A program made the translations under genes and the position numbers. This document shows, one piece after another, positions 1 through 64,000 of a stretch of 64,000 nt of DNA (positions are counted from its first letter, which is position 1; the number at the start of each line of letters is the position of its first letter). The notes beneath the pieces are model-generated. The model was not told the DNA's origin. It saw nothing but the letters and a program-made list of their open reading frames with translations, and did not search any database. The stretch spans positions 102,830 to 166,829 of the forward strand of contig NZ_LMMV01000012.1 in NCBI RefSeq assembly GCF_001422405.1, given 5' to 3'. The stretch comes from Pseudorhodoferax sp. Leaf267 (lineage in GTDB: Bacteria; Pseudomonadota; Gammaproteobacteria; Burkholderiales; Burkholderiaceae_C).

Positions 1-155
1 TGGGCATGCAGGTGCTGGCCGAGGGCGTGGAGACCGAGGCCCAGGCCGCCGCGCTGCGCCAGCTGGGCTGCAACGAGGTGCAGGGCTATCTGTACGGCAG
101 GCCCATGCCGTTCGATGAGTTCGGCGCCTGGCTGGCCACGAACGGGGCCGTGTGA
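1..155 (+). CDS. EAL-domain protein, C-terminal end (partial)
   Basis: Only the last ~50 codons are in the window; the 5' part lies upstream. The frame reads VLAEGVETEAQ followed by QGYLYGRPMP. Both are hallmark C-terminal motifs of EAL-type cyclic-di-GMP phosphodiesterase domains (the LAEGVET loop and the QGY-GRP strand). Whether the missing part has an intact EAL catalytic core, a GGDEF domain or sensor modules cannot be seen. The TGA stop at 153-155 shares its final A with the ATG of the next gene, so this gene is the visible start of a translationally coupled run of six genes. Family identity is firm; enzymatic activity is inference. Confidence 0.85.
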   Translation, partial: GMQVLAEGVETEAQAAALRQLGCNEVQGYLYGRPMPFDEFGAWLATNGAV

Positions 156-1264
156 TGCGGGGGCACTGCACACGCCGGCGCGCCTGCGCGGCGCTCGTGG
201 TGGCCGGGCTGGGCCTGGCGGGCTGCGGCCGCACGGCGCCGATCCGCATCGGCTTTCTCGCCGAGCTGACGGGCCGCACGGCGCGCTTCGGCGAGGACGG
301 ACGCAACGGCGTGATGCTGGCCGTGGAGCAGCGCAACCTGGCCGGCGGCGTGGCCGGGCGCCAGCTCGAACTGGTGGTGCAGGACCACGGCGCGCAGCTG
401 GCGCAGGCCCTGCAGGCCCTGCAGGCGCTGCAGGGCGCGGGCGTGCAGGCCGTGATCGGCCCGTTCTCCAGCGATGTCGCGGTGCAGCTGCTGCCGCAGG
501 CCGACGCCGCCCGGCTGCTGCTGCTGAGCCCCGTGGTCACGGCGGTGTCGCTGGCGGGCAAGGACGACCACCTCGTCCGGTTGAACCGCTCCACGCGCGA
601 GAACGCGCGCGACCTGGCGCAGCTGTTGCACCAGCGCGGCCAGCGCCGGCTGAGCCTGGCGACCGACCTGCGCAACCGCGCCTACCACGTGGCCTGGCGT
701 GACGACTTCCACGCCGCATTCACGGCCCTGGGCGGCGTGGTCGCGGCCGACGCCGAGTTCGGGCAGGGCGGTGCCGTCTCCTACGACGAGGTGATGCGTG
801 CCATGCTGGCCGGTCGGCCCGATGGACTGGTCGCCATCTGCGCCAGCGTGGACGCCGCGCTGATCGCACAGCAGGCCTTCAAGCACCGGGCCGTGCTGCC
901 CATGGCCACGCTGACCGCCAGCGACGCCCTGCTGGAACTGGGCGGCGAGGCCATCGAGGGCATCGTGGTGGTCCAGTCGCACGACCGGGCCAGCACGGCA
1001 CCGGCCTACCTGGCCTTCCACCAGGCCTACGAGGCGCGCTTCGGCCGCGAGCCCAGCTACAGCGCCGTGGCCTCGTACGACGCGGTGACGGTGCTGGCGC
1101 AGGCCCTGGCCCAGGCCGGGCGCGACGAGCCGCTGCGCGACGCGGTGCTGCGCCTGCAGCCCTACCCGGGCCTGCAGCAGCCGATCCGTTTCGACCGCTT
1201 CGGCGACAGCTCTCGGGCAGCGCACTTCAGCACCGTGCGCAATGGGCGTTTCGAGCCGCTGTGA
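155..1264 (+). CDS. Periplasmic-binding-protein-like lipoprotein (branched-chain amino acid receptor type)
   Basis: About 369 residues. The N terminus has a basic stretch, a hydrophobic core and a lipobox (LGLAGC), so the mature protein should be a lipid-anchored periplasmic protein. The body looks like a type I (Leu/Ile/Val-like) binding protein: IRIGFLAELTG opens the first lobe, VQAVIGPFSS matches the hinge region, and a late YDAVTVLAQAL helix is typical. No permease or ATPase gene is nearby. Instead its TGA (1262-1264) overlaps by one base the ATG of a sensor kinase. I infer that it presents a ligand to the downstream kinases rather than feeding an ABC importer. ATG 155 is chosen over GTG 152 because it overlaps the upstream stop. 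No clear Shine-Dalgarno is seen, consistent with translational coupling. Confidence 0.85.
   Translation: MRGHCTRRRACAALVVAGLGLAGCGRTAPIRIGFLAELTGRTARFGEDGRNGVMLAVEQRNLAGGVAGRQLELVVQDHGAQLAQALQALQALQGAGVQAVIGPFSSDVAVQLLPQADAARLLLLSPVVTAVSLAGKDDHLVRLNRSTRENARDLAQLLHQRGQRRLSLATDLRNRAYHVAWRDDFHAAFTALGGVVAADAEFGQGGAVSYDEVMRAMLAGRPDGLVAICASVDAALIAQQAFKHRAVLPMATLTASDALLELGGEAIEGIVVVQSHDRASTAPAYLAFHQAYEARFGREPSYSAVASYDAVTVLAQALAQAGRDEPLRDAVLRLQPYPGLQQPIRFDRFGDSSRAAHFSTVRNGRFEPL
404..430 (+). repeat. In-frame 9-bp tandem repeat, three copies
   Basis: Two identical 9-base units and a third with one change, coding QALQALQAL within an amphipathic helix of the binding lipoprotein. Copy-number change would keep the frame. 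Probably a local slippage product with no known role. Confidence 0.6.
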
Positions 1265-3591
1265 TGCGTGCGGCCGGTGGGTGGGGTGTGTGGTCCTTGC
1301 GCAGCCATCTGTCGGCGCTGCTGCTGGTCAGCATGCTGCTGATGCTGTGCGTGGTCGGCAGCACCGTGCTGGCCTACCGCATCCCGCGGATCGAGCGCGA
1401 GGCCCAGGCCAGCCTGCAGCGCGAGGTGGCCGAGACCGGCGCGCGCGTGGAGCTGCTGCTGAGCGCGCAGCAGGAGCGGCTGGCGCTGCTGGCGGCGCTG
1501 CTCGACACCACGCCCGCGTCGCGCGCCGATGCGGTGCTGGACAAGGCCGTGCGCCATGGCGACCCGATGCGGGCCGTGTACTGGGTCTCGCCGCAGGGCC
1601 GCATCGTGGCGGCGGGCCTGCCCGACGGCGGGCCGGCCCGGCGCGCCAGCCTGCTGGGCAGCGACCTGTCGGCCAACGGGCTGTTCCGTGCGGCGTCCGC
1701 CGGCGCCGGCGCGGCCTGGAGCGGCCGCTACCAGTCGGTGCTGGCCGGCGACGTCCTGGCCGGCGTCGCGCGGCGCGACCGACGCGGCGGCGTGCTGATC
1801 GCCGAGGTGCCGCTCGACCTGCTGCTGCAGACGGTCGAGGTGGCGGCGGGCGCCGGCGCCGCGTCGGTCTGGGTCGTCGACCGCAACGGCGAGATCATTG
1901 CCGACACGGACGACGGGCGCGACGTGGGCAAGTTCAACATCCGCAGCTGGCCGCTGATGCAGGCGCTGCTGCGCGGGCGCGAGATCGACGGGCGCCAGCA
2001 CTTCCAGGGCGCGGACTTCCGTGTGGCCTCGGTGCATTCCGCGGCGCTGGACTGGTACTTCGTCGGCCATGTGCCGCTGGGCCTGGCCAACCCCGAGGTG
2101 CGCGGCATGGTGCTGGCCGTGCTGGCCTCGATCGCCGGCTGCCTGGCCATCGGCCTGCTGATCGCGCCGGCCTGGGCGCGCACCATGGCGCGGCCGCTGC
2201 AGGGCATCGTCGCCCGGGCCGCGCAGACCATGGGCGGTGCGGCATCGGTGCAGGCCTGGCCGCGCGGGCGCGTGGCGGAGTTCAACCACCTGTCGGACAA
2301 GCTGACCGAGATGGCCCAGGCCCTGCACGAGCGCGAGCAGAGGTTCTCGGACATCTTCAATGCCTCGCCGGTGCCGATGGCGGTCAGCGACCTGCGCAAC
2401 GCGTCGCGGCTGCTCTATGCCAACGACGCCTGGTGCAGCACGCTGATGCACCGGCGCGAGGACGCGCTGGGCCGCACCGGCCTGGAACTGGGCCTGTTCA
2501 GCGAAGCACAGCGCGATGCGTTGCGCCGCCAGGCCCAGCACGGCGACATGAAGATCGAGTTCGCGATGCGGCGCGGCGACGGCGCGCTGCTGCAGACGCA
2601 GACCTTCGGCCGCCGTGTGGCCGTGGGCGGGGAGGACTGGCTGATCTGGGCCAACGTCGACATCGGCCCGCTGCGCCGCGTCGAGCAGGCCCAGCGCGAG
2701 CTGAACCAGCAGCTCGAAGCCCGCGTGCGCCAGCGCACGGACGCGCTGGCCGCGGCCCACGACGCCCTGTCGGCCACCGTGGCGCAGCTGCGCGCGGCGC
2801 AGGACGAACTCGTGCGCTCGGAGAAGATGGCCGCGCTGGGCCAGCTCGTGGCCGGCGTGGCGCACGAGCTCAACACGCCGCTGGGCAATGGCGTGATGGC
2901 CGTCAGCGCCATGGCCGATGCCACGCGCCGGTTCCAGTCGGCGATGCAGGCCGGACTCAAGCGCACCGACCTGCGCGCGCTGGTGGACGGCGTGCAGCAG
3001 GGCGTGGACATCGCCGGGCGCAACCTGCACCGCGCGGCCGACCTGGTGCACAGCTTCAAGCAGGTGGCGGTGGACCAGACCAGCGCGCAGCGGCGCCGCT
3101 TCGCGCTGGGCGAGGTGGTGCACGAGATGGTGGTGAGCCTGCAGCCCAGCTTTGCGCGCAAGCCCTGGCGCATCGACGTGGACGTGCCGGCCACCGGCCT
3201 GCAGATGGACAGCTACCCCGGCGCGCTGGGCCAGGCCGTCGGCAACCTGATCCAGAACGCCGTGCTGCACGGCTTCGACGGGCGCGCGCATGGCACGGTG
3301 CGCATCACGGCCGGGCCGGCGCAAGAGGGCTGGGTCTGGCTGCGCGTGGCCGACGACGGGCGCGGCATCGCGGCAGAGCACATCGGGCGCATCTTCGAGC
3401 CCTTCATGACGACCAGGATGGGCCGCGGCGGCACCGGCCTGGGCCTGCACATCAGCTACAACGCCGTGGTCGACCTGCTGGGCGGCACGCTGACGGTGCA
3501 CAGCACCGAGGGCCAGGGCGCCACGTTCGAGATGCGGCTGCCCCGGCTCGCACCCCTGACCGCGCCCGCCGTGGCGCCCGGCGCCGCATGA
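1264..3591 (+). CDS. Membrane sensor histidine kinase 1 of 4 (Cache-like/PAS/HPK4-type)
   Basis: 775 residues. A transmembrane segment lies near residues 14-38 and is followed by a ~250-residue periplasmic region with Cache-like features (AVYWVSPQGRIVA, then VWVVDRNGEIIAD). A second membrane segment (~280-305), a PAS domain with NDAWCS (~365-465) and a coiled coil [10 protein letters not shown] come next. The kinase core has the H-box HELNTPLGN (phospho-acceptor His534), N-box [11 protein letters not shown]1 DDGRGI, F-box EPFMTT and G2 GTGLGLHI. All residues needed for autophosphorylation are present. It is joined to the binding lipoprotein by a 1-nt overlap and to kinase 2 by ATGA. No cognate response regulator is encoded in the operon. 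The alternative GTG at 1261 adds one residue. Confidence 0.9.
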   Translation: MRAAGGWGVWSLRSHLSALLLVSMLLMLCVVGSTVLAYRIPRIEREAQASLQREVAETGARVELLLSAQQERLALLAALLDTTPASRADAVLDKAVRHGDPMRAVYWVSPQGRIVAAGLPDGGPARRASLLGSDLSANGLFRAASAGAGAAWSGRYQSVLAGDVLAGVARRDRRGGVLIAEVPLDLLLQTVEVAAGAGAASVWVVDRNGEIIADTDDGRDVGKFNIRSWPLMQALLRGREIDGRQHFQGADFRVASVHSAALDWYFVGHVPLGLANPEVRGMVLAVLASIAGCLAIGLLIAPAWARTMARPLQGIVARAAQTMGGAASVQAWPRGRVAEFNHLSDKLTEMAQALHEREQRFSDIFNASPVPMAVSDLRNASRLLYANDAWCSTLMHRREDALGRTGLELGLFSEAQRDALRRQAQHGDMKIEFAMRRGDGALLQTQTFGRRVAVGGEDWLIWANVDIGPLRRVEQAQRELNQQLEARVRQRTDALAAAHDALSATVAQLRAAQDELVRSEKMAALGQLVAGVAHELNTPLGNGVMAVSAMADATRRFQSAMQAGLKRTDLRALVDGVQQGVDIAGRNLHRAADLVHSFKQVAVDQTSAQRRRFALGEVVHEMVVSLQPSFARKPWRIDVDVPATGLQMDSYPGALGQAVGNLIQNAVLHGFDGRAHGTVRITAGPAQEGWVWLRVADDGRGIAAEHIGRIFEPFMTTRMGRGGTGLGLHISYNAVVDLLGGTLTVHSTEGQGATFEMRLPRLAPLTAPAVAPGAA

Positions 3592-5903
3592 CGCCGGGGG
3601 CCTGGCGCCTGCGCAGCCACCTGGCGGCCCTGCTGCTGGCCACCATGGGGCTGAACGTCGCCGTCATCGTCGTCACGGGCCTGCTGTGGCGGCTGCCCCA
3701 GCTCGAACGCGACAGCCAGCGCCAGGTGCGCCTGCACACGCATGACGTGGCCGCGCGGCTGGAGCTGCTGCTGGGCGCGCGCCAATCGCAGCTGGCCCTG
3801 CTGGCCGACGCGCTGCCAGGCGATGACGCGGCGCGCGACGGCGCGCTGCTGCAGGACCAGGTCGATGCGGTGGCCGATGCGGGCCGGGCCTTCCAGGCGC
3901 TGTACCTGCTGTCGCCAGCCGGCCAGGTGCGCGCACTCGGCCTGCCGCAGCCGGACCAGGGGCTGGCCGGGCGCGACCTGTCGGGCAGCGCGCTGGTGCG
4001 CGCCGTGCAGGCTGGCGGCCCGCTGGCCTGGAGCGCCGACCACCCGGCGCTGCAGTCCGGCGCCGCCACCTTGGGCCTGGCGCATCGGCGGGCAGACGGC
4101 CAGGTGCTGATCGGCGAGCTGCCCGAGGGCTTTGCCCAGGCGCTGCTGCATTCCGTGCCCGGCGACCCCGCCGCCGAGGTCTGGGTCGTGGACGCGGCCG
4201 GCACCGTGCTGGCCGATGCCGCGCAGGGCCGCTGGGTCGGCCAGGTGCTGGCGGCCGACGCACCGCTGTTGCATCCCGTGCGCGACGGCGGCGTGGCCCC
4301 CGGCGAGATCGTGGTCGACGGGCGTCGCTACTGGGCCGCCGCGGTGCCCGCCGCGCCGCTAGGCTGGTTCGTCATCGGGCGCACGCCGGCCGGCCTGCGC
4401 CACCCCGCGGTGCGCGAGCTGCTGCCCCATGCCGCCTCGGTGCTGGCAGCCTGCCTGCTCATGGGCATCGGCATCGCGTGGCTCTGGGCGCGCGGCATGG
4501 GCCGGCCGCTGCACGACATCCTGGCGCGTGCGGCACGCACCACGGCCGGCGCGGCGGGCGGGCGGCGCTGGCCGCGCGGCAGCGTGCGCGAGTTCAACGC
4601 CGTGTCGCGCGACCTGGAGGGCATGGCCGCGGCGCTGCAGGAGCGCGAGCAGAAGTTCCACGCGATCTTCAACGCGCTGCCGGTGCCCATGGTCGTGACC
4701 GACGCAGACCGCGAAGGGCGGGCCGTGCATGTCAACGATGCCTGGTGCAGCGCCTTGGGCTACCGGCGCGAGGACGTGCTGCAGCGCACGGGTGTGGAGA
4801 TGGGCCTGTTCACGTCGCAGCAGCACGAGTGCATGCTGGCCGAACTGCGCGAGGACGGCGCCGCCTTCGAATTCGAGATGCGGCGCAGCGATGGCCAGGC
4901 CATGCAGTTGCGCTGCTCGGCCCGGCGCGTGCGCCTGCCCGGTGCGCACTGGTGGATCCTGGCCAGCGTGGACGTGACGCCGCTGCGCGCGATCGAGCGC
5001 GAGCTGCGCGAGCTCAACCAGCAGCTGGAGCAGCGCGTGGCGCGGCGCACGCAGGCCCTGACCGAGGCCAACGCGCACCTGGCGGGCAAGGTGGAGCAGC
5101 TGCGCCTGGCGCAGAACGAGCTGGTGCAGTCGGAAAAGCTGGCGGCGCTGGGCGCGCTGGTTGCCGGCGTGGCGCACGAGCTCAACACGCCGCTGGGCAA
5201 CGGCGTGATGGCCGTCAGCGCCATGGCCGACGCGGCGCAGCGCTTTCGCGGCGCGGTGCAGGGCGGCGTGCGCCGGGCCGACCTGCGCCAGCTCATCGAC
5301 AGCATGCAGCAGGGCATCGACATCGCGCAGCGCAACCTGCGCCGCGCCGCCGACCTGGTGCACAGCTTCAAGCAGGTGGCGGCGGACCAGACCACCTCCC
5401 GGCGCCGCCGGTTCGAGCTGGCCGAGGTGGTGCACGAGATGGTCGTGAGCCTGCGCCCGAGCTTCAGCCGCACGCCCTACCGCATCGAGACCGACGTGCC
5501 CGAGACCGGCCTGCTGCTGGACAGCTACCCCGGCGCGCTGGGCCAGACCATTGCCAACCTGATCCAGAACGCCGTGCTGCACGGCTTCGACGGGCGCGAC
5601 CACGGCACGGTGCGCGTGTCGGCCGGCGCGGGCGCGGACGGCCAGGTCTGGCTGCGCGTGGCCGACGACGGCCGTGGCATCGCGCCCGAGCACATCGGCC
5701 GCATCTTCGAGCCCTTCATGACGACCAAGATGGGCCGTGGCGGCACCGGCCTGGGCCTGCACATCAGCTACAACGCCGTGGTCAACGTGCTGGGCGGCAC
5801 CCTGACCGTGCACAGCGTGCCCGGCGAGAGCAGCTGCTTCATGCTGCGCCTGCCGAGCGAGGCGCCGCAGTCCGGCCTGGGGCCGCTGGAGCGTGGTGAA
5901 TGA
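3588..5903 (+). CDS. Membrane sensor histidine kinase 2 of 4
   Basis: 771 residues, paralogous to the preceding gene over its whole length. It has a membrane segment at ~15-38, a Cache-like periplasmic part containing EVWVVDAAGTVLAD, a second membrane helix (~280-300), PAS with NDAWCSALGY, and the coiled coil ELNQQLEQRV. The H-box is HELNTPLGN (His530), the ATPase N-box [10 protein letters not shown], then DDGRGI, EPFMTT and GTGLGLHI, so the core looks competent. The sensor portion has diverged much more from its sisters than the catalytic portion, as expected if it reads a different ligand. It starts at ATG 3588 inside an ATGA overlap with kinase 1, has no separate Shine-Dalgarno, and its stop overlaps the next ATG in the same way. 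Confidence 0.9.
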   Translation: MTPGAWRLRSHLAALLLATMGLNVAVIVVTGLLWRLPQLERDSQRQVRLHTHDVAARLELLLGARQSQLALLADALPGDDAARDGALLQDQVDAVADAGRAFQALYLLSPAGQVRALGLPQPDQGLAGRDLSGSALVRAVQAGGPLAWSADHPALQSGAATLGLAHRRADGQVLIGELPEGFAQALLHSVPGDPAAEVWVVDAAGTVLADAAQGRWVGQVLAADAPLLHPVRDGGVAPGEIVVDGRRYWAAAVPAAPLGWFVIGRTPAGLRHPAVRELLPHAASVLAACLLMGIGIAWLWARGMGRPLHDILARAARTTAGAAGGRRWPRGSVREFNAVSRDLEGMAAALQEREQKFHAIFNALPVPMVVTDADREGRAVHVNDAWCSALGYRREDVLQRTGVEMGLFTSQQHECMLAELREDGAAFEFEMRRSDGQAMQLRCSARRVRLPGAHWWILASVDVTPLRAIERELRELNQQLEQRVARRTQALTEANAHLAGKVEQLRLAQNELVQSEKLAALGALVAGVAHELNTPLGNGVMAVSAMADAAQRFRGAVQGGVRRADLRQLIDSMQQGIDIAQRNLRRAADLVHSFKQVAADQTTSRRRRFELAEVVHEMVVSLRPSFSRTPYRIETDVPETGLLLDSYPGALGQTIANLIQNAVLHGFDGRDHGTVRVSAGAGADGQVWLRVADDGRGIAPEHIGRIFEPFMTTKMGRGGTGLGLHISYNAVVNVLGGTLTVHSVPGESSCFMLRLPSEAPQSGLGPLERGE

Positions 5904-8257
5904 GTACGGCCCGGTTGTCCAAAGGCGCTCGCACCGCAGGGCAGGCCGGCCGCCCCTTGAACGTGCATATCTGGGGCCTGGCGAACCATGTGCGCGGGCT
6001 GCTGCTGGTGGCCATGCTGTCGAGCTTCGCGCTGGCCTGCGGCGCGCTGGTGTTGCACCGGATCCCGCTGATCGAGCAGCAGGACCGCGCGGCGCTGCAG
6101 CGCGAGGTCGACGCCATGGGCGAGCGCCTGGCGCTGCAGCAGCAGGCCGTGCAGGGCCGGGTCGGGCAACTGGCGCGGCTGCTGGCGCGCGTGCCGGCCG
6201 AGGCGGCGGACGGCTGGCTCGATGCGCGCGTCGACGACGACGCGCTGCTGCTGGCGCTGTACCACCTCGGGCCGGACGATCGCGTGCAGGCGCTGGGCCT
6301 GCCGCCGGCCTTGCGCGCCGGGCGCGACGCCTGGCGCGGCCGCGACCTGGCGCGTAGCCCCCTGCTGCAGGCGCTGGCTGCCGGCGCCGGCCTGGCCTGG
6401 GACGGGCGCCACCCGTCGCCCATCACCGGCGAGCCGCGCGTGGCCCTGGCCTTGCGCGACGCGCAGGGCGGGGTGCTGGTGGCCGAGATGCAGGCCGGTG
6501 CGCTGGTGCGGGGCGCAGCGCTGGCGGGGGGCACAGACGCCTCGCCGGCCTGGGTCGTCGACCCGGCCGGCGAGCTGCTGGTCGACACGCGCCCCGGCGC
6601 CGCCCCGCCGCCGCGGGACCTGTCCGCCTGGCGCGCAGCGGCCCGTGCGGCGCAGAGGGGCGCCGCGCCCTCGCTGCGCATGGACGGCCAGCGCTGGCAG
6701 GCGGCGATGGCCGAGTCCGCCACGCTGGGCTGGACCATCGTCGGCCGCGTGCCGGCCGGGCTGGACAACCTGCAGGTGCGCCGGCTGGTGGTCTACAACG
6801 GCCTGGCGCTGCTGGCCAGCCTGCTGGCCGGCCTGGCCCTGGCCTCCTGGTGGGCGTGGCGCATGGCCCGGCCGCTGCATGACACCGTGGCCCGGGCGCG
6901 CCGCGCCATGGCCGGCGACCTGCCGCTGCCGGCAGCCCGGCGCAGCAGCGTGGTCGAGTTCAACCAGCTGGCCCATGCGCTGGAGACCATGGCGCTGGCC
7001 CTGCACGCGCGCGAACTGCAGTGGAAAAGCATCTTCCACGCAGCGCCGCTGGCGATGGGCCTGAGCTACACGCGGCAGGGCATGCGCCTGCTGGACGTGA
7101 ACGAGGCCTGGTGCCGCGAATACGGCTTCACGGCCGAGCAGGCGATCGGCCGCAGCCCTGTGCAGTTGGGCATGTTCGCCCAGCCGCCCACGCCCGAGGC
7201 AATGGACCGCGTCATCGCGGCCGGCCCCACGCGCACCCGGCTGCGCCTGCGGCGCCGCGACGGCCAGGAGCTGCAGGTCGTCATGTTCGGCCCGCATCCG
7301 GTGCCGGGCGCCGAACGCGAGGTGATCTGGGCCTCGATGGACATCGGCCCGCTGCGCCAGGCCGAGCAGACCGTGCGCGACCTGAACCAGCAGCTCGAGC
7401 AGCGCGTGGCCCAGCGCACCGAGGCGCTGGCGGCCTCCAACGCGGCGCTGGCGCGCACCGCGGAGCAGCTGCACCGCGCGCAGGACGAGCTCGTGCGGGC
7501 CGAGAAGATGGCCGGCCTGGGCGCACTGGTGGCCGGCATCGCGCACGAGCTGCACACGCCGCTGGGCAACGGCCTGCTGGCGGTCGGCAGCCTGGCCGGC
7601 GTGCTGGAGCGCTTCGCGCAGGCCACCGCGGCCGGGCTGCGCCGCGCCGACCTGCAGGACCTGCTGGCGGGCCTGGAGCAGGGCACGGAGATCGCCGTGC
7701 GCAGCCTGCGCCGCGCGGCCGACCTGGTGCAGAACTTCAAGCAGGTGGCGGTGGACCAGACCAGCGCGCAGCGGCGCCGCTTCGAGCTGCACGACCTGGT
7801 GCGCGACATGGCGGCCAGCCTGCGCCCGGGCCTGGCCGGCACGCCCTACACCATCGAGGTGGACGTGCCGGCGACCGGGCTGCAGCTGGACAGCTACCCC
7901 GGCGCGCTGGGCCAGGCGCTGGGCCAGCTGGTGCACAACGCGGTGCAGCACGGCTTCGACGGGCGCGACCACGGCTGCGTGCGGATCACGGGCGGGCCAG
8001 GTGCGCCGGGCCAGGTCTGGCTGCGCGTGGCCGACGATGGCCGCGGCATCGCGGCTGGCCGGCTGGCCCGCATCTTCGAGCCCTTCATCGGCGGCGCGCC
8101 CGGCCGCAACGGCACCGGCCTGGGCCTGTACGCCAGCGCCAACGCCGTGGCGACGCTGCTGGGCGGCAGCCTCACGGCCGACAGCACCGAGGGCCAGGGC
8201 AGCTGCTTCGAGCTGCGGCTGCCGACCGAGGCGCCGCACGCCGAGCCACCGACATGA
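5900..8257 (+). CDS. Membrane sensor histidine kinase 3 of 4, divergent catalytic boxes
   Basis: 785 residues with the same architecture as its three sisters: a ~30-residue N-terminal extension, one membrane helix, a Cache-like periplasmic region (AWVVDPAGELLVD), a second helix, PAS (NEAWCREYGF), coiled coil and kinase core. It departs at key boxes. The H-box is HELHTPLGN (His549; His replaces the Asn of the other three), the N-box region is VHNAVQHGFDG, and the F-box is EPFIGGAPGRNGTGLGLYAS in place of the [15 protein letters not shown] pattern. DDGRGI is intact, so ATP binding is likely. The altered lid could shift the balance toward phosphatase activity or a regulatory subunit role (inference). 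ATG 5900 overlaps the upstream TGA; a GGAG lies about 8 nt before it. Confidence 0.88.
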   Translation: MSTARLSKGARTAGQAGRPLNVHIWGLANHVRGLLLVAMLSSFALACGALVLHRIPLIEQQDRAALQREVDAMGERLALQQQAVQGRVGQLARLLARVPAEAADGWLDARVDDDALLLALYHLGPDDRVQALGLPPALRAGRDAWRGRDLARSPLLQALAAGAGLAWDGRHPSPITGEPRVALALRDAQGGVLVAEMQAGALVRGAALAGGTDASPAWVVDPAGELLVDTRPGAAPPPRDLSAWRAAARAAQRGAAPSLRMDGQRWQAAMAESATLGWTIVGRVPAGLDNLQVRRLVVYNGLALLASLLAGLALASWWAWRMARPLHDTVARARRAMAGDLPLPAARRSSVVEFNQLAHALETMALALHARELQWKSIFHAAPLAMGLSYTRQGMRLLDVNEAWCREYGFTAEQAIGRSPVQLGMFAQPPTPEAMDRVIAAGPTRTRLRLRRRDGQELQVVMFGPHPVPGAEREVIWASMDIGPLRQAEQTVRDLNQQLEQRVAQRTEALAASNAALARTAEQLHRAQDELVRAEKMAGLGALVAGIAHELHTPLGNGLLAVGSLAGVLERFAQATAAGLRRADLQDLLAGLEQGTEIAVRSLRRAADLVQNFKQVAVDQTSAQRRRFELHDLVRDMAASLRPGLAGTPYTIEVDVPATGLQLDSYPGALGQALGQLVHNAVQHGFDGRDHGCVRITGGPGAPGQVWLRVADDGRGIAAGRLARIFEPFIGGAPGRNGTGLGLYASANAVATLLGGSLTADSTEGQGSCFELRLPTEAPHAEPPT

Positions 8258-10605
8258 ACCGCCCCGGCCACACCGTCTGGCGCCTGCGCACCCATCTGTC
8301 GGCCCTGCTGGTCGTGGCCCTGCTGCTGAGCTTCGCCCTGGTGCTGGCCGGCCTGCTGGCCTACCGCGTGCCGCGCATCGAGGAGGAGAGCCGGCAGGCG
8401 CTGCTGCACGAGGTCGGCGAGATGCGCACGCGCGTGGAGCTGCAGGTGCTGCGCTACAGCAGCCGGCTGGCCCTGCTGGAGGACCTGGTCGACGACGGCC
8501 CGCCCGACCTGGCCCAGGCGACGCTGGACGCCGGCGTGGGCGACGGCAGCGTGTTGCGGGCGCTCTACCGCGCCTCGTCGCGGGGCCGCATCACGGCCGT
8601 GGGCCTGCCGCCCGCGCGGCAGGCGCAGCGCAGGGACCTGCTGGGCAACGACCTGTCGGGCAACCGCCTGTTCCGCGCGGTGACGACGGCCAGCAGCGGC
8701 GTGGCCTGGAGCGCCATGTACGCGTCGGTGCTGGACGGCGAGCCATCGGTGGCGCTGGCCCGGCGCGACGCGCATGGCGATGTGCTGGTGGCCGAATTGC
8801 CGGTGCAGGCGCTGCTGAGCGCGGTGCAGCTGGCCGCCGGGGCGAATGCCTCCGCCATCTGGGTGGTGGACCGCCATGGCGCGCTGCTGGCCGACACGCG
8901 CGGCGGGAAGGACATCGGCAGGCTGCATTTGCGGGACGGGCCGCTGATGCAGAGCCTGCGGCAAGGCGGCGGCGACGTGGAGCGCTTGCGGCTCGGCGAC
9001 GCACGGTTCCGCGCGACGGTGTCGCATGCGCCGACGCTGGACTGGTTCTTCATCGGCCGCGTGCCCGTGGGCCTGGAGAACCCGGCGGTGCGCGACCTCG
9101 TGCTGCTTGCGGTCGCCGCGCTGGCCGGGGCGATGGGCATCGGCCTGCTCGTGGCGCCGGTCTGGGCCCAGCGGCTGGCGCGGCCTTTGCACTGCATCAT
9201 CGAGCGCGCCGGCCGCAGCACCAGTGGCCAGGGCGCGGGCCTGCCGTGGCCGCGCGGTGCGGTGGCCGAGTTCAACCGGCTGTCGGGCGACCTGGAGGCC
9301 ATGACCGGGCAGCTGCTCGCGCGCGAGCAGAAGTCGCAGGCCGTGTTCCACGCGGCACCCGTGCCCATGGTCGTGGCCGACGTGGACGACGACTACCGCC
9401 TGCTGGACGTGAACGAGGCCTGGTGCCGCGAGTTCCAGTACCGGCGCAGGAAGGTGCTGGGCCGCACCACGGCGGACATCGACCTGTGGGTGGACCGCAA
9501 AGCCCGGGTCGCGCTGCGCCAGAACGCCGAGCAGGGTCGCGTCATCGGCGATGCCCGGCTGCGTCGCCGCGACGGCACGGTGGTGCTGGTGCAACTGCAC
9601 GGCCGCCTGGCCGTGCTGCACAGCGCGCGCTGGCTGATCTGGGCTGCCATCGACGTGGGGCCGCTGCGCCGCATCGAGCAGGACCTGCGCGAGCTGAACC
9701 AGCAGCTCGAGGCCCGTGTCGCCCAGCGCACCCAGGCCCTGGCCGCCTCCAACGACGCGCTGTCGCAGACCGTGGCGCAGCTGCGTGCCGCGCAGAACGA
9801 GCTGGTGCGCGCCGAGAAGATGGCCGCGTTGGGCAGCCTGGTGGCCGGCGTGGCGCACGAGCTGAACACGCCCCTGGGCAACGGCGTCATGGCCGTCAGC
9901 GCGGTGGCCGACGCCATGCGCGACTTCGGCGCGGCGACCCGGGCCGGCGTCACGCGCGCAGAGCTGCAGCGCCTGGTCGACAGCCTTGAGCAGGGCCTGG
10001 ACATCGCCGGTCGCAACCTGCGCCGGGCGGCCGATCTGGTGCACAGCTTCAAGCAGGTGGCGGTGGACCAGACCAGCGCGCAGCGGCGCAGCTTCGAGCT
10101 GGGCGAAGTGGTGCGCGAGATCGTGGTCAGCCTGCGGCCGAGCTTCAGCCGCACGCCCTACCGCGTGGAGCTGGCCGTCCCCGAGGCAGGGCTGCGGCTG
10201 GACAGCTACCCGGGCGCGCTGGGCCAGGCCATCGCCAACCTGGTGCAGAACGCGGTGCTGCATGGCTTTGACGGCCGCGACCACGGCACGGTGACGCTGT
10301 CGGGCTGGCGCGACCCGGCCGACGGCCGCATCGTGCTGCGCGTGGCCGACGACGGGCGCGGCATCCCGGCGGCCGTGCTGCCGCGCATCTTCGACCCCTT
10401 CATGACCACGCGCATGGGCCGCGGCGGCACCGGGCTGGGCCTGCACATCAGCTACAACGCCGTGGCCAACCTGCTGGGCGGCACGCTGACCGTGCACAGC
10501 CAGGAGGGCCACGGCGCGGCGTTCGAGCTGCGCCTGCCGCCGCAGGCGCCGCGCGCCGAGGGCGCGGACGCAGCCGTGGCGGGTGGCGGACCAAACACGG
10601 TCTAA
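8254..10605 (+). CDS. Membrane sensor histidine kinase 4 of 4
   Basis: 783 residues and the last member of the tandem set. It has an N-terminal helix (~15-38), a Cache-like periplasmic domain with [14 protein letters not shown], a second helix (~285-308), PAS with [10 protein letters not shown], coiled coil, H-box HELNTPLGN (His535), [23 protein letters not shown] and GTGLGLHI. All catalytic motifs are present. It shares a 54-bp perfectly identical DNA block with kinase 1 (10036-10089 versus 3043-3096), which suggests recent duplication or gene conversion. ATG 8254 sits in an ATGA overlap with kinase 3. It ends in TAA, 74 nt before the unrelated yebC, so the operon appears to stop here, although no terminator hairpin is visible. 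Confidence 0.9.
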
Positions 10606-10679
10606 TAGCGGGCTCACGCGACCGCGGCCGGGCACCAGCACGGCGCTGCGCGCATGTTGCAAACGCAAGGAGAAACGAT

Positions 10680-11393
10680 ATGGGCGCGCAATGGAAAGCC
10701 AAGGGCAAGGAGCTGGCGGCCAACGCCAAGGGCCGTTTGTTCAGCAAGCTGGCCAAGGACATCATGCTGGCGGCACGCAACGGTGCCGATCCCGCGAGCA
10801 ACGCCAAGCTGCGGCTGGTGGTCGAGGCCGCGCGCAAGGTCTCCATGCCCAAGGACACGCTGGACCGCGCCATCAAGAAGGGCGCGGGCCTGACCGGCGA
10901 GGCCGTGCACTTCGAGCATGTGATCTACGAAGGCTTTGCGCCGCACCGCGTGCCGGTGATGGTGGAATGCCTGACGGACAACGTGAACCGCACGGCGCCC
11001 GAGATGCGCGTGCTGTTCCGCAAGGGGCACCTGGGCACATCGGGCTCGGTGTCCTGGGATTTCGACCATCTCGGCATGGTGGAGGCCGAGCCCGCCGCCA
11101 AGGATGCCGACCCCGAGCTGGCTGCGATCGAGGCCGGCGCGCAGGATTTCGAGCCCGGCCATGAAGAGGGCACGACGCTGTTCCTGACCGACCCGGCCGA
11201 CCTGGACATCGTGAGCCGCGCACTGCCGGCCCAGGGCTTCACGGTGCTGTCGGCCAAGCTGGGCTACAAGGCCAAGAACCCGATCGCGCCGGACAGCCTG
11301 TCGGCCGCGGAGCTGGAAGAGGTGGAGGCCTTCCTGGCCGCCATCGACGCGAACGACGATGTGCAGAACCTGTTCGTGGGGCTGGGCAGCTAA
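10680..11393 (+). CDS. yebC: YebC/PmpR-family protein (TACO1-like)
   Basis: 237 residues, the normal length for the family. The N terminus ([11 protein letters not shown], then [20 protein letters not shown]) and the [10 protein letters not shown] and GSVSWDF motifs are diagnostic of YebC. Members act in the cytoplasm as ribosome-associated factors that relieve pausing at proline stretches and/or as DNA-binding regulators. A strong AGGAGA lies 6-11 nt before ATG 10680 and fixes the start. The gene follows the four-kinase operon by 74 nt and has its own ribosome site, so it is probably independent. Its TAA overlaps, tail to tail, the TAG of the minus-strand hydrolase. Confidence 0.95.
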
Positions 11394-12130
11394 CAGCGGG
11401 GAATGGGCAGCGCGGGCAGCATGCGCTGCCACAGGCCGGTCCACACCGGCCAGTCGTGGCCGCCCGGCGCCGTGAACACCTGCTTGGCCGGCAAGGCGGG
11501 GCGCAGCTGCTCGGCGTTGTAGAAGAAGCGGTCGTCCAGGCCGTAGCCCAGCCACAGCGGCGGGGCCGAGGGGCCCGCCGTCTGCTGCTGCAGCCAGCGC
11601 CACAGGCCGGCGTCCAGGTCCTGCGCGAGCGGGGCGGGTGGGGCGCGCCAGGCGGCCAGCCCGCCCGCGTTCGCGATGTCCTTGGCAACGAGGTGCGTGC
11701 CCAGGTAGGGCGCCAGCACCACCAGCCCATCGACCTCGCCGGGCCGCGCCTCGGCGTACAGCATGGCGCCCAGGCCGCCGATCGAGATGCCGGCCAGCCA
11801 GACCTGCCGGTAGCCCTGGGCGCGCGCGGGCGCGACCACGTCGGCCTGCAGCCGGTCGACGATGCTGCGCTGGTGGTAGTAGCCCACGTGGGCATCGACC
11901 AGCAGCAGGTCGGCCGCGAGCCGTTGGGCGCGGACCGCGTCGATGAAGCCCTCGCGCTCGAATTCCTCGGGCAGCGAGTACGAGCCCGGCAGCAGCACCA
12001 GCAAGGTGTCGGCCCGGGCAGTGCACTGGGAAGGCATGGCGATGCTGCGCAGCGGCACGGTCGCCGGGCGCCAGGCCGCGCAGCCGGTCAGGAACAGCGC
12101 GCTGGCCAGCAGGGCGGCGGCCGGCTTCAC
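11390..12130 (-). CDS. Putative lipoprotein alpha/beta-hydrolase
   Basis: 246 residues. A short hydrophobic signal ends in a lipobox (LFLTGC), so the protein is probably lipid-anchored in the periplasm or outer membrane. The body has an alpha/beta-hydrolase pattern: [10 protein letters not shown] as the first strand with its oxyanion-type loop, GISIGG as the nucleophile elbow (Ser in G-x-S-x-G), a late Asp in GYGLDDRFF, and a possible catalytic His in PGGHDWPVW. Substrate unknown. The GTG start at 12130 overlaps the CoA-transferase TGA (GTGA), so translation is probably coupled. It is the last gene of the QseBC/HMG-CoA lyase operon. Confidence 0.75.
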
Positions 12131-13314
12131 GTGGTGACCTGCCGGGCCTGCAGGTCGGCGATCTCGGCCTGGCCATAGCCCAGCTCGCGCAACAGCGCGG
12201 CGCTGTGCTCGCCCGCGGTGGGCGGCTGCAGCCGGATGCCCAGGCGCTCGCCGTCCAACGTGAGCGGCAGCAGCGGCACGCGGGCCTCGCTGCCGTCGTT
12301 CATGCGCACCGGCGCGAGGCCACCGCTCTGGTTCAGGTGCGGGTCGTCGAACAGCTCCTGCGGCCTGGTGATCGGCGCGAAGGGCAACTCGTTCGCCTCG
12401 AACACGGCGGCCAGTTCGGCGGCCGTGCGCTCGGCCAGGTGCGAGCGCAGCATGGGCATCATCCACTCGCGCGCGCGCACGCGGTCGTTGTTGGTCTTGA
12501 GCCGCGGGTCGCTCAGCATCTCCTGCAGGCCGAAGGCGTTGCAGAAGATGGCCCACTGCTTGTCGCTCACGGCGGCCAGGAAGATCTGCTCGCCGTCCTT
12601 GACCGTGAACACGTCGTACACGCCCCAGGCCGAGATGCGGCTGGGCATGGGGTCGGCCGCGCGGCCCGTGGCGGCGAACTGCATCATGTGCTGCGCGACC
12701 AGGAACACGTTGTTCTCGAACAGCGCGGACTGCACCTCGCAGCCCTCGCCGGTCTGCTCGCGCTGGCGCAGCGCGGCCATGGCGCCGATGGCGCCGAACA
12801 TGCCGCCCATGATGTCGTTCACGCTGGTGCCCGCGCGCAGCGGGTCGCCGGTGCGGCCGGTCATGTAGGCCAGGCCGCCCATCATCTGCACCACCTCGTC
12901 CAGCGCCGTGCGCTCCTCGTAGGGGCCGGGCAGAAAGCCCTTGTGGCTCACGTAGATGGCGCGCGGGTTGAGCTTGCGAATGCTGGCGTAGTCCAGCCCC
13001 AGCTTGGCCATGGTGCCGGGCTTGAAGTTCTCGCTCACGATGTCGGCCGTGGCCACCAGGCGCAGCGCGGCCTCGCGGCCCTCGGGCTGCTTCAGGTCCA
13101 GCGTGATGCTCTTCTTGTTGCGGTTGAAGGTGGGGAAGAAGCCCGCCCCCGAGCCCAGCAGCCGGCGCGTGCTGTCGCCCTCGATGGGCTCGACCTTGAT
13201 GACCTCGGCGCCCAGGTCGCCCAGCAGCAGGCCGCAAGTGGGGCCCATGACCATGTGGGTGAATTCGACGACGCGGATGCCAGCGTAGGGCAGGGGTTTG
13301 TGTTGTTCAGACAT
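12127..13314 (-). CDS. CaiB/BaiF family (class III) CoA-transferase
   Basis: 395 residues, typical for family III CoA-transferases, which move CoA between acyl-CoA and free carboxylates in the cytoplasm. Visible motifs are the N-terminal GIRVVEFTHMVMGP, GDLGAEVIKVEP, the RNKKSITLDLK segment, and GTSVNDIMGG, whose Asp matches the catalytic aspartate that forms the acyl anhydride. The gene lies between HMG-CoA lyase (8-nt overlap upstream) and the lipoprotein hydrolase. With the lyase it could activate and cleave a branched or 3-hydroxy-3-methyl dicarboxylic acid (inference). The specific substrate cannot be read from the sequence. Confidence 0.9.
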   Translation of the reverse strand: MSEQHKPLPYAGIRVVEFTHMVMGPTCGLLLGDLGAEVIKVEPIEGDSTRRLLGSGAGFFPTFNRNKKSITLDLKQPEGREAALRLVATADIVSENFKPGTMAKLGLDYASIRKLNPRAIYVSHKGFLPGPYEERTALDEVVQMMGGLAYMTGRTGDPLRAGTSVNDIMGGMFGAIGAMAALRQREQTGEGCEVQSALFENNVFLVAQHMMQFAATGRAADPMPSRISAWGVYDVFTVKDGEQIFLAAVSDKQWAIFCNAFGLQEMLSDPRLKTNNDRVRAREWMMPMLRSHLAERTAAELAAVFEANELPFAPITRPQELFDDPHLNQSGGLAPVRMNDGSEARVPLLPLTLDGERLGIRLQPPTAGEHSAALLRELGYGQAEIADLQARQVTT

Positions 13315-14248
13315 GGCGTGTTGCTGGGGTAAAGCCTTTCGGCAGGCCGGCTTCCGGCGTCATGCCGTAGACCGGCTCGCCGGGCAGGCCGGCGATCAGG
13401 GGTGCGCGGGCCGCGATGAGTTGCTGGAGATCGATGCCGGTGCCGATGCCGCTGGCCTCGAACATGAAGACCAGGTCTTCCGTGACCACGTTGCCCGAGG
13501 CACCGGGCGCATACGGGCAGCCGCCCAGGCCGCCGAGCGAGGCGTCGAAGGTGCGCACGCCTTCCTCATAGGCCGCCAGGCAGTTGGCCAGGCCCAGGCC
13601 GCGCGTGTTGTGCATGTGGGCCGCGCCGGCATGCTCGCCCAGCTCGGCACGCAGCCGGCGGAACAATCGGCGCACCTGGGCCGGGTTGGCGTAGCCCACG
13701 GTGTCGGACAGGCCGGATTCGTCGGCACCGGCCTGCACGCACTGCACGGCCAGGGCGATGACCTCGTCCTCGGGCACCAGGCCCTGCAGCGTGCAGCCGA
13801 AGGCCGTGGAGATGCCGGCTTCGAGCTTCACGTGGGGTGCCCGTTCGCGGCACAACTCGGAAATGGCGCGCACCTCCTCGACCATCTCTTCGCGCGTCTT
13901 GCGCACGTTGGCCAGCGAGTGCGCGGCGCTGGCCGAGACGGGCATGGTCAGCTTGTGCACGCCGGCTGCGAGCGCGGCCTCGGCGCCGCGCCGGTTGGGC
14001 ACCAGCGCCATCACGGTGAGGCCGGGCAGCGTGATCGCGTGGCGCACGACCTCGGCCGCGTCGGCCATCTGCGGCAGCAGTTTGGCGGGAACGAAGGAGG
14101 CGACCTCGATCTCGCGCACGCCGGCTGCGTGCAGCGCGTCGATCCAGCGCAGCTTGTCGGCCGTGGGCATCGTGGACTTGACCGATTGCAGGCCGTCGCG
14201 CGGGCCGACCTCGCTGATCAGCACGTCGGCAGTGGGGGTAGGTGTCAT
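13307..14248 (-). CDS. Hydroxymethylglutaryl-CoA lyase family protein
   Basis: 313 residues. HMG-CoA lyases cleave 3-hydroxy-3-methylglutaryl-CoA to acetoacetate and acetyl-CoA in leucine or terpenoid breakdown. The TIM-barrel metal and active-site motifs are present: SEVGPRDGLQ (catalytic Arg/Asp), EIEVASFVP, HMHNTRGLGLAN (metal-binding histidines), and GGLGGCPYAPGASGN, which contains the family's active-site Cys loop. The start (14248) lies in an ATGA overlap with the upstream histidine kinase and the end overlaps the CoA-transferase, so the enzyme is co-translated with its probable regulator. Homologous lyases acting on related acyl-CoAs are an alternative. Confidence 0.92.
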   Translation of the reverse strand: MTPTPTADVLISEVGPRDGLQSVKSTMPTADKLRWIDALHAAGVREIEVASFVPAKLLPQMADAAEVVRHAITLPGLTVMALVPNRRGAEAALAAGVHKLTMPVSASAAHSLANVRKTREEMVEEVRAISELCRERAPHVKLEAGISTAFGCTLQGLVPEDEVIALAVQCVQAGADESGLSDTVGYANPAQVRRLFRRLRAELGEHAGAAHMHNTRGLGLANCLAAYEEGVRTFDASLGGLGGCPYAPGASGNVVTEDLVFMFEASGIGTGIDLQQLIAARAPLIAGLPGEPVYGMTPEAGLPKGFTPATRHV

Positions 14249-15558
14249 GGAGTGGAGGGTGTGGCGAACACGAGTGTGGCGCAGGTGCCGCCCAGGCGCG
14301 TGGAAGTGTCCAGCGACAGCGTGGCGCCATGGCGCTCGGCGATGGCGCGCGCGATCGGCAGGCCCAGGCCGCTGCCGGGGGCGGCGGCGTCGGCGCTGCG
14401 GTAGAAGCGTTCGAAGACGCGTTCGCGCTCGGCAGGCGCGATGCCGGGGCCGCTGTCATGCACCTCGATGCGGCCTGGGGCCAGCACCAGGTCGACGCGG
14501 CCCTGTTCGGGGCTGTACTTGAGCGCGTTGTCGAGCAGGTTGCGCAGCAGGATCAACAGGGCGTCGGCATCGCCGCGCGCCGGGGGCAGGTGGGCTTCAT
14601 CGCCCACGATGTCCAGCCCCAGGTCGATGCCGCGCTCGCCGGCCTGGGGCAGCGCATCGGTGATGGCTTGGCGCGCGAGCGGCGCCAGCGCCAGGGGCGG
14701 GAGCAGGCCGGCCGGGGCCTCGGCCTGCTGGCGCGCCAGCACCAGCAGTTGCTGCATGAGCCGGATCGCGCGGTCGATGCCCTGCTGGAGCCGGCCCACG
14801 GCCACGGCGCGCGCGGCCTCGTCGCCGGCGCGTTCCAGCGCCTGCACCTGCAACTTGAGCGCGGTGAGCGGCGAGCGCAGCTCGTGTGCGGCGTTCGAGA
14901 CGAAGGACTTCTGCGCCGTGAAGGCCTGGTCCAGCCGGCCGAACAGCAGGTTGATCTCGTCCACGAGCGGGCGCACCTCGTCGGGCAGGCCTTCGCCGGC
15001 CAGTGGCGCCAGGTCGTCGGCCGCGCGCAGTGCGACTTCGGCGCGCGCGCGTTCGAGCGGCGCCAGCGAACGGCTGATGCCCCACCAGGCCAGCAGCATC
15101 AAGATCGGCGCGATCACGGCCATGGGCAGCGTGGCGCGCAGCGCCAGCGCACGCGCGCGGGCCTGGCGCGCGTCCAGGTTCTGCGCGATCTGGATGGTCT
15201 GGAAGGGGGTCTGCACCGCGTAGACGCGGTAGTGCACGCCGCGCATCAGCGCATCGGAAAAGCCCAGCACCGCGCGCGGTGGCAGCGGCACGGGCGCGGA
15301 GCGGAACAGCTGCACGCCGTCCGGCCCCCAGATCTGGATCTGGTATTCCTCGCTGCCGTTGGACTCCAGCGAGGGCGGCGCCAGCGGCAGGCCGCCGCGC
15401 AGCGCGTGGGCCATCTGCTGCAGGTGGTAGTCGAACATCTCGTCGGCCTGCTGCACGGCGCTGCGCCAGGCCGTCATGGCCTGGATCGCGGCGGCCAGCA
15501 CGATGGCGGTCATGATGAAGCCGAGCAGGCGCCTTCTGAGCGAGTGTGGCTGGCTCAT
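14245..15558 (-). CDS. QseC-like sensor histidine kinase
   Basis: 437 residues. Membrane helices lie at ~10-30 and ~143-160 and flank a ~110-residue periplasmic sensor, with a HAMP-like stretch after the second. The H-box is NAAHELRSPLTALKLQ (His225), the N-box NLLDNALKYSP, G1 DSGPGIAP and G2 GSGLGLPIA. The arrangement and motifs are those of the QseC/PmrB/TctE class. ATG 15558 overlaps the regulator's TGA, giving the usual regulator-then-kinase order. Its own stop overlaps the HMG-CoA lyase start, so the pair is wired to acyl-CoA metabolism genes. The ligand is unknown; a carboxylic acid is a reasonable guess from context. Confidence 0.9.
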   Translation of the reverse strand: MSQPHSLRRRLLGFIMTAIVLAAAIQAMTAWRSAVQQADEMFDYHLQQMAHALRGGLPLAPPSLESNGSEEYQIQIWGPDGVQLFRSAPVPLPPRAVLGFSDALMRGVHYRVYAVQTPFQTIQIAQNLDARQARARALALRATLPMAVIAPILMLLAWWGISRSLAPLERARAEVALRAADDLAPLAGEGLPDEVRPLVDEINLLFGRLDQAFTAQKSFVSNAAHELRSPLTALKLQVQALERAGDEAARAVAVGRLQQGIDRAIRLMQQLLVLARQQAEAPAGLLPPLALAPLARQAITDALPQAGERGIDLGLDIVGDEAHLPPARGDADALLILLRNLLDNALKYSPEQGRVDLVLAPGRIEVHDSGPGIAPAERERVFERFYRSADAAAPGSGLGLPIARAIAERHGATLSLDTSTRLGGTCATLVFATPSTP

Positions 15559-16214
15559 GGCTTGGGCATCAGATAACCCAGGCCGCGCACGTTCTGGATC
15601 ACGCCGGCGCCGAGCTTCTTGCGCAGCCCGTGGATGTAGACCTCGATGGCATTGCTGCTGATGTCGTCCTTCCAGCTGTAGAGCTTTTCCTCGAGCTGCG
15701 CGCGCGACAGCACCACGCCGGGGCGGCTCATGAGCGCCTCCAGCACGGCCCATTCGCGCGCCGACAGACTGACCGGCTGGCCGTCCTTGCTCGCCTCGTG
15801 CGTGACCGGGTTCAGCTCCAGCCCCTCGTAGCGCACGACCGGGTCGGCCCGGCCCGCGCTGCGCCGGATCAGCGCGCGGATGCGGGCCAGCAGCTCGTCG
15901 AGTTCATAGGGTTTGAGCACGTAGTCGTCGGCGCCGGCGTCCAGCCCGGCCACGCGCTGCGCCAGCGCGTCGCGCGCGGTGACGATGAGCACGGGCACCT
16001 TGTCGTGCCGCGCACGCAGGGCGCGCAGCACGTCCAGCCCATCGCGCCGCGGCAGGCCCAGGTCCAGGAGCACCAGGTCGTAGCGCTCCGTGCGCAGGGC
16101 CTGGTCGGCCATCTCGCCATCGCGCACCCAGTCCACGGCGAAGCGCTCGGCGCGCAGCACGTCGAGCACCGTCTCGCCGATCATGGTGTCGTCTTCGACC
16201 AGCAGCAATCGCAT
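15555..16214 (-). CDS. OmpR-family response regulator (QseB-like)
   Basis: 219 residues from ATG 16214. The receiver has LLLVEDDTMIG with the acidic pair, phospho-acceptor Asp in LVLLDLGLPRRDG, Thr in IVTARDALAQRV, and Lys in DDYVLKPYE. The C-terminal winged helix contains LSAREWAVLEALM, SRAQLEEKLYSWKDDISSNA and HGLRKKLGAGVIQNVRGLGY, very close to QseB. An ATG three codons upstream (16223) is also possible. I prefer 16214 because the protein then begins directly at the conserved MRLLLVEDD. First gene of a five-gene overlapping operon; the promoter should lie in the 16215-16552 region. Confidence 0.92.
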   Translation of the reverse strand: MRLLLVEDDTMIGETVLDVLRAERFAVDWVRDGEMADQALRTERYDLVLLDLGLPRRDGLDVLRALRARHDKVPVLIVTARDALAQRVAGLDAGADDYVLKPYELDELLARIRALIRRSAGRADPVVRYEGLELNPVTHEASKDGQPVSLSAREWAVLEALMSRPGVVLSRAQLEEKLYSWKDDISSNAIEVYIHGLRKKLGAGVIQNVRGLGYLMPKP

Positions 16215-16552
16215 GCCGGTCATTATGGAAGTGGTGTCGCGGCACCGGCTGAAGCCGGGCTTAAGAGTCCGCCAAGGTTCGGCGAGCGCGAAGGGCCGGC
16301 AGCGGTACGTTTCAGGCACCGAGGGCATGATCTTTTGTCCACGAGACGGACGGCTTGACGCTTGATTTTGTATCAAAATAGCTGCAAGTTTCGGCTGGAC
16401 CCAGGACCAGGCGGCGGGCTTGCATGGGTGAGCCGCCCGGTGTTCGCAGGAGGCTTTCGGATGCGTCATGACGCGACACGCGCGGACAGGCTGCCCTGGC
16501 TTGGCTGGGCAGCCGGTGGTGGACTGGCCGCGGCCCGGCATGGCCGCCCCCC
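16215..16552. other. Divergent intergenic region (338 nt) with an AT-rich island
   Basis: This is the longest stretch without a gene, between the divergent QseB-like regulator and the hybrid kinase. An AT-rich island at about 16355-16390 breaks the GC-rich background. It contains TTGACG (16355-16360), a 5-bp inverted repeat TTGAT-N5-ATCAA (16362-16376) and ATCAAAATAGCTGC, a string I associate from memory with short intergenic repeats in Comamonadaceae. It may hold promoters for both genes, but no convincing -35/-10 pair at proper spacing is visible. A short open frame from 16468 to beyond 16553 runs in another frame and looks like a compositional artefact. Confidence 0.5.
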
Positions 16553-20344
<3,792 letters not shown>

Positions 20345-20359
20345 CAGGGGTGGCCAGCG

Positions 20360-21619
20360 TCAGCGCCGCTTGGCGCGCCGTTCCTCGGCCAGGATGTCGG
20401 CCAGCTCCGGGTCGGCGGCGTCGACGCAGCCCGCGCCGGCCATGGTCCAATCCTGGCCGTTGAAACGCGCCATGGGCCCGCTGTAGCTGGCGTTGTGGCG
20501 CTTGCCCTTGCCGATGTAGTAGGGGCGGCACAGCATGTCGCTCTCAAACTTGTCCACGCGGCGGAACGCGGCGTTGATGTTCGCGCGGTCCAGTTGGTCC
20601 GGCGGCAGCTTCAGCATGGCCTCGGTGGCCAGCCGCGCGGCCAGGTAGCCGCTTTGCGAGAAGGCGTTGCGGGCGATCGTCTTGGGCGCGTAGCGGTCCA
20701 GCACCTGCGTCCAGTTGCGCATGTCGGGGCCGTCGTGGTCCAGCGGGCGGAACTCCAGGTTGGCGTGGAAGGCGTCCTTCCAGTACGGGCCCAGCGCGCG
20801 TGCCACGTCCATGTTGTAGGCCGGCGCGGAGGATGCGAAGCGGATGCTGCGGCCCAGGTCCATGGCCTGGGCGGCCGCCATCATCGGCAGCAGGTGCGCC
20901 TTGTCCAGGTTCATCACGATCACGTCGGGCTTGCGGCTCACCGTCTTTTCCAGCACCTCGCGGGCGCTGAAGCCGCCGAGTTTGACCGTCACCACCTCGA
21001 CCTCGATGCCCTGCTTGCGGCCCCAGTCCTGCACGCCCGAGCAGGCCCAGTCGCGCAGGCCGGGGATGTCGGGAATGATGCAGGCCATGCGCCTGGTCGG
21101 CCCCAGCCCGGCGGCGAACTGCCCGGCGATGGTCGCCGAGATCCGTGGCCCGGTGTTCAGCGGGGCGTAGGAGGACGAATGAAAGCACGTGCGCTCCACG
21201 CCGGCACCGCCGATCACCACGATGCCGGCATCGGCGTAGCGCTGCACGTTGGCCTGGCACTCGACGAAGCTGGAGCTGCCCACCATGGCCACGACCTGGC
21301 GCTGGTCCAGCAGCTGGGTGGCTGCGCTGGCAGCGATCTTGGGGTTCCACTGGTCGTCCATCACGATGTACTGCACCGGCCGGCCATGGATGCCGCCGTT
21401 GTCGTTGACGCACTGGAAGTACGCCGCCGCGGCCGTGCCGGCAATGCTGAAGTCGTCCGGGCCGGTCTTGCCGACGATGCTGCCGATGGGCAGCGGCGTA
21501 CCGGTGGCGGGCTTGCCGGTGTTGGCGCCGCAGTCCAGGGCGTGGGCGCTCGGGCACAGGGCGGCCAGGGCCAGGGTGAGCGCGGCGGCGGCGCGTGGTG
21601 GACGGATGCGAAGGACCAT
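20360..21619 (-). CDS. ABC-transporter-type periplasmic substrate-binding protein
   Basis: 419 residues from ATG 21619, with a classical Sec signal peptide (arginine-rich start, hydrophobic core, cleavage after PSAHA). The mature part resembles the Leu/Ile/Val receptor class: LPIGSIVGKTGPDDFS, NDNGGIHGRPVQYIVMDDQ and QVVAMVGSSS are typical of lobe 1. It has unusually many cysteines for this class (CGAN, FQCVN, ECQAN, CFHSS, ACIIP, ACSGV, LCRPY, GAGCVD), which may form disulfides. No permease or ATPase gene is adjacent, so it may serve a distant transporter or a sensor such as the convergent hybrid kinase (inference). Longer in-frame starts upstream lack a signal-peptide layout. Confidence 0.85.
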   Translation of the reverse strand: MVLRIRPPRAAAALTLALAALCPSAHALDCGANTGKPATGTPLPIGSIVGKTGPDDFSIAGTAAAAYFQCVNDNGGIHGRPVQYIVMDDQWNPKIAASAATQLLDQRQVVAMVGSSSFVECQANVQRYADAGIVVIGGAGVERTCFHSSSYAPLNTGPRISATIAGQFAAGLGPTRRMACIIPDIPGLRDWACSGVQDWGRKQGIEVEVVTVKLGGFSAREVLEKTVSRKPDVIVMNLDKAHLLPMMAAAQAMDLGRSIRFASSAPAYNMDVARALGPYWKDAFHANLEFRPLDHDGPDMRNWTQVLDRYAPKTIARNAFSQSGYLAARLATEAMLKLPPDQLDRANINAAFRRVDKFESDMLCRPYYIGKGKRHNASYSGPMARFNGQDWTMAGAGCVDAADPELADILAEERRAKRR

Positions 21620-21750
21620 GGGGTGACCTTTCGATGCGTTGGCTGACGTTGCGGCGACATGCTCGGGTGGCGGCACTCCTGGCTCAACCAGTCCTGGCCG
21701 GCAGGCGAGGCGTTGGCACGCGGCGGCCGGCCGCCGCATGCCAGCGCGGC

Positions 21751-22872
21751 TCAGGTGGGCGCGCGGCGCTGGCGCACTGCGTCGGCCAGCTGGCGCAGCA
21801 CCGGCTCGGTTTGCGCCCAGCCGATGCAGGCGTCGGTGACCGAGACCCCGTAGCGCAGCGGCACGCCGGGCTGCAGGTCCTGCCGGCCTTCTTCCAGGTG
21901 GCTCTCGATCATGATGCCGGTGATGCGCCGGTCGCCGCCCGCGATGCGGCGCGCCACGTCTTCGGCCACGACGATCTGGCGCGCATGCTGCTTGGACGAA
22001 TTGGCGTGCGAGCAGTCGACCATGAGCTGCTCGCGCAACCCGGCCTTCTTGAGCACGGCGCAGGCTGCGTCCACGTGCTCGGCGTCGTAGTTCGGGCCCT
22101 TGCTGCCGCCGCGCAGGATGGCGTGGCAGTCGGGGTTGCCGCGCGTCTCGAAGATGGCGGCCTGGCCCATCTTGGTCATGCCCATGAAGGCATGCGGCGC
22201 GCGCGCGGCCAGCATCGCGTCGGCCGCGATCTGCACGCCGCCGTCGGTGCCGTTCTTGAAGCCGATCGGGCAGCTGGAGCCCGATGCCAGTTGCCGGTGG
22301 CTCTGGCTCTCGGTGGTGCGCGCACCGATGGCGCCCCAGGCGATCAGGTCGGCGATGTACTGCGGGCTCAACAGGTCCAGGAACTCGTTGCCGCAGGGCA
22401 GGCCCAGCGCGCCCACGTCCAGCAGCAGCTCGCGCGCCTTGCGCAGCCCTTCGTTGATGCGGAAGCTGCCGTCCAGCCGCGGGTCGTTGATGTAGCCCTT
22501 CCAGCCCACTGTGGTGCGCGGCTTCTCGAAGTACACGCGCATGACCAGCAGCAGTTCCTTCTCGACCTTGGGCTGCAGCGCTTTCAGGTGCTGGGCATAG
22601 GCCATGGCCTGGCCGTGGTCGTGCACGGAGCAGGGGCCGGTCACCACGACGAGCCGGTCGTCGCGGCCGTGCAGGATATCGGCGATCTCGCGGCGGCTGC
22701 GCTCGACCAGGTCTTGCACGCCGGGCGGCACCGGCAGCTCGTCCAGCAGCAGGGCCGGCGAGATCAGGGGGCGCACGGCGGAGATGCGCACGTCGTCGAT
22801 GCGGGTCGTGTCCTGCGTGCTGTCGCGCGAACCGGCTTCCTGGTCGCGGGTGGGGTCGTCGATGCGGGTCAT
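21751..22872 (-). CDS. aroG: 3-deoxy-7-phosphoheptulonate synthase (DAHP synthase, class I)
   Basis: 373 residues. This enzyme condenses phosphoenolpyruvate and erythrose 4-phosphate in the first step of the shikimate pathway. Diagnostic motifs are VVVTGPCSVHD, MRVYFEKPRTTVGWKG, LPCGNEFLDL, GARTTESQSHRQLASG, GFKNGTDG, LRGGSKGPNY and MVDCSHANSSK, matching the AroF/G/H subfamily. The N terminus (first ~20 residues) is variable. ATG 22872 is preferred over an upstream in-frame start at 22929 because the conserved family region then begins at the usual distance. Which aromatic amino acid inhibits it cannot be told. It lies 71 nt downstream of argH on the same strand and may share its transcript. 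Confidence 0.95.
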   Translation of the reverse strand: MTRIDDPTRDQEAGSRDSTQDTTRIDDVRISAVRPLISPALLLDELPVPPGVQDLVERSRREIADILHGRDDRLVVVTGPCSVHDHGQAMAYAQHLKALQPKVEKELLLVMRVYFEKPRTTVGWKGYINDPRLDGSFRINEGLRKARELLLDVGALGLPCGNEFLDLLSPQYIADLIAWGAIGARTTESQSHRQLASGSSCPIGFKNGTDGGVQIAADAMLAARAPHAFMGMTKMGQAAIFETRGNPDCHAILRGGSKGPNYDAEHVDAACAVLKKAGLREQLMVDCSHANSSKQHARQIVVAEDVARRIAGGDRRITGIMIESHLEEGRQDLQPGVPLRYGVSVTDACIGWAQTEPVLRQLADAVRQRRAPT

Positions 22873-22943
22873 GGTGGTGTCCGGTGCGCGTGGGGTGTGG
22901 GTTGTACTCTGTTCGTCCAGGCCGCGCAATTCGTGGCCCGGCG

Positions 22944-24341
<1,398 letters not shown>

Positions 24342-24426
24342 GGGAAGCGGCCCGTGGACAGGGAGATCAGAAGGGGGCGCGGGCCCGCTGGCGGCGGGCG
24401 CATGGCCCAGGTGCGACGGGCTGCAC

Positions 24427-24432
24427 CATAAT
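24427..24432 (+). promoter_or_regulatory. Candidate -10 element upstream of the AlgZ-like kinase
   Basis: CATAAT matches five of six bases of the sigma-70 -10 box in an otherwise GC-rich divergent region, 24 nt before the kinase ATG. No recognisable -35 lies 16-18 nt upstream, so this is weak. Confidence 0.2.
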
Positions 24433-24456
24433 CAAAAAACCGCCTGCAGCACGCGC

Positions 24457-25494
24457 ATGAAGGATTCGCAAATTTTATCGGCCTTCCAGGAGCCTGCCCT
24501 GCCGCGTCGCCGCGTGCGCGCGCCAGCTGCGCTGGTGTTCGATGCCTGCAAGCCCGGCGTCGTGCTGCGCGCCGTGGTGTTCGTCGAGGCCGTGATGACG
24601 GTCGGCGCCATGTTCGGCACGGCCGACCCCCTGCAGTGGATGGAGCGCGTGGCGCTGCTCACGGCGGGCGCGCTGCCGGCCACGCTGCTGTGGCTGCTGG
24701 CGGCCTGCAGCGTCAAGCACCGCATGAGCCGGCTGGGCCGCAGGGCGCACTATCCGGTCGGTGTGGTGCTGGGCGTGCTGGCCGGCCTGGTGGCCTGCGC
24801 GCTGCTGGCCTCGCTGGGCCTGGCCGCCGAGCCGCCGTGGCTGGCCAGCGCATCGGCTGGGCTGCTGCTGTCGGTGCTGCTGGTGGCCGGGCTGGTGCTG
24901 CGCGCGCGCGGCCGCACGCCGGCGGCCACCGCAGCGCGCCTGTCGGAACTGCAGGCCCGGATCCGGCCGCATTTCCTGTTCAACACGCTGAACAGCGCCA
25001 TCGCGCTGGTACGGGCCGAGCCGGCCCAGGCCGAGGCCTTGCTCGAGGACTTGGCGGATCTGTTCCGCCATGCGCTGGCGGACCCGGCCGAGGCCGTGAG
25101 CCTGGCACAGGAAATCTCGCTGGCTGAGCGCTACCTGGCCATCGAGCAGGTGCGCTTCGGCTCGCGGCTGCGCGTGCACTGGTCGCTGGACCCGGCGGCC
25201 GATCGCGCGCGACTGCCCCCGCTGCTGCTGCAGCCCCTCGTGGAGAACGCGGTCAAGCACGGCGTGGAGCCCAGCCCCGCCGGGGCCGAAGTGCACATCT
25301 CCAGCGAGCGCCGCGGCGCGACGGTGGTGATCAAGGTCGTCAACACGGTGCCGGCCGGGCAGGGCGCCAGCGGCCATGGCCTGGCGCTGGACAACGTGCG
25401 CAACCGGCTCGGACTGCTGCATGATGTGCAGGGCCAGTTCCAGGCGTCATTGCGGGGTGGCGTTTTCCAGGTACGCATCCAGGTGCCGGCATGA
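24457..25494 (+). CDS. LytS/AlgZ-family sensor histidine kinase
   Basis: 345 residues. The N-terminal half carries four membrane helices (~35-55, 64-84, 100-122, 132-150) and no sizeable periplasmic domain. The kinase part has the His_kinase signature QARIRPHFLFNTLNS (His172) and the ATPase motif PLVENAVKHGVEP, then a GHGLALDNVRNRL G-box. This layout is that of AlgZ/FimS and LytS kinases. Its partner regulator starts 10 nt downstream. In Pseudomonas the homologous pair controls alginate and type IV pili beside argH; the synteny is kept here, but the regulon in this organism is unknown. Confidence 0.9.
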   Translation: MKDSQILSAFQEPALPRRRVRAPAALVFDACKPGVVLRAVVFVEAVMTVGAMFGTADPLQWMERVALLTAGALPATLLWLLAACSVKHRMSRLGRRAHYPVGVVLGVLAGLVACALLASLGLAAEPPWLASASAGLLLSVLLVAGLVLRARGRTPAATAARLSELQARIRPHFLFNTLNSAIALVRAEPAQAEALLEDLADLFRHALADPAEAVSLAQEISLAERYLAIEQVRFGSRLRVHWSLDPAADRARLPPLLLQPLVENAVKHGVEPSPAGAEVHISSERRGATVVIKVVNTVPAGQGASGHGLALDNVRNRLGLLHDVQGQFQASLRGGVFQVRIQVPA

Positions 25495-25504
25495 GGAGAA
25501 GCAA

Positions 25505-26245
25505 ATGGCCTTGAAAGTGCTGATCGTCGACGACGAGCCGCTGGCGCGCATGCGGCTGCGCACGCTGCTGGGCGACTGCCATGCGCCTGCCGCGCTGGTC
25601 TGTGGCGAGGCCGGCAATGCGGCAGAGGCCTTGGCGCTGCTGCAACGCGAGGCCTTCGACGTGGCGCTGCTGGACATCCACATGCCCGGCAGCGACGGCC
25701 TGGTTCTGGCCAACAGCCTGCGCTCGCTTCCCGTGCCGCCGGCCGTGGTCTTCGTGACCGCCTATGCCCAGCACGCGCTGCAGGCCTTCGAGGTCGAGGC
25801 GACGGACTACCTCACCAAGCCGGTGCGGCTGCAGCGGCTGCAGCATGCCTTGCAGAAGGTGGAGCGCCAGCGCGGCCTGGCCAGCGCGCCCAGCCCGGCG
25901 GAGCCCGATGAAGTCATCCTGATCCAGGACCGCGGGCGCACCGAGCGCGTGCCGCTGTCGCAGGTGCTGTACCTGAAGGCCGAGCTCAAGTACGTGACCG
26001 TGCGCACGCTGGCGCGCAGCTACATCCTGGACGGAGCGCTCAGCGAACTGGAGACGCGGCACCCTGCGCAGTTCGTGCGCATCCACCGCAACGCGCTGGT
26101 GGCCCGGCGAGCCTTGCGCGCGCTGGAGAAGCACCACGACCCGGAAGAGGGCGACGGCTGGGCCGTGCGCCTGCATGGACTGGACGAGCCGCTGGCCGTA
26201 TCGCGGCGCCAGCTCGCGGCGGTGCGCGAGGTGCTGGCGGCTTGA
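25505..26245 (+). CDS. LytTR-family response regulator (AlgR-like)
   Basis: 246 residues. The receiver starts [19 protein letters not shown], has its phospho-acceptor in [13 protein letters not shown] (Asp57) and the conserved Lys in [10 protein letters not shown]. The C-terminal ~100 residues form a LytTR DNA-binding domain ([27 protein letters not shown]). The start is set by AGGAGA 5-10 nt before ATG 25505, just after the kinase stop, so the two genes form an operon. Homologues bind direct repeats upstream of target genes; none can be assigned here. Confidence 0.92.
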
Positions 26246-26303
26246 GCGGGCTGCGCGCGCAGGCCGGTGTCCTACACTGCCGCCCACTCGAAAGGGACGG
26301 CAT

Positions 26304-28082
26304 ATGAAGTGGAACGACATCGGCGTGGGCCGCAGGCTCTGGTTGGTGGTGCTGGGGCTGATGTTCACCATGCTGGCCATCGCGGCCTGGGCACAGCTGC
26401 ATTCGGCGCGCGTCATGGACGAAGCGCTGCACACCCTCGCGACCTACGAATCCAGGATCTCCGATGCGTTGCGCTGGCGCGGCATGACCGAGACCGCGAC
26501 CACGATGGTCGTGGGCAGCGCCGTCACCACCGACGCGAACCTGGCCGCGGCCTACGACACGCGCGTGAAGGCGTTGATCGCGCAGATCTCCACGGTGCAG
26601 CAGCGCATCGTCCAGGGTGCAACCGGCGCGCAGGACCAGGCAGCGTTGCAGGCCATCGCCGCGGAGCGCACGCGCGTGCTGGCGCTGACCGCGCGCGCCG
26701 GTGAGCTCAAGCAGGCCGGCGGCGATATGCAGGGCTTCGTCGCGCGCGAGTACCAGCCGGGCATCGCGGTCTACCTGAAGACGCTGGACGATTTCGTGGC
26801 GTTGCAGGAGCGCCAGCGCGACAGCGCCGTCCAGGCTGCTGCGGCGCAGCGGCGGACCGGCTCCTTCCTGGGCCTGGGCATCGTCGGCCTGGTGTTCGTG
26901 GCCGGCCTGGTGCTTGCCGCGGCGCTGGTGCGCTCCATCGTGCGCCCGTTGCAGAGCGCCGTGGCGGCTGCCAATGCGATCGCAGCGGGCGATCTCACGC
27001 TGACGCTGGAGGCGTCGCGGCGCGACGAGTTCGGCCGGCTGCTGGCCGCGCTGTCCACCATGACCGCCCGGCTGCGCCATCTGGTCGGCGATGTGCGCGA
27101 CGGCGTGGATGCGGTGTCCACGGCCTCGGCGCAGATCGCCAGCGGCAACCAGGACCTGTCCTCGCGCACCGAGCAGGCCGCCTCCAGCCTGCAGCAGACA
27201 GCGGCCAGCATGGAGCAGCTGACGAGCACGGTGTCGCAGTCGGCTGACACCGCGCGCCAGGCCAACCAGCTGGTGGCCACGGCGGCGCAGGCCGCCACCC
27301 ACGGCGGCGAGATCGTGAGCCAGGTGGTGCGCAGCATGCAGGACATCACGGAGTCGTCACGCAAGATCGCCGACATCATCGGCACCATCGACGCCATCGC
27401 GTTCCAGACCAACATCCTGGCCTTGAACGCGGCCGTGGAGGCCGCGCGCGCGGGCGAGCAGGGCCGCGGCTTCGCGGTCGTGGCCTCCGAGGTGCGTGCA
27501 TTGGCAGGCCGCTCCGCGCAGGCCGCCAAGGAGATCAAGCAGCTGATCGGCGCGTCGGTGCAGACCGTGGAGTCGGGCTCGCAGCAGGTTGCGCACGCGG
27601 GCCGGTCCATGGGCGAGATCGTGTCCAGCGTGCGCCGTGTCAGCGACCTGATCGGCGAGATCAGCGCCTCGTCGACCGAGCAGCGCGACGGCATCGCGCA
27701 GGTCAACCACGCGGTGAACCACCTGGACCAGATGACGCAGCAGAACGCCGCGCTGGTCGAGGAGTCGGCCGCCGCGGCAACGGGGCTGCGCGACCAGGCG
27801 CAGCGCTTGTCGCAGGTGGTGGCGGTGTTCAACGTCGGCAGCATGGCCGTCGCCGCCCCGGCGGTTGCGCCACCGGCCCCGGTGGCGGCGCGCGCGCCCG
27901 CTGCGCCGCCGCGCGTGCCGGCCCGGCGGCCCGCGGCCGCGCCGCCGGGCGCACCCAGGATCGCGGCCAGGCGCGCGGCAGCCACGACCCAGGCGCCGGC
28001 GCTGCCCACGGGCCGGGTGCCCGCAGCGCCCAAGCCCAGGCCAGCCGGCCAGGGCAGCGATGGCGATTGGGAGAGCTTTTAG
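26304..28082 (+). CDS. Methyl-accepting chemotaxis protein with C-terminal CheR-type pentapeptide
   Basis: 592 residues. The first helix (~10-32), a ~150-residue helical periplasmic region (four-helix-bundle type) and a second helix (~187-210) are followed by HAMP and a methyl-accepting signalling hairpin. Its tip contains [19 protein letters not shown] and [19 protein letters not shown]. After the hairpin comes a ~90-residue Ala/Pro/Arg linker ending in DWESF at the very C terminus. This fits the xWxxF tether that recruits CheR/CheB in receptors such as Tar (NWETF). No che gene is in the window, so it presumably joins arrays encoded elsewhere. The ligand is unknown. Confidence 0.93.
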
Positions 28083-28087
28083 TCTTG

Positions 28088-29257
28088 GTGGATACGCCAC
28101 CACCGCAGACGGCAGGCCAGGGCGCTCCGGCCCCTACGGCCCTTGCGCCACTGACCTCGATCCGCGGCATCGCCGCGCTGGCCGTGGTGCTGCTGCACAT
28201 CAACGACACCTTCCGCCACGAGCATCTGGTGTTTTTGCGCGCCTTCGAGAACGGCTGGCTCGGCGTGGACCTGTTCTTCGTGCTCAGCGGTTTCATCATG
28301 GCGCATGTCTACACCCGCACGCCGGTACGTGGCCGGGCCGGTGCCTTCACGATCGCGTTCCTGCAGGCGCGGCTGGCGCGCATCTACCCGCTGCACCTGG
28401 CCACGTTGCTGGCGGCGTTGGCGCTGGTGCTGTGGCTGCCCGGCTTCGGGCCGCGTTACCCGACCTACTTCGGCGCCGGCTCCTTCGTGCTGAACCTGCT
28501 GCTGGTGCAGAACTGGGGCTTCATCGGCTCGTCCTGGAACATGGTGTCGTGGTCGATCAGCGCCGAGTGGTTCATGTACCTGTTGTTCCCGCTCATGCTG
28601 CTGGCCAGGCAGGCCCTGTGGCCGGCCTCGGAGCGGCGCGCCGCGGCCCTGGTGTTCGTGCTGATTGCCTGCACCCTGGGCCTGCACCATGCCGTGATCC
28701 TGGCGCGTGGCTGGAGCGACTACGGCGGCATGTCGGCCAGCGGCATGGTGCGGGTGTTCTTCGAGTTCGTGCTGGGCTTTCTGGTCTACCACGTGCGGGA
28801 CCGGCTGCATCCGCGCCCAGGCGGCCTCGTGTTCGAGGTCTACGGCCTGGCGCTGTGGGCCGCGGTGCTGCTGGCCTTCCTCGACCGGCGCTACTGGTTC
28901 GTGTTCGTGCCGGCCGTGGCGATGCTGATCGCGACCTTGGGCAGCAACCGCGGCATCACGGCGCGGCTGTTGGGCCTGCGGCCCATGGTCTACCTTGGCG
29001 AGATCTCGTTCTCGCTCTACATGTGGCACTGGCTCGTGATCCAGGTGCACAACCTGCTGCGCGACCAGGGGCCGCTGGCGATCGACAGCCGCGTCGGCAT
29101 CTACCTGCAGTGCCTGAGCATGGCGCTGCTGTCGCTGCTGCTGGCGGCGCTGTCGTACGCCTGGATCGAGAAGCCGGCCAGGGCCTGGATCAACCGGCGT
29201 GCAGCGCGGGCACGCGGCCAGCGCGTGACGGGCCGCGCCCAGGACATCAAGGCCTGA
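28088..29257 (+). CDS. Membrane acyltransferase, acyltransferase-3 (OafA/YrhL) family
   Basis: About 389 residues. A polytopic inner-membrane protein with roughly ten helices. Family hallmarks are SIRGIAALAVVLLH near the N terminus, WLGVDLFFVLSGF, RLARIYPLH, SWSISAEWFMY, and FSLYMWHW near the end. Such enzymes O-acylate polysaccharides, lipids or other envelope glycans. The gene begins within a few bases of the chemoreceptor stop. Candidate starts are GTG 28088, TTG 28085 and TTG 28067; a GGGAGAG at 28069-28075, inside the end of the upstream gene, best serves 28085/28088. The acceptor substrate cannot be inferred from the neighbours. Confidence 0.87.
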   Translation: MDTPPPQTAGQGAPAPTALAPLTSIRGIAALAVVLLHINDTFRHEHLVFLRAFENGWLGVDLFFVLSGFIMAHVYTRTPVRGRAGAFTIAFLQARLARIYPLHLATLLAALALVLWLPGFGPRYPTYFGAGSFVLNLLLVQNWGFIGSSWNMVSWSISAEWFMYLLFPLMLLARQALWPASERRAAALVFVLIACTLGLHHAVILARGWSDYGGMSASGMVRVFFEFVLGFLVYHVRDRLHPRPGGLVFEVYGLALWAAVLLAFLDRRYWFVFVPAVAMLIATLGSNRGITARLLGLRPMVYLGEISFSLYMWHWLVIQVHNLLRDQGPLAIDSRVGIYLQCLSMALLSLLLAALSYAWIEKPARAWINRRAARARGQRVTGRAQDIKA

Positions 29258-29270
29258 GAGCCCGGGGCGC

Positions 29271-30980
29271 TCAGCCCGCCATGCCTTCCACCAGGAAGCG
29301 CACGCGCCGGTTGCCCTGCCACTCGTCGGTCTCCAGCCGGAACGCCAGCACGGCGCGGTCGGGCAGCGGCTCGACGCGGCCGAACCAGATGCCGTCCACG
29401 GGCTGGCCCTGGTGCCTGAGCTTGAGCGCCAGGTGCTTCTCGCCGACCAGGCGTTGCGACACCACCTCGACCTCTTCGCTGAAGGTGGGCGCGGCGAAGC
29501 CCTGGCCCCAGACCTCGCGGTGCAGCGTGTCGACCATGTCGGCGCGCCGGTACTCGGGCGCCAGCGGGCCGTCGGTGTCCAGGCGGCGCGTGAGCGCGGC
29601 CTCGTCCAGCCACTCGGCGGCGATCTGGCGCAGGCCGGCATCGAATTCGGGCCAGCGCTCGGCGTTGACCGTGCAGCCGGCCGCCATGGCGTGGCCGCCG
29701 AAGCGCAGCAGCACGCCGGGGTGGCGCTTGGCCAGCAGGTCCAGCGCATCGCGCAGGTGGAAGCCGGGGATGGAGCGGCCCGAGCCCTTGAGCTCGCCTG
29801 CGTGGCCCGGCGCGCGCGAAGCGGCGAACACGAAGCTGGGGCGGTGCAGCCGGTCCTTCAGGCGCGAGGCGACGATGCCGACCACGCCCTCGTGGAAGTC
29901 GGCGTCGTAGACACAGATGGCGGGCGGTGCGTCCTCGTCCTCACCGAACAGCGACTCGGCGATCAGCATGGCCTGCTCGCGCATGTCGCCCTCGATGCTG
30001 CGGCGTTCGCGGTTGATGCCGTCCAGTGTGCGGGCGAGCTCCGTGGCGCGGCCCATGTCATCGGTCAGCAGGCACTCGATGCCCAGCGTCATGTCGGCCA
30101 GGCGGCCGGCGGCGTTGATGCGCGGGCCCAGCGCGAAGCCGAAATCGAAGGTCGTGGCCTGCGCCGCCTTGCGGCCGGCGGCCTCGAACAGCGCGGCGAT
30201 GCCGGGCTGCACATGGCCGGCGCGGATGCGCTTGAGGCCCTGGGCGACCAGGCGACGGTTGTTGCTATCCAGCCGCACGACGTCGGCCACCGTGCCGAGC
30301 GCGACCAGCGGCAACAGGGCGTCGAGCTTGGGCTGCTGCTCGGCGCTGAAGGCACCGCGCGTGCGCAGCTCCGCGCGCAGCGCCAGCAGCACGTAGAACA
30401 TCACGCCGACGCCGGCCATGGACTTGCTCTCGAAGCCGCAGCCGGGCTGGTTCGGGTTCACGATGACCTCGGCCTCGGGCAGCGTGGGGGCGGGCAGGTG
30501 GTGGTCGGTCACCAGCACCTGCAGGCCCAGCGCGCGTGCACGGGCCACGCCGTCGATGCTGGCAATGCCGTTGTCGACCGTCACCAGCAGGTCGGCGCCG
30601 CTGGCGTGCACGCGCTCGGCGATGGGCGCGGTCAGGCCGTAGCCATCGACCACGCGGTCGGGCACCAGGTAGGCCACATGGCGCGCGCCCAGCAGGCGCA
30701 GGCCGCGCACGGCGACGGCGCAGGCCGTGGCGCCGTCGCAGTCGTAGTCGGCCACGACGCAGATGCGCGCGTCGCGCGCGATGGCGTCGGCCAGCAGGCG
30801 CGCAGCCTCGGGTGTGCCCTTGAGGCCCGACGGTGGCAACAGGCGCGTGAGGCCGTTGTCGAGTTCGTCGAAGGCCTGCACGCCACGCGCGGCATACAGG
30901 CGGGCCAGCAGCGGGTGCACGCCGGCCTGCTCCAGCGCCCAGGCGGCGCGCGGCGGGATGTCACGGCAGGCGATCTTCAC
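29271..30980 (-). CDS. recJ: Single-stranded-DNA-specific exonuclease RecJ
   Basis: 569 residues. RecJ degrades single-stranded DNA 5' to 3' in RecF-pathway recombination, mismatch and base-excision repair. DHH-family metal motifs are clear: VVADYDCDGATACA (motif I), TVDNGIAS, LVTDHHLPAP (the DHH motif), VALGTVADVVRLD, and the DHHA1-region motifs GSGRSIPGFHL and FGGHAMAAG. The start is GTG 30980, which overlaps the upstream gene's TGA (GTGA) and begins VKIACRDIPPR, in line with other RecJ N termini. It is convergent with the acyltransferase gene at 13 nt. Confidence 0.95.
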   Translation of the reverse strand: MKIACRDIPPRAAWALEQAGVHPLLARLYAARGVQAFDELDNGLTRLLPPSGLKGTPEAARLLADAIARDARICVVADYDCDGATACAVAVRGLRLLGARHVAYLVPDRVVDGYGLTAPIAERVHASGADLLVTVDNGIASIDGVARARALGLQVLVTDHHLPAPTLPEAEVIVNPNQPGCGFESKSMAGVGVMFYVLLALRAELRTRGAFSAEQQPKLDALLPLVALGTVADVVRLDSNNRRLVAQGLKRIRAGHVQPGIAALFEAAGRKAAQATTFDFGFALGPRINAAGRLADMTLGIECLLTDDMGRATELARTLDGINRERRSIEGDMREQAMLIAESLFGEDEDAPPAICVYDADFHEGVVGIVASRLKDRLHRPSFVFAASRAPGHAGELKGSGRSIPGFHLRDALDLLAKRHPGVLLRFGGHAMAAGCTVNAERWPEFDAGLRQIAAEWLDEAALTRRLDTDGPLAPEYRRADMVDTLHREVWGQGFAAPTFSEEVEVVSQRLVGEKHLALKLRHQGQPVDGIWFGRVEPLPDRAVLAFRLETDEWQGNRRVRFLVEGMAG

Positions 30981-31918
30981 AGCGCGCCCAGCAGGTCGTG
31001 CAAGCGCGGTTTGCGCCACAGGCCGCCAAGGCGCGCGAGCGTAGAACGTGGCGCGCTGCGCCAGGTCTGCAGCGAGCGCGCGCCGCACAGCGTCAGCACC
31101 ACCGGCTGGCCGGCGCGCAGGCGCGCCAGCAAGGGCGCGCAATGCTGTGCATCGACCTGCTGCCAGGCTGCGGCCCAGGCCTGCCAGTCTTCGCGCAGCG
31201 CGCTCGGGGCCAGGTCCTGCACCAGCATGGGCCGGGCTGCATCGCGCGGCGCCGTGGCCGGCAAGGCGCCGCAGCCGCTCAGCCACAGGGCGTTGACGGG
31301 CGGCAGGCCCTGGCCTTCGCGCTCGGTGTTGACGGGGTGGGTGTAGAGCAGCATCTGCATCTCGTTGAGCAGCCGGCGCAGCAAGGGGCTGGCCGGCATC
31401 CAGGGGTTGAGGTCGATGCCGGCCACGCGGGCCGGCGAGGCCGTGGCCAGGTCGCGGAACGCCTCGCCCTGCGCCAGCCAGCGGCCCTCGTCCAGGCCAT
31501 GCAGCACGATGCCGTCTTCGGCGAAATAGGGCGCCATGCTCGCGGTCAGCGCCTGGGCCTGCGCAGGGGGCAGGGCCAGGCCTTCGGCGTCGGACAGGCG
31601 CACATCGTTCATGCCCACGTCGAAGTGGCAGGGCGTGAGCCAGCCCCAGGCGGCGCCTCGTGGCGCGAGACCGGACCGCGTGGCCTGCAGCGCGGCCCAC
31701 GGGATGCGCCCGTCCGCCACGGCCAGGCCCATGGCCTGCGCGAGCGCGCGCTCGTCCGGCGTGTCGAAGGCTTCGTCGGGCAGGTGTTCGATGGGCCCGG
31801 GCGTCAGCGCTGCCAGCAGGGCGCCGAGCTGGGGCAGTGGCAGCGTCCGCAGCAGTTCGCGGGCTTCAAGGTTGGTGCTGCCGGCGTGGGCGATCAGCAA
31901 GGGGGCGGTGTCCGACAT
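30977..31918 (-). CDS. Uncharacterised protein coupled to recJ (often annotated phosphoglycerate mutase)
   Basis: 313 residues, soluble, no signal peptide. I recall this Burkholderiales family (COG4255-like) being labelled phosphoglycerate mutase, but I see no mutase catalytic motif and would not assert activity. Visible conserved-looking stretches are LLIAHAGSTN, WGWLTPCHFDVGMNDVRL, GIDLNPWMP and EMQMLLYTHPVN, with many tryptophans. It overlaps recJ by GTGA, which suggests co-translation and perhaps a DNA-related role (inference). It is divergent from the Lol exporter genes across 66 nt. Confidence 0.75.
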   Translation of the reverse strand: MSDTAPLLIAHAGSTNLEARELLRTLPLPQLGALLAALTPGPIEHLPDEAFDTPDERALAQAMGLAVADGRIPWAALQATRSGLAPRGAAWGWLTPCHFDVGMNDVRLSDAEGLALPPAQAQALTASMAPYFAEDGIVLHGLDEGRWLAQGEAFRDLATASPARVAGIDLNPWMPASPLLRRLLNEMQMLLYTHPVNTEREGQGLPPVNALWLSGCGALPATAPRDAARPMLVQDLAPSALREDWQAWAAAWQQVDAQHCAPLLARLRAGQPVVLTLCGARSLQTWRSAPRSTLARLGGLWRKPRLHDLLGAL

Positions 31919-31984
31919 GGGGGCGATTGTCCGGGATGCCACAATTCGCGGTTTTCGCTCTTCGACGAGTCTGCACCCCCGTCT

Positions 31985-33241
31985 ATGCAAGTCCCCTACG
32001 AACTGGCGGTCGGCTGGCGTTACACGCGTGCCGGCCGCGCGACGCGGCGCAACGGCTTCATCTCCTTCATCTCCGGTGTCTCCATGCTGGGCATCGCGCT
32101 CGGCGTGGCCGCGCTGATCATCGTGCTGTCGGTGATGAACGGCTTCCAGAAGGAAGTGCGCGACCGCATGCTGGGCGTGGTCTCGCACGTGGAGATCTAC
32201 GCGCCGCAGGGCGCGGCTTTGCCGGACGTGAACCGCACGCTGGCCGAGGCGCGGGGCAATCCCGCGGTGGTGGGCGCTGCGCCGTTCATCGCGAGCCAGG
32301 CGCTGATCGCGCGCGGCGAAGACATGAAGGGCGCCATCGTGCGCGGCATCGATCCGGCCACCGAGGGCCAGGTGACGGACGTGGCCGGCGGCGACCGCGC
32401 GGCCACGATCGCCAGGCTCAAACCGGGCGAGTTCGGCATCGTGCTGGGCGTGGAACTGGCGCGCAGCCTGGGCGTGCGCGAGGGCGACCCGGTCACGCTG
32501 GTCTCGCCGTCCGGCCAGGTCACGCCGGCTGGCATCGTGCCGCGGCTCAAGCAGATGACCGTGGTCGGCATGTTCGACTCCGGCCACTACGAGTACGACT
32601 CGTCGTTGGCCATGCTGCACATCGAGGACGCGGCGCGCCTGTTCCGTCTGGAAGGGCCCACCGGCGTGCGGCTCAAGCTGCGGGACCTGCACCAGGCCCG
32701 CACGGTGGCGATGGAACTGGCGCGCAGCCTCTCGGGCGACCTCCTGATCCGCGACTGGACGCGGCAGAACCAGACCTGGTTCGCAGCCGTGCAGCTCGAA
32801 AAACGCATGATGTTCATCATCCTCACGCTGATCGTGGCCGTGGCTGCGTTCAACCTGGTCAGCACCCTGGTGATGACCGTGACCGACAAGCGCGCCGACA
32901 TCGCCATCCTGCGCACGCTGGGCGCGAGCCCCCGCAGCATCATGGGCATCTTCATGGTGCAGGGCGCCATGGTCGGCGTGATCGGCACGCTGGCCGGCCT
33001 GGCCCTGGGCCTGGGCATCGCCTACAACATCGACGTCATCGTGCCGGCGCTGGAGAAGCTGTTCTCGGCCAGCTTCCTGCCGCGCGAGGTCTACCTGATC
33101 AACCGCATGCCCAGCGATCCGCAGCAGAGCGACATCATGCCGATCGCCGTCATTTCGCTGATCCTGGCATTTCTGGCCACCATCTACCCGAGCTGGCGTG
33201 CCAGCCGCGTGAACCCGGCCGAGGCGCTGCGTTATGAGTGA
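31985..33241 (+). CDS. lolC: Lipoprotein-releasing ABC transporter permease (LolC/LolE, possibly single LolF type)
   Basis: 418 residues. The inner-membrane component of the complex that extracts outer-membrane-destined lipoproteins and hands them to LolA. It has four membrane helices: one near residues 25-48, then a large periplasmic domain, then three between ~270 and 405 ([20 protein letters not shown] first). The N-terminal [12 protein letters not shown] and the coupling region [15 protein letters not shown] are characteristic. Only one permease gene is present beside lolD, so the complex may contain two copies of this protein (LolF-like); a lolE elsewhere cannot be excluded. lolD starts 8 nt inside its 3' end. 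Confidence 0.92.
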
Positions 33242-33941
33242 CGTGCAAGCCACCGCGGCACCCGCTGTGCTGCAGGCCCGCGGCCTCACCAAGCGCTTCC
33301 ACGAAGGCCGGCTTGACGTGACCGTGCTGCAGGGCGTGGACCTGGACGTGCATCCCGGCGAGACGCTGGCCATCGTGGGCGCCTCCGGCTCGGGCAAGAG
33401 CACCTTGTTGCACCTGCTGGGCGGGCTGGATGCGCCCACGGCCGGCACGGTGCAGCTGGCCGGCCAGGCACTGGCGTCATTGAGCCCTGCGGCCCAGGGC
33501 GAGCTGCGCAACCGCGAACTCGGCTTCGTCTACCAGTTCCACCACCTGTTGCCCGAGTTCAGTGCCCAGGACAACGTGGCCATGCCGCTGTGGATCCGTC
33601 GCGAGACCAAGGCCGCCGCGGCCGAGCGCGCCGCCGCCATCCTGGGCGAGGTGGGCCTGGCCGAGCGCATGGCGCACCGGCCGGCCGAGCTGTCCGGTGG
33701 TGAACGCCAGCGCGTGGCGATCGCGCGTGCGCTGGTGGCCTCGCCGCGCTGCGTGCTGGCCGACGAGCCGACCGGCAACCTGGACCGCGGCACGGCCGAG
33801 GCCGTGTTCGGCATGATGCTGCGGCTCGCGCGCGAGCATGGCACCGCCTTCATCGTGGTCACGCATGACGAGTCGCTGGCCGCGCGCTGCGGCCGCTTGT
33901 TGCGGCTGAACCGTGGCGTGCTGACCGAGGCGGGCCGCTGA
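33234..33941 (+). CDS. lolD: Lipoprotein-releasing system ATP-binding protein LolD
   Basis: 235 residues. The ATPase of the Lol exporter, with Walker [10 protein letters not shown] (residues 49-57), Q-loop [10 protein letters not shown] (the HHLLPEF string is characteristic of LolD), signature [15 protein letters not shown], Walker [13 protein letters not shown] and the switch His in VVTHDE. It overlaps the permease gene by 8 nt, so the two are translated together. It ends 9 nt from the convergent glutathione transferase. Confidence 0.95.
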
Positions 33942-33950
33942 GGCTGTCGT

Positions 33951-34667
33951 TCAGCGCTGGCGTGCAGCGGCCTGCAGGCCGGGCGTGGTGCCGAACAGCG
34001 CTTCGCGCGCTTCTTCGCTGAGCACGGGGGCGCGCAGTTCGCGGCCTAGCGCCAGGCCGCGTTGCACGCCGGGGCGCTGCATCACCCGCTCGCTCCAGTG
34101 CGCCACGTGGGGGTAGTCGGCCAGGTCGATCTGCTGTGCCTTGTGCAGGCGGATCCACGGCAGCACTGCGATGTCGGCGATGGAGAACGCCGCGCCGGCC
34201 ACGTGCTGGCCTGTATGCGCCAGCTGCTTGTCGAGCACGCCATACAGCCTGCGCACTTCCTTGCCATAGCGGTCGATGGCGTATGGCACGTCCTCGGTCG
34301 CATATTGCAGAAAGTGCCCGTTCTGGCTGGCCATCGGGCCCAGGCCCCCGATTTGCCACATCAGCCACTGCATGACCTGGAGCCGCTCGACGCCTTCCGC
34401 AGGCAGGAACTTGCCTGACTTTTCAGCGAGATAGACGAGGATGGCGCCACTCTCGGTCACGGTGAGAGGGTCGCGGCCCGAAGGTGGCTCGTCGTCCACG
34501 ATGGCCGGCATCTTGTGGTGCTGGTTGATCAGCGCCACGAACTCAGGGGTGAATTGCTCCCCACGCCCGATGTTGACCGGCACCATGCGATACGGCATGC
34601 CGCACTCCTCCAGCATGATGGAGATCTTCCAGCCGTGCGGCGTTGGCCAATAGTGCAGTTCGATCAT
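33951..34667 (-). CDS. Glutathione S-transferase family protein (YghU/YfcG-like)
   Basis: 238 residues. The N-terminal thioredoxin-fold domain (LHYWPTPHGWKISIMLEE, NQHHKMPAIVDDE, TESGAILVYLAEK) carries the glutathione-binding ESGAI motif. The helical C-terminal domain contains QWLMWQIGGLGPMASQNGHF and the late ADIAVLPWI. This pattern fits the YghU/YfcG (nu-class) branch, which acts as a disulfide-bond reductase using glutathione. Substrate and trigger are unknown. It is divergent from the N-formylglutamate amidohydrolase across 181 nt in which no clear promoter pair was found. Confidence 0.9.
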   Translation of the reverse strand: MIELHYWPTPHGWKISIMLEECGMPYRMVPVNIGRGEQFTPEFVALINQHHKMPAIVDDEPPSGRDPLTVTESGAILVYLAEKSGKFLPAEGVERLQVMQWLMWQIGGLGPMASQNGHFLQYATEDVPYAIDRYGKEVRRLYGVLDKQLAHTGQHVAGAAFSIADIAVLPWIRLHKAQQIDLADYPHVAHWSERVMQRPGVQRGLALGRELRAPVLSEEAREALFGTTPGLQAAARQR

Positions 34668-34848
34668 CGGGTTCGATTGTGTACGCGATTGGATTTGGTG
34701 TTCGATTTTGCGCTGGGGGATACAAGTATTTCACTGTTCGAATTGCATTTGGTAGGACAAGTCCGCGCCAGCACGCGCATAAAACGCCATCCTCAGGCTC
34801 TGCTGCATTGCAATAGTTCCTGCCGGCCGGCTACTGCACAATGTTTCC

Positions 34849-35697
34849 ATGGCTGACGACGTACGCGCCTTGCCCGGCACCGGACCACTGGTCCTCGATT
34901 CCCCCCACAGCGGCACCGTCTACCCCGACGACTTCGCCCATGCCTGCGACGCGGCCGTGTTGCGGCGGGCCGAGGACACGCATGTGGAAAAGCTGTACGA
35001 CTTCGCGCCCGGCCTGGGTGTGGCCTGGATCGAGGCACTGTTCCCGCGCAGCTACCTGGACGCGAACCGCGACCTGACCGAGATCGACGAGACGCTGCTC
35101 GATGCGCCCTGGCCCGGCCCGATCGCGACCGATGCACGCGTGCTGTCCAAGGTGCGGCTGGGCAAGGGGCTGATCTGGCGCACCACCGACGAGGGCACGC
35201 CGTTGTATGCGCGCAAGCTCTCCGTGGCCGAAGTGGAGGAGCGCATCGACCGCTGCTGGCGCCCCTACCACGCAGCCGTGGCCCGGGCCATCGACGCCGC
35301 CCATGCGGCCCACGGCTACAGCATCCACATCAACTGCCATTCCATGCCGGCCGTGGCCTCGCGTTTCGCCACCGATTTCCCGGGGCTGGCGCATGCCGAT
35401 TTCGTGGTCGGCGACCGCGACGGCAGCACGGCCGACCCGGCGCTGTCGCAGGCCATCGTGGCGCACCTGCGTCACCTGGGTTACGACGTGGCCTACAACC
35501 ACCCGTACAAGGGCGTGGAACTGGTGCGCCGCTATGGTGACCCCGCGCGGCATCGCCACAGCATCCAGATCGAGATCAACCGCAAGCTCTACATGGACGA
35601 GCAGACGCTGGCGCTGCATGCCGGTGCGGTGCCCTTGAAGGCGCATCTGCGCGCGCTGGTCGAGATGCTGCTGGCCACCGACCCGAGGGCGCCGTGA
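34849..35697 (+). CDS. N-formylglutamate amidohydrolase family protein (HutG-like)
   Basis: 282 residues. Family members hydrolyse N-formyl-glutamate (the end of one histidine-degradation route) or related N-acyl amino acids. Metal and active-site motifs visible are [31 protein letters not shown] and [13 protein letters not shown]. No other hut genes are adjacent, so the histidine link is not proven. The TGA shares a base with the next ATG (TGATG), coupling it to an LhgO-like oxidase. Together they may act in glutamate/2-oxoglutarate side-product metabolism (inference). Confidence 0.88.
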
Positions 35698-36812
35698 TGG
35701 ACCGTGTCGACCTGGTCGTCATCGGTGCCGGCGTGGTCGGGCTGGCCGTGGCCCGCGCGCTGGCGCTGTCCCCGGCCTTCGCCGGGCGTGAGGCCATGGT
35801 GCTGGAAGCTGCCGACGCCATCGGCACCGGCACCAGCTCGCGCAACAGCGAAGTCATCCACGCCGGCATCTACTACGCCGCCGGTTCGCTCAAGGCGCAG
35901 CTGTGCGTGCGCGGCAAGCAGATGCTTTACGCGTACTGCGCAGAACGCGGCATCGCCCACAGCCCCTGCGGCAAGCTCATCGTCGCCACCGATACCGCGC
36001 AGATCGACCAGCTGCAAGGCATCATCGCCAAGGCGGCGGCCAACGGTGTGGACGATCTGGTGCTGCTGTCGGCGCAAGACGCGCGCGCCATGGAGCCGCA
36101 GCTGCGCTGCACGGCTGCGATCCATTCGCCAAGCACGGGCATCATCGACAGCCACGCGCTGATGCTGGCTCTGCAGGGCGATTTCGAGAACGCTGGCGGC
36201 CTTGTCGCGCTGAACACGCCGCTATCCCGTGCGCGCTGCACGGCCCAGGGCATCGTGCTCCAGATGCAGGACGGCACCGAGCTGCTGGCCGGCACGGTGG
36301 TCAATGCGGCGGGCCTGTCGGCGCAGGCTCTGGCACACCGCATCGACGGCCTGCCAGCGCGCCACGTGCCGCCCAGCCACTTCGCCAAGGGCAACTACTT
36401 CACGCTGTCGGGCCGCGCGCCGTTCTCGCGCCTGATCTACCCCGCGCCCGAGGCCGCCGGCCTAGGCGTGCACCTGACGCTGGACCTGGGCGGCCAGGCC
36501 AAGTTCGGCCCCGACGTGCAGTGGGTCACGTCGCCGGATGACCTGGTGGTGGACCCGCGCCGCGGCGATGCCTTCTATGCCGAGGTGCGCAAATACTGGC
36601 CCGGGCTGCCGGACGGCGCGCTGGTGCCGGGCTATGCCGGCATGCGCCCGAAGATCCAGGCGCCGCACGAGCCGGCGCGTGACTTCATGGTGCAGGGGCC
36701 TGCCGAACACGGCGTGGCCGGCCTGGTGAATCTGTTCGGCATCGAATCGCCGGGGCTCACGAGTTCGCTGGCCATCGGGGAGCGCGTGGCAGCGCTGCTG
36801 GCGACGCGCTGA
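35697..36812 (+). CDS. FAD-dependent oxidoreductase, L-2-hydroxyglutarate oxidase-like
   Basis: 371 residues. The N-terminal dinucleotide-binding fold [19 protein letters not shown] starts at residue ~3. [14 protein letters not shown], the phosphate loop of the DAO/LhgO family, follows, and [10 protein letters not shown] and the C-terminal [18 protein letters not shown] are very close to LhgO, which oxidises L-2-hydroxyglutarate to 2-oxoglutarate and passes electrons to quinone. ATG 35697 overlaps the upstream stop; a GTG one codon earlier is possible. Other glycine-oxidase-type substrates cannot be ruled out. Confidence 0.87.
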
Positions 36813-36817
36813 GGGCT

Positions 36818-37234
36818 TCAGGAATCCGGCGGTGGATCCAGCGCCATCGGCACGGTGGGCTGGAAATCGACCGGGGCGTCGCTCTCCTTCGGCTGCTCCG
36901 CTGCCCGGTGGTTGCGCAGCAAGCGCAACTCGCCCGGAATGCCATAGCCAAAGCCCTGCCGGCTGCCGTCGCGCTGGTCGGCGAGCAGCTCGTCCAGGTA
37001 GTCGACGCAGCGCTCCTCCAGGCTCCACAGCGCCGCAATCTTGTTCACGACACGCGGATAGTGTTGCGCGCACTTGAACGGGCGGATCTCGCGGGGCAGG
37101 CTCTTGAGCCACAGCAACGTGAAGCTCTGCAGCTCGTCGTCGAGCAGCTGCGGCTTGCGCTTCCACTCGGTTGGCGCAGCGGCAGGGCCGCCCGTCGCAG
37201 GCGCAGGAGGCTTGGAAAACACCGGCTTGTTCAT
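36818..37234 (-). CDS. Conserved-looking protein of unknown function
   Basis: 138 residues with no recognised domain. A proline/alanine-rich N-terminal ~25 residues and an acidic, proline-rich tail flank a central ~80-residue block (LLDDELQSFTLLWLKSLP, RVVNKIAALWSLEERCVDYLDELL). The block looks folded and mostly helical, and codon use is like the neighbours. It is soluble, with no signal or membrane helix. It is convergent with the oxidase gene at 5 nt. I think relatives exist in Burkholderiales, but no function is known to me. Confidence 0.75.
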   Translation of the reverse strand: MNKPVFSKPPAPATGGPAAAPTEWKRKPQLLDDELQSFTLLWLKSLPREIRPFKCAQHYPRVVNKIAALWSLEERCVDYLDELLADQRDGSRQGFGYGIPGELRLLRNHRAAEQPKESDAPVDFQPTVPMALDPPPDS

Positions 37235-37356
37235 GGGTTGGCGTCAATGCGTGTGCGGGAACACGTGACGACCAGTGTAGTGTGCACACGCAGGGGCGTC
37301 TGTCGGCGGCGGGCGCGTGGCCATGCCTGGTGCTGCAGGCGCGGCATGCCGGGTGC

Positions 37357-38763
37357 TCAAGCGCTGCGCTGCACGCGCAGCAGGCTGAACATGCCGGCGC
37401 AGGTGGCCAGCGCGGCAGCCATGCCCAGCGCAATCTTGGCGCCGGCCCCGTGGCCGGCCTGCAGCGCCGGCACGCTGAACACGATGGCCAGCAGCACGGC
37501 GCCGATGCTCTGGCCCGTGAGCCGCGCCGTGCCCAGCATGCCGCTGGCGCCACCGGCACGGTGGGGCGGGGCCGAAGTCACGATCGTGTAGTTGTTGGGC
37601 GACTGGAACAGGGCGAAGCCGATGCCGCACAAGGCCATGCGCCAGGCGATGTCGGCGTTGTGCGGCGCTGCGGGCAGCATGGCGAGCAAGGCCAGGCCGC
37701 AGGCCATGGTCCACATGCCGATGGCGCCCAGCAGGCCAGCTGGCACGCGCCCGATCAGTCGGCCGGCGATGGGCGCCGTGACGATGCTGCCGAGCGGCCA
37801 GGCCGTGATCAGCAGGCCGGTGTCCACATGCGAGCGGCCATAGCCTTCGAGCAGCAGGAAGGGCAGGGCAATGTTGGACAACATCTGCGCCGCGAACGCC
37901 GTGACCGAGCTGCACATGGACAGCGCGAAGATGCGGATGCGCAGCAGGTCCACCGGGAACAGCGGCACGGCCTGGCCCAGCTGCCGGCGCACGTAGACCA
38001 CGCCGATCGCAAGCCCGGCCAGCAGCAGGGCGGCGGCCATCGCCATGGCGCTGGCGCCGCCCGGCGCACCGGCGCGGGTGCCCAGCGTGTCCACGCCCAG
38101 GAAGATCAGCGCGAACATGGCCGCGTTCAGCAGCACGTCGAGCAGCGACAGGCCGTCGGCCTTCTGCGGGCCCGGCGGGTTCGACGGGAGCGCGCGCGCG
38201 CCCAGCACCAGCAGCGCGCCGGCCAGCGGCAGGTTGATGGCGAACAGCCAGGGCCAGCTGGCCACCGACAGCACCGCCGCCGCGACGCTGGGGCCGGCCA
38301 CCGAGGCCACCGCCACGGTCATGGAGTTGATCGCGATGCCGCGGCCCAGCATGGCGCGCGGATAGGTCAGGCGCACCAGCGCCGAGTTCACGCCCATCAC
38401 GCCGGCCGCGCCCATGCCCTGCACGGCGCGCGAGGCGACCAGCATGCCCATGCTGTCGGCCAGCACGCAGCCCAGCGAGCCCAGCAGCAGCACCGCCAGG
38501 CCCCACAGATAGACCTTGCGGTAGCCCAGCAGGTCGCCGAGCTTGGCGCAGGGCAGCAGCAGCGTCAGCACGCCGAGCTGGTAGGCGTTGACGATCCAGA
38601 TCGCGTCCGAGGCCGGCCGCTGCAGGTCGCGCGCGATGCCGGGCAACGCGAGGTTCACGACCGTGGCGTCCAGCACCGAGATCGCGATGCCCAGCAGGAT
38701 CACCGCCATCGCCCAGTAGCGAGCGGGTGTGGGCAGGCCGTCTGCGGGGGCAGGTGCGGCCAT
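37357..38763 (-). CDS. MFS drug/metabolite transporter, 14-helix DHA2 (EmrB/QacA) family
   Basis: 468 residues, about 14 membrane helices. The first helix carries LDATVVNLALP (the DHA2 motif D1), followed by WIVNAYQLGVLTLLLPCAKLGDLLGYRK (motif A region; read in two parts) and SRAVQGMGAAGVMGV. It probably exports a drug or organic anion by proton antiport. Its ATG shares a base with the pyrD stop (TGATG), so it is co-translated with a pyrimidine enzyme, perhaps only for expression convenience. No partner membrane-fusion protein is adjacent, so it may act alone in the inner membrane. Confidence 0.9.
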   Translation of the reverse strand: MAAPAPADGLPTPARYWAMAVILLGIAISVLDATVVNLALPGIARDLQRPASDAIWIVNAYQLGVLTLLLPCAKLGDLLGYRKVYLWGLAVLLLGSLGCVLADSMGMLVASRAVQGMGAAGVMGVNSALVRLTYPRAMLGRGIAINSMTVAVASVAGPSVAAAVLSVASWPWLFAINLPLAGALLVLGARALPSNPPGPQKADGLSLLDVLLNAAMFALIFLGVDTLGTRAGAPGGASAMAMAAALLLAGLAIGVVYVRRQLGQAVPLFPVDLLRIRIFALSMCSSVTAFAAQMLSNIALPFLLLEGYGRSHVDTGLLITAWPLGSIVTAPIAGRLIGRVPAGLLGAIGMWTMACGLALLAMLPAAPHNADIAWRMALCGIGFALFQSPNNYTIVTSAPPHRAGGASGMLGTARLTGQSIGAVLLAIVFSVPALQAGHGAGAKIALGMAAALATCAGMFSLLRVQRSA

Positions 38764-39884
38764 CAGGCCTTGCGGTCGCGGATGGCGATGGCCGCCTCAC
38801 GCACCAGCGCCGGGCCCTGGTAGATCAGGCCGGTGTAGATCTGCACCAGGTCGGCGCCGGCTTCGATCTTGGTCAGCGCATCGCGCGCGCTGAGCACGCC
38901 GCCCACGCCGATGATGGGGAACTGCGACCCCAGCGCCTGGCGTAGCTGCGTGATCACGCGGTTGCTGGCGGCCAGCAGCGGTGCGCCCGACAGCCCGCCG
39001 GTTTCCTCGGCATGCTCCAGGCCTTGCACGCGGTCGCGCGCCAGCGTGGTGTTGGTGGCGATCAGGCCCCAGCCCAGGTTGTCGGCGGCGGCGTCCGCGG
39101 CGTGGTAGCGCTGCAGTGTGGCGGCGATCACGGCGACCTGGCCTTCGTCCAGGTCGGGCGCGATCTTCACGAACAGCGGCACGCGGCGCAGCACCTGGCG
39201 CCCGGCCGCGTCGGTCGTCGCGTGTTCGCGCGCCAGCAGCGCGCGGCGCTCGGCCAGCGCGCCCAGCAGTGCGTCCAGCGCGGCATCGGCCTGCAGCGTG
39301 CGCAGGTTCTGCGTGTTCGGGCTGGAGATGTTGATGGTCACGTAGTCGGCATGCGGGTAGACGCCGGCCAGGCCCGCCAGATAGTCGTCGGTCGCGCGCT
39401 CGGTCGGCGTGGCCGCATTCTTGCCAATGTTCAGGCCCAGCAGCAGGGGCTGGCCGGGCTGCTGGCGGAACCGGGCGCGCTGCACGTTGGCGATGAAGGC
39501 GTCCAGGCCTTCGTTGTTGAAGCCCAGCCGGTTGATCAGGGCCTGGGCGCGCGGCAGCCGGAACATGCGCGGCTTGGGGTTGCCAGGCTGGGCCTTGGGC
39601 GTGACGGTCCCGACCTCGACGAAGCCAAAGCCGAGCGCGCCCAGCGCGTCGATGCAGCGCGCGTTCTTGTCCAGGCCCGCGGCCAGGCCCACGCGGTTGG
39701 GGAAGGACAGGCCGGCGACAGTCACCGGGTCGGCGACGCGCTTGTCGCACCAGGCCCAGGCCAGCGGTGTGCCATGCATGGAGGCCAGCGCGCCCATGGT
39801 GGCCTCGTGCGCGGTTTCGGCGTCCAGGCCGAACAGGAATGGCCGGGCCAGGGCGTAGGTGAGCCGGGAAGGCAACAGGGGCAT
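38763..39884 (-). CDS. pyrD: Dihydroorotate dehydrogenase (quinone), class 2
   Basis: 373 residues. It oxidises dihydroorotate to orotate in pyrimidine synthesis, passing electrons to quinone at the inner membrane. The N-terminal amphipathic extension ([20 protein letters not shown]) marks class 2. FMN and active-site motifs are [61 protein letters not shown] and [14 protein letters not shown] 39884 places this extension right at the start; an in-frame start 20 codons upstream would add a non-conserved tail. Divergent from rpiA across 44 nt. Confidence 0.96.
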
Positions 39885-39928
39885 CGGATAATTCTCGGCT
39901 CGTTCAGACAACCGGCGGATTCTCCCAG

Positions 39929-40624
39929 ATGACTTCTTCCTCACCCCTGTCCCAAGACCAGCTCAAGGCCCTGGTCGGCCGCGCCGCACTGGCCTACGTC
40001 GTGCCCGGCGAGATCCTGGGAGTCGGCACCGGCTCCACGGTGAACTGCTTCATCGATGCATTGGCCGATCTGCGCGACCGCATCCCGGGCGCCGTGTCCA
40101 GTTCCGAAGCCAGCACGGCGCGGCTCCAGGCGTTGGGCATCGCCGTGTTCGATGCGAATGCGGTCGGCGAGATCGCGGTCTACGTGGACGGTGCCGATGA
40201 GATCGACGGCGAAGGCCACATGGTCAAGGGCGGCGGCGCGGCGCTCACGCGCGAGAAGATCGTGGCCGCGCAGTCGCGCCGCTTCGTCTGCATCGCCGAT
40301 GCGTCCAAGAAGGTCCCGGTGCTGGGGCGATTCCCGGTCCCGGTGGAGGTGGTGCCCATGGCTGCGCAACAGCTCGTGCGCCGGTTCGCGGCCATGGGCG
40401 GCACGGCCACGCTGCGCCTGCGCAAGGGCGAGGACCAGCCGCTGGTGACCGACAACGGCCAGCACATCCTGGACGTGGCGGGCCTGCAGATCGCCGACCC
40501 GGTGCGCTTCGAGACAGAGGTCAGCCAGTGGCCTGGCGTGGTGACGGTGGGCGTGTTCGCGCACCAGCGCGCCCAGGTCTGCCTGCTGGGCACGCCCGAG
40601 GGCGTGCGCACGCTGACGTTCTGA
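39929..40624 (+). CDS. rpiA: Ribose-5-phosphate isomerase A
   Basis: 231 residues, typical length. It interconverts ribose 5-phosphate and ribulose 5-phosphate in the pentose phosphate pathway. Active-site motifs are [13 protein letters not shown] (phosphate loop), VDGADEID (catalytic Asp residues) and [12 protein letters not shown] (catalytic Glu and Lys). It is convergent with the DUF4124 protein 15 nt away. The neighbour pyrD uses PRPP-derived metabolism, but no operon link exists because the two are divergent. Confidence 0.96.
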
Positions 40625-40639
40625 GCATGCGCGGCGGGC

Positions 40640-41290
40640 TCAGAACGTGATGCCGGCGGGGTTCGGGGGGGCAGGGGGCGGTGCTGGCGCGGCCTTGGCC
40701 GGTGCGGGTGGCGCCGTGGCCGAGGCGGGCGCCATGGGCGTGCGGACGGCGACCAGCGGCGTCGGTGCTGCAGGCCGGTACTGTGCCGGCAGCTGCGAGG
40801 TGCTGGGGTAGCCCGCGGCGTCCAGGAACTGGCTCCACTCGAGGTCAGAAAACCCCTTGAGCTGCTGGCCGCCGATGCTGCCGAACGGCAGGCTGGTGTC
40901 GCCGCTCAGGCGCCGCAGCGCCTCGATGTCGTCATTGCTGTTCACGGTTCGCTCGGTGAACGGCACACCGCGCGCCAGCAGCAACTGGCGTGCGCTGTCG
41001 CAGGGTGTGCAGTCCGCACCGGTGTACAGCGTCACCGGGAAGCGGTTGACCACCTGCTGCAGGGCATAGGGCAGGGCTGGCCCGGATGCGGAAGCGCTGC
41101 CCTGCGGGCTGGGCCGGGCCGTGGCCTGGCCGGCGGCAGTCGGTGGAGGCGGCCGGTCGGAGAAGGTCACGCGCCCGTCGGGGCCGACGCTGCGGTAAAC
41201 CGTCTGTGCAGCCACGCTCCCGGCCACCAGCAGCAGCCCATGGCCCACCAGCAGGGCCAGCGTCTTCGGAGTCAGGCGCAGGTGCTGCAT
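40640..41290 (-). CDS. Secreted DUF4124-glutaredoxin-like protein
   Basis: 216 residues. A signal peptide (cleavage near VAAQ) leads into a DUF4124-type segment (VYRSVGPDGRVTFSDRPPP). After a low-complexity linker comes a glutaredoxin-like fold: FPVTLYTGADCTPCDSARQ with a CTPC redox motif, TERTVNSNDDIEALRR, and TSLPFGSIGGQQLKGF. In canonical glutaredoxins the cis-Pro is in the same relative place (LPFGSIGG). The tail is Ala/Pro-rich. I infer a periplasmic thiol-disulfide role; the DUF4124 part may bind cell-wall or protein partners. It lies 18 nt downstream of prlC. Confidence 0.85.
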   Translation of the reverse strand: MQHLRLTPKTLALLVGHGLLLVAGSVAAQTVYRSVGPDGRVTFSDRPPPPTAAGQATARPSPQGSASASGPALPYALQQVVNRFPVTLYTGADCTPCDSARQLLLARGVPFTERTVNSNDDIEALRRLSGDTSLPFGSIGGQQLKGFSDLEWSQFLDAAGYPSTSQLPAQYRPAAPTPLVAVRTPMAPASATAPPAPAKAAPAPPPAPPNPAGITF

Positions 41291-41308
41291 GCGGTCGCCC
41301 CCGTACGG

Positions 41309-43363
41309 TCAGGCCATGCCCTGGTGGCGCAACAGTGCGTCCAGGCTGGGCTCGCGGCCGCGGAAGGCTTTGAACGACTCCATTGCCGGCCGACTGCCGC
41401 CGGATTCGAGGATGGCCTCGCGGTATCTGCGGCCCGTCTCCACGCTGGGCAGGCCGTCGGGTCCGGCCGTCTCCTCGAACGCGGCGTAGGCGTCGGCACT
41501 CAGCACTTCGGCCCACTTGTAGCTGTAGTAGCCGGCCGCATAGCCGCCCGCGAAGATGTGGCTGAAGGTGTGGGCCGTGCGGCTGAACGCGGGGGCGGGC
41601 AGCACGGCCACTTCTTCGCGCACCTGGCGCAGGAGCGGCATGAAGTCGGCGTCCGGCGCGTGTTCGGTGTGCAGCAGCATGTCGAACAGCGAGAACTCGA
41701 TCTGGCGCAGCGTCTGCATGCCGCTCTGGTAGTTCTTGCCGGCCAGCATCTTGTCGTACAGCGCGCGCGGCAGCGGCTCGCCGGTGTCCACGTGGGCGGT
41801 CATGTGGCGCAGCACATCCCATTCCCAGCAGAAGTTCTCCATGAACTGGCTGGGCAGCTCGACCGCGTCCCATTCGACGCCGCTGATGCCCGAGACGTCG
41901 TGCTCGTCGATCTGCGTCAGCATGTGTTGCAGGCCGTGGCCGAACTCATGGAACAGCGTGGTCACATCGTCGTGCGTGAGCAAGGGCGGCTTGCCGTCCA
42001 CGCCGGCCGCGAAGTTGCAGACCAGCTGTGCGACGGGGGTCTGCAGCTGGCCGTCGTCGGGCCGCAGCCAGCGTGCGCGCACGTCGTCCATCCACGCGCC
42101 ACCGCGCTTGCCGCTGCGGGCCGAGGGGTCCAGGTAGAACTGGCCGACCAATTGCGGCTCGCCGCCTGCCAGCGCGGCGGCGCGCTCGATCCGGTAGAAC
42201 TCCACCGTGGGATGCCAGACCGGTGCGTAGTCGCGGCGGATCGTCACCTCGAACAGGGTCTCGACGATCTTGAACAGGCCGGCCAGCACCTTGGGCGCGG
42301 TGAAGTACTGCTTGACCTCCTGCTCGCTGAACGCGTAGCGCTGCTCCTTGAGCTGCTCGCCGACGTAGGCCCAGTCCCAGGGCTGCGGATCGGGCAGGTG
42401 CAGCGTGCTGGCCGCGAACGCGCGCAGGTCGGCCACGTCCTTTTCGGCGTAAGGCCGGGCGCGCCTGGCCAGATCGCGCAGGAAGCCGATGACCTGGGCC
42501 GGCGAGTCGGCCATCTTGGGCACGACCGACACCTCGCCGAAGTTGGCATAGCCCAGCAAACGAGCCTCTTCCTGGCGCAGGGCCAGGATCTCGCGGATCA
42601 AGGCGCTGTTGTCGAAGCGAATGCCGTCGCCCTCGGCCTGGTCGGAGGCGCGCGTGACGTAGGCGCGGTACAGGCGTTCGCGCAGTGCGCTGCTCCTGGC
42701 GAACTGCATGATGGGCAGGTACATGGGCAGCTTCAGCGTGAGCTTGAAGCCGGCCTTGTCTTCGGCCTCGGCAGCCTCGCGCGCGGCCTGGCGCACGTCG
42801 GGCGGCACGCCGTCCAGCTCGTCTTCGGTCGCGTAGTAGGCATAGGCGTCGGTCGCATCGAGCGCGTTTTCGCTGAACTTCTGCGCCAGCTCGGCCTGGC
42901 GCTCCTGGATCGCTGCAAAGCGCTCCTTGTCGGCCCCGGTCAGCTCGGCGCCGCTCAATACGAAGTTGCGCATGGCGTTGCGGTGGGCCTGGCGCTGCGC
43001 CGGGTTCAGGGCTGCGGTGTCGATGGCCTTGTACTTGGCGTATAGCCGTTCGTCCGCGCCCAGGCGCGTCCAGAACTCGGTGACGCGGGGCAGGGCTTCG
43101 TTGTAGGCCGCGCGCAGCTCAGGCGTGTCGGCCACGGCATTCAGGTGGCCGACGGCATTCCAGGCGCGGCCCAGGCGCTCGGTGGCGGTGTCGAGCACGC
43201 GCGCGATGCCGGTCCAGTCGGCTGGGAAGTCCGCTGCGGTGACCTGCTCCAGTGCGGCGTCGGCGTCGGCCAGCAGGGTATCCAGGGCCGGCGCCACATG
43301 CTCGGGGCGGATCTGGTCGAACAGCGGAAGGTCGGAGAACGAAAGGAGTGGGTTGGGCTGCAT
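41309..43363 (-). CDS. prlC: Oligopeptidase A (M3 family metallopeptidase)
   Basis: 684 residues, typical for PrlC/OpdA. A cytoplasmic zinc peptidase that clears short peptides, including cleaved signal peptides. The zinc motif HEFGH (His472-His476) follows HDDVTTLF, and the third ligand region is GVEWDAVELPSQFMENF, with late FSHIFAGGYAAGYYSYKWAE lining the active site. ATG 43363 gives the usual MQPNPLL-type N terminus; starts 3 and 9 codons upstream are less likely. It lies 51 nt downstream of folD on the same strand and may share its transcript. Confidence 0.95.
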   Translation of the reverse strand: MQPNPLLSFSDLPLFDQIRPEHVAPALDTLLADADAALEQVTAADFPADWTGIARVLDTATERLGRAWNAVGHLNAVADTPELRAAYNEALPRVTEFWTRLGADERLYAKYKAIDTAALNPAQRQAHRNAMRNFVLSGAELTGADKERFAAIQERQAELAQKFSENALDATDAYAYYATEDELDGVPPDVRQAAREAAEAEDKAGFKLTLKLPMYLPIMQFARSSALRERLYRAYVTRASDQAEGDGIRFDNSALIREILALRQEEARLLGYANFGEVSVVPKMADSPAQVIGFLRDLARRARPYAEKDVADLRAFAASTLHLPDPQPWDWAYVGEQLKEQRYAFSEQEVKQYFTAPKVLAGLFKIVETLFEVTIRRDYAPVWHPTVEFYRIERAAALAGGEPQLVGQFYLDPSARSGKRGGAWMDDVRARWLRPDDGQLQTPVAQLVCNFAAGVDGKPPLLTHDDVTTLFHEFGHGLQHMLTQIDEHDVSGISGVEWDAVELPSQFMENFCWEWDVLRHMTAHVDTGEPLPRALYDKMLAGKNYQSGMQTLRQIEFSLFDMLLHTEHAPDADFMPLLRQVREEVAVLPAPAFSRTAHTFSHIFAGGYAAGYYSYKWAEVLSADAYAAFEETAGPDGLPSVETGRRYREAILESGGSRPAMESFKAFRGREPSLDALLRHQGMA

Positions 43364-43414
43364 GCACCGCATTTTGCGGCAAGCATGCAAAACGCAAGCC
43401 GGTGGGGAAATCGC

Positions 43415-44269
43415 TCAGCGCTGCGCCATGCGCTCGGCGGCTTCCAGCGTGTTGACCAGCAACATGGTCACGGTCATCGGGCCGACGCCGCCCGGCACCG
43501 GCGTGATCCAGCCAGCGACTTCGCGCACACCTGCGAAGTCGACATCGCCACACAGCTTGCCTTCGTCGTTGCGGTTCATGCCCACGTCGATGACCACGGC
43601 ACCGGGCTTGACCATGTCGGCCGTGAGCGTGTTGCGCCGGCCCACGGCCGCGACGACGACGTCTGCCTGGCGCGTGAACGCTGCGAGGTCGGCTGTCGCG
43701 CTGTGGCAGATGGTCACGGTCGCGTTCTTCTGCAGCAGCATCAAGGCCATGGGCTTGCCCACGTTGTTGCTGCGGCCGATCACGACGGCATGCTTGCCCT
43801 TGAGCTCGATGCCCGTGCTTTCCAGCAGCTTGATGCAGCCGTAGGGCGTGCACGACCAGAAGCCCGGCGTGCCCGTCATCAGCGCGCCGGCGCTGGCGAC
43901 ATGGAAACCGTCCACGTCCTTGGCCGGGGCGATGGCCTCGATGACTTTTTGCGCATCGATGTGCCTGGGCAACGGCAGCTGCACCAGGATGCCGTGGATG
44001 CTGGGGTCCTCGTTGAGCGCCGCCACGCGCGCCAGCAAATCCGCCTCCGACAGGCTCGCGTCGTAACGCTCCAGCACCGAGTGCAGTCCGGCCTGCTGGC
44101 AGGCTTCGACCTTCTTGCCCACATAGACCTGGCTCGCAGGGTCTTCGCCGACCAGCACGACGGCCAGGCCGGGCGTCACGCCGCGCGCCTTCAGCGCCTG
44201 GGTGCGCTCGGCCACTTCGGCGCGCAATTGCTTGGCCACGGCATTGCCGTCGATGAGTTGTGCAGTCAT
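43415..44269 (-). CDS. folD: Methylenetetrahydrofolate dehydrogenase/cyclohydrolase
   Basis: 284 residues. A bifunctional enzyme interconverting 5,10-methylene-THF, methenyl-THF and 10-formyl-THF. Motifs are [18 protein letters not shown] (catalytic Tyr and Lys), [10 protein letters not shown], the NADP-binding [12 protein letters not shown] and the C-terminal [18 protein letters not shown] about 5 nt upstream selects ATG 44269; another in-frame ATG four codons earlier lacks such a site. A terminator-like hairpin for the upstream regulator gene sits just before it, so folD probably has its own promoter or depends on read-through. Confidence 0.96.
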
Positions 44270-44280
44270 GTCGTTCTCCA

Positions 44281-44316
44281 TGAGAAACGCCCGTCAACCG
44301 GAGGGTCGACGGGCGT
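44281..44316 (-). terminator. Probable rho-independent terminator after the FixJ-type regulator
   Basis: A perfect 9-bp stem, ACGCCCGTC/GACGGGCGT (44287-44295 with 44308-44316), and a 12-nt loop. Read on the minus strand it is followed by a short T-rich tail (TTTCTC). The tail is weak, so read-through into folD is possible. Confidence 0.5.
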
Positions 44317-44333
44317 GGTGGGTACGGGGTGGG

Positions 44334-44960
44334 TCAGGCTTTGGCCGGCTGCTGGCCGAGTGCGATCTTGAGCAGGTCGGCGACCGTGTTGGCATTCAGC
44401 TTTTCCATGATGTTGGCGCGGTGCGCCTCCACCGTCTTGATGCTGATGCCCAGGTCGTCGGCGATCTGCTTGTTGAGCCGGCCGGCCACGATGCGCTCGA
44501 GCACCTGGGTTTCGCGCGACGTCAGCTTGGACAGCAAGGCGCCGCGGCTGGCGGCTTGCTGGTAATCGGTGAAAGCGTCCTTGGCATGGTCCAGCATGCG
44601 CTCGACCAATTGCACGAGTTCTTCTTCCTTGAACGGCTTCTGGATGAAGTCCATCGCGCCCTTCTTCATCGTGTCCACCGCCATCGGCACGTCGCCATGG
44701 CCGGTGATGAAGACGATGGGCAAGGGCGACTTGCGCTCGATGAGTTTGTCCTGCAGCTCCAGGCCGCTCATGCCGCCCATGCGGATGTCGACGATCAGGC
44801 AGGCGACCTCACGCGCATCGAACCGGCTCAGGAACGACTCGGCCGACTCGAAACAGCGCACGCGATAGTCCTTGCCTTCCAGCAACCACTGGAGCGAATC
44901 GCGCACGGCTTCGTCGTCGTCGACGACATAGACAGTACCTTTTTTCGGAATCAAACTCAT
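44334..44960 (-). CDS. FixJ/NarL-type LuxR-family response regulator
   Basis: 208 residues. Receiver: TVYVVDDDEAVRDSLQWLL, phospho-acceptor Asp58 in LIVDIRMGGMSG, Thr in VFITGHGDVPMAV and Lys in FIQKPFKEEEL. The C-terminal LuxR helix-turn-helix reads LTSRETQVLERIVAGRLNKQ (then IADDLGISIKTVEAHR). This is the FixJ/StyR/TodT subgroup, which activates metabolic genes. ATG 44960 is inside an ATGA overlap with the kinase gene. Divergent gene context (aceE) makes pyruvate dehydrogenase a possible target (inference). Confidence 0.93.
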   Translation of the reverse strand: MSLIPKKGTVYVVDDDEAVRDSLQWLLEGKDYRVRCFESAESFLSRFDAREVACLIVDIRMGGMSGLELQDKLIERKSPLPIVFITGHGDVPMAVDTMKKGAMDFIQKPFKEEELVQLVERMLDHAKDAFTDYQQAASRGALLSKLTSRETQVLERIVAGRLNKQIADDLGISIKTVEAHRANIMEKLNANTVADLLKIALGQQPAKA

Positions 44961-47515
44961 GCGGGTACTCCGGTGCTTTTGCTGGTGTTGGCTGGATTTG
45001 GCAGGGTGTTGGCCGCTTTTGCCAACGGAATCCAGAAAGAAAACCGGCATCCCATGCACTCTGGGCCATTGTAAATGTTCTCTGCCTGCATTCTTCCCAA
45101 GTGCGATTCGACGATGCTGCGGCACAGGTTGAGCCCGATGCCCATGCCATGCGCCTTGGTGGAGAAAAACGCCTCGAACAAATGTTCCATGACTTCAGGC
45201 GCCAGCCCGGTGCCCGTGTCGGTCACGGCGAACTCAATCCCCGGCGCATCCTCGACCTGCTTGGGTAGCACGCGCAACTCGATGTTGCGACGCTGCAGGG
45301 GTCGCTGCGCGGAATCGATGGCTTCGGCCGCGTTGCGCAGCAGGTTGATCAGCACCTGCTCGATCAGGATGGGGTCGACGATCAGGGGCGGCAGGCGTGC
45401 CGCCACGTAATGGCTGAGCCGCACGTTGCGGCGCCTCAGTTCGATGCCTGCCAGTTCCACTGATTCGTGGACGATGTCCTGCACGTTTGAGACCGTGCGA
45501 TTCGGTTCGCTGCGTTTCACGAACGACTGGATGCGGTGAATGATCTGCCCCGCGCGCTGCGCCTGGCGCGCGGTCTTTTCGAGCGCTGCGAGCAGATCGT
45601 CATGCGCAATGCCGTTGCCCCGCAGGCGCGAGACCATGCCACTGCAGTAGTTGCTGATGGCGGCCAGCGGCTGGTTCAATTCGTGCGCCACGCTGGAGGC
45701 CATCTCGCCCATCGTGATCAGCCGGCTGGAGGTCTGGGCGCGCTCGGCCTGCGTCGCCGCCTGTTCCTCGGCGAGGCGGCGTGGCGTGATGTCGGTGGCG
45801 ATCACCATCTGCACCAAGCGGCCGTCCACCCAGCTCAAATAACGCGCGCGCACTTCCAGCCACTTGCCGAGTTCGGGGGCGTGGATTTCCGCGCTTTCCG
45901 TTTCCCCGGTGGTCAGCGAATCGGTGGGCAGCCCGGCAAAGGCGTCGACATCGTCCAGCCCTTCTTCCACGGCCGGTGTGGGCGGCATGCCGGCGCGTGC
46001 CACCAGCATCTCGTGGCCACGCGTCTGGGCGCCGAACCACAGGCGGTACAGCTTGTTGGCGAACAGCAATTCCGGGCTGCCGAGCGGCGCCACCGAGACC
46101 GCGGCATCCAGGGCCTCGAGCACGGTGGTGAAGCGCTCGTACGACGCAGAGAGCTGCTCGCGGATGCGGTTGGGCTCCGTGATGTCGGTCATCGATGTCA
46201 TCCAGCCGGTCTGCTTGCCCACGGCATCGATGAGCGGCGAGACGTACAGCCGTGCGTCGAACAACGAGCCGTCGCGCCGCTTCACGCGCACCTGGAAGCC
46301 CGAAGGCGTGCTGCGCCCGTTCAATTCGTCTTCGAGTCGGGCGATCAGGAACTCCAGGTCTTCCTCGGGCCAGTAGGGAAACGGCGCGGTGCGGCCCACG
46401 AGTTCGTTCTCGCTCCAGCCTGTCATCTGGCAAAAGGCTGCGTTCACATAGGTGATGCGGCCCTGCATGTCCAGCGCGCGCATGCCGGTCAGCATGGAGT
46501 TCTCCATTGCGCGGCGAAAGTTGGTCTCTGCAATCAGGGCCTGCTGCGCCTGTTGACGGCGACGCGTGTGGCTCCAGTTGCCTATCAGCATCCAAGCCGT
46601 CAGCACCGACAGCGCGCCGACCAGCCAGAACAGGCCGGTGCCGACCAGGCCCTGCGAGGTGCGGTAGGCCTGCGCACGCAACATCAGCCCGTTGCCGACC
46701 GGCGACACCGGCACTTCGTAATACTCGGCCTGGCTGGACCAGGGCAACAGCCGCGTGCCCGCCGGGGCCTGTGGCACGGCATTGCCTGCCAGGACGCGCC
46801 CATTCGCGGCGAGTAAGGCCACGGCGTATTTGTTCAACACCTCAGCCGGAACGCCGTGGCGTAGCAGCCCGTCCGGCGCGTACTCGGCCAGCACCACGCC
46901 CGAGAAGCGGCCGCGGTCCGTTAGCGGGATGTGCAGCTGCAGCAGCGGTGTCGCATCGTTGCTGCCCAGCGGCTGACCATAGACGGGCTGGTGCAGGTCG
47001 CGCGCCAGGCTGAAATTGGTTTCGGTCTCGCCGGGCAGCAGCACGTCGTCGACCAGGCGCATCAAAGGCGTGTGCAGGCTGGGCGTGGCGTAGCTGGTCT
47101 TGATACGGCGGCGTTCGTCGATCCAGGTGACGGCCTGCAGCTCCGGGTATTGCGCGATCAGCGACTGCGAGCGGCTGACAAACTCCTCGACGTCGATCTC
47201 CTCATTGCCGGCATCCCGCGCAACGCGCATCAGCTGTTCCTGGCGCTCCAGAAGGCGCAGGCGGATCTGCTGCTGCGCGTATTCCACGTCGCGCTTCACG
47301 GCTTCCTGTTCGCGGTCCATTTCTTCCAGCCGCAGATACAGGAACGACGAGGCGATCGCGGCCAGGAACAGCACCACCGCGACCAACGGCGCCAGTGCAG
47401 CAAATCGGTCCTGGCGATGCGGCGCCTGGCGCCGCCACCAAACGCGCCAACGCCCGGCCAGGCGGCTGGCGCCAGAGCTGTTCGGTGCGGTATTGGAAGG
47501 GGCGGGCGGCCTCAT
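44957..47515 (-). CDS. PAS-domain sensor histidine kinase (FixL/DctB-like core)
   Basis: 852 residues. A helix at ~40-60 and another at ~291-312 enclose a ~230-residue periplasmic sensor domain. Two PAS domains follow (~335-445, with MENSMLTGMRALDMQGRITY and YVNAAFCQMTGWSENE; ~460-580). The kinase core has SVAHELNQPLAAISNY (His611), NLLRNAAEAIDSA, DTGTGL and a GMGIGLNLCRSI G-box. HELNQPLA is the FixL/HPK4 type that pairs with FixJ-like regulators, matching the overlapping downstream gene. It is divergent from aceE (197 nt). The periplasmic ligand is unknown. Confidence 0.92.
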   Translation of the reverse strand: MRPPAPSNTAPNSSGASRLAGRWRVWWRRQAPHRQDRFAALAPLVAVVLFLAAIASSFLYLRLEEMDREQEAVKRDVEYAQQQIRLRLLERQEQLMRVARDAGNEEIDVEEFVSRSQSLIAQYPELQAVTWIDERRRIKTSYATPSLHTPLMRLVDDVLLPGETETNFSLARDLHQPVYGQPLGSNDATPLLQLHIPLTDRGRFSGVVLAEYAPDGLLRHGVPAEVLNKYAVALLAANGRVLAGNAVPQAPAGTRLLPWSSQAEYYEVPVSPVGNGLMLRAQAYRTSQGLVGTGLFWLVGALSVLTAWMLIGNWSHTRRRQQAQQALIAETNFRRAMENSMLTGMRALDMQGRITYVNAAFCQMTGWSENELVGRTAPFPYWPEEDLEFLIARLEDELNGRSTPSGFQVRVKRRDGSLFDARLYVSPLIDAVGKQTGWMTSMTDITEPNRIREQLSASYERFTTVLEALDAAVSVAPLGSPELLFANKLYRLWFGAQTRGHEMLVARAGMPPTPAVEEGLDDVDAFAGLPTDSLTTGETESAEIHAPELGKWLEVRARYLSWVDGRLVQMVIATDITPRRLAEEQAATQAERAQTSSRLITMGEMASSVAHELNQPLAAISNYCSGMVSRLRGNGIAHDDLLAALEKTARQAQRAGQIIHRIQSFVKRSEPNRTVSNVQDIVHESVELAGIELRRRNVRLSHYVAARLPPLIVDPILIEQVLINLLRNAAEAIDSAQRPLQRRNIELRVLPKQVEDAPGIEFAVTDTGTGLAPEVMEHLFEAFFSTKAHGMGIGLNLCRSIVESHLGRMQAENIYNGPECMGCRFSFWIPLAKAANTLPNPANTSKSTGVPA

Positions 47516-47577
47516 GGGCGGCAGTGTATGTGAGGGTTTGCAGCAGTTGCCGGCGTTGCCATTCCATGCGGGATTTG

Positions 47578-47608
47578 TTCACGCATTCCCCGTTCATATT
47601 TTCATAAT
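47578..47608 (+). promoter_or_regulatory. Candidate sigma-70 promoter for the pyruvate dehydrogenase operon
   Basis: TTCACG (47578-47583, four of six) and CATAAT (47603-47608, five of six) with a long 19-nt spacer lie in the AT-richer divergent region ~105 nt before aceE. A second AT-rich stretch (47630-47690) could instead contain the promoter or a regulator site. Low confidence. Confidence 0.25.
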
Positions 47609-47712
47609 GCGGAGTTGTAAATTGCTATTTGAAAATCGAAACATTTATGGGAAACTCCCGGACGGTCAAAAAACCCGTATCAAAATACCGCTGATCAATC
47701 CAAGGAGACCGC

Positions 47713-50436
47713 ATGTCAGCCCAACCCCAGAACCTGTCTGGCGCCGCCGCGAACGACGCGAAGGACACGGACCACCAAGAGACCCGTGAATGGATGGACG
47801 CGCTGTCCGCGGTCATCGCCAGCGATGGTCCTGAGCGTGCGCACTTCCTCCTCGAGCAACTGCTCGAACACGCGCGCCAGAGCAGTGTTGACATGCCGTT
47901 CTCGGCCAACACCGGCTACGTGAACACCATCGAGCCCAGCCAGGAAGCCCGCAGCCCCGGCAACCTCGAGATCGAACAGCGCCTGCGTGCCTACATGCGC
48001 TGGAATGCCATGGCCATGGTGGTCAAGGCGAACCGCCACCATCCGCCCGAAGGCGGTGACCTGGGTGGCCACATCGGCTCATTCGCCTCGCTGGCCAGCA
48101 TGTTCGGCGCCGGCTTCAACCACTTCTGGCAAGCCGAAAGCGAAAAGCACGGCGGCGACCTGCTGTACATCCAGGGCCACGTCTCGCCCGGCATCTACGC
48201 CCGCGCCTACCTCGAAGGCCGCCTGACCGAAGAGCAATTGCTGAACTTCCGCCAGGAAGTCGACGGCAAGGGCCTGTCGAGCTACCCGCACCCCAAGCTG
48301 ATGCCGGAGTTCTGGCAGTTCCCCACCGTGTCCATGGGCCTGGGCCCGCTGATGGCCATCTACCAGGCCCGCTTCCTGAAATACCTGCACGCCCGCGGCA
48401 TCGCCGACACGGCCAACCGCAAGGTCTGGGTGTTCTGTGGCGACGGCGAAATGGACGAAGTCGAATCGCTGGGCGCCATCGGCTTGGCCGCACGCGAGAA
48501 GCTCGACAACCTGGTCTTCGTCATCAACTGCAACCTGCAGCGCCTGGACGGCCCGGTGCGCGGCAACGGCAAGATCATCCAGGAGCTCGAAGGCGAGTTC
48601 CGCGGTTCCGGCTGGAACGTCATCAAGCTGATCTGGGGCAAGGGTTGGGACGCGCTCCTGGCCAAGGACCACGACGGCGCGCTGCGCGAACTGATGATGA
48701 ACACGAACGACGGCGACTACCAGGCCATGAAGGCCAACGACGGCGCCTACGTCCGCAAGAACTTCTTCGGCCGTGACCCGCGCACCGCCAAGATGGTCGA
48801 GAACATGAGTGACGACGAGATCTGGGCGCTGCAGCGCGGCGGCCACGATTCGCAGAAGGTCTACGCCGCGTTCCACGCCGCGCAGAACCACCAGAACCAG
48901 CCCACCGTGCTGCTGGTCAAGACCGTCAAGGGCTTCGGCATGGGCAAGGTCGGTGAGGGCAAGAACAATGTCCACCAGACCAAGAAGCTGGCCGATGAGG
49001 ACATCAAGGCCTTCCGCGATCGCTTCAACATCCCGGTGCCCGACAGCCAGCTGGCCGAGCTGCCGTTCTACAAGCCGGCCGACGACACCCCCGAGATGAA
49101 GTATCTGCACGAGCGCCGCAAGGCCCTGGGCGGTTACCTGCCGCACCGCCGGACCAAGGCCGATGAAAGTTTCACGGTTCCGCCGCTGGAAACCTTCAAG
49201 TCGGTGATCGAGCCCTCGGCCGAAGGCCGCGAGATCTCCACCACGCAGGCTTACGTGCGCTTCCTCACGCAACTGCTGCGCGACCAGGCCCTGGGCCCGC
49301 GCGTGGTGCCCATCCTGGTGGATGAAGCCCGCACCTTCGGCATGGAAGGCCTGTTCCGCCAGATCGGCATCTACAACCCCGCAGGCCAGCAGTACACCCC
49401 GGTCGACAAGGACCAGGTCATGTACTACAAGGAAGACAAGGCCGGCCAGATCCTGCAGGAAGGCATCAACGAAGCCGGCGGCATGGCCAGCTGGATCGCT
49501 GCGGCCACCAGCTACAGCACCAACAACCGCATCATGGTGCCGTTCTACGTGTACTACTCGATGTTCGGCTTCCAGCGCATCGGCGACCTGGCCTGGGCGG
49601 CCGGCGACATGCAGGCACGCGGCTTCCTGCTGGGCGGCACCTCGGGCCGCACCACGCTGAACGGTGAAGGTCTGCAGCACGAAGACGGCCACAGCCACAT
49701 CCTGGCCGGCACGATTCCCAACTGCGTCAGCTACGACCCGACCTTCGCGCATGAAGTCGGCGTGATCCTGCACCATGGCCTCAAGCGCATGGTCGAGCGC
49801 CAGGAAAACGTCTACTACTACATCACGCTGCTGAACGAAAACTACCCCATGCCCGGCCTGCAGCCCGGCACCGAAGAGCAGATCATCAAGGGCATGTACC
49901 TGGCCAAGCAGGGCCCTGCCCTGGACGCCAAGGCGCCCACCGTCCAACTGCTGGGCAGCGGCACCATCCTGCGTGAAAGCTTCTTTGCGCAAGAGCTGCT
50001 GGAAAAGGACTGGGGCGTGTCTGCTTCCGTCTGGAGCTGCCCGAGCTTCAACGAACTGGCACGGGACGGCCAGGACGCCGACCGCTGGAACCTGCTGCAC
50101 CCAACGGAAACGCCGCGCGTGCCCTTCGTGGGCCAGCAGCTGGCGGCCTCGACCGGCCCCGTGGTCGCGTCCACCGACTACATGAAGTCCTACGCCGAGC
50201 AGATCCGTCTGTTCATGCCCAAGGGCCGCAACTACAAGGTGCTGGGCACCGACGGCTTCGGCCGGAGCGACTTCCGCAGCAAGCTGCGCGAGCACTTCGA
50301 GATCAACCGCCATTACATCGTCGTGGCGGCACTCAAGGCCTTGAGCGAAGACGGCACCGTGCCTGTGGCCAAGGTGGCCGAGGCCATCAAGAAATACGGC
50401 ATCAAGACCGACAAGGTCAACCCGCTGTACGCCTGA
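47713..50436 (+). CDS. aceE: Pyruvate dehydrogenase E1 component (homodimeric type)
   Basis: 907 residues. The thiamine-diphosphate enzyme that decarboxylates pyruvate and transfers the acetyl group to lipoyl-E2. Motifs are [20 protein letters not shown], the ThDP/Mg site [15 protein letters not shown] (GDG at 243-245) ending in [14 protein letters not shown], and [14 protein letters not shown] in the pyrimidine domain. Length and motifs match the single-chain E1 of gamma/betaproteobacteria. The start is set by AAGGAG a few bases before ATG 47713. First gene of aceE-aceF-(HslV-like)-lpdA; aceF follows at 31 nt. Codon use here is cleaner (more AAG/GAA, fewer rare codons) than in the signalling genes, as expected for high expression. 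Confidence 0.98.
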
Positions 50437-50467
50437 CCCCACAACCACAACGAGCGAGACGAACAAC

Positions 50468-52138
50468 ATGGCATTGGTGGAAGTGCAAGTCCCCGACATC
50501 GGGGATTTCGATGAAGTGACGGTCATCGAAGTGATGGTGAAAGTGGGCGACACGGTCAAGGCCGAGCAATCGCTGATCACCGTCGAATCGGACAAGGCCT
50601 CGATGGAGATCCCATCCAGCGCCGCCGGCGTGGTCAAGGAGATCAAGGTCAAGATCGACGACAAGGTCAAGCAGGGCTCGCTGGTCCTGGTGCTGGAAGC
50701 TGCGGGTGATGCCGCCGCACCGGCGCCTGCCCCAGCGCCTGCTGCGGCCCCAGCCCCGGCGCCTGCGGCTGCGGCACCGGCTGCCGCGGCCCAGGCGCCA
50801 GCGCAGGGCGGCGGCGTGGTCGAAGTCCGCATCCCGGACATCGGCGACTTCAAGGACGTGGCCGTCATCGAAGTCATGGTCAAGCCCGGCGACAGCATCA
50901 AGCTGGAGCAGTCGCTGATCACCGTCGAATCGGACAAGGCGTCGATGGAGATCCCTTCGTCCGCCGCTGGCGTGCTAAAGGAACTCAAGGTCAAGGTCGG
51001 CGACACCGTCAACATCGGCGATCTGCTGGGCACGGTCGAGAGCGCAGGCGGCGCACCTGCCGCCGCGCCGGCCGCGGCCCCTGCGGCTGCCGCCCCCGCA
51101 CCGGCCGCCAGGAGCGAGGCACCTGCCGCCGCGCCGGCTGCCGCAGCGCCCGCACCCGCTGCCGCCCACAACCCGACCACGGCCCCCACGGGCGCCATGC
51201 CGCACGCATCGCCCTCGGTGCGCAAGTTCGCCCGCGAACTCGGCGTGCCGCTGGCTGAGGTCAAGGGCTCCGGCCCCAAGGGCCGCATCACGCAGGACGA
51301 CGTCCAGGCGTTCACCAAGTCCGTCATGAGCGGTGCTGTGCAGACCAAGGCCCAGGCTGCCAAGGCCCCGTCCGGCGGCGGCGGCGGTGGTGGCGACGGC
51401 GCGGGACTGGGCCTGATCCCGTGGCCCAAAGTCGACTTCACGAAGTTCGGCGAGATCGAGCGCAAGCCGATGGGCCGGATCAAGAAGATCAGCGGCGCCA
51501 ACCTGCACCGCAACTGGGTCGTCATCCCGCACGTCACCAACCATGACGACGCCGACATCACCGACCTGGAAGCCTTCCGCGTCTCCACCAACAAGGAGAA
51601 CGAGAAGTCGGGCGTCAAGGTCACGATGCTGGCCTTCCTGATCAAGGCATCCGTCGCCGCGCTCAAGAAGTTCCCCGAGTTCAACGCTTCGCTGGACGGC
51701 GAGGAACTGGTGCTCAAGAAGTACTTCCACATCGGTTTTGCGGCCGACACGCCGAATGGCCTGGTCGTGCCCGTGATCAAGGACGCCGACAAGAAGGGCG
51801 TGCTGCAGATCAGCACCGAGATGAACGAGCTGGCCAAGAAGGCACGCGACGGCAAGCTGGGCCCGGCCGACATGAGCGGCGCCTGCTTCACGATCAGCTC
51901 GCTGGGCGGCATCGGCGGGCGCTACTTCACGCCCATCATCAACGCGCCCGAAGTCGCGATCCTGGGCGTCTGCAAGAGCACCATCGAGCCCAAGTGGGAC
52001 GGCAAGGCGTTTCAGCCGCGTCTGATGCTGCCGCTGTCGTTGTCGTGGGACCACCGCGTGATCGACGGCGCGGCCGCTGCGCGCTTCAACGCCTACCTGG
52101 GCCAGGTGCTCGGTGACTTCCGGCGCGTGATGCTCTGA
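50468..52138 (+). CDS. aceF: Dihydrolipoamide acetyltransferase, pyruvate dehydrogenase E2
   Basis: 556 residues. It carries acetyl groups from E1 to CoA and forms the complex core. Two tandem lipoyl domains are visible, each with [11 protein letters not shown]; the lipoylated lysines are Lys43 and Lys157. They are separated by long Ala/Pro linkers, followed by the E1/E3-binding domain ([20 protein letters not shown]) and the catalytic domain ending in [17 protein letters not shown] (DHRVIDG active-site motif). The two lipoyl domains are nearly identical at DNA level around the lysine, a local duplication. The HslV-like gene starts 4 nt downstream. Confidence 0.97.
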
Positions 52139-52142
52139 TCGC

Positions 52143-52727
52143 ATGACGACCGTCGTTGTCGTGAAGAAGGCCGGTCAGGTCGCCATCGCGGCCGACACGC
52201 TGGTGACCTTTGGCGACACGCGTCTGACGCACCGCTTCGAGGACAACAGCAAGATCTTCAAGGTCGACACGCCGGCCGGCCCCACCTACGTGGGCATGGC
52301 CGGCACGGTGGCGCACTTCCCCGTGCTGCGCAAGGCCCTCACCGGCCTGCCGCCCGAGGAGCTGCGCCTGTCGAGCAAGGACGAAGTGTTCGAGACCTTC
52401 ACGCGGCTGCACCCGATCCTGAAAGAGAAATTCTTTCTGCAGACCAAGGAAGACGACAGCGACCCCTACGAGTCCAGCCAGTTCAGCGTGGTCATGGCCA
52501 ATGCCAGCGGCATCTACGGCCTGTACAGCTACCGCGAGGTGTTCGAGTTCAAGGAGTTCTGGGGCATCGGCTCGGGCCGCAGCTTCGCACTCGGCGCGAT
52601 GCACGCGTCCTCGGGCCGCGTGAAGACCGCGCGTGAACTGGCGCTGATCGGCGTGGAGACCGGCTGCGAATTCGACAAGAACTCGGCCGGCCCGGCCGAG
52701 GTGTTCACGGTCAAGTTGAAGACATAG
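52143..52727 (+). CDS. HslV-like Ntn-hydrolase (proteasome beta-type fold) inside the pdh operon
   Basis: 194 residues. The N terminus reads MTTVVVVKKAGQVAIAADTL. In HslV the mature enzyme begins TTIVSV, with a catalytic N-terminal Thr exposed after Met removal and an Asp about 17 residues in. Both positions are matched here (Thr2; Asp in AADT). A Lys in NSKIFKV lies near HslV Lys33, and GIGSGRSFALGAM matches HslV IGSGGPYA, which contains the supporting Ser. So this looks like a potentially active Ntn hydrolase paralogous to HslV, not HslV itself: the body is diverged and no hslU partner is adjacent. Position 4 nt after aceF and 39 nt before lpdA argues for co-expression with pyruvate dehydrogenase. 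Substrate unknown. Confidence 0.8.
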   Translation: MTTVVVVKKAGQVAIAADTLVTFGDTRLTHRFEDNSKIFKVDTPAGPTYVGMAGTVAHFPVLRKALTGLPPEELRLSSKDEVFETFTRLHPILKEKFFLQTKEDDSDPYESSQFSVVMANASGIYGLYSYREVFEFKEFWGIGSGRSFALGAMHASSGRVKTARELALIGVETGCEFDKNSAGPAEVFTVKLKT

Positions 52728-52766
52728 AAAGCGGCCCGGACGAACGGGCGGCCCATGGAGAAACAA

Positions 52767-54584
52767 ATGGCAAATGTGGAAATCAAGGTTCCGGACATTG
52801 GCGACTTCGACGAAGTCGCGGTGATCGAAGTGCTGGTCAAGGTCGGCGACACGGTCAAGACCGAGCAGTCGCTGATCACGGTCGAGAGCGACAAGGCCTC
52901 GATGGAGATCCCGTCGAGCACGGGCGGCAAGGTCGTCGAGCTCAAGGTCGCCGTGGGCGACAAGGTCAAGGAAGGCTCGGTCATCATGGTGGTGGAGGCG
53001 GCCGGCGAGGCTGCCGCGGCAGCACCTGCCCCTGCGACTGCGCCTGCCAAGGCACCTGCACCCGCACCGGCACCCGCGGCTCCCGCACCCGCACCTCAAG
53101 CCGCCGGCAGCTTCAAGGGCACGGCAGACCTGGAATGCGACGTGCTGGTGCTCGGCGCCGGCCCCGGCGGCTATTCCGCCGCCTTCCGCGCGGCCGACCT
53201 GGGCCTCAAGACCGTGCTGGTCGAGCGCTACGCCACGCTGGGCGGCGTCTGCCTGAACGTGGGCTGCATCCCCTCCAAGGCCTTGCTGCACGTGGCCGCG
53301 GTGATGGACGAGGTCAAGCACTTCGCCGACCTGGGCGTGGAGTTCGCCCCGCCCAAGGTCGACCGCGCCAAGCTGCTCGCGCACAAGAACAAGGTGGTGG
53401 GCAAGCTCACCGGCGGCCTGACCGCCATGGCCAAGATGCGCAAGGTAACCACCGTGCGCGGCGTCGGCACCTTCCTGGATGCCTACCACCTGGAAGTGGA
53501 CGAGACCTCCGGCACGAGCTGGGACACGACCGGCAAGAAGCAGGTCATCAAGTTCCGCAATTGCATCATCGCGGCCGGTTCGCAGTCGGTGAGCCTGCCC
53601 TTCATGCCCAAGGACGACCCGCGCGTGGTCGACTCCACGGGCGCGCTGGCGATGGGGACCGACCCCAAGCGCATGCTGGTGCTGGGCGGCGGAATCATCG
53701 GCCTGGAAATGGGCACGGTGTATTCCACGCTCGGCGCGCGGCTGGACGTGGTGGAGATGCTGGACGGCCTGATGCAAGGCGCCGACCGCGACCTGGTCAA
53801 GGTCTGGCAGAAGATGAACGCGCCGCGCTTCGACAACATCATGACCAGCACGAAGACTGTCGGCGCCGAAGCGACCAAGGACGGCATCAAGGTCATGTTC
53901 GAAGGCGCCAACGCGCCCAAGGAGCCGCAGGTCTACGACCTGGTGCTGCAGGCCGTGGGCCGCAGCCCCAACGGCAAGAAGATCGGCGCCGACAAGGCCG
54001 GCGTGGCCGTGACCGACCGCGGCTTCATCAACGTCGACATCCAGATGCGCACCAACGTGCCGCACATCTTCGCCATCGGCGACATCGTGGGCCAGCCCAT
54101 GCTGGCGCACAAGGCGGTGCACGAGGCGCATGTGGCCGCCGAGGTCATCGCCGGTGAGCAAAAGGGCGACAAGGAACTGGCCAGCGCCGCGTTCAACGCG
54201 CGCGTGATCCCCAGCGTGGCCTACACCGACCCCGAGGTGGCCTGGGTCGGCCTCACGGAAGACCAGGCCAAGGCCGAAGGCATCAAGGTCAAGAAGGGCC
54301 ACTTCCCGTGGTCGGCTTCGGGCCGGGCGATTGCCAATGGCCGCGACGAAGGCTTCACCAAGCTGCTGTTCGACGCCGAGACGCACCGCATCCTGGGCGG
54401 CGGCATCGTCGGCACGCATGCCGGCGACATGATCGGCGAGGTGGCCCTGGCCATCGAGATGGGCGCCGACGAGATCGACATCGGCAAGACCATCCACCCG
54501 CACCCCACGCTGGGCGAGAGCATCGGCATGGCGGCCGAGGTGGCGCATGGGACGTGTACGGACTTGCCGCCTGCGCGGAAGTAA
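52767..54584 (+). CDS. lpdA: Dihydrolipoyl dehydrogenase (E3) with an N-terminal lipoyl domain
   Basis: 605 residues. The flavoprotein that reoxidises dihydrolipoamide with NAD+. Residues 1-80 form a lipoyl domain ([12 protein letters not shown], Lys43) joined by an Ala/Pro linker to the E3 body. The body has FAD fold [14 protein letters not shown], redox disulfide [13 protein letters not shown] (Cys162/Cys167), NAD fold [13 protein letters not shown], and C-terminal catalytic HPHPTLGES. Lipoyl-E3 fusions are known in betaproteobacteria (PdhL, Neisseria P64k). A GGAG just upstream chooses ATG 52767 over 52755. Last gene of the operon; a strong terminator follows 30 nt after the stop. Confidence 0.97.
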
Positions 54585-54613
54585 GCACCGTCAAGCTGGC
54601 CATTGCTGAAAGG

Positions 54614-54645
54614 GCCCGGACTGGCAACGGTCCGGGCTTTTGTTT
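54614..54645 (+). terminator. Rho-independent terminator of the pyruvate dehydrogenase operon
   Basis: An 8-bp GC-rich stem GCCCGGAC/GTCCGGGC (54614-54621 with 54630-54637) with an 8-nt loop, followed by TTTTGTTTT. It lies 30 nt after the lpdA stop and is the best terminator in the window. Confidence 0.9.
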
Positions 54646-54697
54646 TGATGAAGTCGAGCCGATCACGATCGCTGTCGCGGAACTGGCGTGAAGTCGA

Positions 54698-55255
54698 CTA
54701 CTTCAACTCGACCTTGATCCCATCGGCCAGCACCGTGATGGCGCCGATCTCGTAGGTCTTCAAACCCACGGTCAGCTCCTCCTTCGTGAAGGTGCGCAGC
54801 GCCCGGCCCTGCAGCAGTTCTTGCGCGACCAGCCCGCCGATGCGCTGCAGGCGTTCGGCATTGCTGCCGGTCACACCCTGCAGCGTCAGCCGCTCGGCCT
54901 TGGGCTGGTCCAGCTGCAGGGCCCGCGTCGCCGGGTCGTAGCGCAGCGCGCTGCTGAGCGCCACCACCCCATCGACCACGCCGGCCGCCAGCAGCGGGCT
55001 GGTGATCGATAGCTGGGCCGTGATGGCCGCGCGGTTGGCTGCGGCATTCAGGCCCAGCTGCGGGTCGCGCAGCGCCACCGTGAAGATTTCGGCGTAGCGC
55101 TGCGCCAGCGGGAACTGCTTGGTGACGAGCGCCTGCAGCTCCGCATGGCTGGCTGTGTACTCGCTGGTCCAGAAATTGAAGCCGGCCAGCGCGCGCAGCG
55201 GCAGTGCGGCACCGAGCAAGGCAAGTGACAGATGGCGGCGTGAGAGGGCGGACAT
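54698..55255 (-). CDS. Putative exported DUF1439-type protein
   Basis: 185 residues. An N-terminal export signal has a twin-arginine start (SRRHLSLALLGAALPLRALA); it lacks a Cys lipobox, so it is probably soluble periplasmic. The mature part (FPLAQRYAEIFTVALRDPQL, GVVDGVVALSSALRYDPATR, IKVEL end) looks like the DUF1439/YceB fold, proteins that resemble lipid-binding tubular folds. Role unknown. It is convergent with the pdh operon across the terminator. Confidence 0.72.
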   Translation of the reverse strand: MSALSRRHLSLALLGAALPLRALAGFNFWTSEYTASHAELQALVTKQFPLAQRYAEIFTVALRDPQLGLNAAANRAAITAQLSITSPLLAAGVVDGVVALSSALRYDPATRALQLDQPKAERLTLQGVTGSNAERLQRIGGLVAQELLQGRALRTFTKEELTVGLKTYEIGAITVLADGIKVELK

Positions 55256-55328
55256 GCGGCGTTGCGAAGAGGCAGCCCGCCATTGTGGGGCGGCGCGTCA
55301 AACCCCGGCCGGGCCTGCGGTCTTGCGC

Positions 55329-56567
55329 TCAGGCCGCGCGCAGACGCCAGCGCACGGCCGCCAGTCCGATCAAAGTCAGCACCGCGAACCCCGCGCCTGC
55401 CAGAAAGGTGCCTTGGTGGCCCACCGCGTCCCACAGCGCCCCGGCGATCACGCTGGCCAGCAGCAGCGCCACGCCCGTCAACAGGTTGAACATGCCGAAG
55501 GCCGTGCCGCGCAGTTCGGCCGGTGCGTGGTCGGCGATCATGGCGTTGAACAGGCCCTGCGTGAAACCCATGTGCAGCCCCCACAGCGCCACGCCCAACG
55601 CCAGGCCCCAGGCGTCGCCAGCAAACGCCAGCACCAGATCGGCAGCGACCAGCAGCACCAGCCCGGCACTCAGCACGGCCGTGCGGCTCACGCGGTCGGA
55701 CAGCGCGCCGGCCGGATAGGCCGACAGCGCATAGGCCACACCCATCACCACCAGCACGGCGGGTGCCCACATGAGCGGCAGGCCGACGGACTCCGCGCGC
55801 AGGATCAGGAAGGCCTCGCTGAAGCGCGCGAGCGTGAACACCGTGGCCACACCCACCACCCACCAGTAGGGCGTGCCCAGCCGGGCCAGCTCGCTGCGAC
55901 TGAGCGGCGCGCGCACCTGGCGTGGCGCGACCACCTTGGGCTCGCGCACCGCGAACACCAGTACCGCCACGGCCAGGAAGGCCGGCACCACGGCGACCCA
56001 GAACACGGTCTGGAAGTTGTTCGCCGTCCACCACATCAGGCCCATGGCCAGCAGCGGGCCTGTGAAAGCGCCGATGGTGTCCAGCGTCTGGCGCAGGCCA
56101 AAGGCGGCGCCGCGCAGGTGCGCGGGCGCGATGTCGGCCACCAGCGCATCGCGCGGCGCACCGCGGATGCCCTTGCCCACGCGGTCGACGAAGCGCGCGC
56201 CCACCAGCCATTCCAGCGCGGGCGCCAGCGGGAACACCGGCTTGGTCAGCGCGCCCAGGCCGTAGCCCACCACGGCCAGCAGCTTGCGCTTGCCGAGCCG
56301 GTCGCTCAGCGCGCCCGAGAACACCTTGGTAATCGAGGCCGTGGCCTCGGCGATGCCTTCGATCAGCCCCACGGCCAGCACCGAGGTGCCCAGCACCGTC
56401 ACCATGTACAGCGGCAGCAGCGCATGGATCATCTCGGAGGAGATGTCCATGAGCATGGAGACGAAGCCCAGCGCCCACACGCCGCCGGGGATGGCGCTGG
56501 AGCAAGCAGGTGTGGGCGGCTGGGAATCGGTGGTGGGCGTCGAAGGCACAGCGGTTTGTAGCGGCAA
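55329..56567 (-). CDS. MFS transporter, 12-helix, substrate unknown
   Basis: 412 residues with about twelve membrane helices. Distinct features are SMLMDISSEMIHALLPLYMV in helix 1, FSGALSDRLGKRK (motif A) and RFVDRVGKGIRGAPRDALVA in the loop after helix 4. The last motif defines a DHA1-like subgroup that I cannot match to a substrate. It follows the Bug receptor gene by 22 nt on the same strand, at the end of the tcu operon. It is not obviously TcuC (the citrate/tricarballylate MFS permease), though an uptake role for the same carboxylate is possible by position. Confidence 0.87.
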   Translation of the reverse strand: MPLQTAVPSTPTTDSQPPTPACSSAIPGGVWALGFVSMLMDISSEMIHALLPLYMVTVLGTSVLAVGLIEGIAEATASITKVFSGALSDRLGKRKLLAVVGYGLGALTKPVFPLAPALEWLVGARFVDRVGKGIRGAPRDALVADIAPAHLRGAAFGLRQTLDTIGAFTGPLLAMGLMWWTANNFQTVFWVAVVPAFLAVAVLVFAVREPKVVAPRQVRAPLSRSELARLGTPYWWVVGVATVFTLARFSEAFLILRAESVGLPLMWAPAVLVVMGVAYALSAYPAGALSDRVSRTAVLSAGLVLLVAADLVLAFAGDAWGLALGVALWGLHMGFTQGLFNAMIADHAPAELRGTAFGMFNLLTGVALLLASVIAGALWDAVGHQGTFLAGAGFAVLTLIGLAAVRWRLRAA

Positions 56568-56589
56568 GCCGTGCAGTATCGATGACGGA

Positions 56590-57567
56590 CTAATTGGCGC
56601 TGATCTTGCGCTCGCGCACGATGGCGCTCCACTTCGCGTCTTCCTGCTTCATGAACGCCGTCAGCTCGGCTCGCGTGGTCGGTTGCGGCGTCAGGCCGTG
56701 CTTCTCCAGCGCGTCCTTCACGCCCGGATCGTGCAGTACCTTCACGATCTCCAGGTTCCAGCGTTCCAGCAGCGGCGCGGGCGTCTTGCCGGGTGCCACG
56801 AAGGCGTACCAGTTCAAGGCCTCGAAGCCAGGGTAGCCAGACTCGGCCACCGTGGGAATGCTCGGCATGTAGGCCGGCCGCGCCAGCCCGGTCGTGGCCA
56901 GCGGCACCAGGCGGCCGCTCTCCACGTGCGGCAAGGCAGTGGGCGGTGCCGAAAAGTAGGAGGCAATGCGTTCGCCCAGCAAATCTTGCAGCGCTGGTGC
57001 GCCGCCCTTGTAGGGCACATGCACCATCTCCACCCCGGCGCGCTGGTTGAAGAGCTCGCCCGCCAGGTGCGATGCCGACCCGGCACCGGTGGAGGCGAAG
57101 TCCACCGCGTCGGGCTTCTTCTTCGCCAAGGCCACGAACTCGGCGAGGTTCTTCACGCCCAGGCCCTTGTGGGCGACCAGCACGTTCGGAAAGTTCACGC
57201 CGCCCGAGATCGCGGCGAGGTCCTTGAACGGGTCGTACGGCAGCTTCATGAGGTGCGGCGCAATCGTCAACGGGCCGATGGAGCCGAACAACAGCACCGA
57301 GCCGTCGGCTGCGGCGTTGGCCACGAACTGGTGGGCGATGTTGCCGCCCGCGCCGCCCTTGTTGTCCACCACGACCGCTTGGCCGATGTTATCGCCCAGC
57401 TTCTTGGCGATCAGCCGCGCGGCCGCGTCCGCAGCGCCGCCAGCCGCGAAGCCGACGACCAGCGTGACCGGCTTCTTGGGCGGAAAGTCCTGCGCCTGCG
57501 GGATGCCGCACAGCAGCAGCGTGGCGCCGGCCAGCGCGGTGGCGCGCAGCATGTGTCTTTTGTTCAT
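56590..57567 (-). CDS. Bug/TctC-family periplasmic carboxylate receptor
   Basis: 325 residues with a signal peptide (MNKRHMLRATALAGATLLL, cleavage near QAQ). The family is greatly expanded in Burkholderiales. Typical motifs are VTLVVGFAAGGAADAAARLI, VVVDNKGGAGGNIAHQFVA, VHVPYKGGAPALQDLL and PTVAESGYPGFEALNWY. Members bind carboxylates by a water-mediated pincer and serve tripartite tricarboxylate transporters or sensors. No tctA/tctB genes are here. Its place 21 nt after tcuB suggests a ligand such as tricarballylate, citrate or aconitate (inference). Confidence 0.93.
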   Translation of the reverse strand: MNKRHMLRATALAGATLLLCGIPQAQDFPPKKPVTLVVGFAAGGAADAAARLIAKKLGDNIGQAVVVDNKGGAGGNIAHQFVANAAADGSVLLFGSIGPLTIAPHLMKLPYDPFKDLAAISGGVNFPNVLVAHKGLGVKNLAEFVALAKKKPDAVDFASTGAGSASHLAGELFNQRAGVEMVHVPYKGGAPALQDLLGERIASYFSAPPTALPHVESGRLVPLATTGLARPAYMPSIPTVAESGYPGFEALNWYAFVAPGKTPAPLLERWNLEIVKVLHDPGVKDALEKHGLTPQPTTRAELTAFMKQEDAKWSAIVRERKISAN

Positions 57568-57588
57568 CGTGGGCTCCTTGGTGTTGAA

Positions 57589-58773
57589 TCAGTCGCTGCC
57601 CAAGCCGATGGGGTTGGGCTGGCGTTTCTCTACTGCATGGCGCAGCAGCGCGGCCGTGCGGAAGATGCCGTGGGCGAATTTGCCGTAGGGCAGGGTGGCG
57701 AACAGCGCCATCACGGCGCCCAGGTGCAGGCACAGTGCCAGCGCCAGGGCCGGCGTGCCGCGCGCCAGCCACAGCGCCAGGCCGCTGGCGCTGGTCAAGA
57801 ACAGCAGCGCGATGAAGCCGCGGTCCATGGGCTTCTGTGCCGCATCGCCATGCTCAGGGTGGCGTCGCAGGTTCAGCCGCCACAGCCCGGCCGTGCCCAC
57901 CATCAGGCTGATGCCGCCCACCACGCCCAGCAGCTTGGGCAGGCTGGGCAGTTCGTAGGGCGCCACCCAGCCGAAGGCGTAGTGGTAGAGCGTGGCCACA
58001 CTGGTGGCTGCAAAGCACAGCATGAAGCCGTAGAACGTGAGGTGATGCATGCGCCTGCGTGCCAGCGTGTGGGCGTCGTCCTCGTTGTGGCAACCCTCGC
58101 CGTGGCCGCCGTCCAGGTACTTGAGGCGCAACACGGCGTCGGCCGCCTCGGCCGTGGCCGGCGGTGTCAGCGCCGCGCCGCTGGTGGCAGGCAGCACCTC
58201 GCGCCAGAAGCGGCGTACGCCCAGCGCCAGCGCCAGCGTGGCGAAGAGGAACACCGGCGCGAACAGGCCGACCAGCAGGTTGTGCGGAAAGATCGCATAG
58301 AAGCCGCCGGTGGGCGACGTGCGCCACAGTGCGGCAAGCCCCTGGCCCTGCAGCACCACGGCCAGCACCAGGAACAGCGCCAGGCCACCCGCCAGCGCCA
58401 GGGCCAGCGTGAGCCCGTTGCGCTGGTACAGCGCGCCCAGTGCCCTTGGCCAGGCGTAGTCGGCATAGGTCTGCCCGCGCACCTGGGCCATGGCCTGCGG
58501 CACGTTCACGGCGAACGCGTGCGGCGGCGCGTACTGGCAGGCGTGCAGGCAGGCGCCGCAGTTGTGGCACAGGTTGGCCAGGAAGTGGATGTCGGCCTTG
58601 CCGAACTCCAGCCGCCGCGTCATGGCCGGAAAGACCGCGCAGAAGCCCTCGCAGTAGCGGCAGGCATTACAGATCTGCATCTGGCGTGCCACCTCGGTCT
58701 CGGGCGGGCTCAACACGATCTCGCCGTCGGCCAGCGCGCTGGCATCGCGGACCAGGGCTTCAAGCGCCTGCAT
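57589..58773 (-). CDS. tcuB: Tricarballylate/citrate utilisation protein TcuB
   Basis: 394 residues. The N-terminal part has two ferredoxin-like clusters, [11 protein letters not shown] and [19 protein letters not shown]. The rest is a polytopic membrane part with several histidines suited to haem ligation ([31 protein letters not shown]). In Salmonella TcuB reoxidises the flavin of TcuA and passes electrons to the quinone pool. The start at ATG 58773 overlaps the 3' end of tcuA by 14 nt. A start 14 codons upstream is possible but less conserved-looking. Confidence 0.92.
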
Positions 58774-60163
58774 GCTGTGCTCCCAAGGCGGACTTGGCCG
58801 CGTTCGTTCCGGCAATGCGGCCGAAGGCCGTGCCGATGGACATGCCCACGCCCGCCGTGTAGCCCTTGCCCAGCACGTTGCCGGCCATCATTTCGCCGGC
58901 CACGAACAGGTTCTCGCTGGGCGCACCGGCAAAGCGCACGGCCGCGGTCTCGTCGGTCAGCAGGCCCAGGTAGGTGAAGGTCACGCCGGGCTTGAGCGCG
59001 TAGCCGTAGAACGGCGGCTTCACGATGGGCCGCGCCCAGTGCGTCTTGGCCGGCTGCACGCCTTCAGTGTGGCAATCGTCCAGCGCGGTGTGGTCGAACG
59101 TGCCGACGCGGCAGGCGGCGTTGTAGGCGTCCAGCGTCTGCATGAAGGCTGGCACGGGCAGGCCGAGTTGCTGCGCCAGTTCGGGCAGGCTGTCGGCTCG
59201 CACGCCGGGAAACACCGGCGGCATGAAGCGCCCGATGGCCTGGCTGTCGATGATGGAGAAGCCGACCTGCCCCGGCTGCTGCGCCACCAGTCGCCCCCAG
59301 ATCGCGTAGCGCTTGGGCCAGAAGTCCTCGCCCTCGTCGTAGAAGCGTTCACCGTCGCGGTTCACCACGACGCCCAGCGACACGCAGTCGATGCGCGTGC
59401 AGATGCCGCCGTCGTACAGCGGCGCGCGCGCGTCGATGGCCACCATGTGGGCCTGCGTGGCGTCGCCAATGCGCTCGGCGCCGTGGTCCTCCAGCAGGTG
59501 CCGCAGCAGCACGCCCTGGTTGAAGCGCGTGCCGCGGATCAGGAAGTTGTCCGACGGCCATTCGCCGCGCGCGTTCTGGCCCCAGGCCTCGCGCAGCCAG
59601 TCGCGGTTCGATTCGAAGCCGCCGGCCGCCAGCACGCAGGCCCGCGCCGTGATGCGCTCACCCCGGCAGTGCGCGGCGATGAAGCGGCCGTCCTCGACCT
59701 CGATGCGGTCCACCGGTGCGTCGTAGCGCACCTGCACGCCCAGCCGCTCGGCACTGCGGTAGTAGGCGTTCACCAGCGCCTTGCCGCCGCCCATGAAGAA
59801 CGCATTGGTGCGCGCCACATGCAGCGCGCCCGACAGCGGCGGCTGAAAGTGCACGCCGTGGCTGCGCATCCAGGGCCGGCAGCCCGACGATGCACGGATC
59901 ACCAGCCGCGCCAGCGCCTCGTTGGTCAGGCCGCCGGTCACCTTCAGCAGGTCCTGCCAGAACTCTTCTTCGGGATAGGCCTCGACCAGCACGTCCTGCG
60001 GGGCGTCGTGCATGCAGCGCAGGTTGCGGGTATGGGCGGAATTGCCGCCGCGCCAGGGGCGGGGGGCGGCTTCCAGCAGCAGCACGCTGGCGCCGGCTTC
60101 GCGCGCCATCAGCGCGGCGCACAGCGCGGCATTGCCGCCGCCGATGACCAGGACATCGATCAC
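58760..60163 (-). CDS. tcuA: FAD-dependent tricarballylate dehydrogenase TcuA
   Basis: 467 residues. FAD-binding N terminus [20 protein letters not shown], then a fumarate-reductase-like flavoprotein pattern: [48 protein letters not shown] and the C-terminal [17 protein letters not shown]. TcuA oxidises tricarballylate to cis-aconitate, feeding the TCA cycle. tcuB overlaps its 3' end, and the LysR regulator gene lies 78 nt upstream on the same strand. Confidence 0.92.
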
Positions 60164-60241
60164 TTCGGAGTCTCCTTGTGGGGTGCCGCGACTCTAGGGA
60201 CGCGAGCGGCACCGCGACAGGCGGCCCCGGGAAACGGGTCT

Positions 60242-61168
60242 TCAGTTTTCGAGAAGGCGGGCGCCGGCCCAGCGGCCCGCCTGCACCAGCGTGCGCACGG
60301 TGTCGGCCAGCACCACGCGGGTGGCCAGCGCAGCCGGCGCGAGCTCGTCGTCCGACAGGCTGACCAGCAGGTTGCGCCGGCCCACGTGCTCGTCGGCGAT
60401 GGCGTTGCTGGTCAGGCCGTCACCGGCCAGCCGGGCGATGGCGGCACCGGGCTGGATGGTGGCGCCCTCGCCGGCGCGCACCGCATCCATCAGCAGCGCC
60501 AGGCCGTCGATCTCGGCCACCACGCGGGGCCGCACGCCCACATGGGCGAAGGCGGCTTCCAGCGCGCTGCGCAGGCCGTGGCGTGCGCTGGGCAGGATCA
60601 GCGGCACGGTGGCCAGCTGCGCCAGCGTGATCTCCTGGCCGGCTGGCCAGGGCGCCTGCCCGCGCGCGGCGATGGCGAACAGCCGCTCGTCCAGCAGCGG
60701 CAGCATGCTGCAGCGCGGAGGCTGGCTGGTTTCGAACAGCATCGCCAGGTCCAGCTGGCGCGCCTGCAGCATGCCGGCCAGATGGCCCGACAGCGACTCG
60801 ACCAGATGCAGCCGCACGTCCGGGTAGCGTGCCCGCATGGCCTGCATCAGCGGCACGCCCAGCACCGATGCCGTGGTCGGCGGCAGGCCCACGCTCACAT
60901 GCCCGGCCAGCCGCGCCTGCTGCGCCGCACGCACGGCTTCGTCGGCATGGCGCAGCGTCAGCTGGGCCTGGTGCAGGAAGGCCACGCCGGCATCGGTGGG
61001 CAGCACGCCGGTGGAGCTGCGCTGCAGCAGCCGCGTGCTGAGTTCGCCCTCCAGCCGGCTGATCTGCTGGCTCAGCGCCGAGGTGACCACGCCGAGTTCC
61101 AGCGCAGCACGGCCCATGCTGCCCAACTCGCAGACTTTGACGAAGTAGCGCAGCTGGCGCAGTTCCAT
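60242..61168 (-). CDS. LysR-family transcriptional regulator, probable regulator of tcuAB
   Basis: 308 residues. N-terminal helix-turn-helix (MELRQLRYFVKVCELGSM, then LGVVTSALSQQISRLEGEL) and a C-terminal inducer-binding domain starting at GHVSVGLPPTTASVLGVPL. Its position just upstream of tcuA and the known tcuR (LysR) in Salmonella make carboxylate-responsive control of tcuAB likely. Unlike many LysR genes it is co-directional with its presumed target; the 78-nt gap should hold an operator, but no clear T-N11-A site was picked out. It lies 10 nt after the ModA-like gene. Confidence 0.9.
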   Translation of the reverse strand: MELRQLRYFVKVCELGSMGRAALELGVVTSALSQQISRLEGELSTRLLQRSSTGVLPTDAGVAFLHQAQLTLRHADEAVRAAQQARLAGHVSVGLPPTTASVLGVPLMQAMRARYPDVRLHLVESLSGHLAGMLQARQLDLAMLFETSQPPRCSMLPLLDERLFAIAARGQAPWPAGQEITLAQLATVPLILPSARHGLRSALEAAFAHVGVRPRVVAEIDGLALLMDAVRAGEGATIQPGAAIARLAGDGLTSNAIADEHVGRRNLLVSLSDDELAPAALATRVVLADTVRTLVQAGRWAGARLLEN

Positions 61169-61178
61169 GGCAGTGGGT

Positions 61179-61985
61179 TCAGCGCGAGGTGATCGGCTCC
61201 AGCCCGGTCTTGGCGATGGCAGGCGCTGCGGCGGCCGAGCCGAGGTAGCGGATCAGTTCGCGTGCCGCCTCAGGTTGCTTCGCGGCCGTGGCAATGCCGG
61301 CCGAAAACACCGTCACGCGTTGCACCTCGGCCGGTAGCGGGCCGATGTAGTCGATGCCTTCGATCGGCAGCAGTTCGCTGACCTGCTGCAGCCCCAGCGC
61401 CGCCTCGCCACGCGCCACGATGGTGCCCACGCGTTCGGAGAGGATGCGCCGGCTCTTGGGCTTGACCTGTGCCTCAAGGCCCAGCGTTTTCAGCAGCTCG
61501 GTCTCGTAGTAGGTGCCGCTGGCGCTGGCCGAATACGCGATGGACGGCGCGGCCAGCAGCGTGCGCTTGAGCGCGTCGACCGTGCTGATGTCGGGCCGCG
61601 GCTCGCCCTTCTTCACGGCAAAGCCAATGGCCGAGCGCACCAGGTCGACCTGGCTGCCCGCGACCACCTTGCCGTCCTTCACCAGCGCGTCCAGCGCCGA
61701 GCGCGCGAGGATCACCACGTCGGCTGGCTCGCCGCGGTTGAGGCGGCTGGGGATGGAGTCGCTGGCCGCGCCCATGGAGGCGCCGTAGGCTGTCTGCACG
61801 CTGTGGCCGGTCTTCTTCTCGAACGCGGGCCGCAGGTCGTTGTAGGCGGCCGTGAAGCCGCCCGAGGTCATCACATGGATTTCGGTGCCGGCGGGCCGGC
61901 TGCCGGGGCCCGCGCAGGCCGTGAGCGCCAGGGCGGCAGCCAGCGCGAGCGCGCGGCGGCGGGTGAGTGAATGCAGCAGCGCCAT
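61179..61985 (-). CDS. Orphan ModA-like solute-binding lipoprotein
   Basis: 268 residues with a signal ending in a lipobox (LALTAC). The mature part follows the ModA/extracellular solute-binding type 2 pattern: IHVMTSGGFTAAYNDLRPAF, then GEPADVVILARSALDALVK, SIAYSASASGTYYETELL and VTVFSAGIATAAKQPEAARE. No permease or ATPase is adjacent and the oxyanion ligand residues cannot be confirmed, so the ligand may be an organic or inorganic anion. It heads the tcu-side minus-strand run (10 nt before the LysR gene), so it may belong to the same response. Confidence 0.85.
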   Translation of the reverse strand: MALLHSLTRRRALALAAALALTACAGPGSRPAGTEIHVMTSGGFTAAYNDLRPAFEKKTGHSVQTAYGASMGAASDSIPSRLNRGEPADVVILARSALDALVKDGKVVAGSQVDLVRSAIGFAVKKGEPRPDISTVDALKRTLLAAPSIAYSASASGTYYETELLKTLGLEAQVKPKSRRILSERVGTIVARGEAALGLQQVSELLPIEGIDYIGPLPAEVQRVTVFSAGIATAAKQPEAARELIRYLGSAAAAPAIAKTGLEPITSR

Positions 61986-62077
61986 GTCGTGTCTCCTTCG
62001 TCGTGATGGGTCGCGTGATCGTAGCCGTGGACGGGCCGCAGAATGGCGGCTCAGCCCTCACAACCAACGAGACCACC

Positions 62078-63421
62078 ATGCCCGCTCCCTTCGTTTCCAA
62101 AGTCGCCACCCTCGCCGCCGCGGTGGCCCTGCTCGCCGCTGGCGCCGCGCAGGCGCAGAGCACCGCCCCGGTGCCGCCGGCCATCGACCAGGCCTACACG
62201 CAGCTCATGGCCGCGCCCGCCATCGCGCGGCTGCTCGACGCCGTCAAGGCCGACCACGAGCGCTCCATCGAAGACCTGAAGCTGCTGGTCGAGATCGAGG
62301 CGCCACCGTTCAAGGAACAGAGGCGGGCCGAGGCTTTCCTCGCGCGCATGAAGGCCCTGGGCCTGGCGGACGCGCGCATCGATGCCGAGGGCAACGTGGT
62401 GGGCCTGCGCAAGGGCACGGGCAACGGCCCCGAGCTGCTCGTCTCCGCGCACCTGGACACCGTGTTCCCCGCTGGTACCGACGTGAAGGTCAAGGAGCGT
62501 GACGGCAAGCTGTATGCGCCCGGCATCTCGGACGACACGCGTGCGCTGAGCGTGCTGCTGTCGTGGATCAAGGTGCTCAACGACCACCAGATCCAGACCG
62601 TGGGCGACCTCATGATCGTGGGCAACGTGGGCGAGGAGGAGCTGGGCAACCTGCGCGGCATGAAGGCGCTGTTCCGCGAGCACCTGGACATCGACGGCAT
62701 GGTCGGCATCGAGCCCTCGGTCGACGGCACGGTGCTGACGCTGGGCACGGCCAGCCACCGCTACGAGTTCACGTTCAAGGGCCCGGGCGGCCACAGTTTC
62801 GCGGCCTTCGGCCAGGTGCCCAGCGCGATCCACGGCATGGGCCGCGCCATCGCCAAGATCGCCGAAGTGCAGACGCCGACCTTCCCCAAGACCACGTTCA
62901 CCGTGGGCACGGTGGGCGGTGGCACCTCCGTCAACACCATCGCGCCGGACGCGCGCATGGCCGTGGACATCCGCTCCGACGCCATGGGCCCGCTGCTGGA
63001 GACCGAGAAGAAGATCCTGGCCGCCGTCGACGCGGCCGTGGTCGAGGAGAACAAGCGCTGGGGCGTGGACACGCTCACCGTGTCGAACAAGCTCATCGGC
63101 GACCGCCCCGGCGGCCAGACGCCGACCGACTCGCCCATCGTGCAGGCGGCCGTGCGTGCCAACGCGGGGTTCGGCCACAAGACCCTGTTCCGCGGCGCCA
63201 GTACCGACGCCAACGTGCCCATGTCGCTGGGCATCCCGGCCATCATCGTCGGCGGCGGTGGCAAGACCGGCGGCTTCCATGCGCTCAGCGAGTGGATCGA
63301 TCTGACCGATGCCTGGAAGGGCGCGCAGAACTCGCTGGTGACCGTGTTGGGGCTGGTGGGCGTGCAGGGCGTCAGTGCGCCGGTGCTGGAGAAGCGGGCG
63401 CCGCGGGCGGCGGCGAAATAA
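62078..63421 (+). CDS. Secreted M20-family metallopeptidase
   Basis: 447 residues. Signal peptide (VATLAAAVALLAAGAAQAQ) and a two-domain M20 body: VSAHLDTVFP (zinc His and catalytic Asp), GISDDTRAL (bridging Asp), VGNVGEEELGN (catalytic Glu pair) and a C-terminal FRGASTDANVPMSLGIPAI with the dimerisation domain between. It resembles ArgE/DapE/CPG2-like exopeptidases; with a signal peptide it should act in the periplasm on peptides or acyl-amino acids. ATG 62078 starts the signal peptide. Divergent from the ModA-like gene; convergent with soxA. Confidence 0.93.
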   Translation: MPAPFVSKVATLAAAVALLAAGAAQAQSTAPVPPAIDQAYTQLMAAPAIARLLDAVKADHERSIEDLKLLVEIEAPPFKEQRRAEAFLARMKALGLADARIDAEGNVVGLRKGTGNGPELLVSAHLDTVFPAGTDVKVKERDGKLYAPGISDDTRALSVLLSWIKVLNDHQIQTVGDLMIVGNVGEEELGNLRGMKALFREHLDIDGMVGIEPSVDGTVLTLGTASHRYEFTFKGPGGHSFAAFGQVPSAIHGMGRAIAKIAEVQTPTFPKTTFTVGTVGGGTSVNTIAPDARMAVDIRSDAMGPLLETEKKILAAVDAAVVEENKRWGVDTLTVSNKLIGDRPGGQTPTDSPIVQAAVRANAGFGHKTLFRGASTDANVPMSLGIPAIIVGGGGKTGGFHALSEWIDLTDAWKGAQNSLVTVLGLVGVQGVSAPVLEKRAPRAAAK

Positions 63422-63486
63422 GTTCACTGAAGCACCTTCGGCTTCGCCTGCGGTGCGAGCTTGCTTGGGGCGGCCCGGCGCTGCGC

Positions 63487-64000
63487 TCAAGGCCGCACAG
63501 CCGGCGTCTCCAGCGCCATGCCCTGGGCGCGCTGCATCAGGTACAGCTCCAGCTCCACGAGTTCGGCTGCGCCGAAGGGCGGTGCCTCGGCGCGCACACC
63601 CGTCATGCAGTTGCGCAGCCGCCGCTGCAGCGAGCCCATGCCCTGCCATTCGAGCCGGTACACGGGGTAGCCGGTCGGGTGCGCCTGCGGGATCGGGTTG
63701 CCGGCCAGCCGCTGGCCCGCCTGGCCGTCGTGGCACTGCGCGCACGACAGGTCGATCTGGCCGATGCGGCGTGCATAGACGGCCTGGCCGCGTTGCGTGA
63801 AGGGGGCCAGCCGGGCATCGTCCGGCGGCGCGATGGACAGGCCGCGCGACTGGTGGGCCACGTAAGTCTCCATGCTCAGCAGCGGCTGGCTCTCGGCCGC
63901 CCAGGGCGCGGCCTGCTGCTGCGACTGGCGGCATTGCTGGATGCGCTGGGAGAGGTTCAACGGCAGCTTGCTTGCCGCGTCGAACGCCGGGTAGCGCGCC
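63487..64000 (-). CDS. soxA: Sulfur-oxidation c-type cytochrome SoxA (partial, N terminus outside window)
   Basis: The C-terminal ~171 residues; the frame runs open to the window end. SCAQCHDG at 63730-63744 is the haem c site, and after PVYRLEWQGMGSLQRRLRNC comes MTGVRAE. In SoxA the Cys of that R-x-C-x3-VRA stretch is the axial haem ligand and persulfide-carrying active-site residue. An upstream Cys in RIQQCRQ matches the disulfide Cys of the family. SoxA with SoxX attaches thiosulfate to SoxYZ in the periplasm. Whether there is a second N-terminal haem is outside the window. Further sox genes probably lie beyond 64000. Confidence 0.9.
   Translation of the reverse strand, partial: ARYPAFDAASKLPLNLSQRIQQCRQSQQQAAPWAAESQPLLSMETYVAHQSRGLSIAPPDDARLAPFTQRGQAVYARRIGQIDLSCAQCHDGQAGQRLAGNPIPQAHPTGYPVYRLEWQGMGSLQRRLRNCMTGVRAEAPPFGAAELVELELYLMQRAQGMALETPAVRP

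Follow-up and report, generated by a model that had tools for sequence, protein, structure and literature searches.

At the left end of the stretch of Pseudorhodoferax sp. Leaf267 DNA analysed here (64,000 nucleotides; hereafter the window), four full-length membrane histidine kinases follow one another behind a binding lipoprotein. Which output do they serve, and do they serve it together? An earlier note, made from the window alone, described a lipoprotein-headed operon without a receiver and proposed that several sensors and lipoproteins share one output, possibly in hetero-oligomeric assemblies favoured by the equal stoichiometry that coupling would give.

Organization of the locus

The kinase sizes, the ATGA overlaps at all three kinase/kinase junctions and the 1-nucleotide overlap between lipoprotein and first kinase (TGATG) were reproduced (Table 1). 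The apparent lack of a receiver results from where the window is cut: it opens with the end of a response regulator gene, RR2, whose stop overlaps the SBP_B start by 1 nucleotide. Nor does the lipoprotein head the operon. Examination of the upstream DNA placed another regulator gene (RR1), a second lipoprotein and two further kinases close by, and the locus begins approximately 10.3 kb upstream of the window. A single lipoprotein-headed operon without a receiver is ruled out, since the upstream DNA carries RR2. With RR for regulator, HK for kinase and SBP for binding lipoprotein, the complete order is RR-HK-SBP-HK-RR-SBP-HK-HK-HK-HK, then yebC.

Table 1. Features of the array within the window, and the gene that follows it
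Feature	Description	Position in window	Strand	Remarks
RR2 (3' end)	REC-DUF3369-GGDEF-EAL response regulator	3..155	+	gene start at window position -2278 (G000:C12:100551)
SBP_B	Peripla_BP_6 (LivJ/LivK-type) binding lipoprotein, 369 aa, lipobox LAGC	155..1264	+	
HK1	dCache-PAS-HisKA-HATPase membrane kinase, 775 aa	1264..3591	+	
HK2	771 aa	3588..5903	+	ATGA overlap with HK1
HK3	785 aa	5900..8257	+	class: altered ATP lid and HELHTP H-box
HK4	783 aa	8254..10605	+	final array gene
yebC		10680-11393		starts 74 nt past HK4

All matches of these types in the genome fall within the locus: 6 of 6 for the kinase at 1e-30, 2 of 2 for the lipoprotein at 1e-35 and 2 of 2 for DUF3369, with none elsewhere. 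Because a receiver is encoded in the operon itself, the external shared regulator invoked by the earlier note is not needed. In the present assembly both RR1 and RR2 are damaged in their EAL parts (single Ns, duplicated segments), and the damaged stretches are near-identical to each other. Mis-ordering by the assembly was considered and rejected: barring an inversion, the links HK_B–RR2 start, HK4–yebC and left flank–RR1 would permit no other linear order.

Kinases and binding lipoproteins

HATPase_c exceeds the Pfam cut-off in all six kinases of the locus, and PAS-type models were also matched. The Pfam HisKA model remains below its cut-off in five of the six; in HK1, HK2 and HK4 it scores 19.5-23.6 against 26.9 and in HK3 it is unlisted. 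Only HK1 passes the cut-off for dCache_1 (57.8 versus 45 bits), the other kinases being below it or unlisted. A model of the HK1 sensor (mean pLDDT 87.8) gives dCache-type matches and resembles the sensors of Mlp24, KinD and PctA (Foldseek E about 5e-10 to 4e-9; TM-score to the query about 0.5-0.6).

The kinase cores had been called nearly identical. This is overstated, and the measured values rule it out: pairwise comparison of all six kinases in the locus gives 62-75% identity for the cores (mean 68) and 31-48% for the sensors (mean 38). The helix 1 of the DHp domain is of two types, that of HK_B and HK3 being unlike that of the remaining four. Orthologous kinase classes are common to several genomes. 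Mutual homology among four kinases, each family member having orthologues elsewhere, is not a product of chance. Exchange of sensor and core between paralogues was supported in one case, with the groups for the AU test picked once the trees had been seen.

SBP_B scores 160.6 bits with Peripla_BP_6, and its AlphaFold2 model has a mean pLDDT of 92.2. A role as part of an ABC importer is unsupported: the gaps within the array are too small for a permease gene, and among the matches listed for the six genus genomes there is no permease (PF02653) at the array. An acidic position, aligned with EWAA in many single-copy SBPs, is variable in the array SBPs; its variation may reflect different ligands. 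SBPs can be dispensed with in one genus genome (G256), where four kinases occur and a search at 1e-35 gave no SBP of this family.

Regulators and their predicted output

The REC domains of the regulators score 27.2-28.4 bits against a Pfam cut-off of 30.2; by eye they contain Asp, Thr and Lys residues that we take to be the acceptor Asp and the Thr and Lys of receivers. The receivers of RR1 and RR2 are the same at 103 of 120 positions and nearly identical in helix 1. In P. aquiterrae and DE0202, helix 1 of the second regulator is visibly unlike that of the first. Given these differences and the two types of DHp helix 1, some kinases may serve only one regulator.

The signatures EAL, NVSP, EITES, DDFGTGFSSL, LKIDR, AEGVET and VQG, in our understanding those of a catalytic EAL domain, occur in all seven complete regulators of the relatives; the EAL domain of P. 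aquiterrae RR1 scores 255.5 bits. These catalytic residues are seen in the relatives only, the Leaf267 copies being damaged in the assembly and entering the regulator alignment only as far as they are intact. In each of the nine regulators the GGDEF site is AGDTF or TGDTF, a motif that rules out an active GGDEF diguanylate cyclase. Since the relatives' regulators keep the EAL signatures and have a degenerate GGDEF site, their motifs point to breakdown of c-di-GMP as the likely output.

The array within and outside the genus

The array lies upstream of yebC in all six genus genomes (named members mostly Pseudorhodoferax), with 4-8 kinases, 0-4 lipoproteins and 1-2 regulators; three of the six have two regulators. 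Overlaps of 1 or 4 nucleotides occur at 28 of the 43 array junctions with a usable start, as called by a script that preferred starts near the preceding stop and after exclusion of two RR-SBP junctions with a wrong start. One additional DUF3369 protein is found outside the array in five of the six genomes. P. soli has eight kinases and one regulator; one of its SBP ORFs opens, by eye, with an RR-like stretch, apparently the remnant of a second regulator, and the kinases that follow are still in place. With 4-8 kinases to 1-2 regulators in every genus genome, and both DUF3369 regulators of Leaf267 in the array, the proposal that several sensors and lipoproteins share one output is probably correct.

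The earlier note had also held that single scattered copies with dedicated regulators in related genomes would speak against an array. Such single copies are what is found outside the genus, often as an RR-SBP-HK trio; inside the genus there are arrays. The single-copy trio occurs in Rhodoferax and Dechloromonas and as far afield as Marinobacter and Spirochaetes. Within the family it was present at 11 of 30 loci outside the genus, and it was present at 17 of 74 non-genus loci of a named scan, with one kinase of this type apiece; the full trio was not seen at the other 19 and 57, some of which are truncated by contig ends. Another 21 of the 74 loci lack a DUF3369 receiver but carry an EAL match no more than 4.5 kb downstream from the SBP. 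At no locus among the 74 do two kinases reach 40%. No array was seen outside the genus in a 250-genome draw from the family (at most four candidates scored per genome), where 23 of 247 non-genus genomes matched at 1e-90; three of these had two matches, on separate contigs or far apart. A 369-genome draw from the class (at most two candidates scored per genome) matched in Leaf267 only. The single trio is probably the ancestral unit.

Interpretation and alternatives

Gene content, close packing, conservation, expansion and the state of the motifs are direct observations. Together with the ligand relay, shared phosphotransfer and phosphodiesterase output that we infer, they describe what is, with good probability, a tandem-expanded c-di-GMP receptor array in which many sensors report to one enzyme. 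The extracytoplasmic lipoproteins would capture small ligands (amino-acid- or amide-like, by family) and dock onto the dCache domains of adjacent kinases much as LuxP does on LuxQ. The kinases would phosphorylate a common receiver partner, namely the one or two REC-DUF3369-GGDEF(degenerate)-EAL regulators of the same gene run, and phosphorylation, to judge from domains and motifs, would alter c-di-GMP hydrolysis. Within the genus, kinases and SBPs would have multiplied, swapped parts and been lost, with the regulators kept at one or two, leaving many inputs into a single enzyme output.

The kinases might instead form mixed dimers or clusters, a subunit signalling through the histidine of another, which we regard as possible, if unlikely. 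The sensor/core exchange would fit, and paralogous kinases such as ChrS/HrrS and RetS/GacS make hetero-oligomers, according to PMC9491836. Leaf265 HK4 bears on this most directly. Its H-box carries H534S, T538A and N542H (His codon CAC to TCC) with intact N, G1 and G2 boxes, and codon differences from the P. soli orthologue amount to 7.5% in the sensor and 13.2% in the core, a pattern opposite to that of HK1-3 in these two genomes (19/38 versus 124/55 sensor/core differences, p 2e-6). A sensor conserved after loss of the histidine is an indirect hint at sensing across kinases. The loss, however, affects one kinase of 29, and the sensor conservation may merely reflect its recency. Moreover, the core of the P. 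soli orthologue, which retains the histidine, is changing at about the same rate (13 v 12 and 15 v 9 changes with two different outgroups), so the faster core change is not linked to the loss. A recombining array that exchanges sensors and cores, forms mixed dimers on shared lipoproteins and has a histidine-less kinase still feeding a single c-di-GMP phosphodiesterase is, in our judgement, rather unlikely.

It is quite improbable that the locus is a set of insulated two-component systems working in parallel, in which every kinase or block has a dedicated regulator and the tandem arrangement was merely left by duplication. The two regulators in half of the genus genomes, the two DHp helix 1 types and the differing regulator pairs of P. 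aquiterrae and DE0202 would be expected of such systems; the excess of kinases over regulators in all six genomes, the lack of an additional DUF3369 regulator in Leaf267, its closely matching receivers and the P. soli kinases that outlasted an apparent regulator loss would not. Least probable is a decaying duplication cluster, without shared function and maintained by amplification. The frameshift in DE0202 HK2 (excluded both from the trees of 29 kinases and from the H-box count), the SBP-less G256 and the Leaf265 H-box loss do resemble decay, but the phospho-accepting histidine is kept in 28 of 29 full-length kinases and the orthologous classes are common across genomes. Furthermore, dN/dS is below 1 (0.11-0.67) in sensor and core of all seven close kinase pairs, with the exception of one DHp sub-stretch of 80 codons (1.17); the other five of the 12 pairs give 0.34-0.68 for the sensor and 0.31-0.41 for the core.

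Relation to known systems

In the many-sensors-to-one-enzyme array, kinase and soluble receiver protein would be interposed before the enzyme; in SBP-controlled c-di-GMP enzymes, which are of the NspS-MbaA type, the enzyme itself is the receptor. That SBPs activate diguanylate cyclases and phosphodiesterases is described in PMC11113362, where, of 11 characterised couples of SBP and kinase, 10 are encoded side by side; for AgtS and AruS, SBP-sensor binding was not found, so gene neighbourhood can mislead. The LuxP-LuxQ system of Vibrio harveyi likewise reads its ligand via a periplasmic binding protein and a tandem PDC (Cache-type) kinase (PMC8534201), and docking in the array would be similar. 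It has, however, one binding protein and one kinase and passes phosphate to LuxU, whereas the array combines paralogous kinases in tandem with Peripla_BP_6 lipoproteins, and its likely output is an EAL enzyme. Several kinases also converge on one relay protein in KinA-KinE to Spo0F and in LuxN plus LuxP/LuxQ to LuxU, but the passages on them in PMC12471899 do not present them as one operon; here 4-8 kinase genes run head to tail alongside the gene for the likely receiver. Kinases that are paralogous or degenerate and act via another kinase include ChrS/HrrS, RetS/GacS and the pseudokinase DivL (PMC9491836). The ChrS variant lost its CA domain whereas the Leaf265 kinase lost its histidine.

Among the papers listed, with few subscription journals covered, titles and the openings of abstracts gave no description of an RR-SBP-HK c-di-GMP module or array, although one may exist in print, and nothing on tandem paralogous kinases was found. 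Pseudorhodoferax appears together with c-di-GMP in one paper, on the watermelon rhizosphere, and DUF3369 in two papers.

Many-input, one-output kinase networks with scattered genes are difficult to map. The locus described here packs together as many as eight kinases and four binding proteins with the likely receiver, and it is differently rearranged in six related genomes. The apparent loss of a regulator, the loss of binding proteins and of a histidine, and the exchange of sensor and core are natural experiments that bear on how kinase specificity is kept or lost and on mixed-dimer signalling. Beyond the genus, the locus suggests that an RR-SBP-HK module for c-di-GMP is widespread.

Organization of the locus

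The binding lipoprotein (SBP_B) and the four membrane histidine kinases (HK1 to HK4) described in the earlier note are present, with the sizes and coupling overlaps given there. The upstream DNA changes two other points. SBP_B had been taken as the operon head, but RR1, HK_A, SBP_A, HK_B and RR2 precede it, and the operon said to have no receiver gene contains two upstream of SBP_B, in the response regulators RR1 and RR2. Window positions 3-155 encode the last part of an EAL domain; the final base of the RR2 gene is also the first base of the lipoprotein gene. All matches in this genome lie inside the locus (6/6 kinases at 1e-30, 2/2 binding proteins at 1e-35, 2/2 DUF3369 proteins), with no DUF3369 protein found in the genome beyond the array. 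The gene yebC directly follows HK4, and an apparent kinase/regulator pair was seen by eye on the minus strand at window 14245-16541.

Genes of the array in Pseudorhodoferax sp. Leaf267 (coordinates on contig C12 or in the window, which spans C12:102830-166829)
Gene	Position	Domains
RR1	start C12:92527	REC-DUF3369-GGDEF-EAL
HK_A	C12:94507-96858	
SBP_A	C12:96855-97967	
HK_B	C12:97967-100315	
RR2	C12:100551-102984	REC-DUF3369-GGDEF-EAL
SBP_B lipoprotein	window 155-1264	Peripla_BP_6 (Pfam)
HK1	window 1264-3591	PAS-type, HATPase_c (Pfam); dCache_1 above cut-off
HK2	window 3588-5903	PAS-type, HATPase_c (Pfam)
HK3	window 5900-8257	PAS-type, HATPase_c (Pfam)
HK4	window 8254-10605	PAS-type, HATPase_c (Pfam)

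With Pfam, dCache_1 exceeds its cut-off in HK1 only, HisKA is under the cut-off or unlisted in the kinases, and the REC domains of RR1 and RR2 are slightly below it. The AlphaFold2 model of SBP_B (mean pLDDT 92.2) resembles LivJ/LivK-type binding proteins and that of the HK1 sensor (87.8) resembles dCache sensors (for example, Mlp24, KinD and PctA).

Both regulator genes are damaged in the assembly in their EAL parts. RR1 has a missing stretch and a frame change (C12 about 94310-94520; about 9480-9690 in the fetched locus L009), while RR2 contains single Ns as well as repeats about 100 and about 107 bases long (C12 about 102230-102990; L009:17400-18160). The window starts one base past an N. 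Both sequences were left as assembled.

The kinase cores are not nearly identical, as had been supposed: pairwise identity among the six kinases is 62-75% (mean 68) in the core and 31-48% (mean 38) in the sensor. SBP_A and SBP_B are 47-48% identical; RR1 and RR2 agree at 456/596 positions over their intact parts (103/120 in the receivers).

The array in the host genus

Several kinases occur in one run upstream of yebC in all six genus genomes, G256 being assigned to the genus by a kinship label. Overlaps of 1 or 4 nt were found at 28 of the 43 array junctions with a usable start, using a script that preferred a start close to the stop of the gene before. One further DUF3369 protein is encoded outside the array in five of the six genomes. 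No array-family binding protein was found in the G256 genome at 1e-35.

Gene order of the array in the genus
Genome	Order
Leaf267	RR-HK-SBP-HK-RR-SBP-HK-HK-HK-HK
P. soli	RR-SBP-HK-HK-HK-SBP-HK-SBP-HK-SBP-HK-HK-HK
Leaf265	RR-SBP-HK-HK-SBP-HK-SBP-HK-SBP
P. aquiterrae (G175)	RR-SBP-HK-HK-RR-HK-SBP-HK-SBP
DE0202 (G069, deposited as Variovorax boronicumulans)	RR-SBP-HK-HK(frameshifted)-RR-HK-HK-SBP
G256	RR-HK-HK-HK-HK

Array and yebC are separated by a 2CSK_N-type kinase gene in two relatives from the genus (L049:10151-11680, L047:10028-12040). P. soli SBP3 (L161-L163), unlike other array binding proteins, lacks the lipobox cysteine in the alignment and may therefore be soluble.

Turnover and proposed exchange

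P. soli SBP4 clusters with SBP_B, and its N-terminal stretch (MNEQ..EF..DDEDVHAST) resembles by eye a regulator N-terminus. A second regulator has therefore probably been lost there and the kinases behind it retained. In kinase trees P. soli HK7 and HK8 cluster with Leaf267 HK2 and HK3; P. soli HK6 is matched to HK1 by order and neighbouring binding protein only.

In trees of 29 kinases, HK4 of P. aquiterrae and DE0202 join HK4 of Leaf267, P. soli and Leaf265 when sensors are used, but Leaf267 HK2, P. soli HK7 and G256 HK3 when cores are used. Tested against each other, the two groupings conflict: sensor sequences rejected the one from cores at p 3e-7, and core sequences the one from sensors at p 0.012. 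The groups were picked after the trees. We read this conflict between sequences as sensor/core exchange between array members.

The H-box histidine is kept in 28 of the 29 kinases. The exception, Leaf265 HK4 (SELNAPLGH instead of HELNTPLGN), departs from the other 28 at three core positions where these do not vary, each of them within the H-box; Leaf267 HK_B and HK3 and P. soli HK4 have three private core departures each, none at the histidine. Between Leaf265 and P. soli, HK4 differs at 19/255 sensor and 38/287 core codons, a trend opposite to that of HK1-HK3 pooled (124/764 and 55/861). The sensor of this phospho-dead kinase might still work through partner kinases, but since the P. soli HK4 core changes about as fast with its histidine kept, this is a hint and not proof. 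A kinase class with an altered ATP lid and a HELH/HELQ H-box is conserved in three genomes (Leaf267 HK3, P. soli HK8, G256 HK4). For seven close kinase orthologue pairs dN/dS is 0.15-0.67 in sensors and 0.11-0.30 in cores; it is 0.15-0.20 for three regulator pairs and 0.15-0.35 for five binding-protein pairs.

Relatives outside the genus

SBP_B relatives occur at 1e-40 in 30 of 250 family genomes, Leaf267 included. Of 34 stretches fetched around such matches, 30 (L051-L080) belong to other genera, and 11 of these have a single adjoining regulator, binding protein and kinase (L051-053, L064-066, L068, L069, L071, L073, L078). A named genome scan, partly overlapping this set, took the best 80 of 174 relatives, six being loci of the host genus. 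Among the other 74, this trio with one array-type kinase occurs in 17 (L085, L088, L091-093, L096, L097, L104, L115, L124, L125, L130, L138, L140, L141, L143, L160), under names including Rhodoferax, Dechloromonas, Azonexus, Formivibrio, Roseateles, Competibacteraceae, Marinobacter, Hahellaceae, Oleiphilaceae and Spirochaetes. L088, L096 and L097 contain an additional kinase match close by, distant in sequence (27%). In 21 of the same 74 loci an EAL match follows the binding-protein gene within 4.5 kb downstream, and the DUF3369 receiver is absent. Twelve are from Accumulibacter (L103, L105, L109, L111, L112, L118, L119, L121, L123, L131, L134, L145); there the binding protein might act directly on a membrane c-di-GMP enzyme, as a one-component version.

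Output and relation to known systems

EAL signatures are intact in 7/7 complete regulators of relatives, and the GGDEF site reads AGDTF or TGDTF in 9/9 regulators examined, including the partial RR1 and RR2. The array output is likely to be regulated c-di-GMP hydrolysis. Many-to-one signalling is well supported as a prediction from gene content. Complete sharing is not certain because, while RR1 and RR2 are alike in receiver helix 1, in P. aquiterrae and DE0202 the second regulator is unlike the first, and HK_B and HK3 are unlike the other Leaf267 kinases in DHp helix 1. Mixed kinase oligomers are a testable proposal.

The nearest known mechanism for the input is LuxP-LuxQ (PMC8534201), the nearest for many-to-one logic are KinA-E/Spo0F and LuxN with LuxP/LuxQ (PMC12471899), and the nearest for a kinase acting through a kinase are ChrS/HrrS, RetS/GacS and DivL (PMC9491836). 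PMC11113362 states binding-protein input to c-di-GMP enzymes, and also shows that binding-protein and kinase genes side by side need not function together. According to a review (PMC8846402), only SBP_bac_3 within the PBP clan had been studied in c-di-GMP networks. In Alphaproteobacteria, DUF3369 together with REC is linked to HD-GYP proteins (PMC9756655). The individual parts of the array are of known kinds; what sets the locus apart is a packed, expanding and recombining array that carries its own c-di-GMP regulator.
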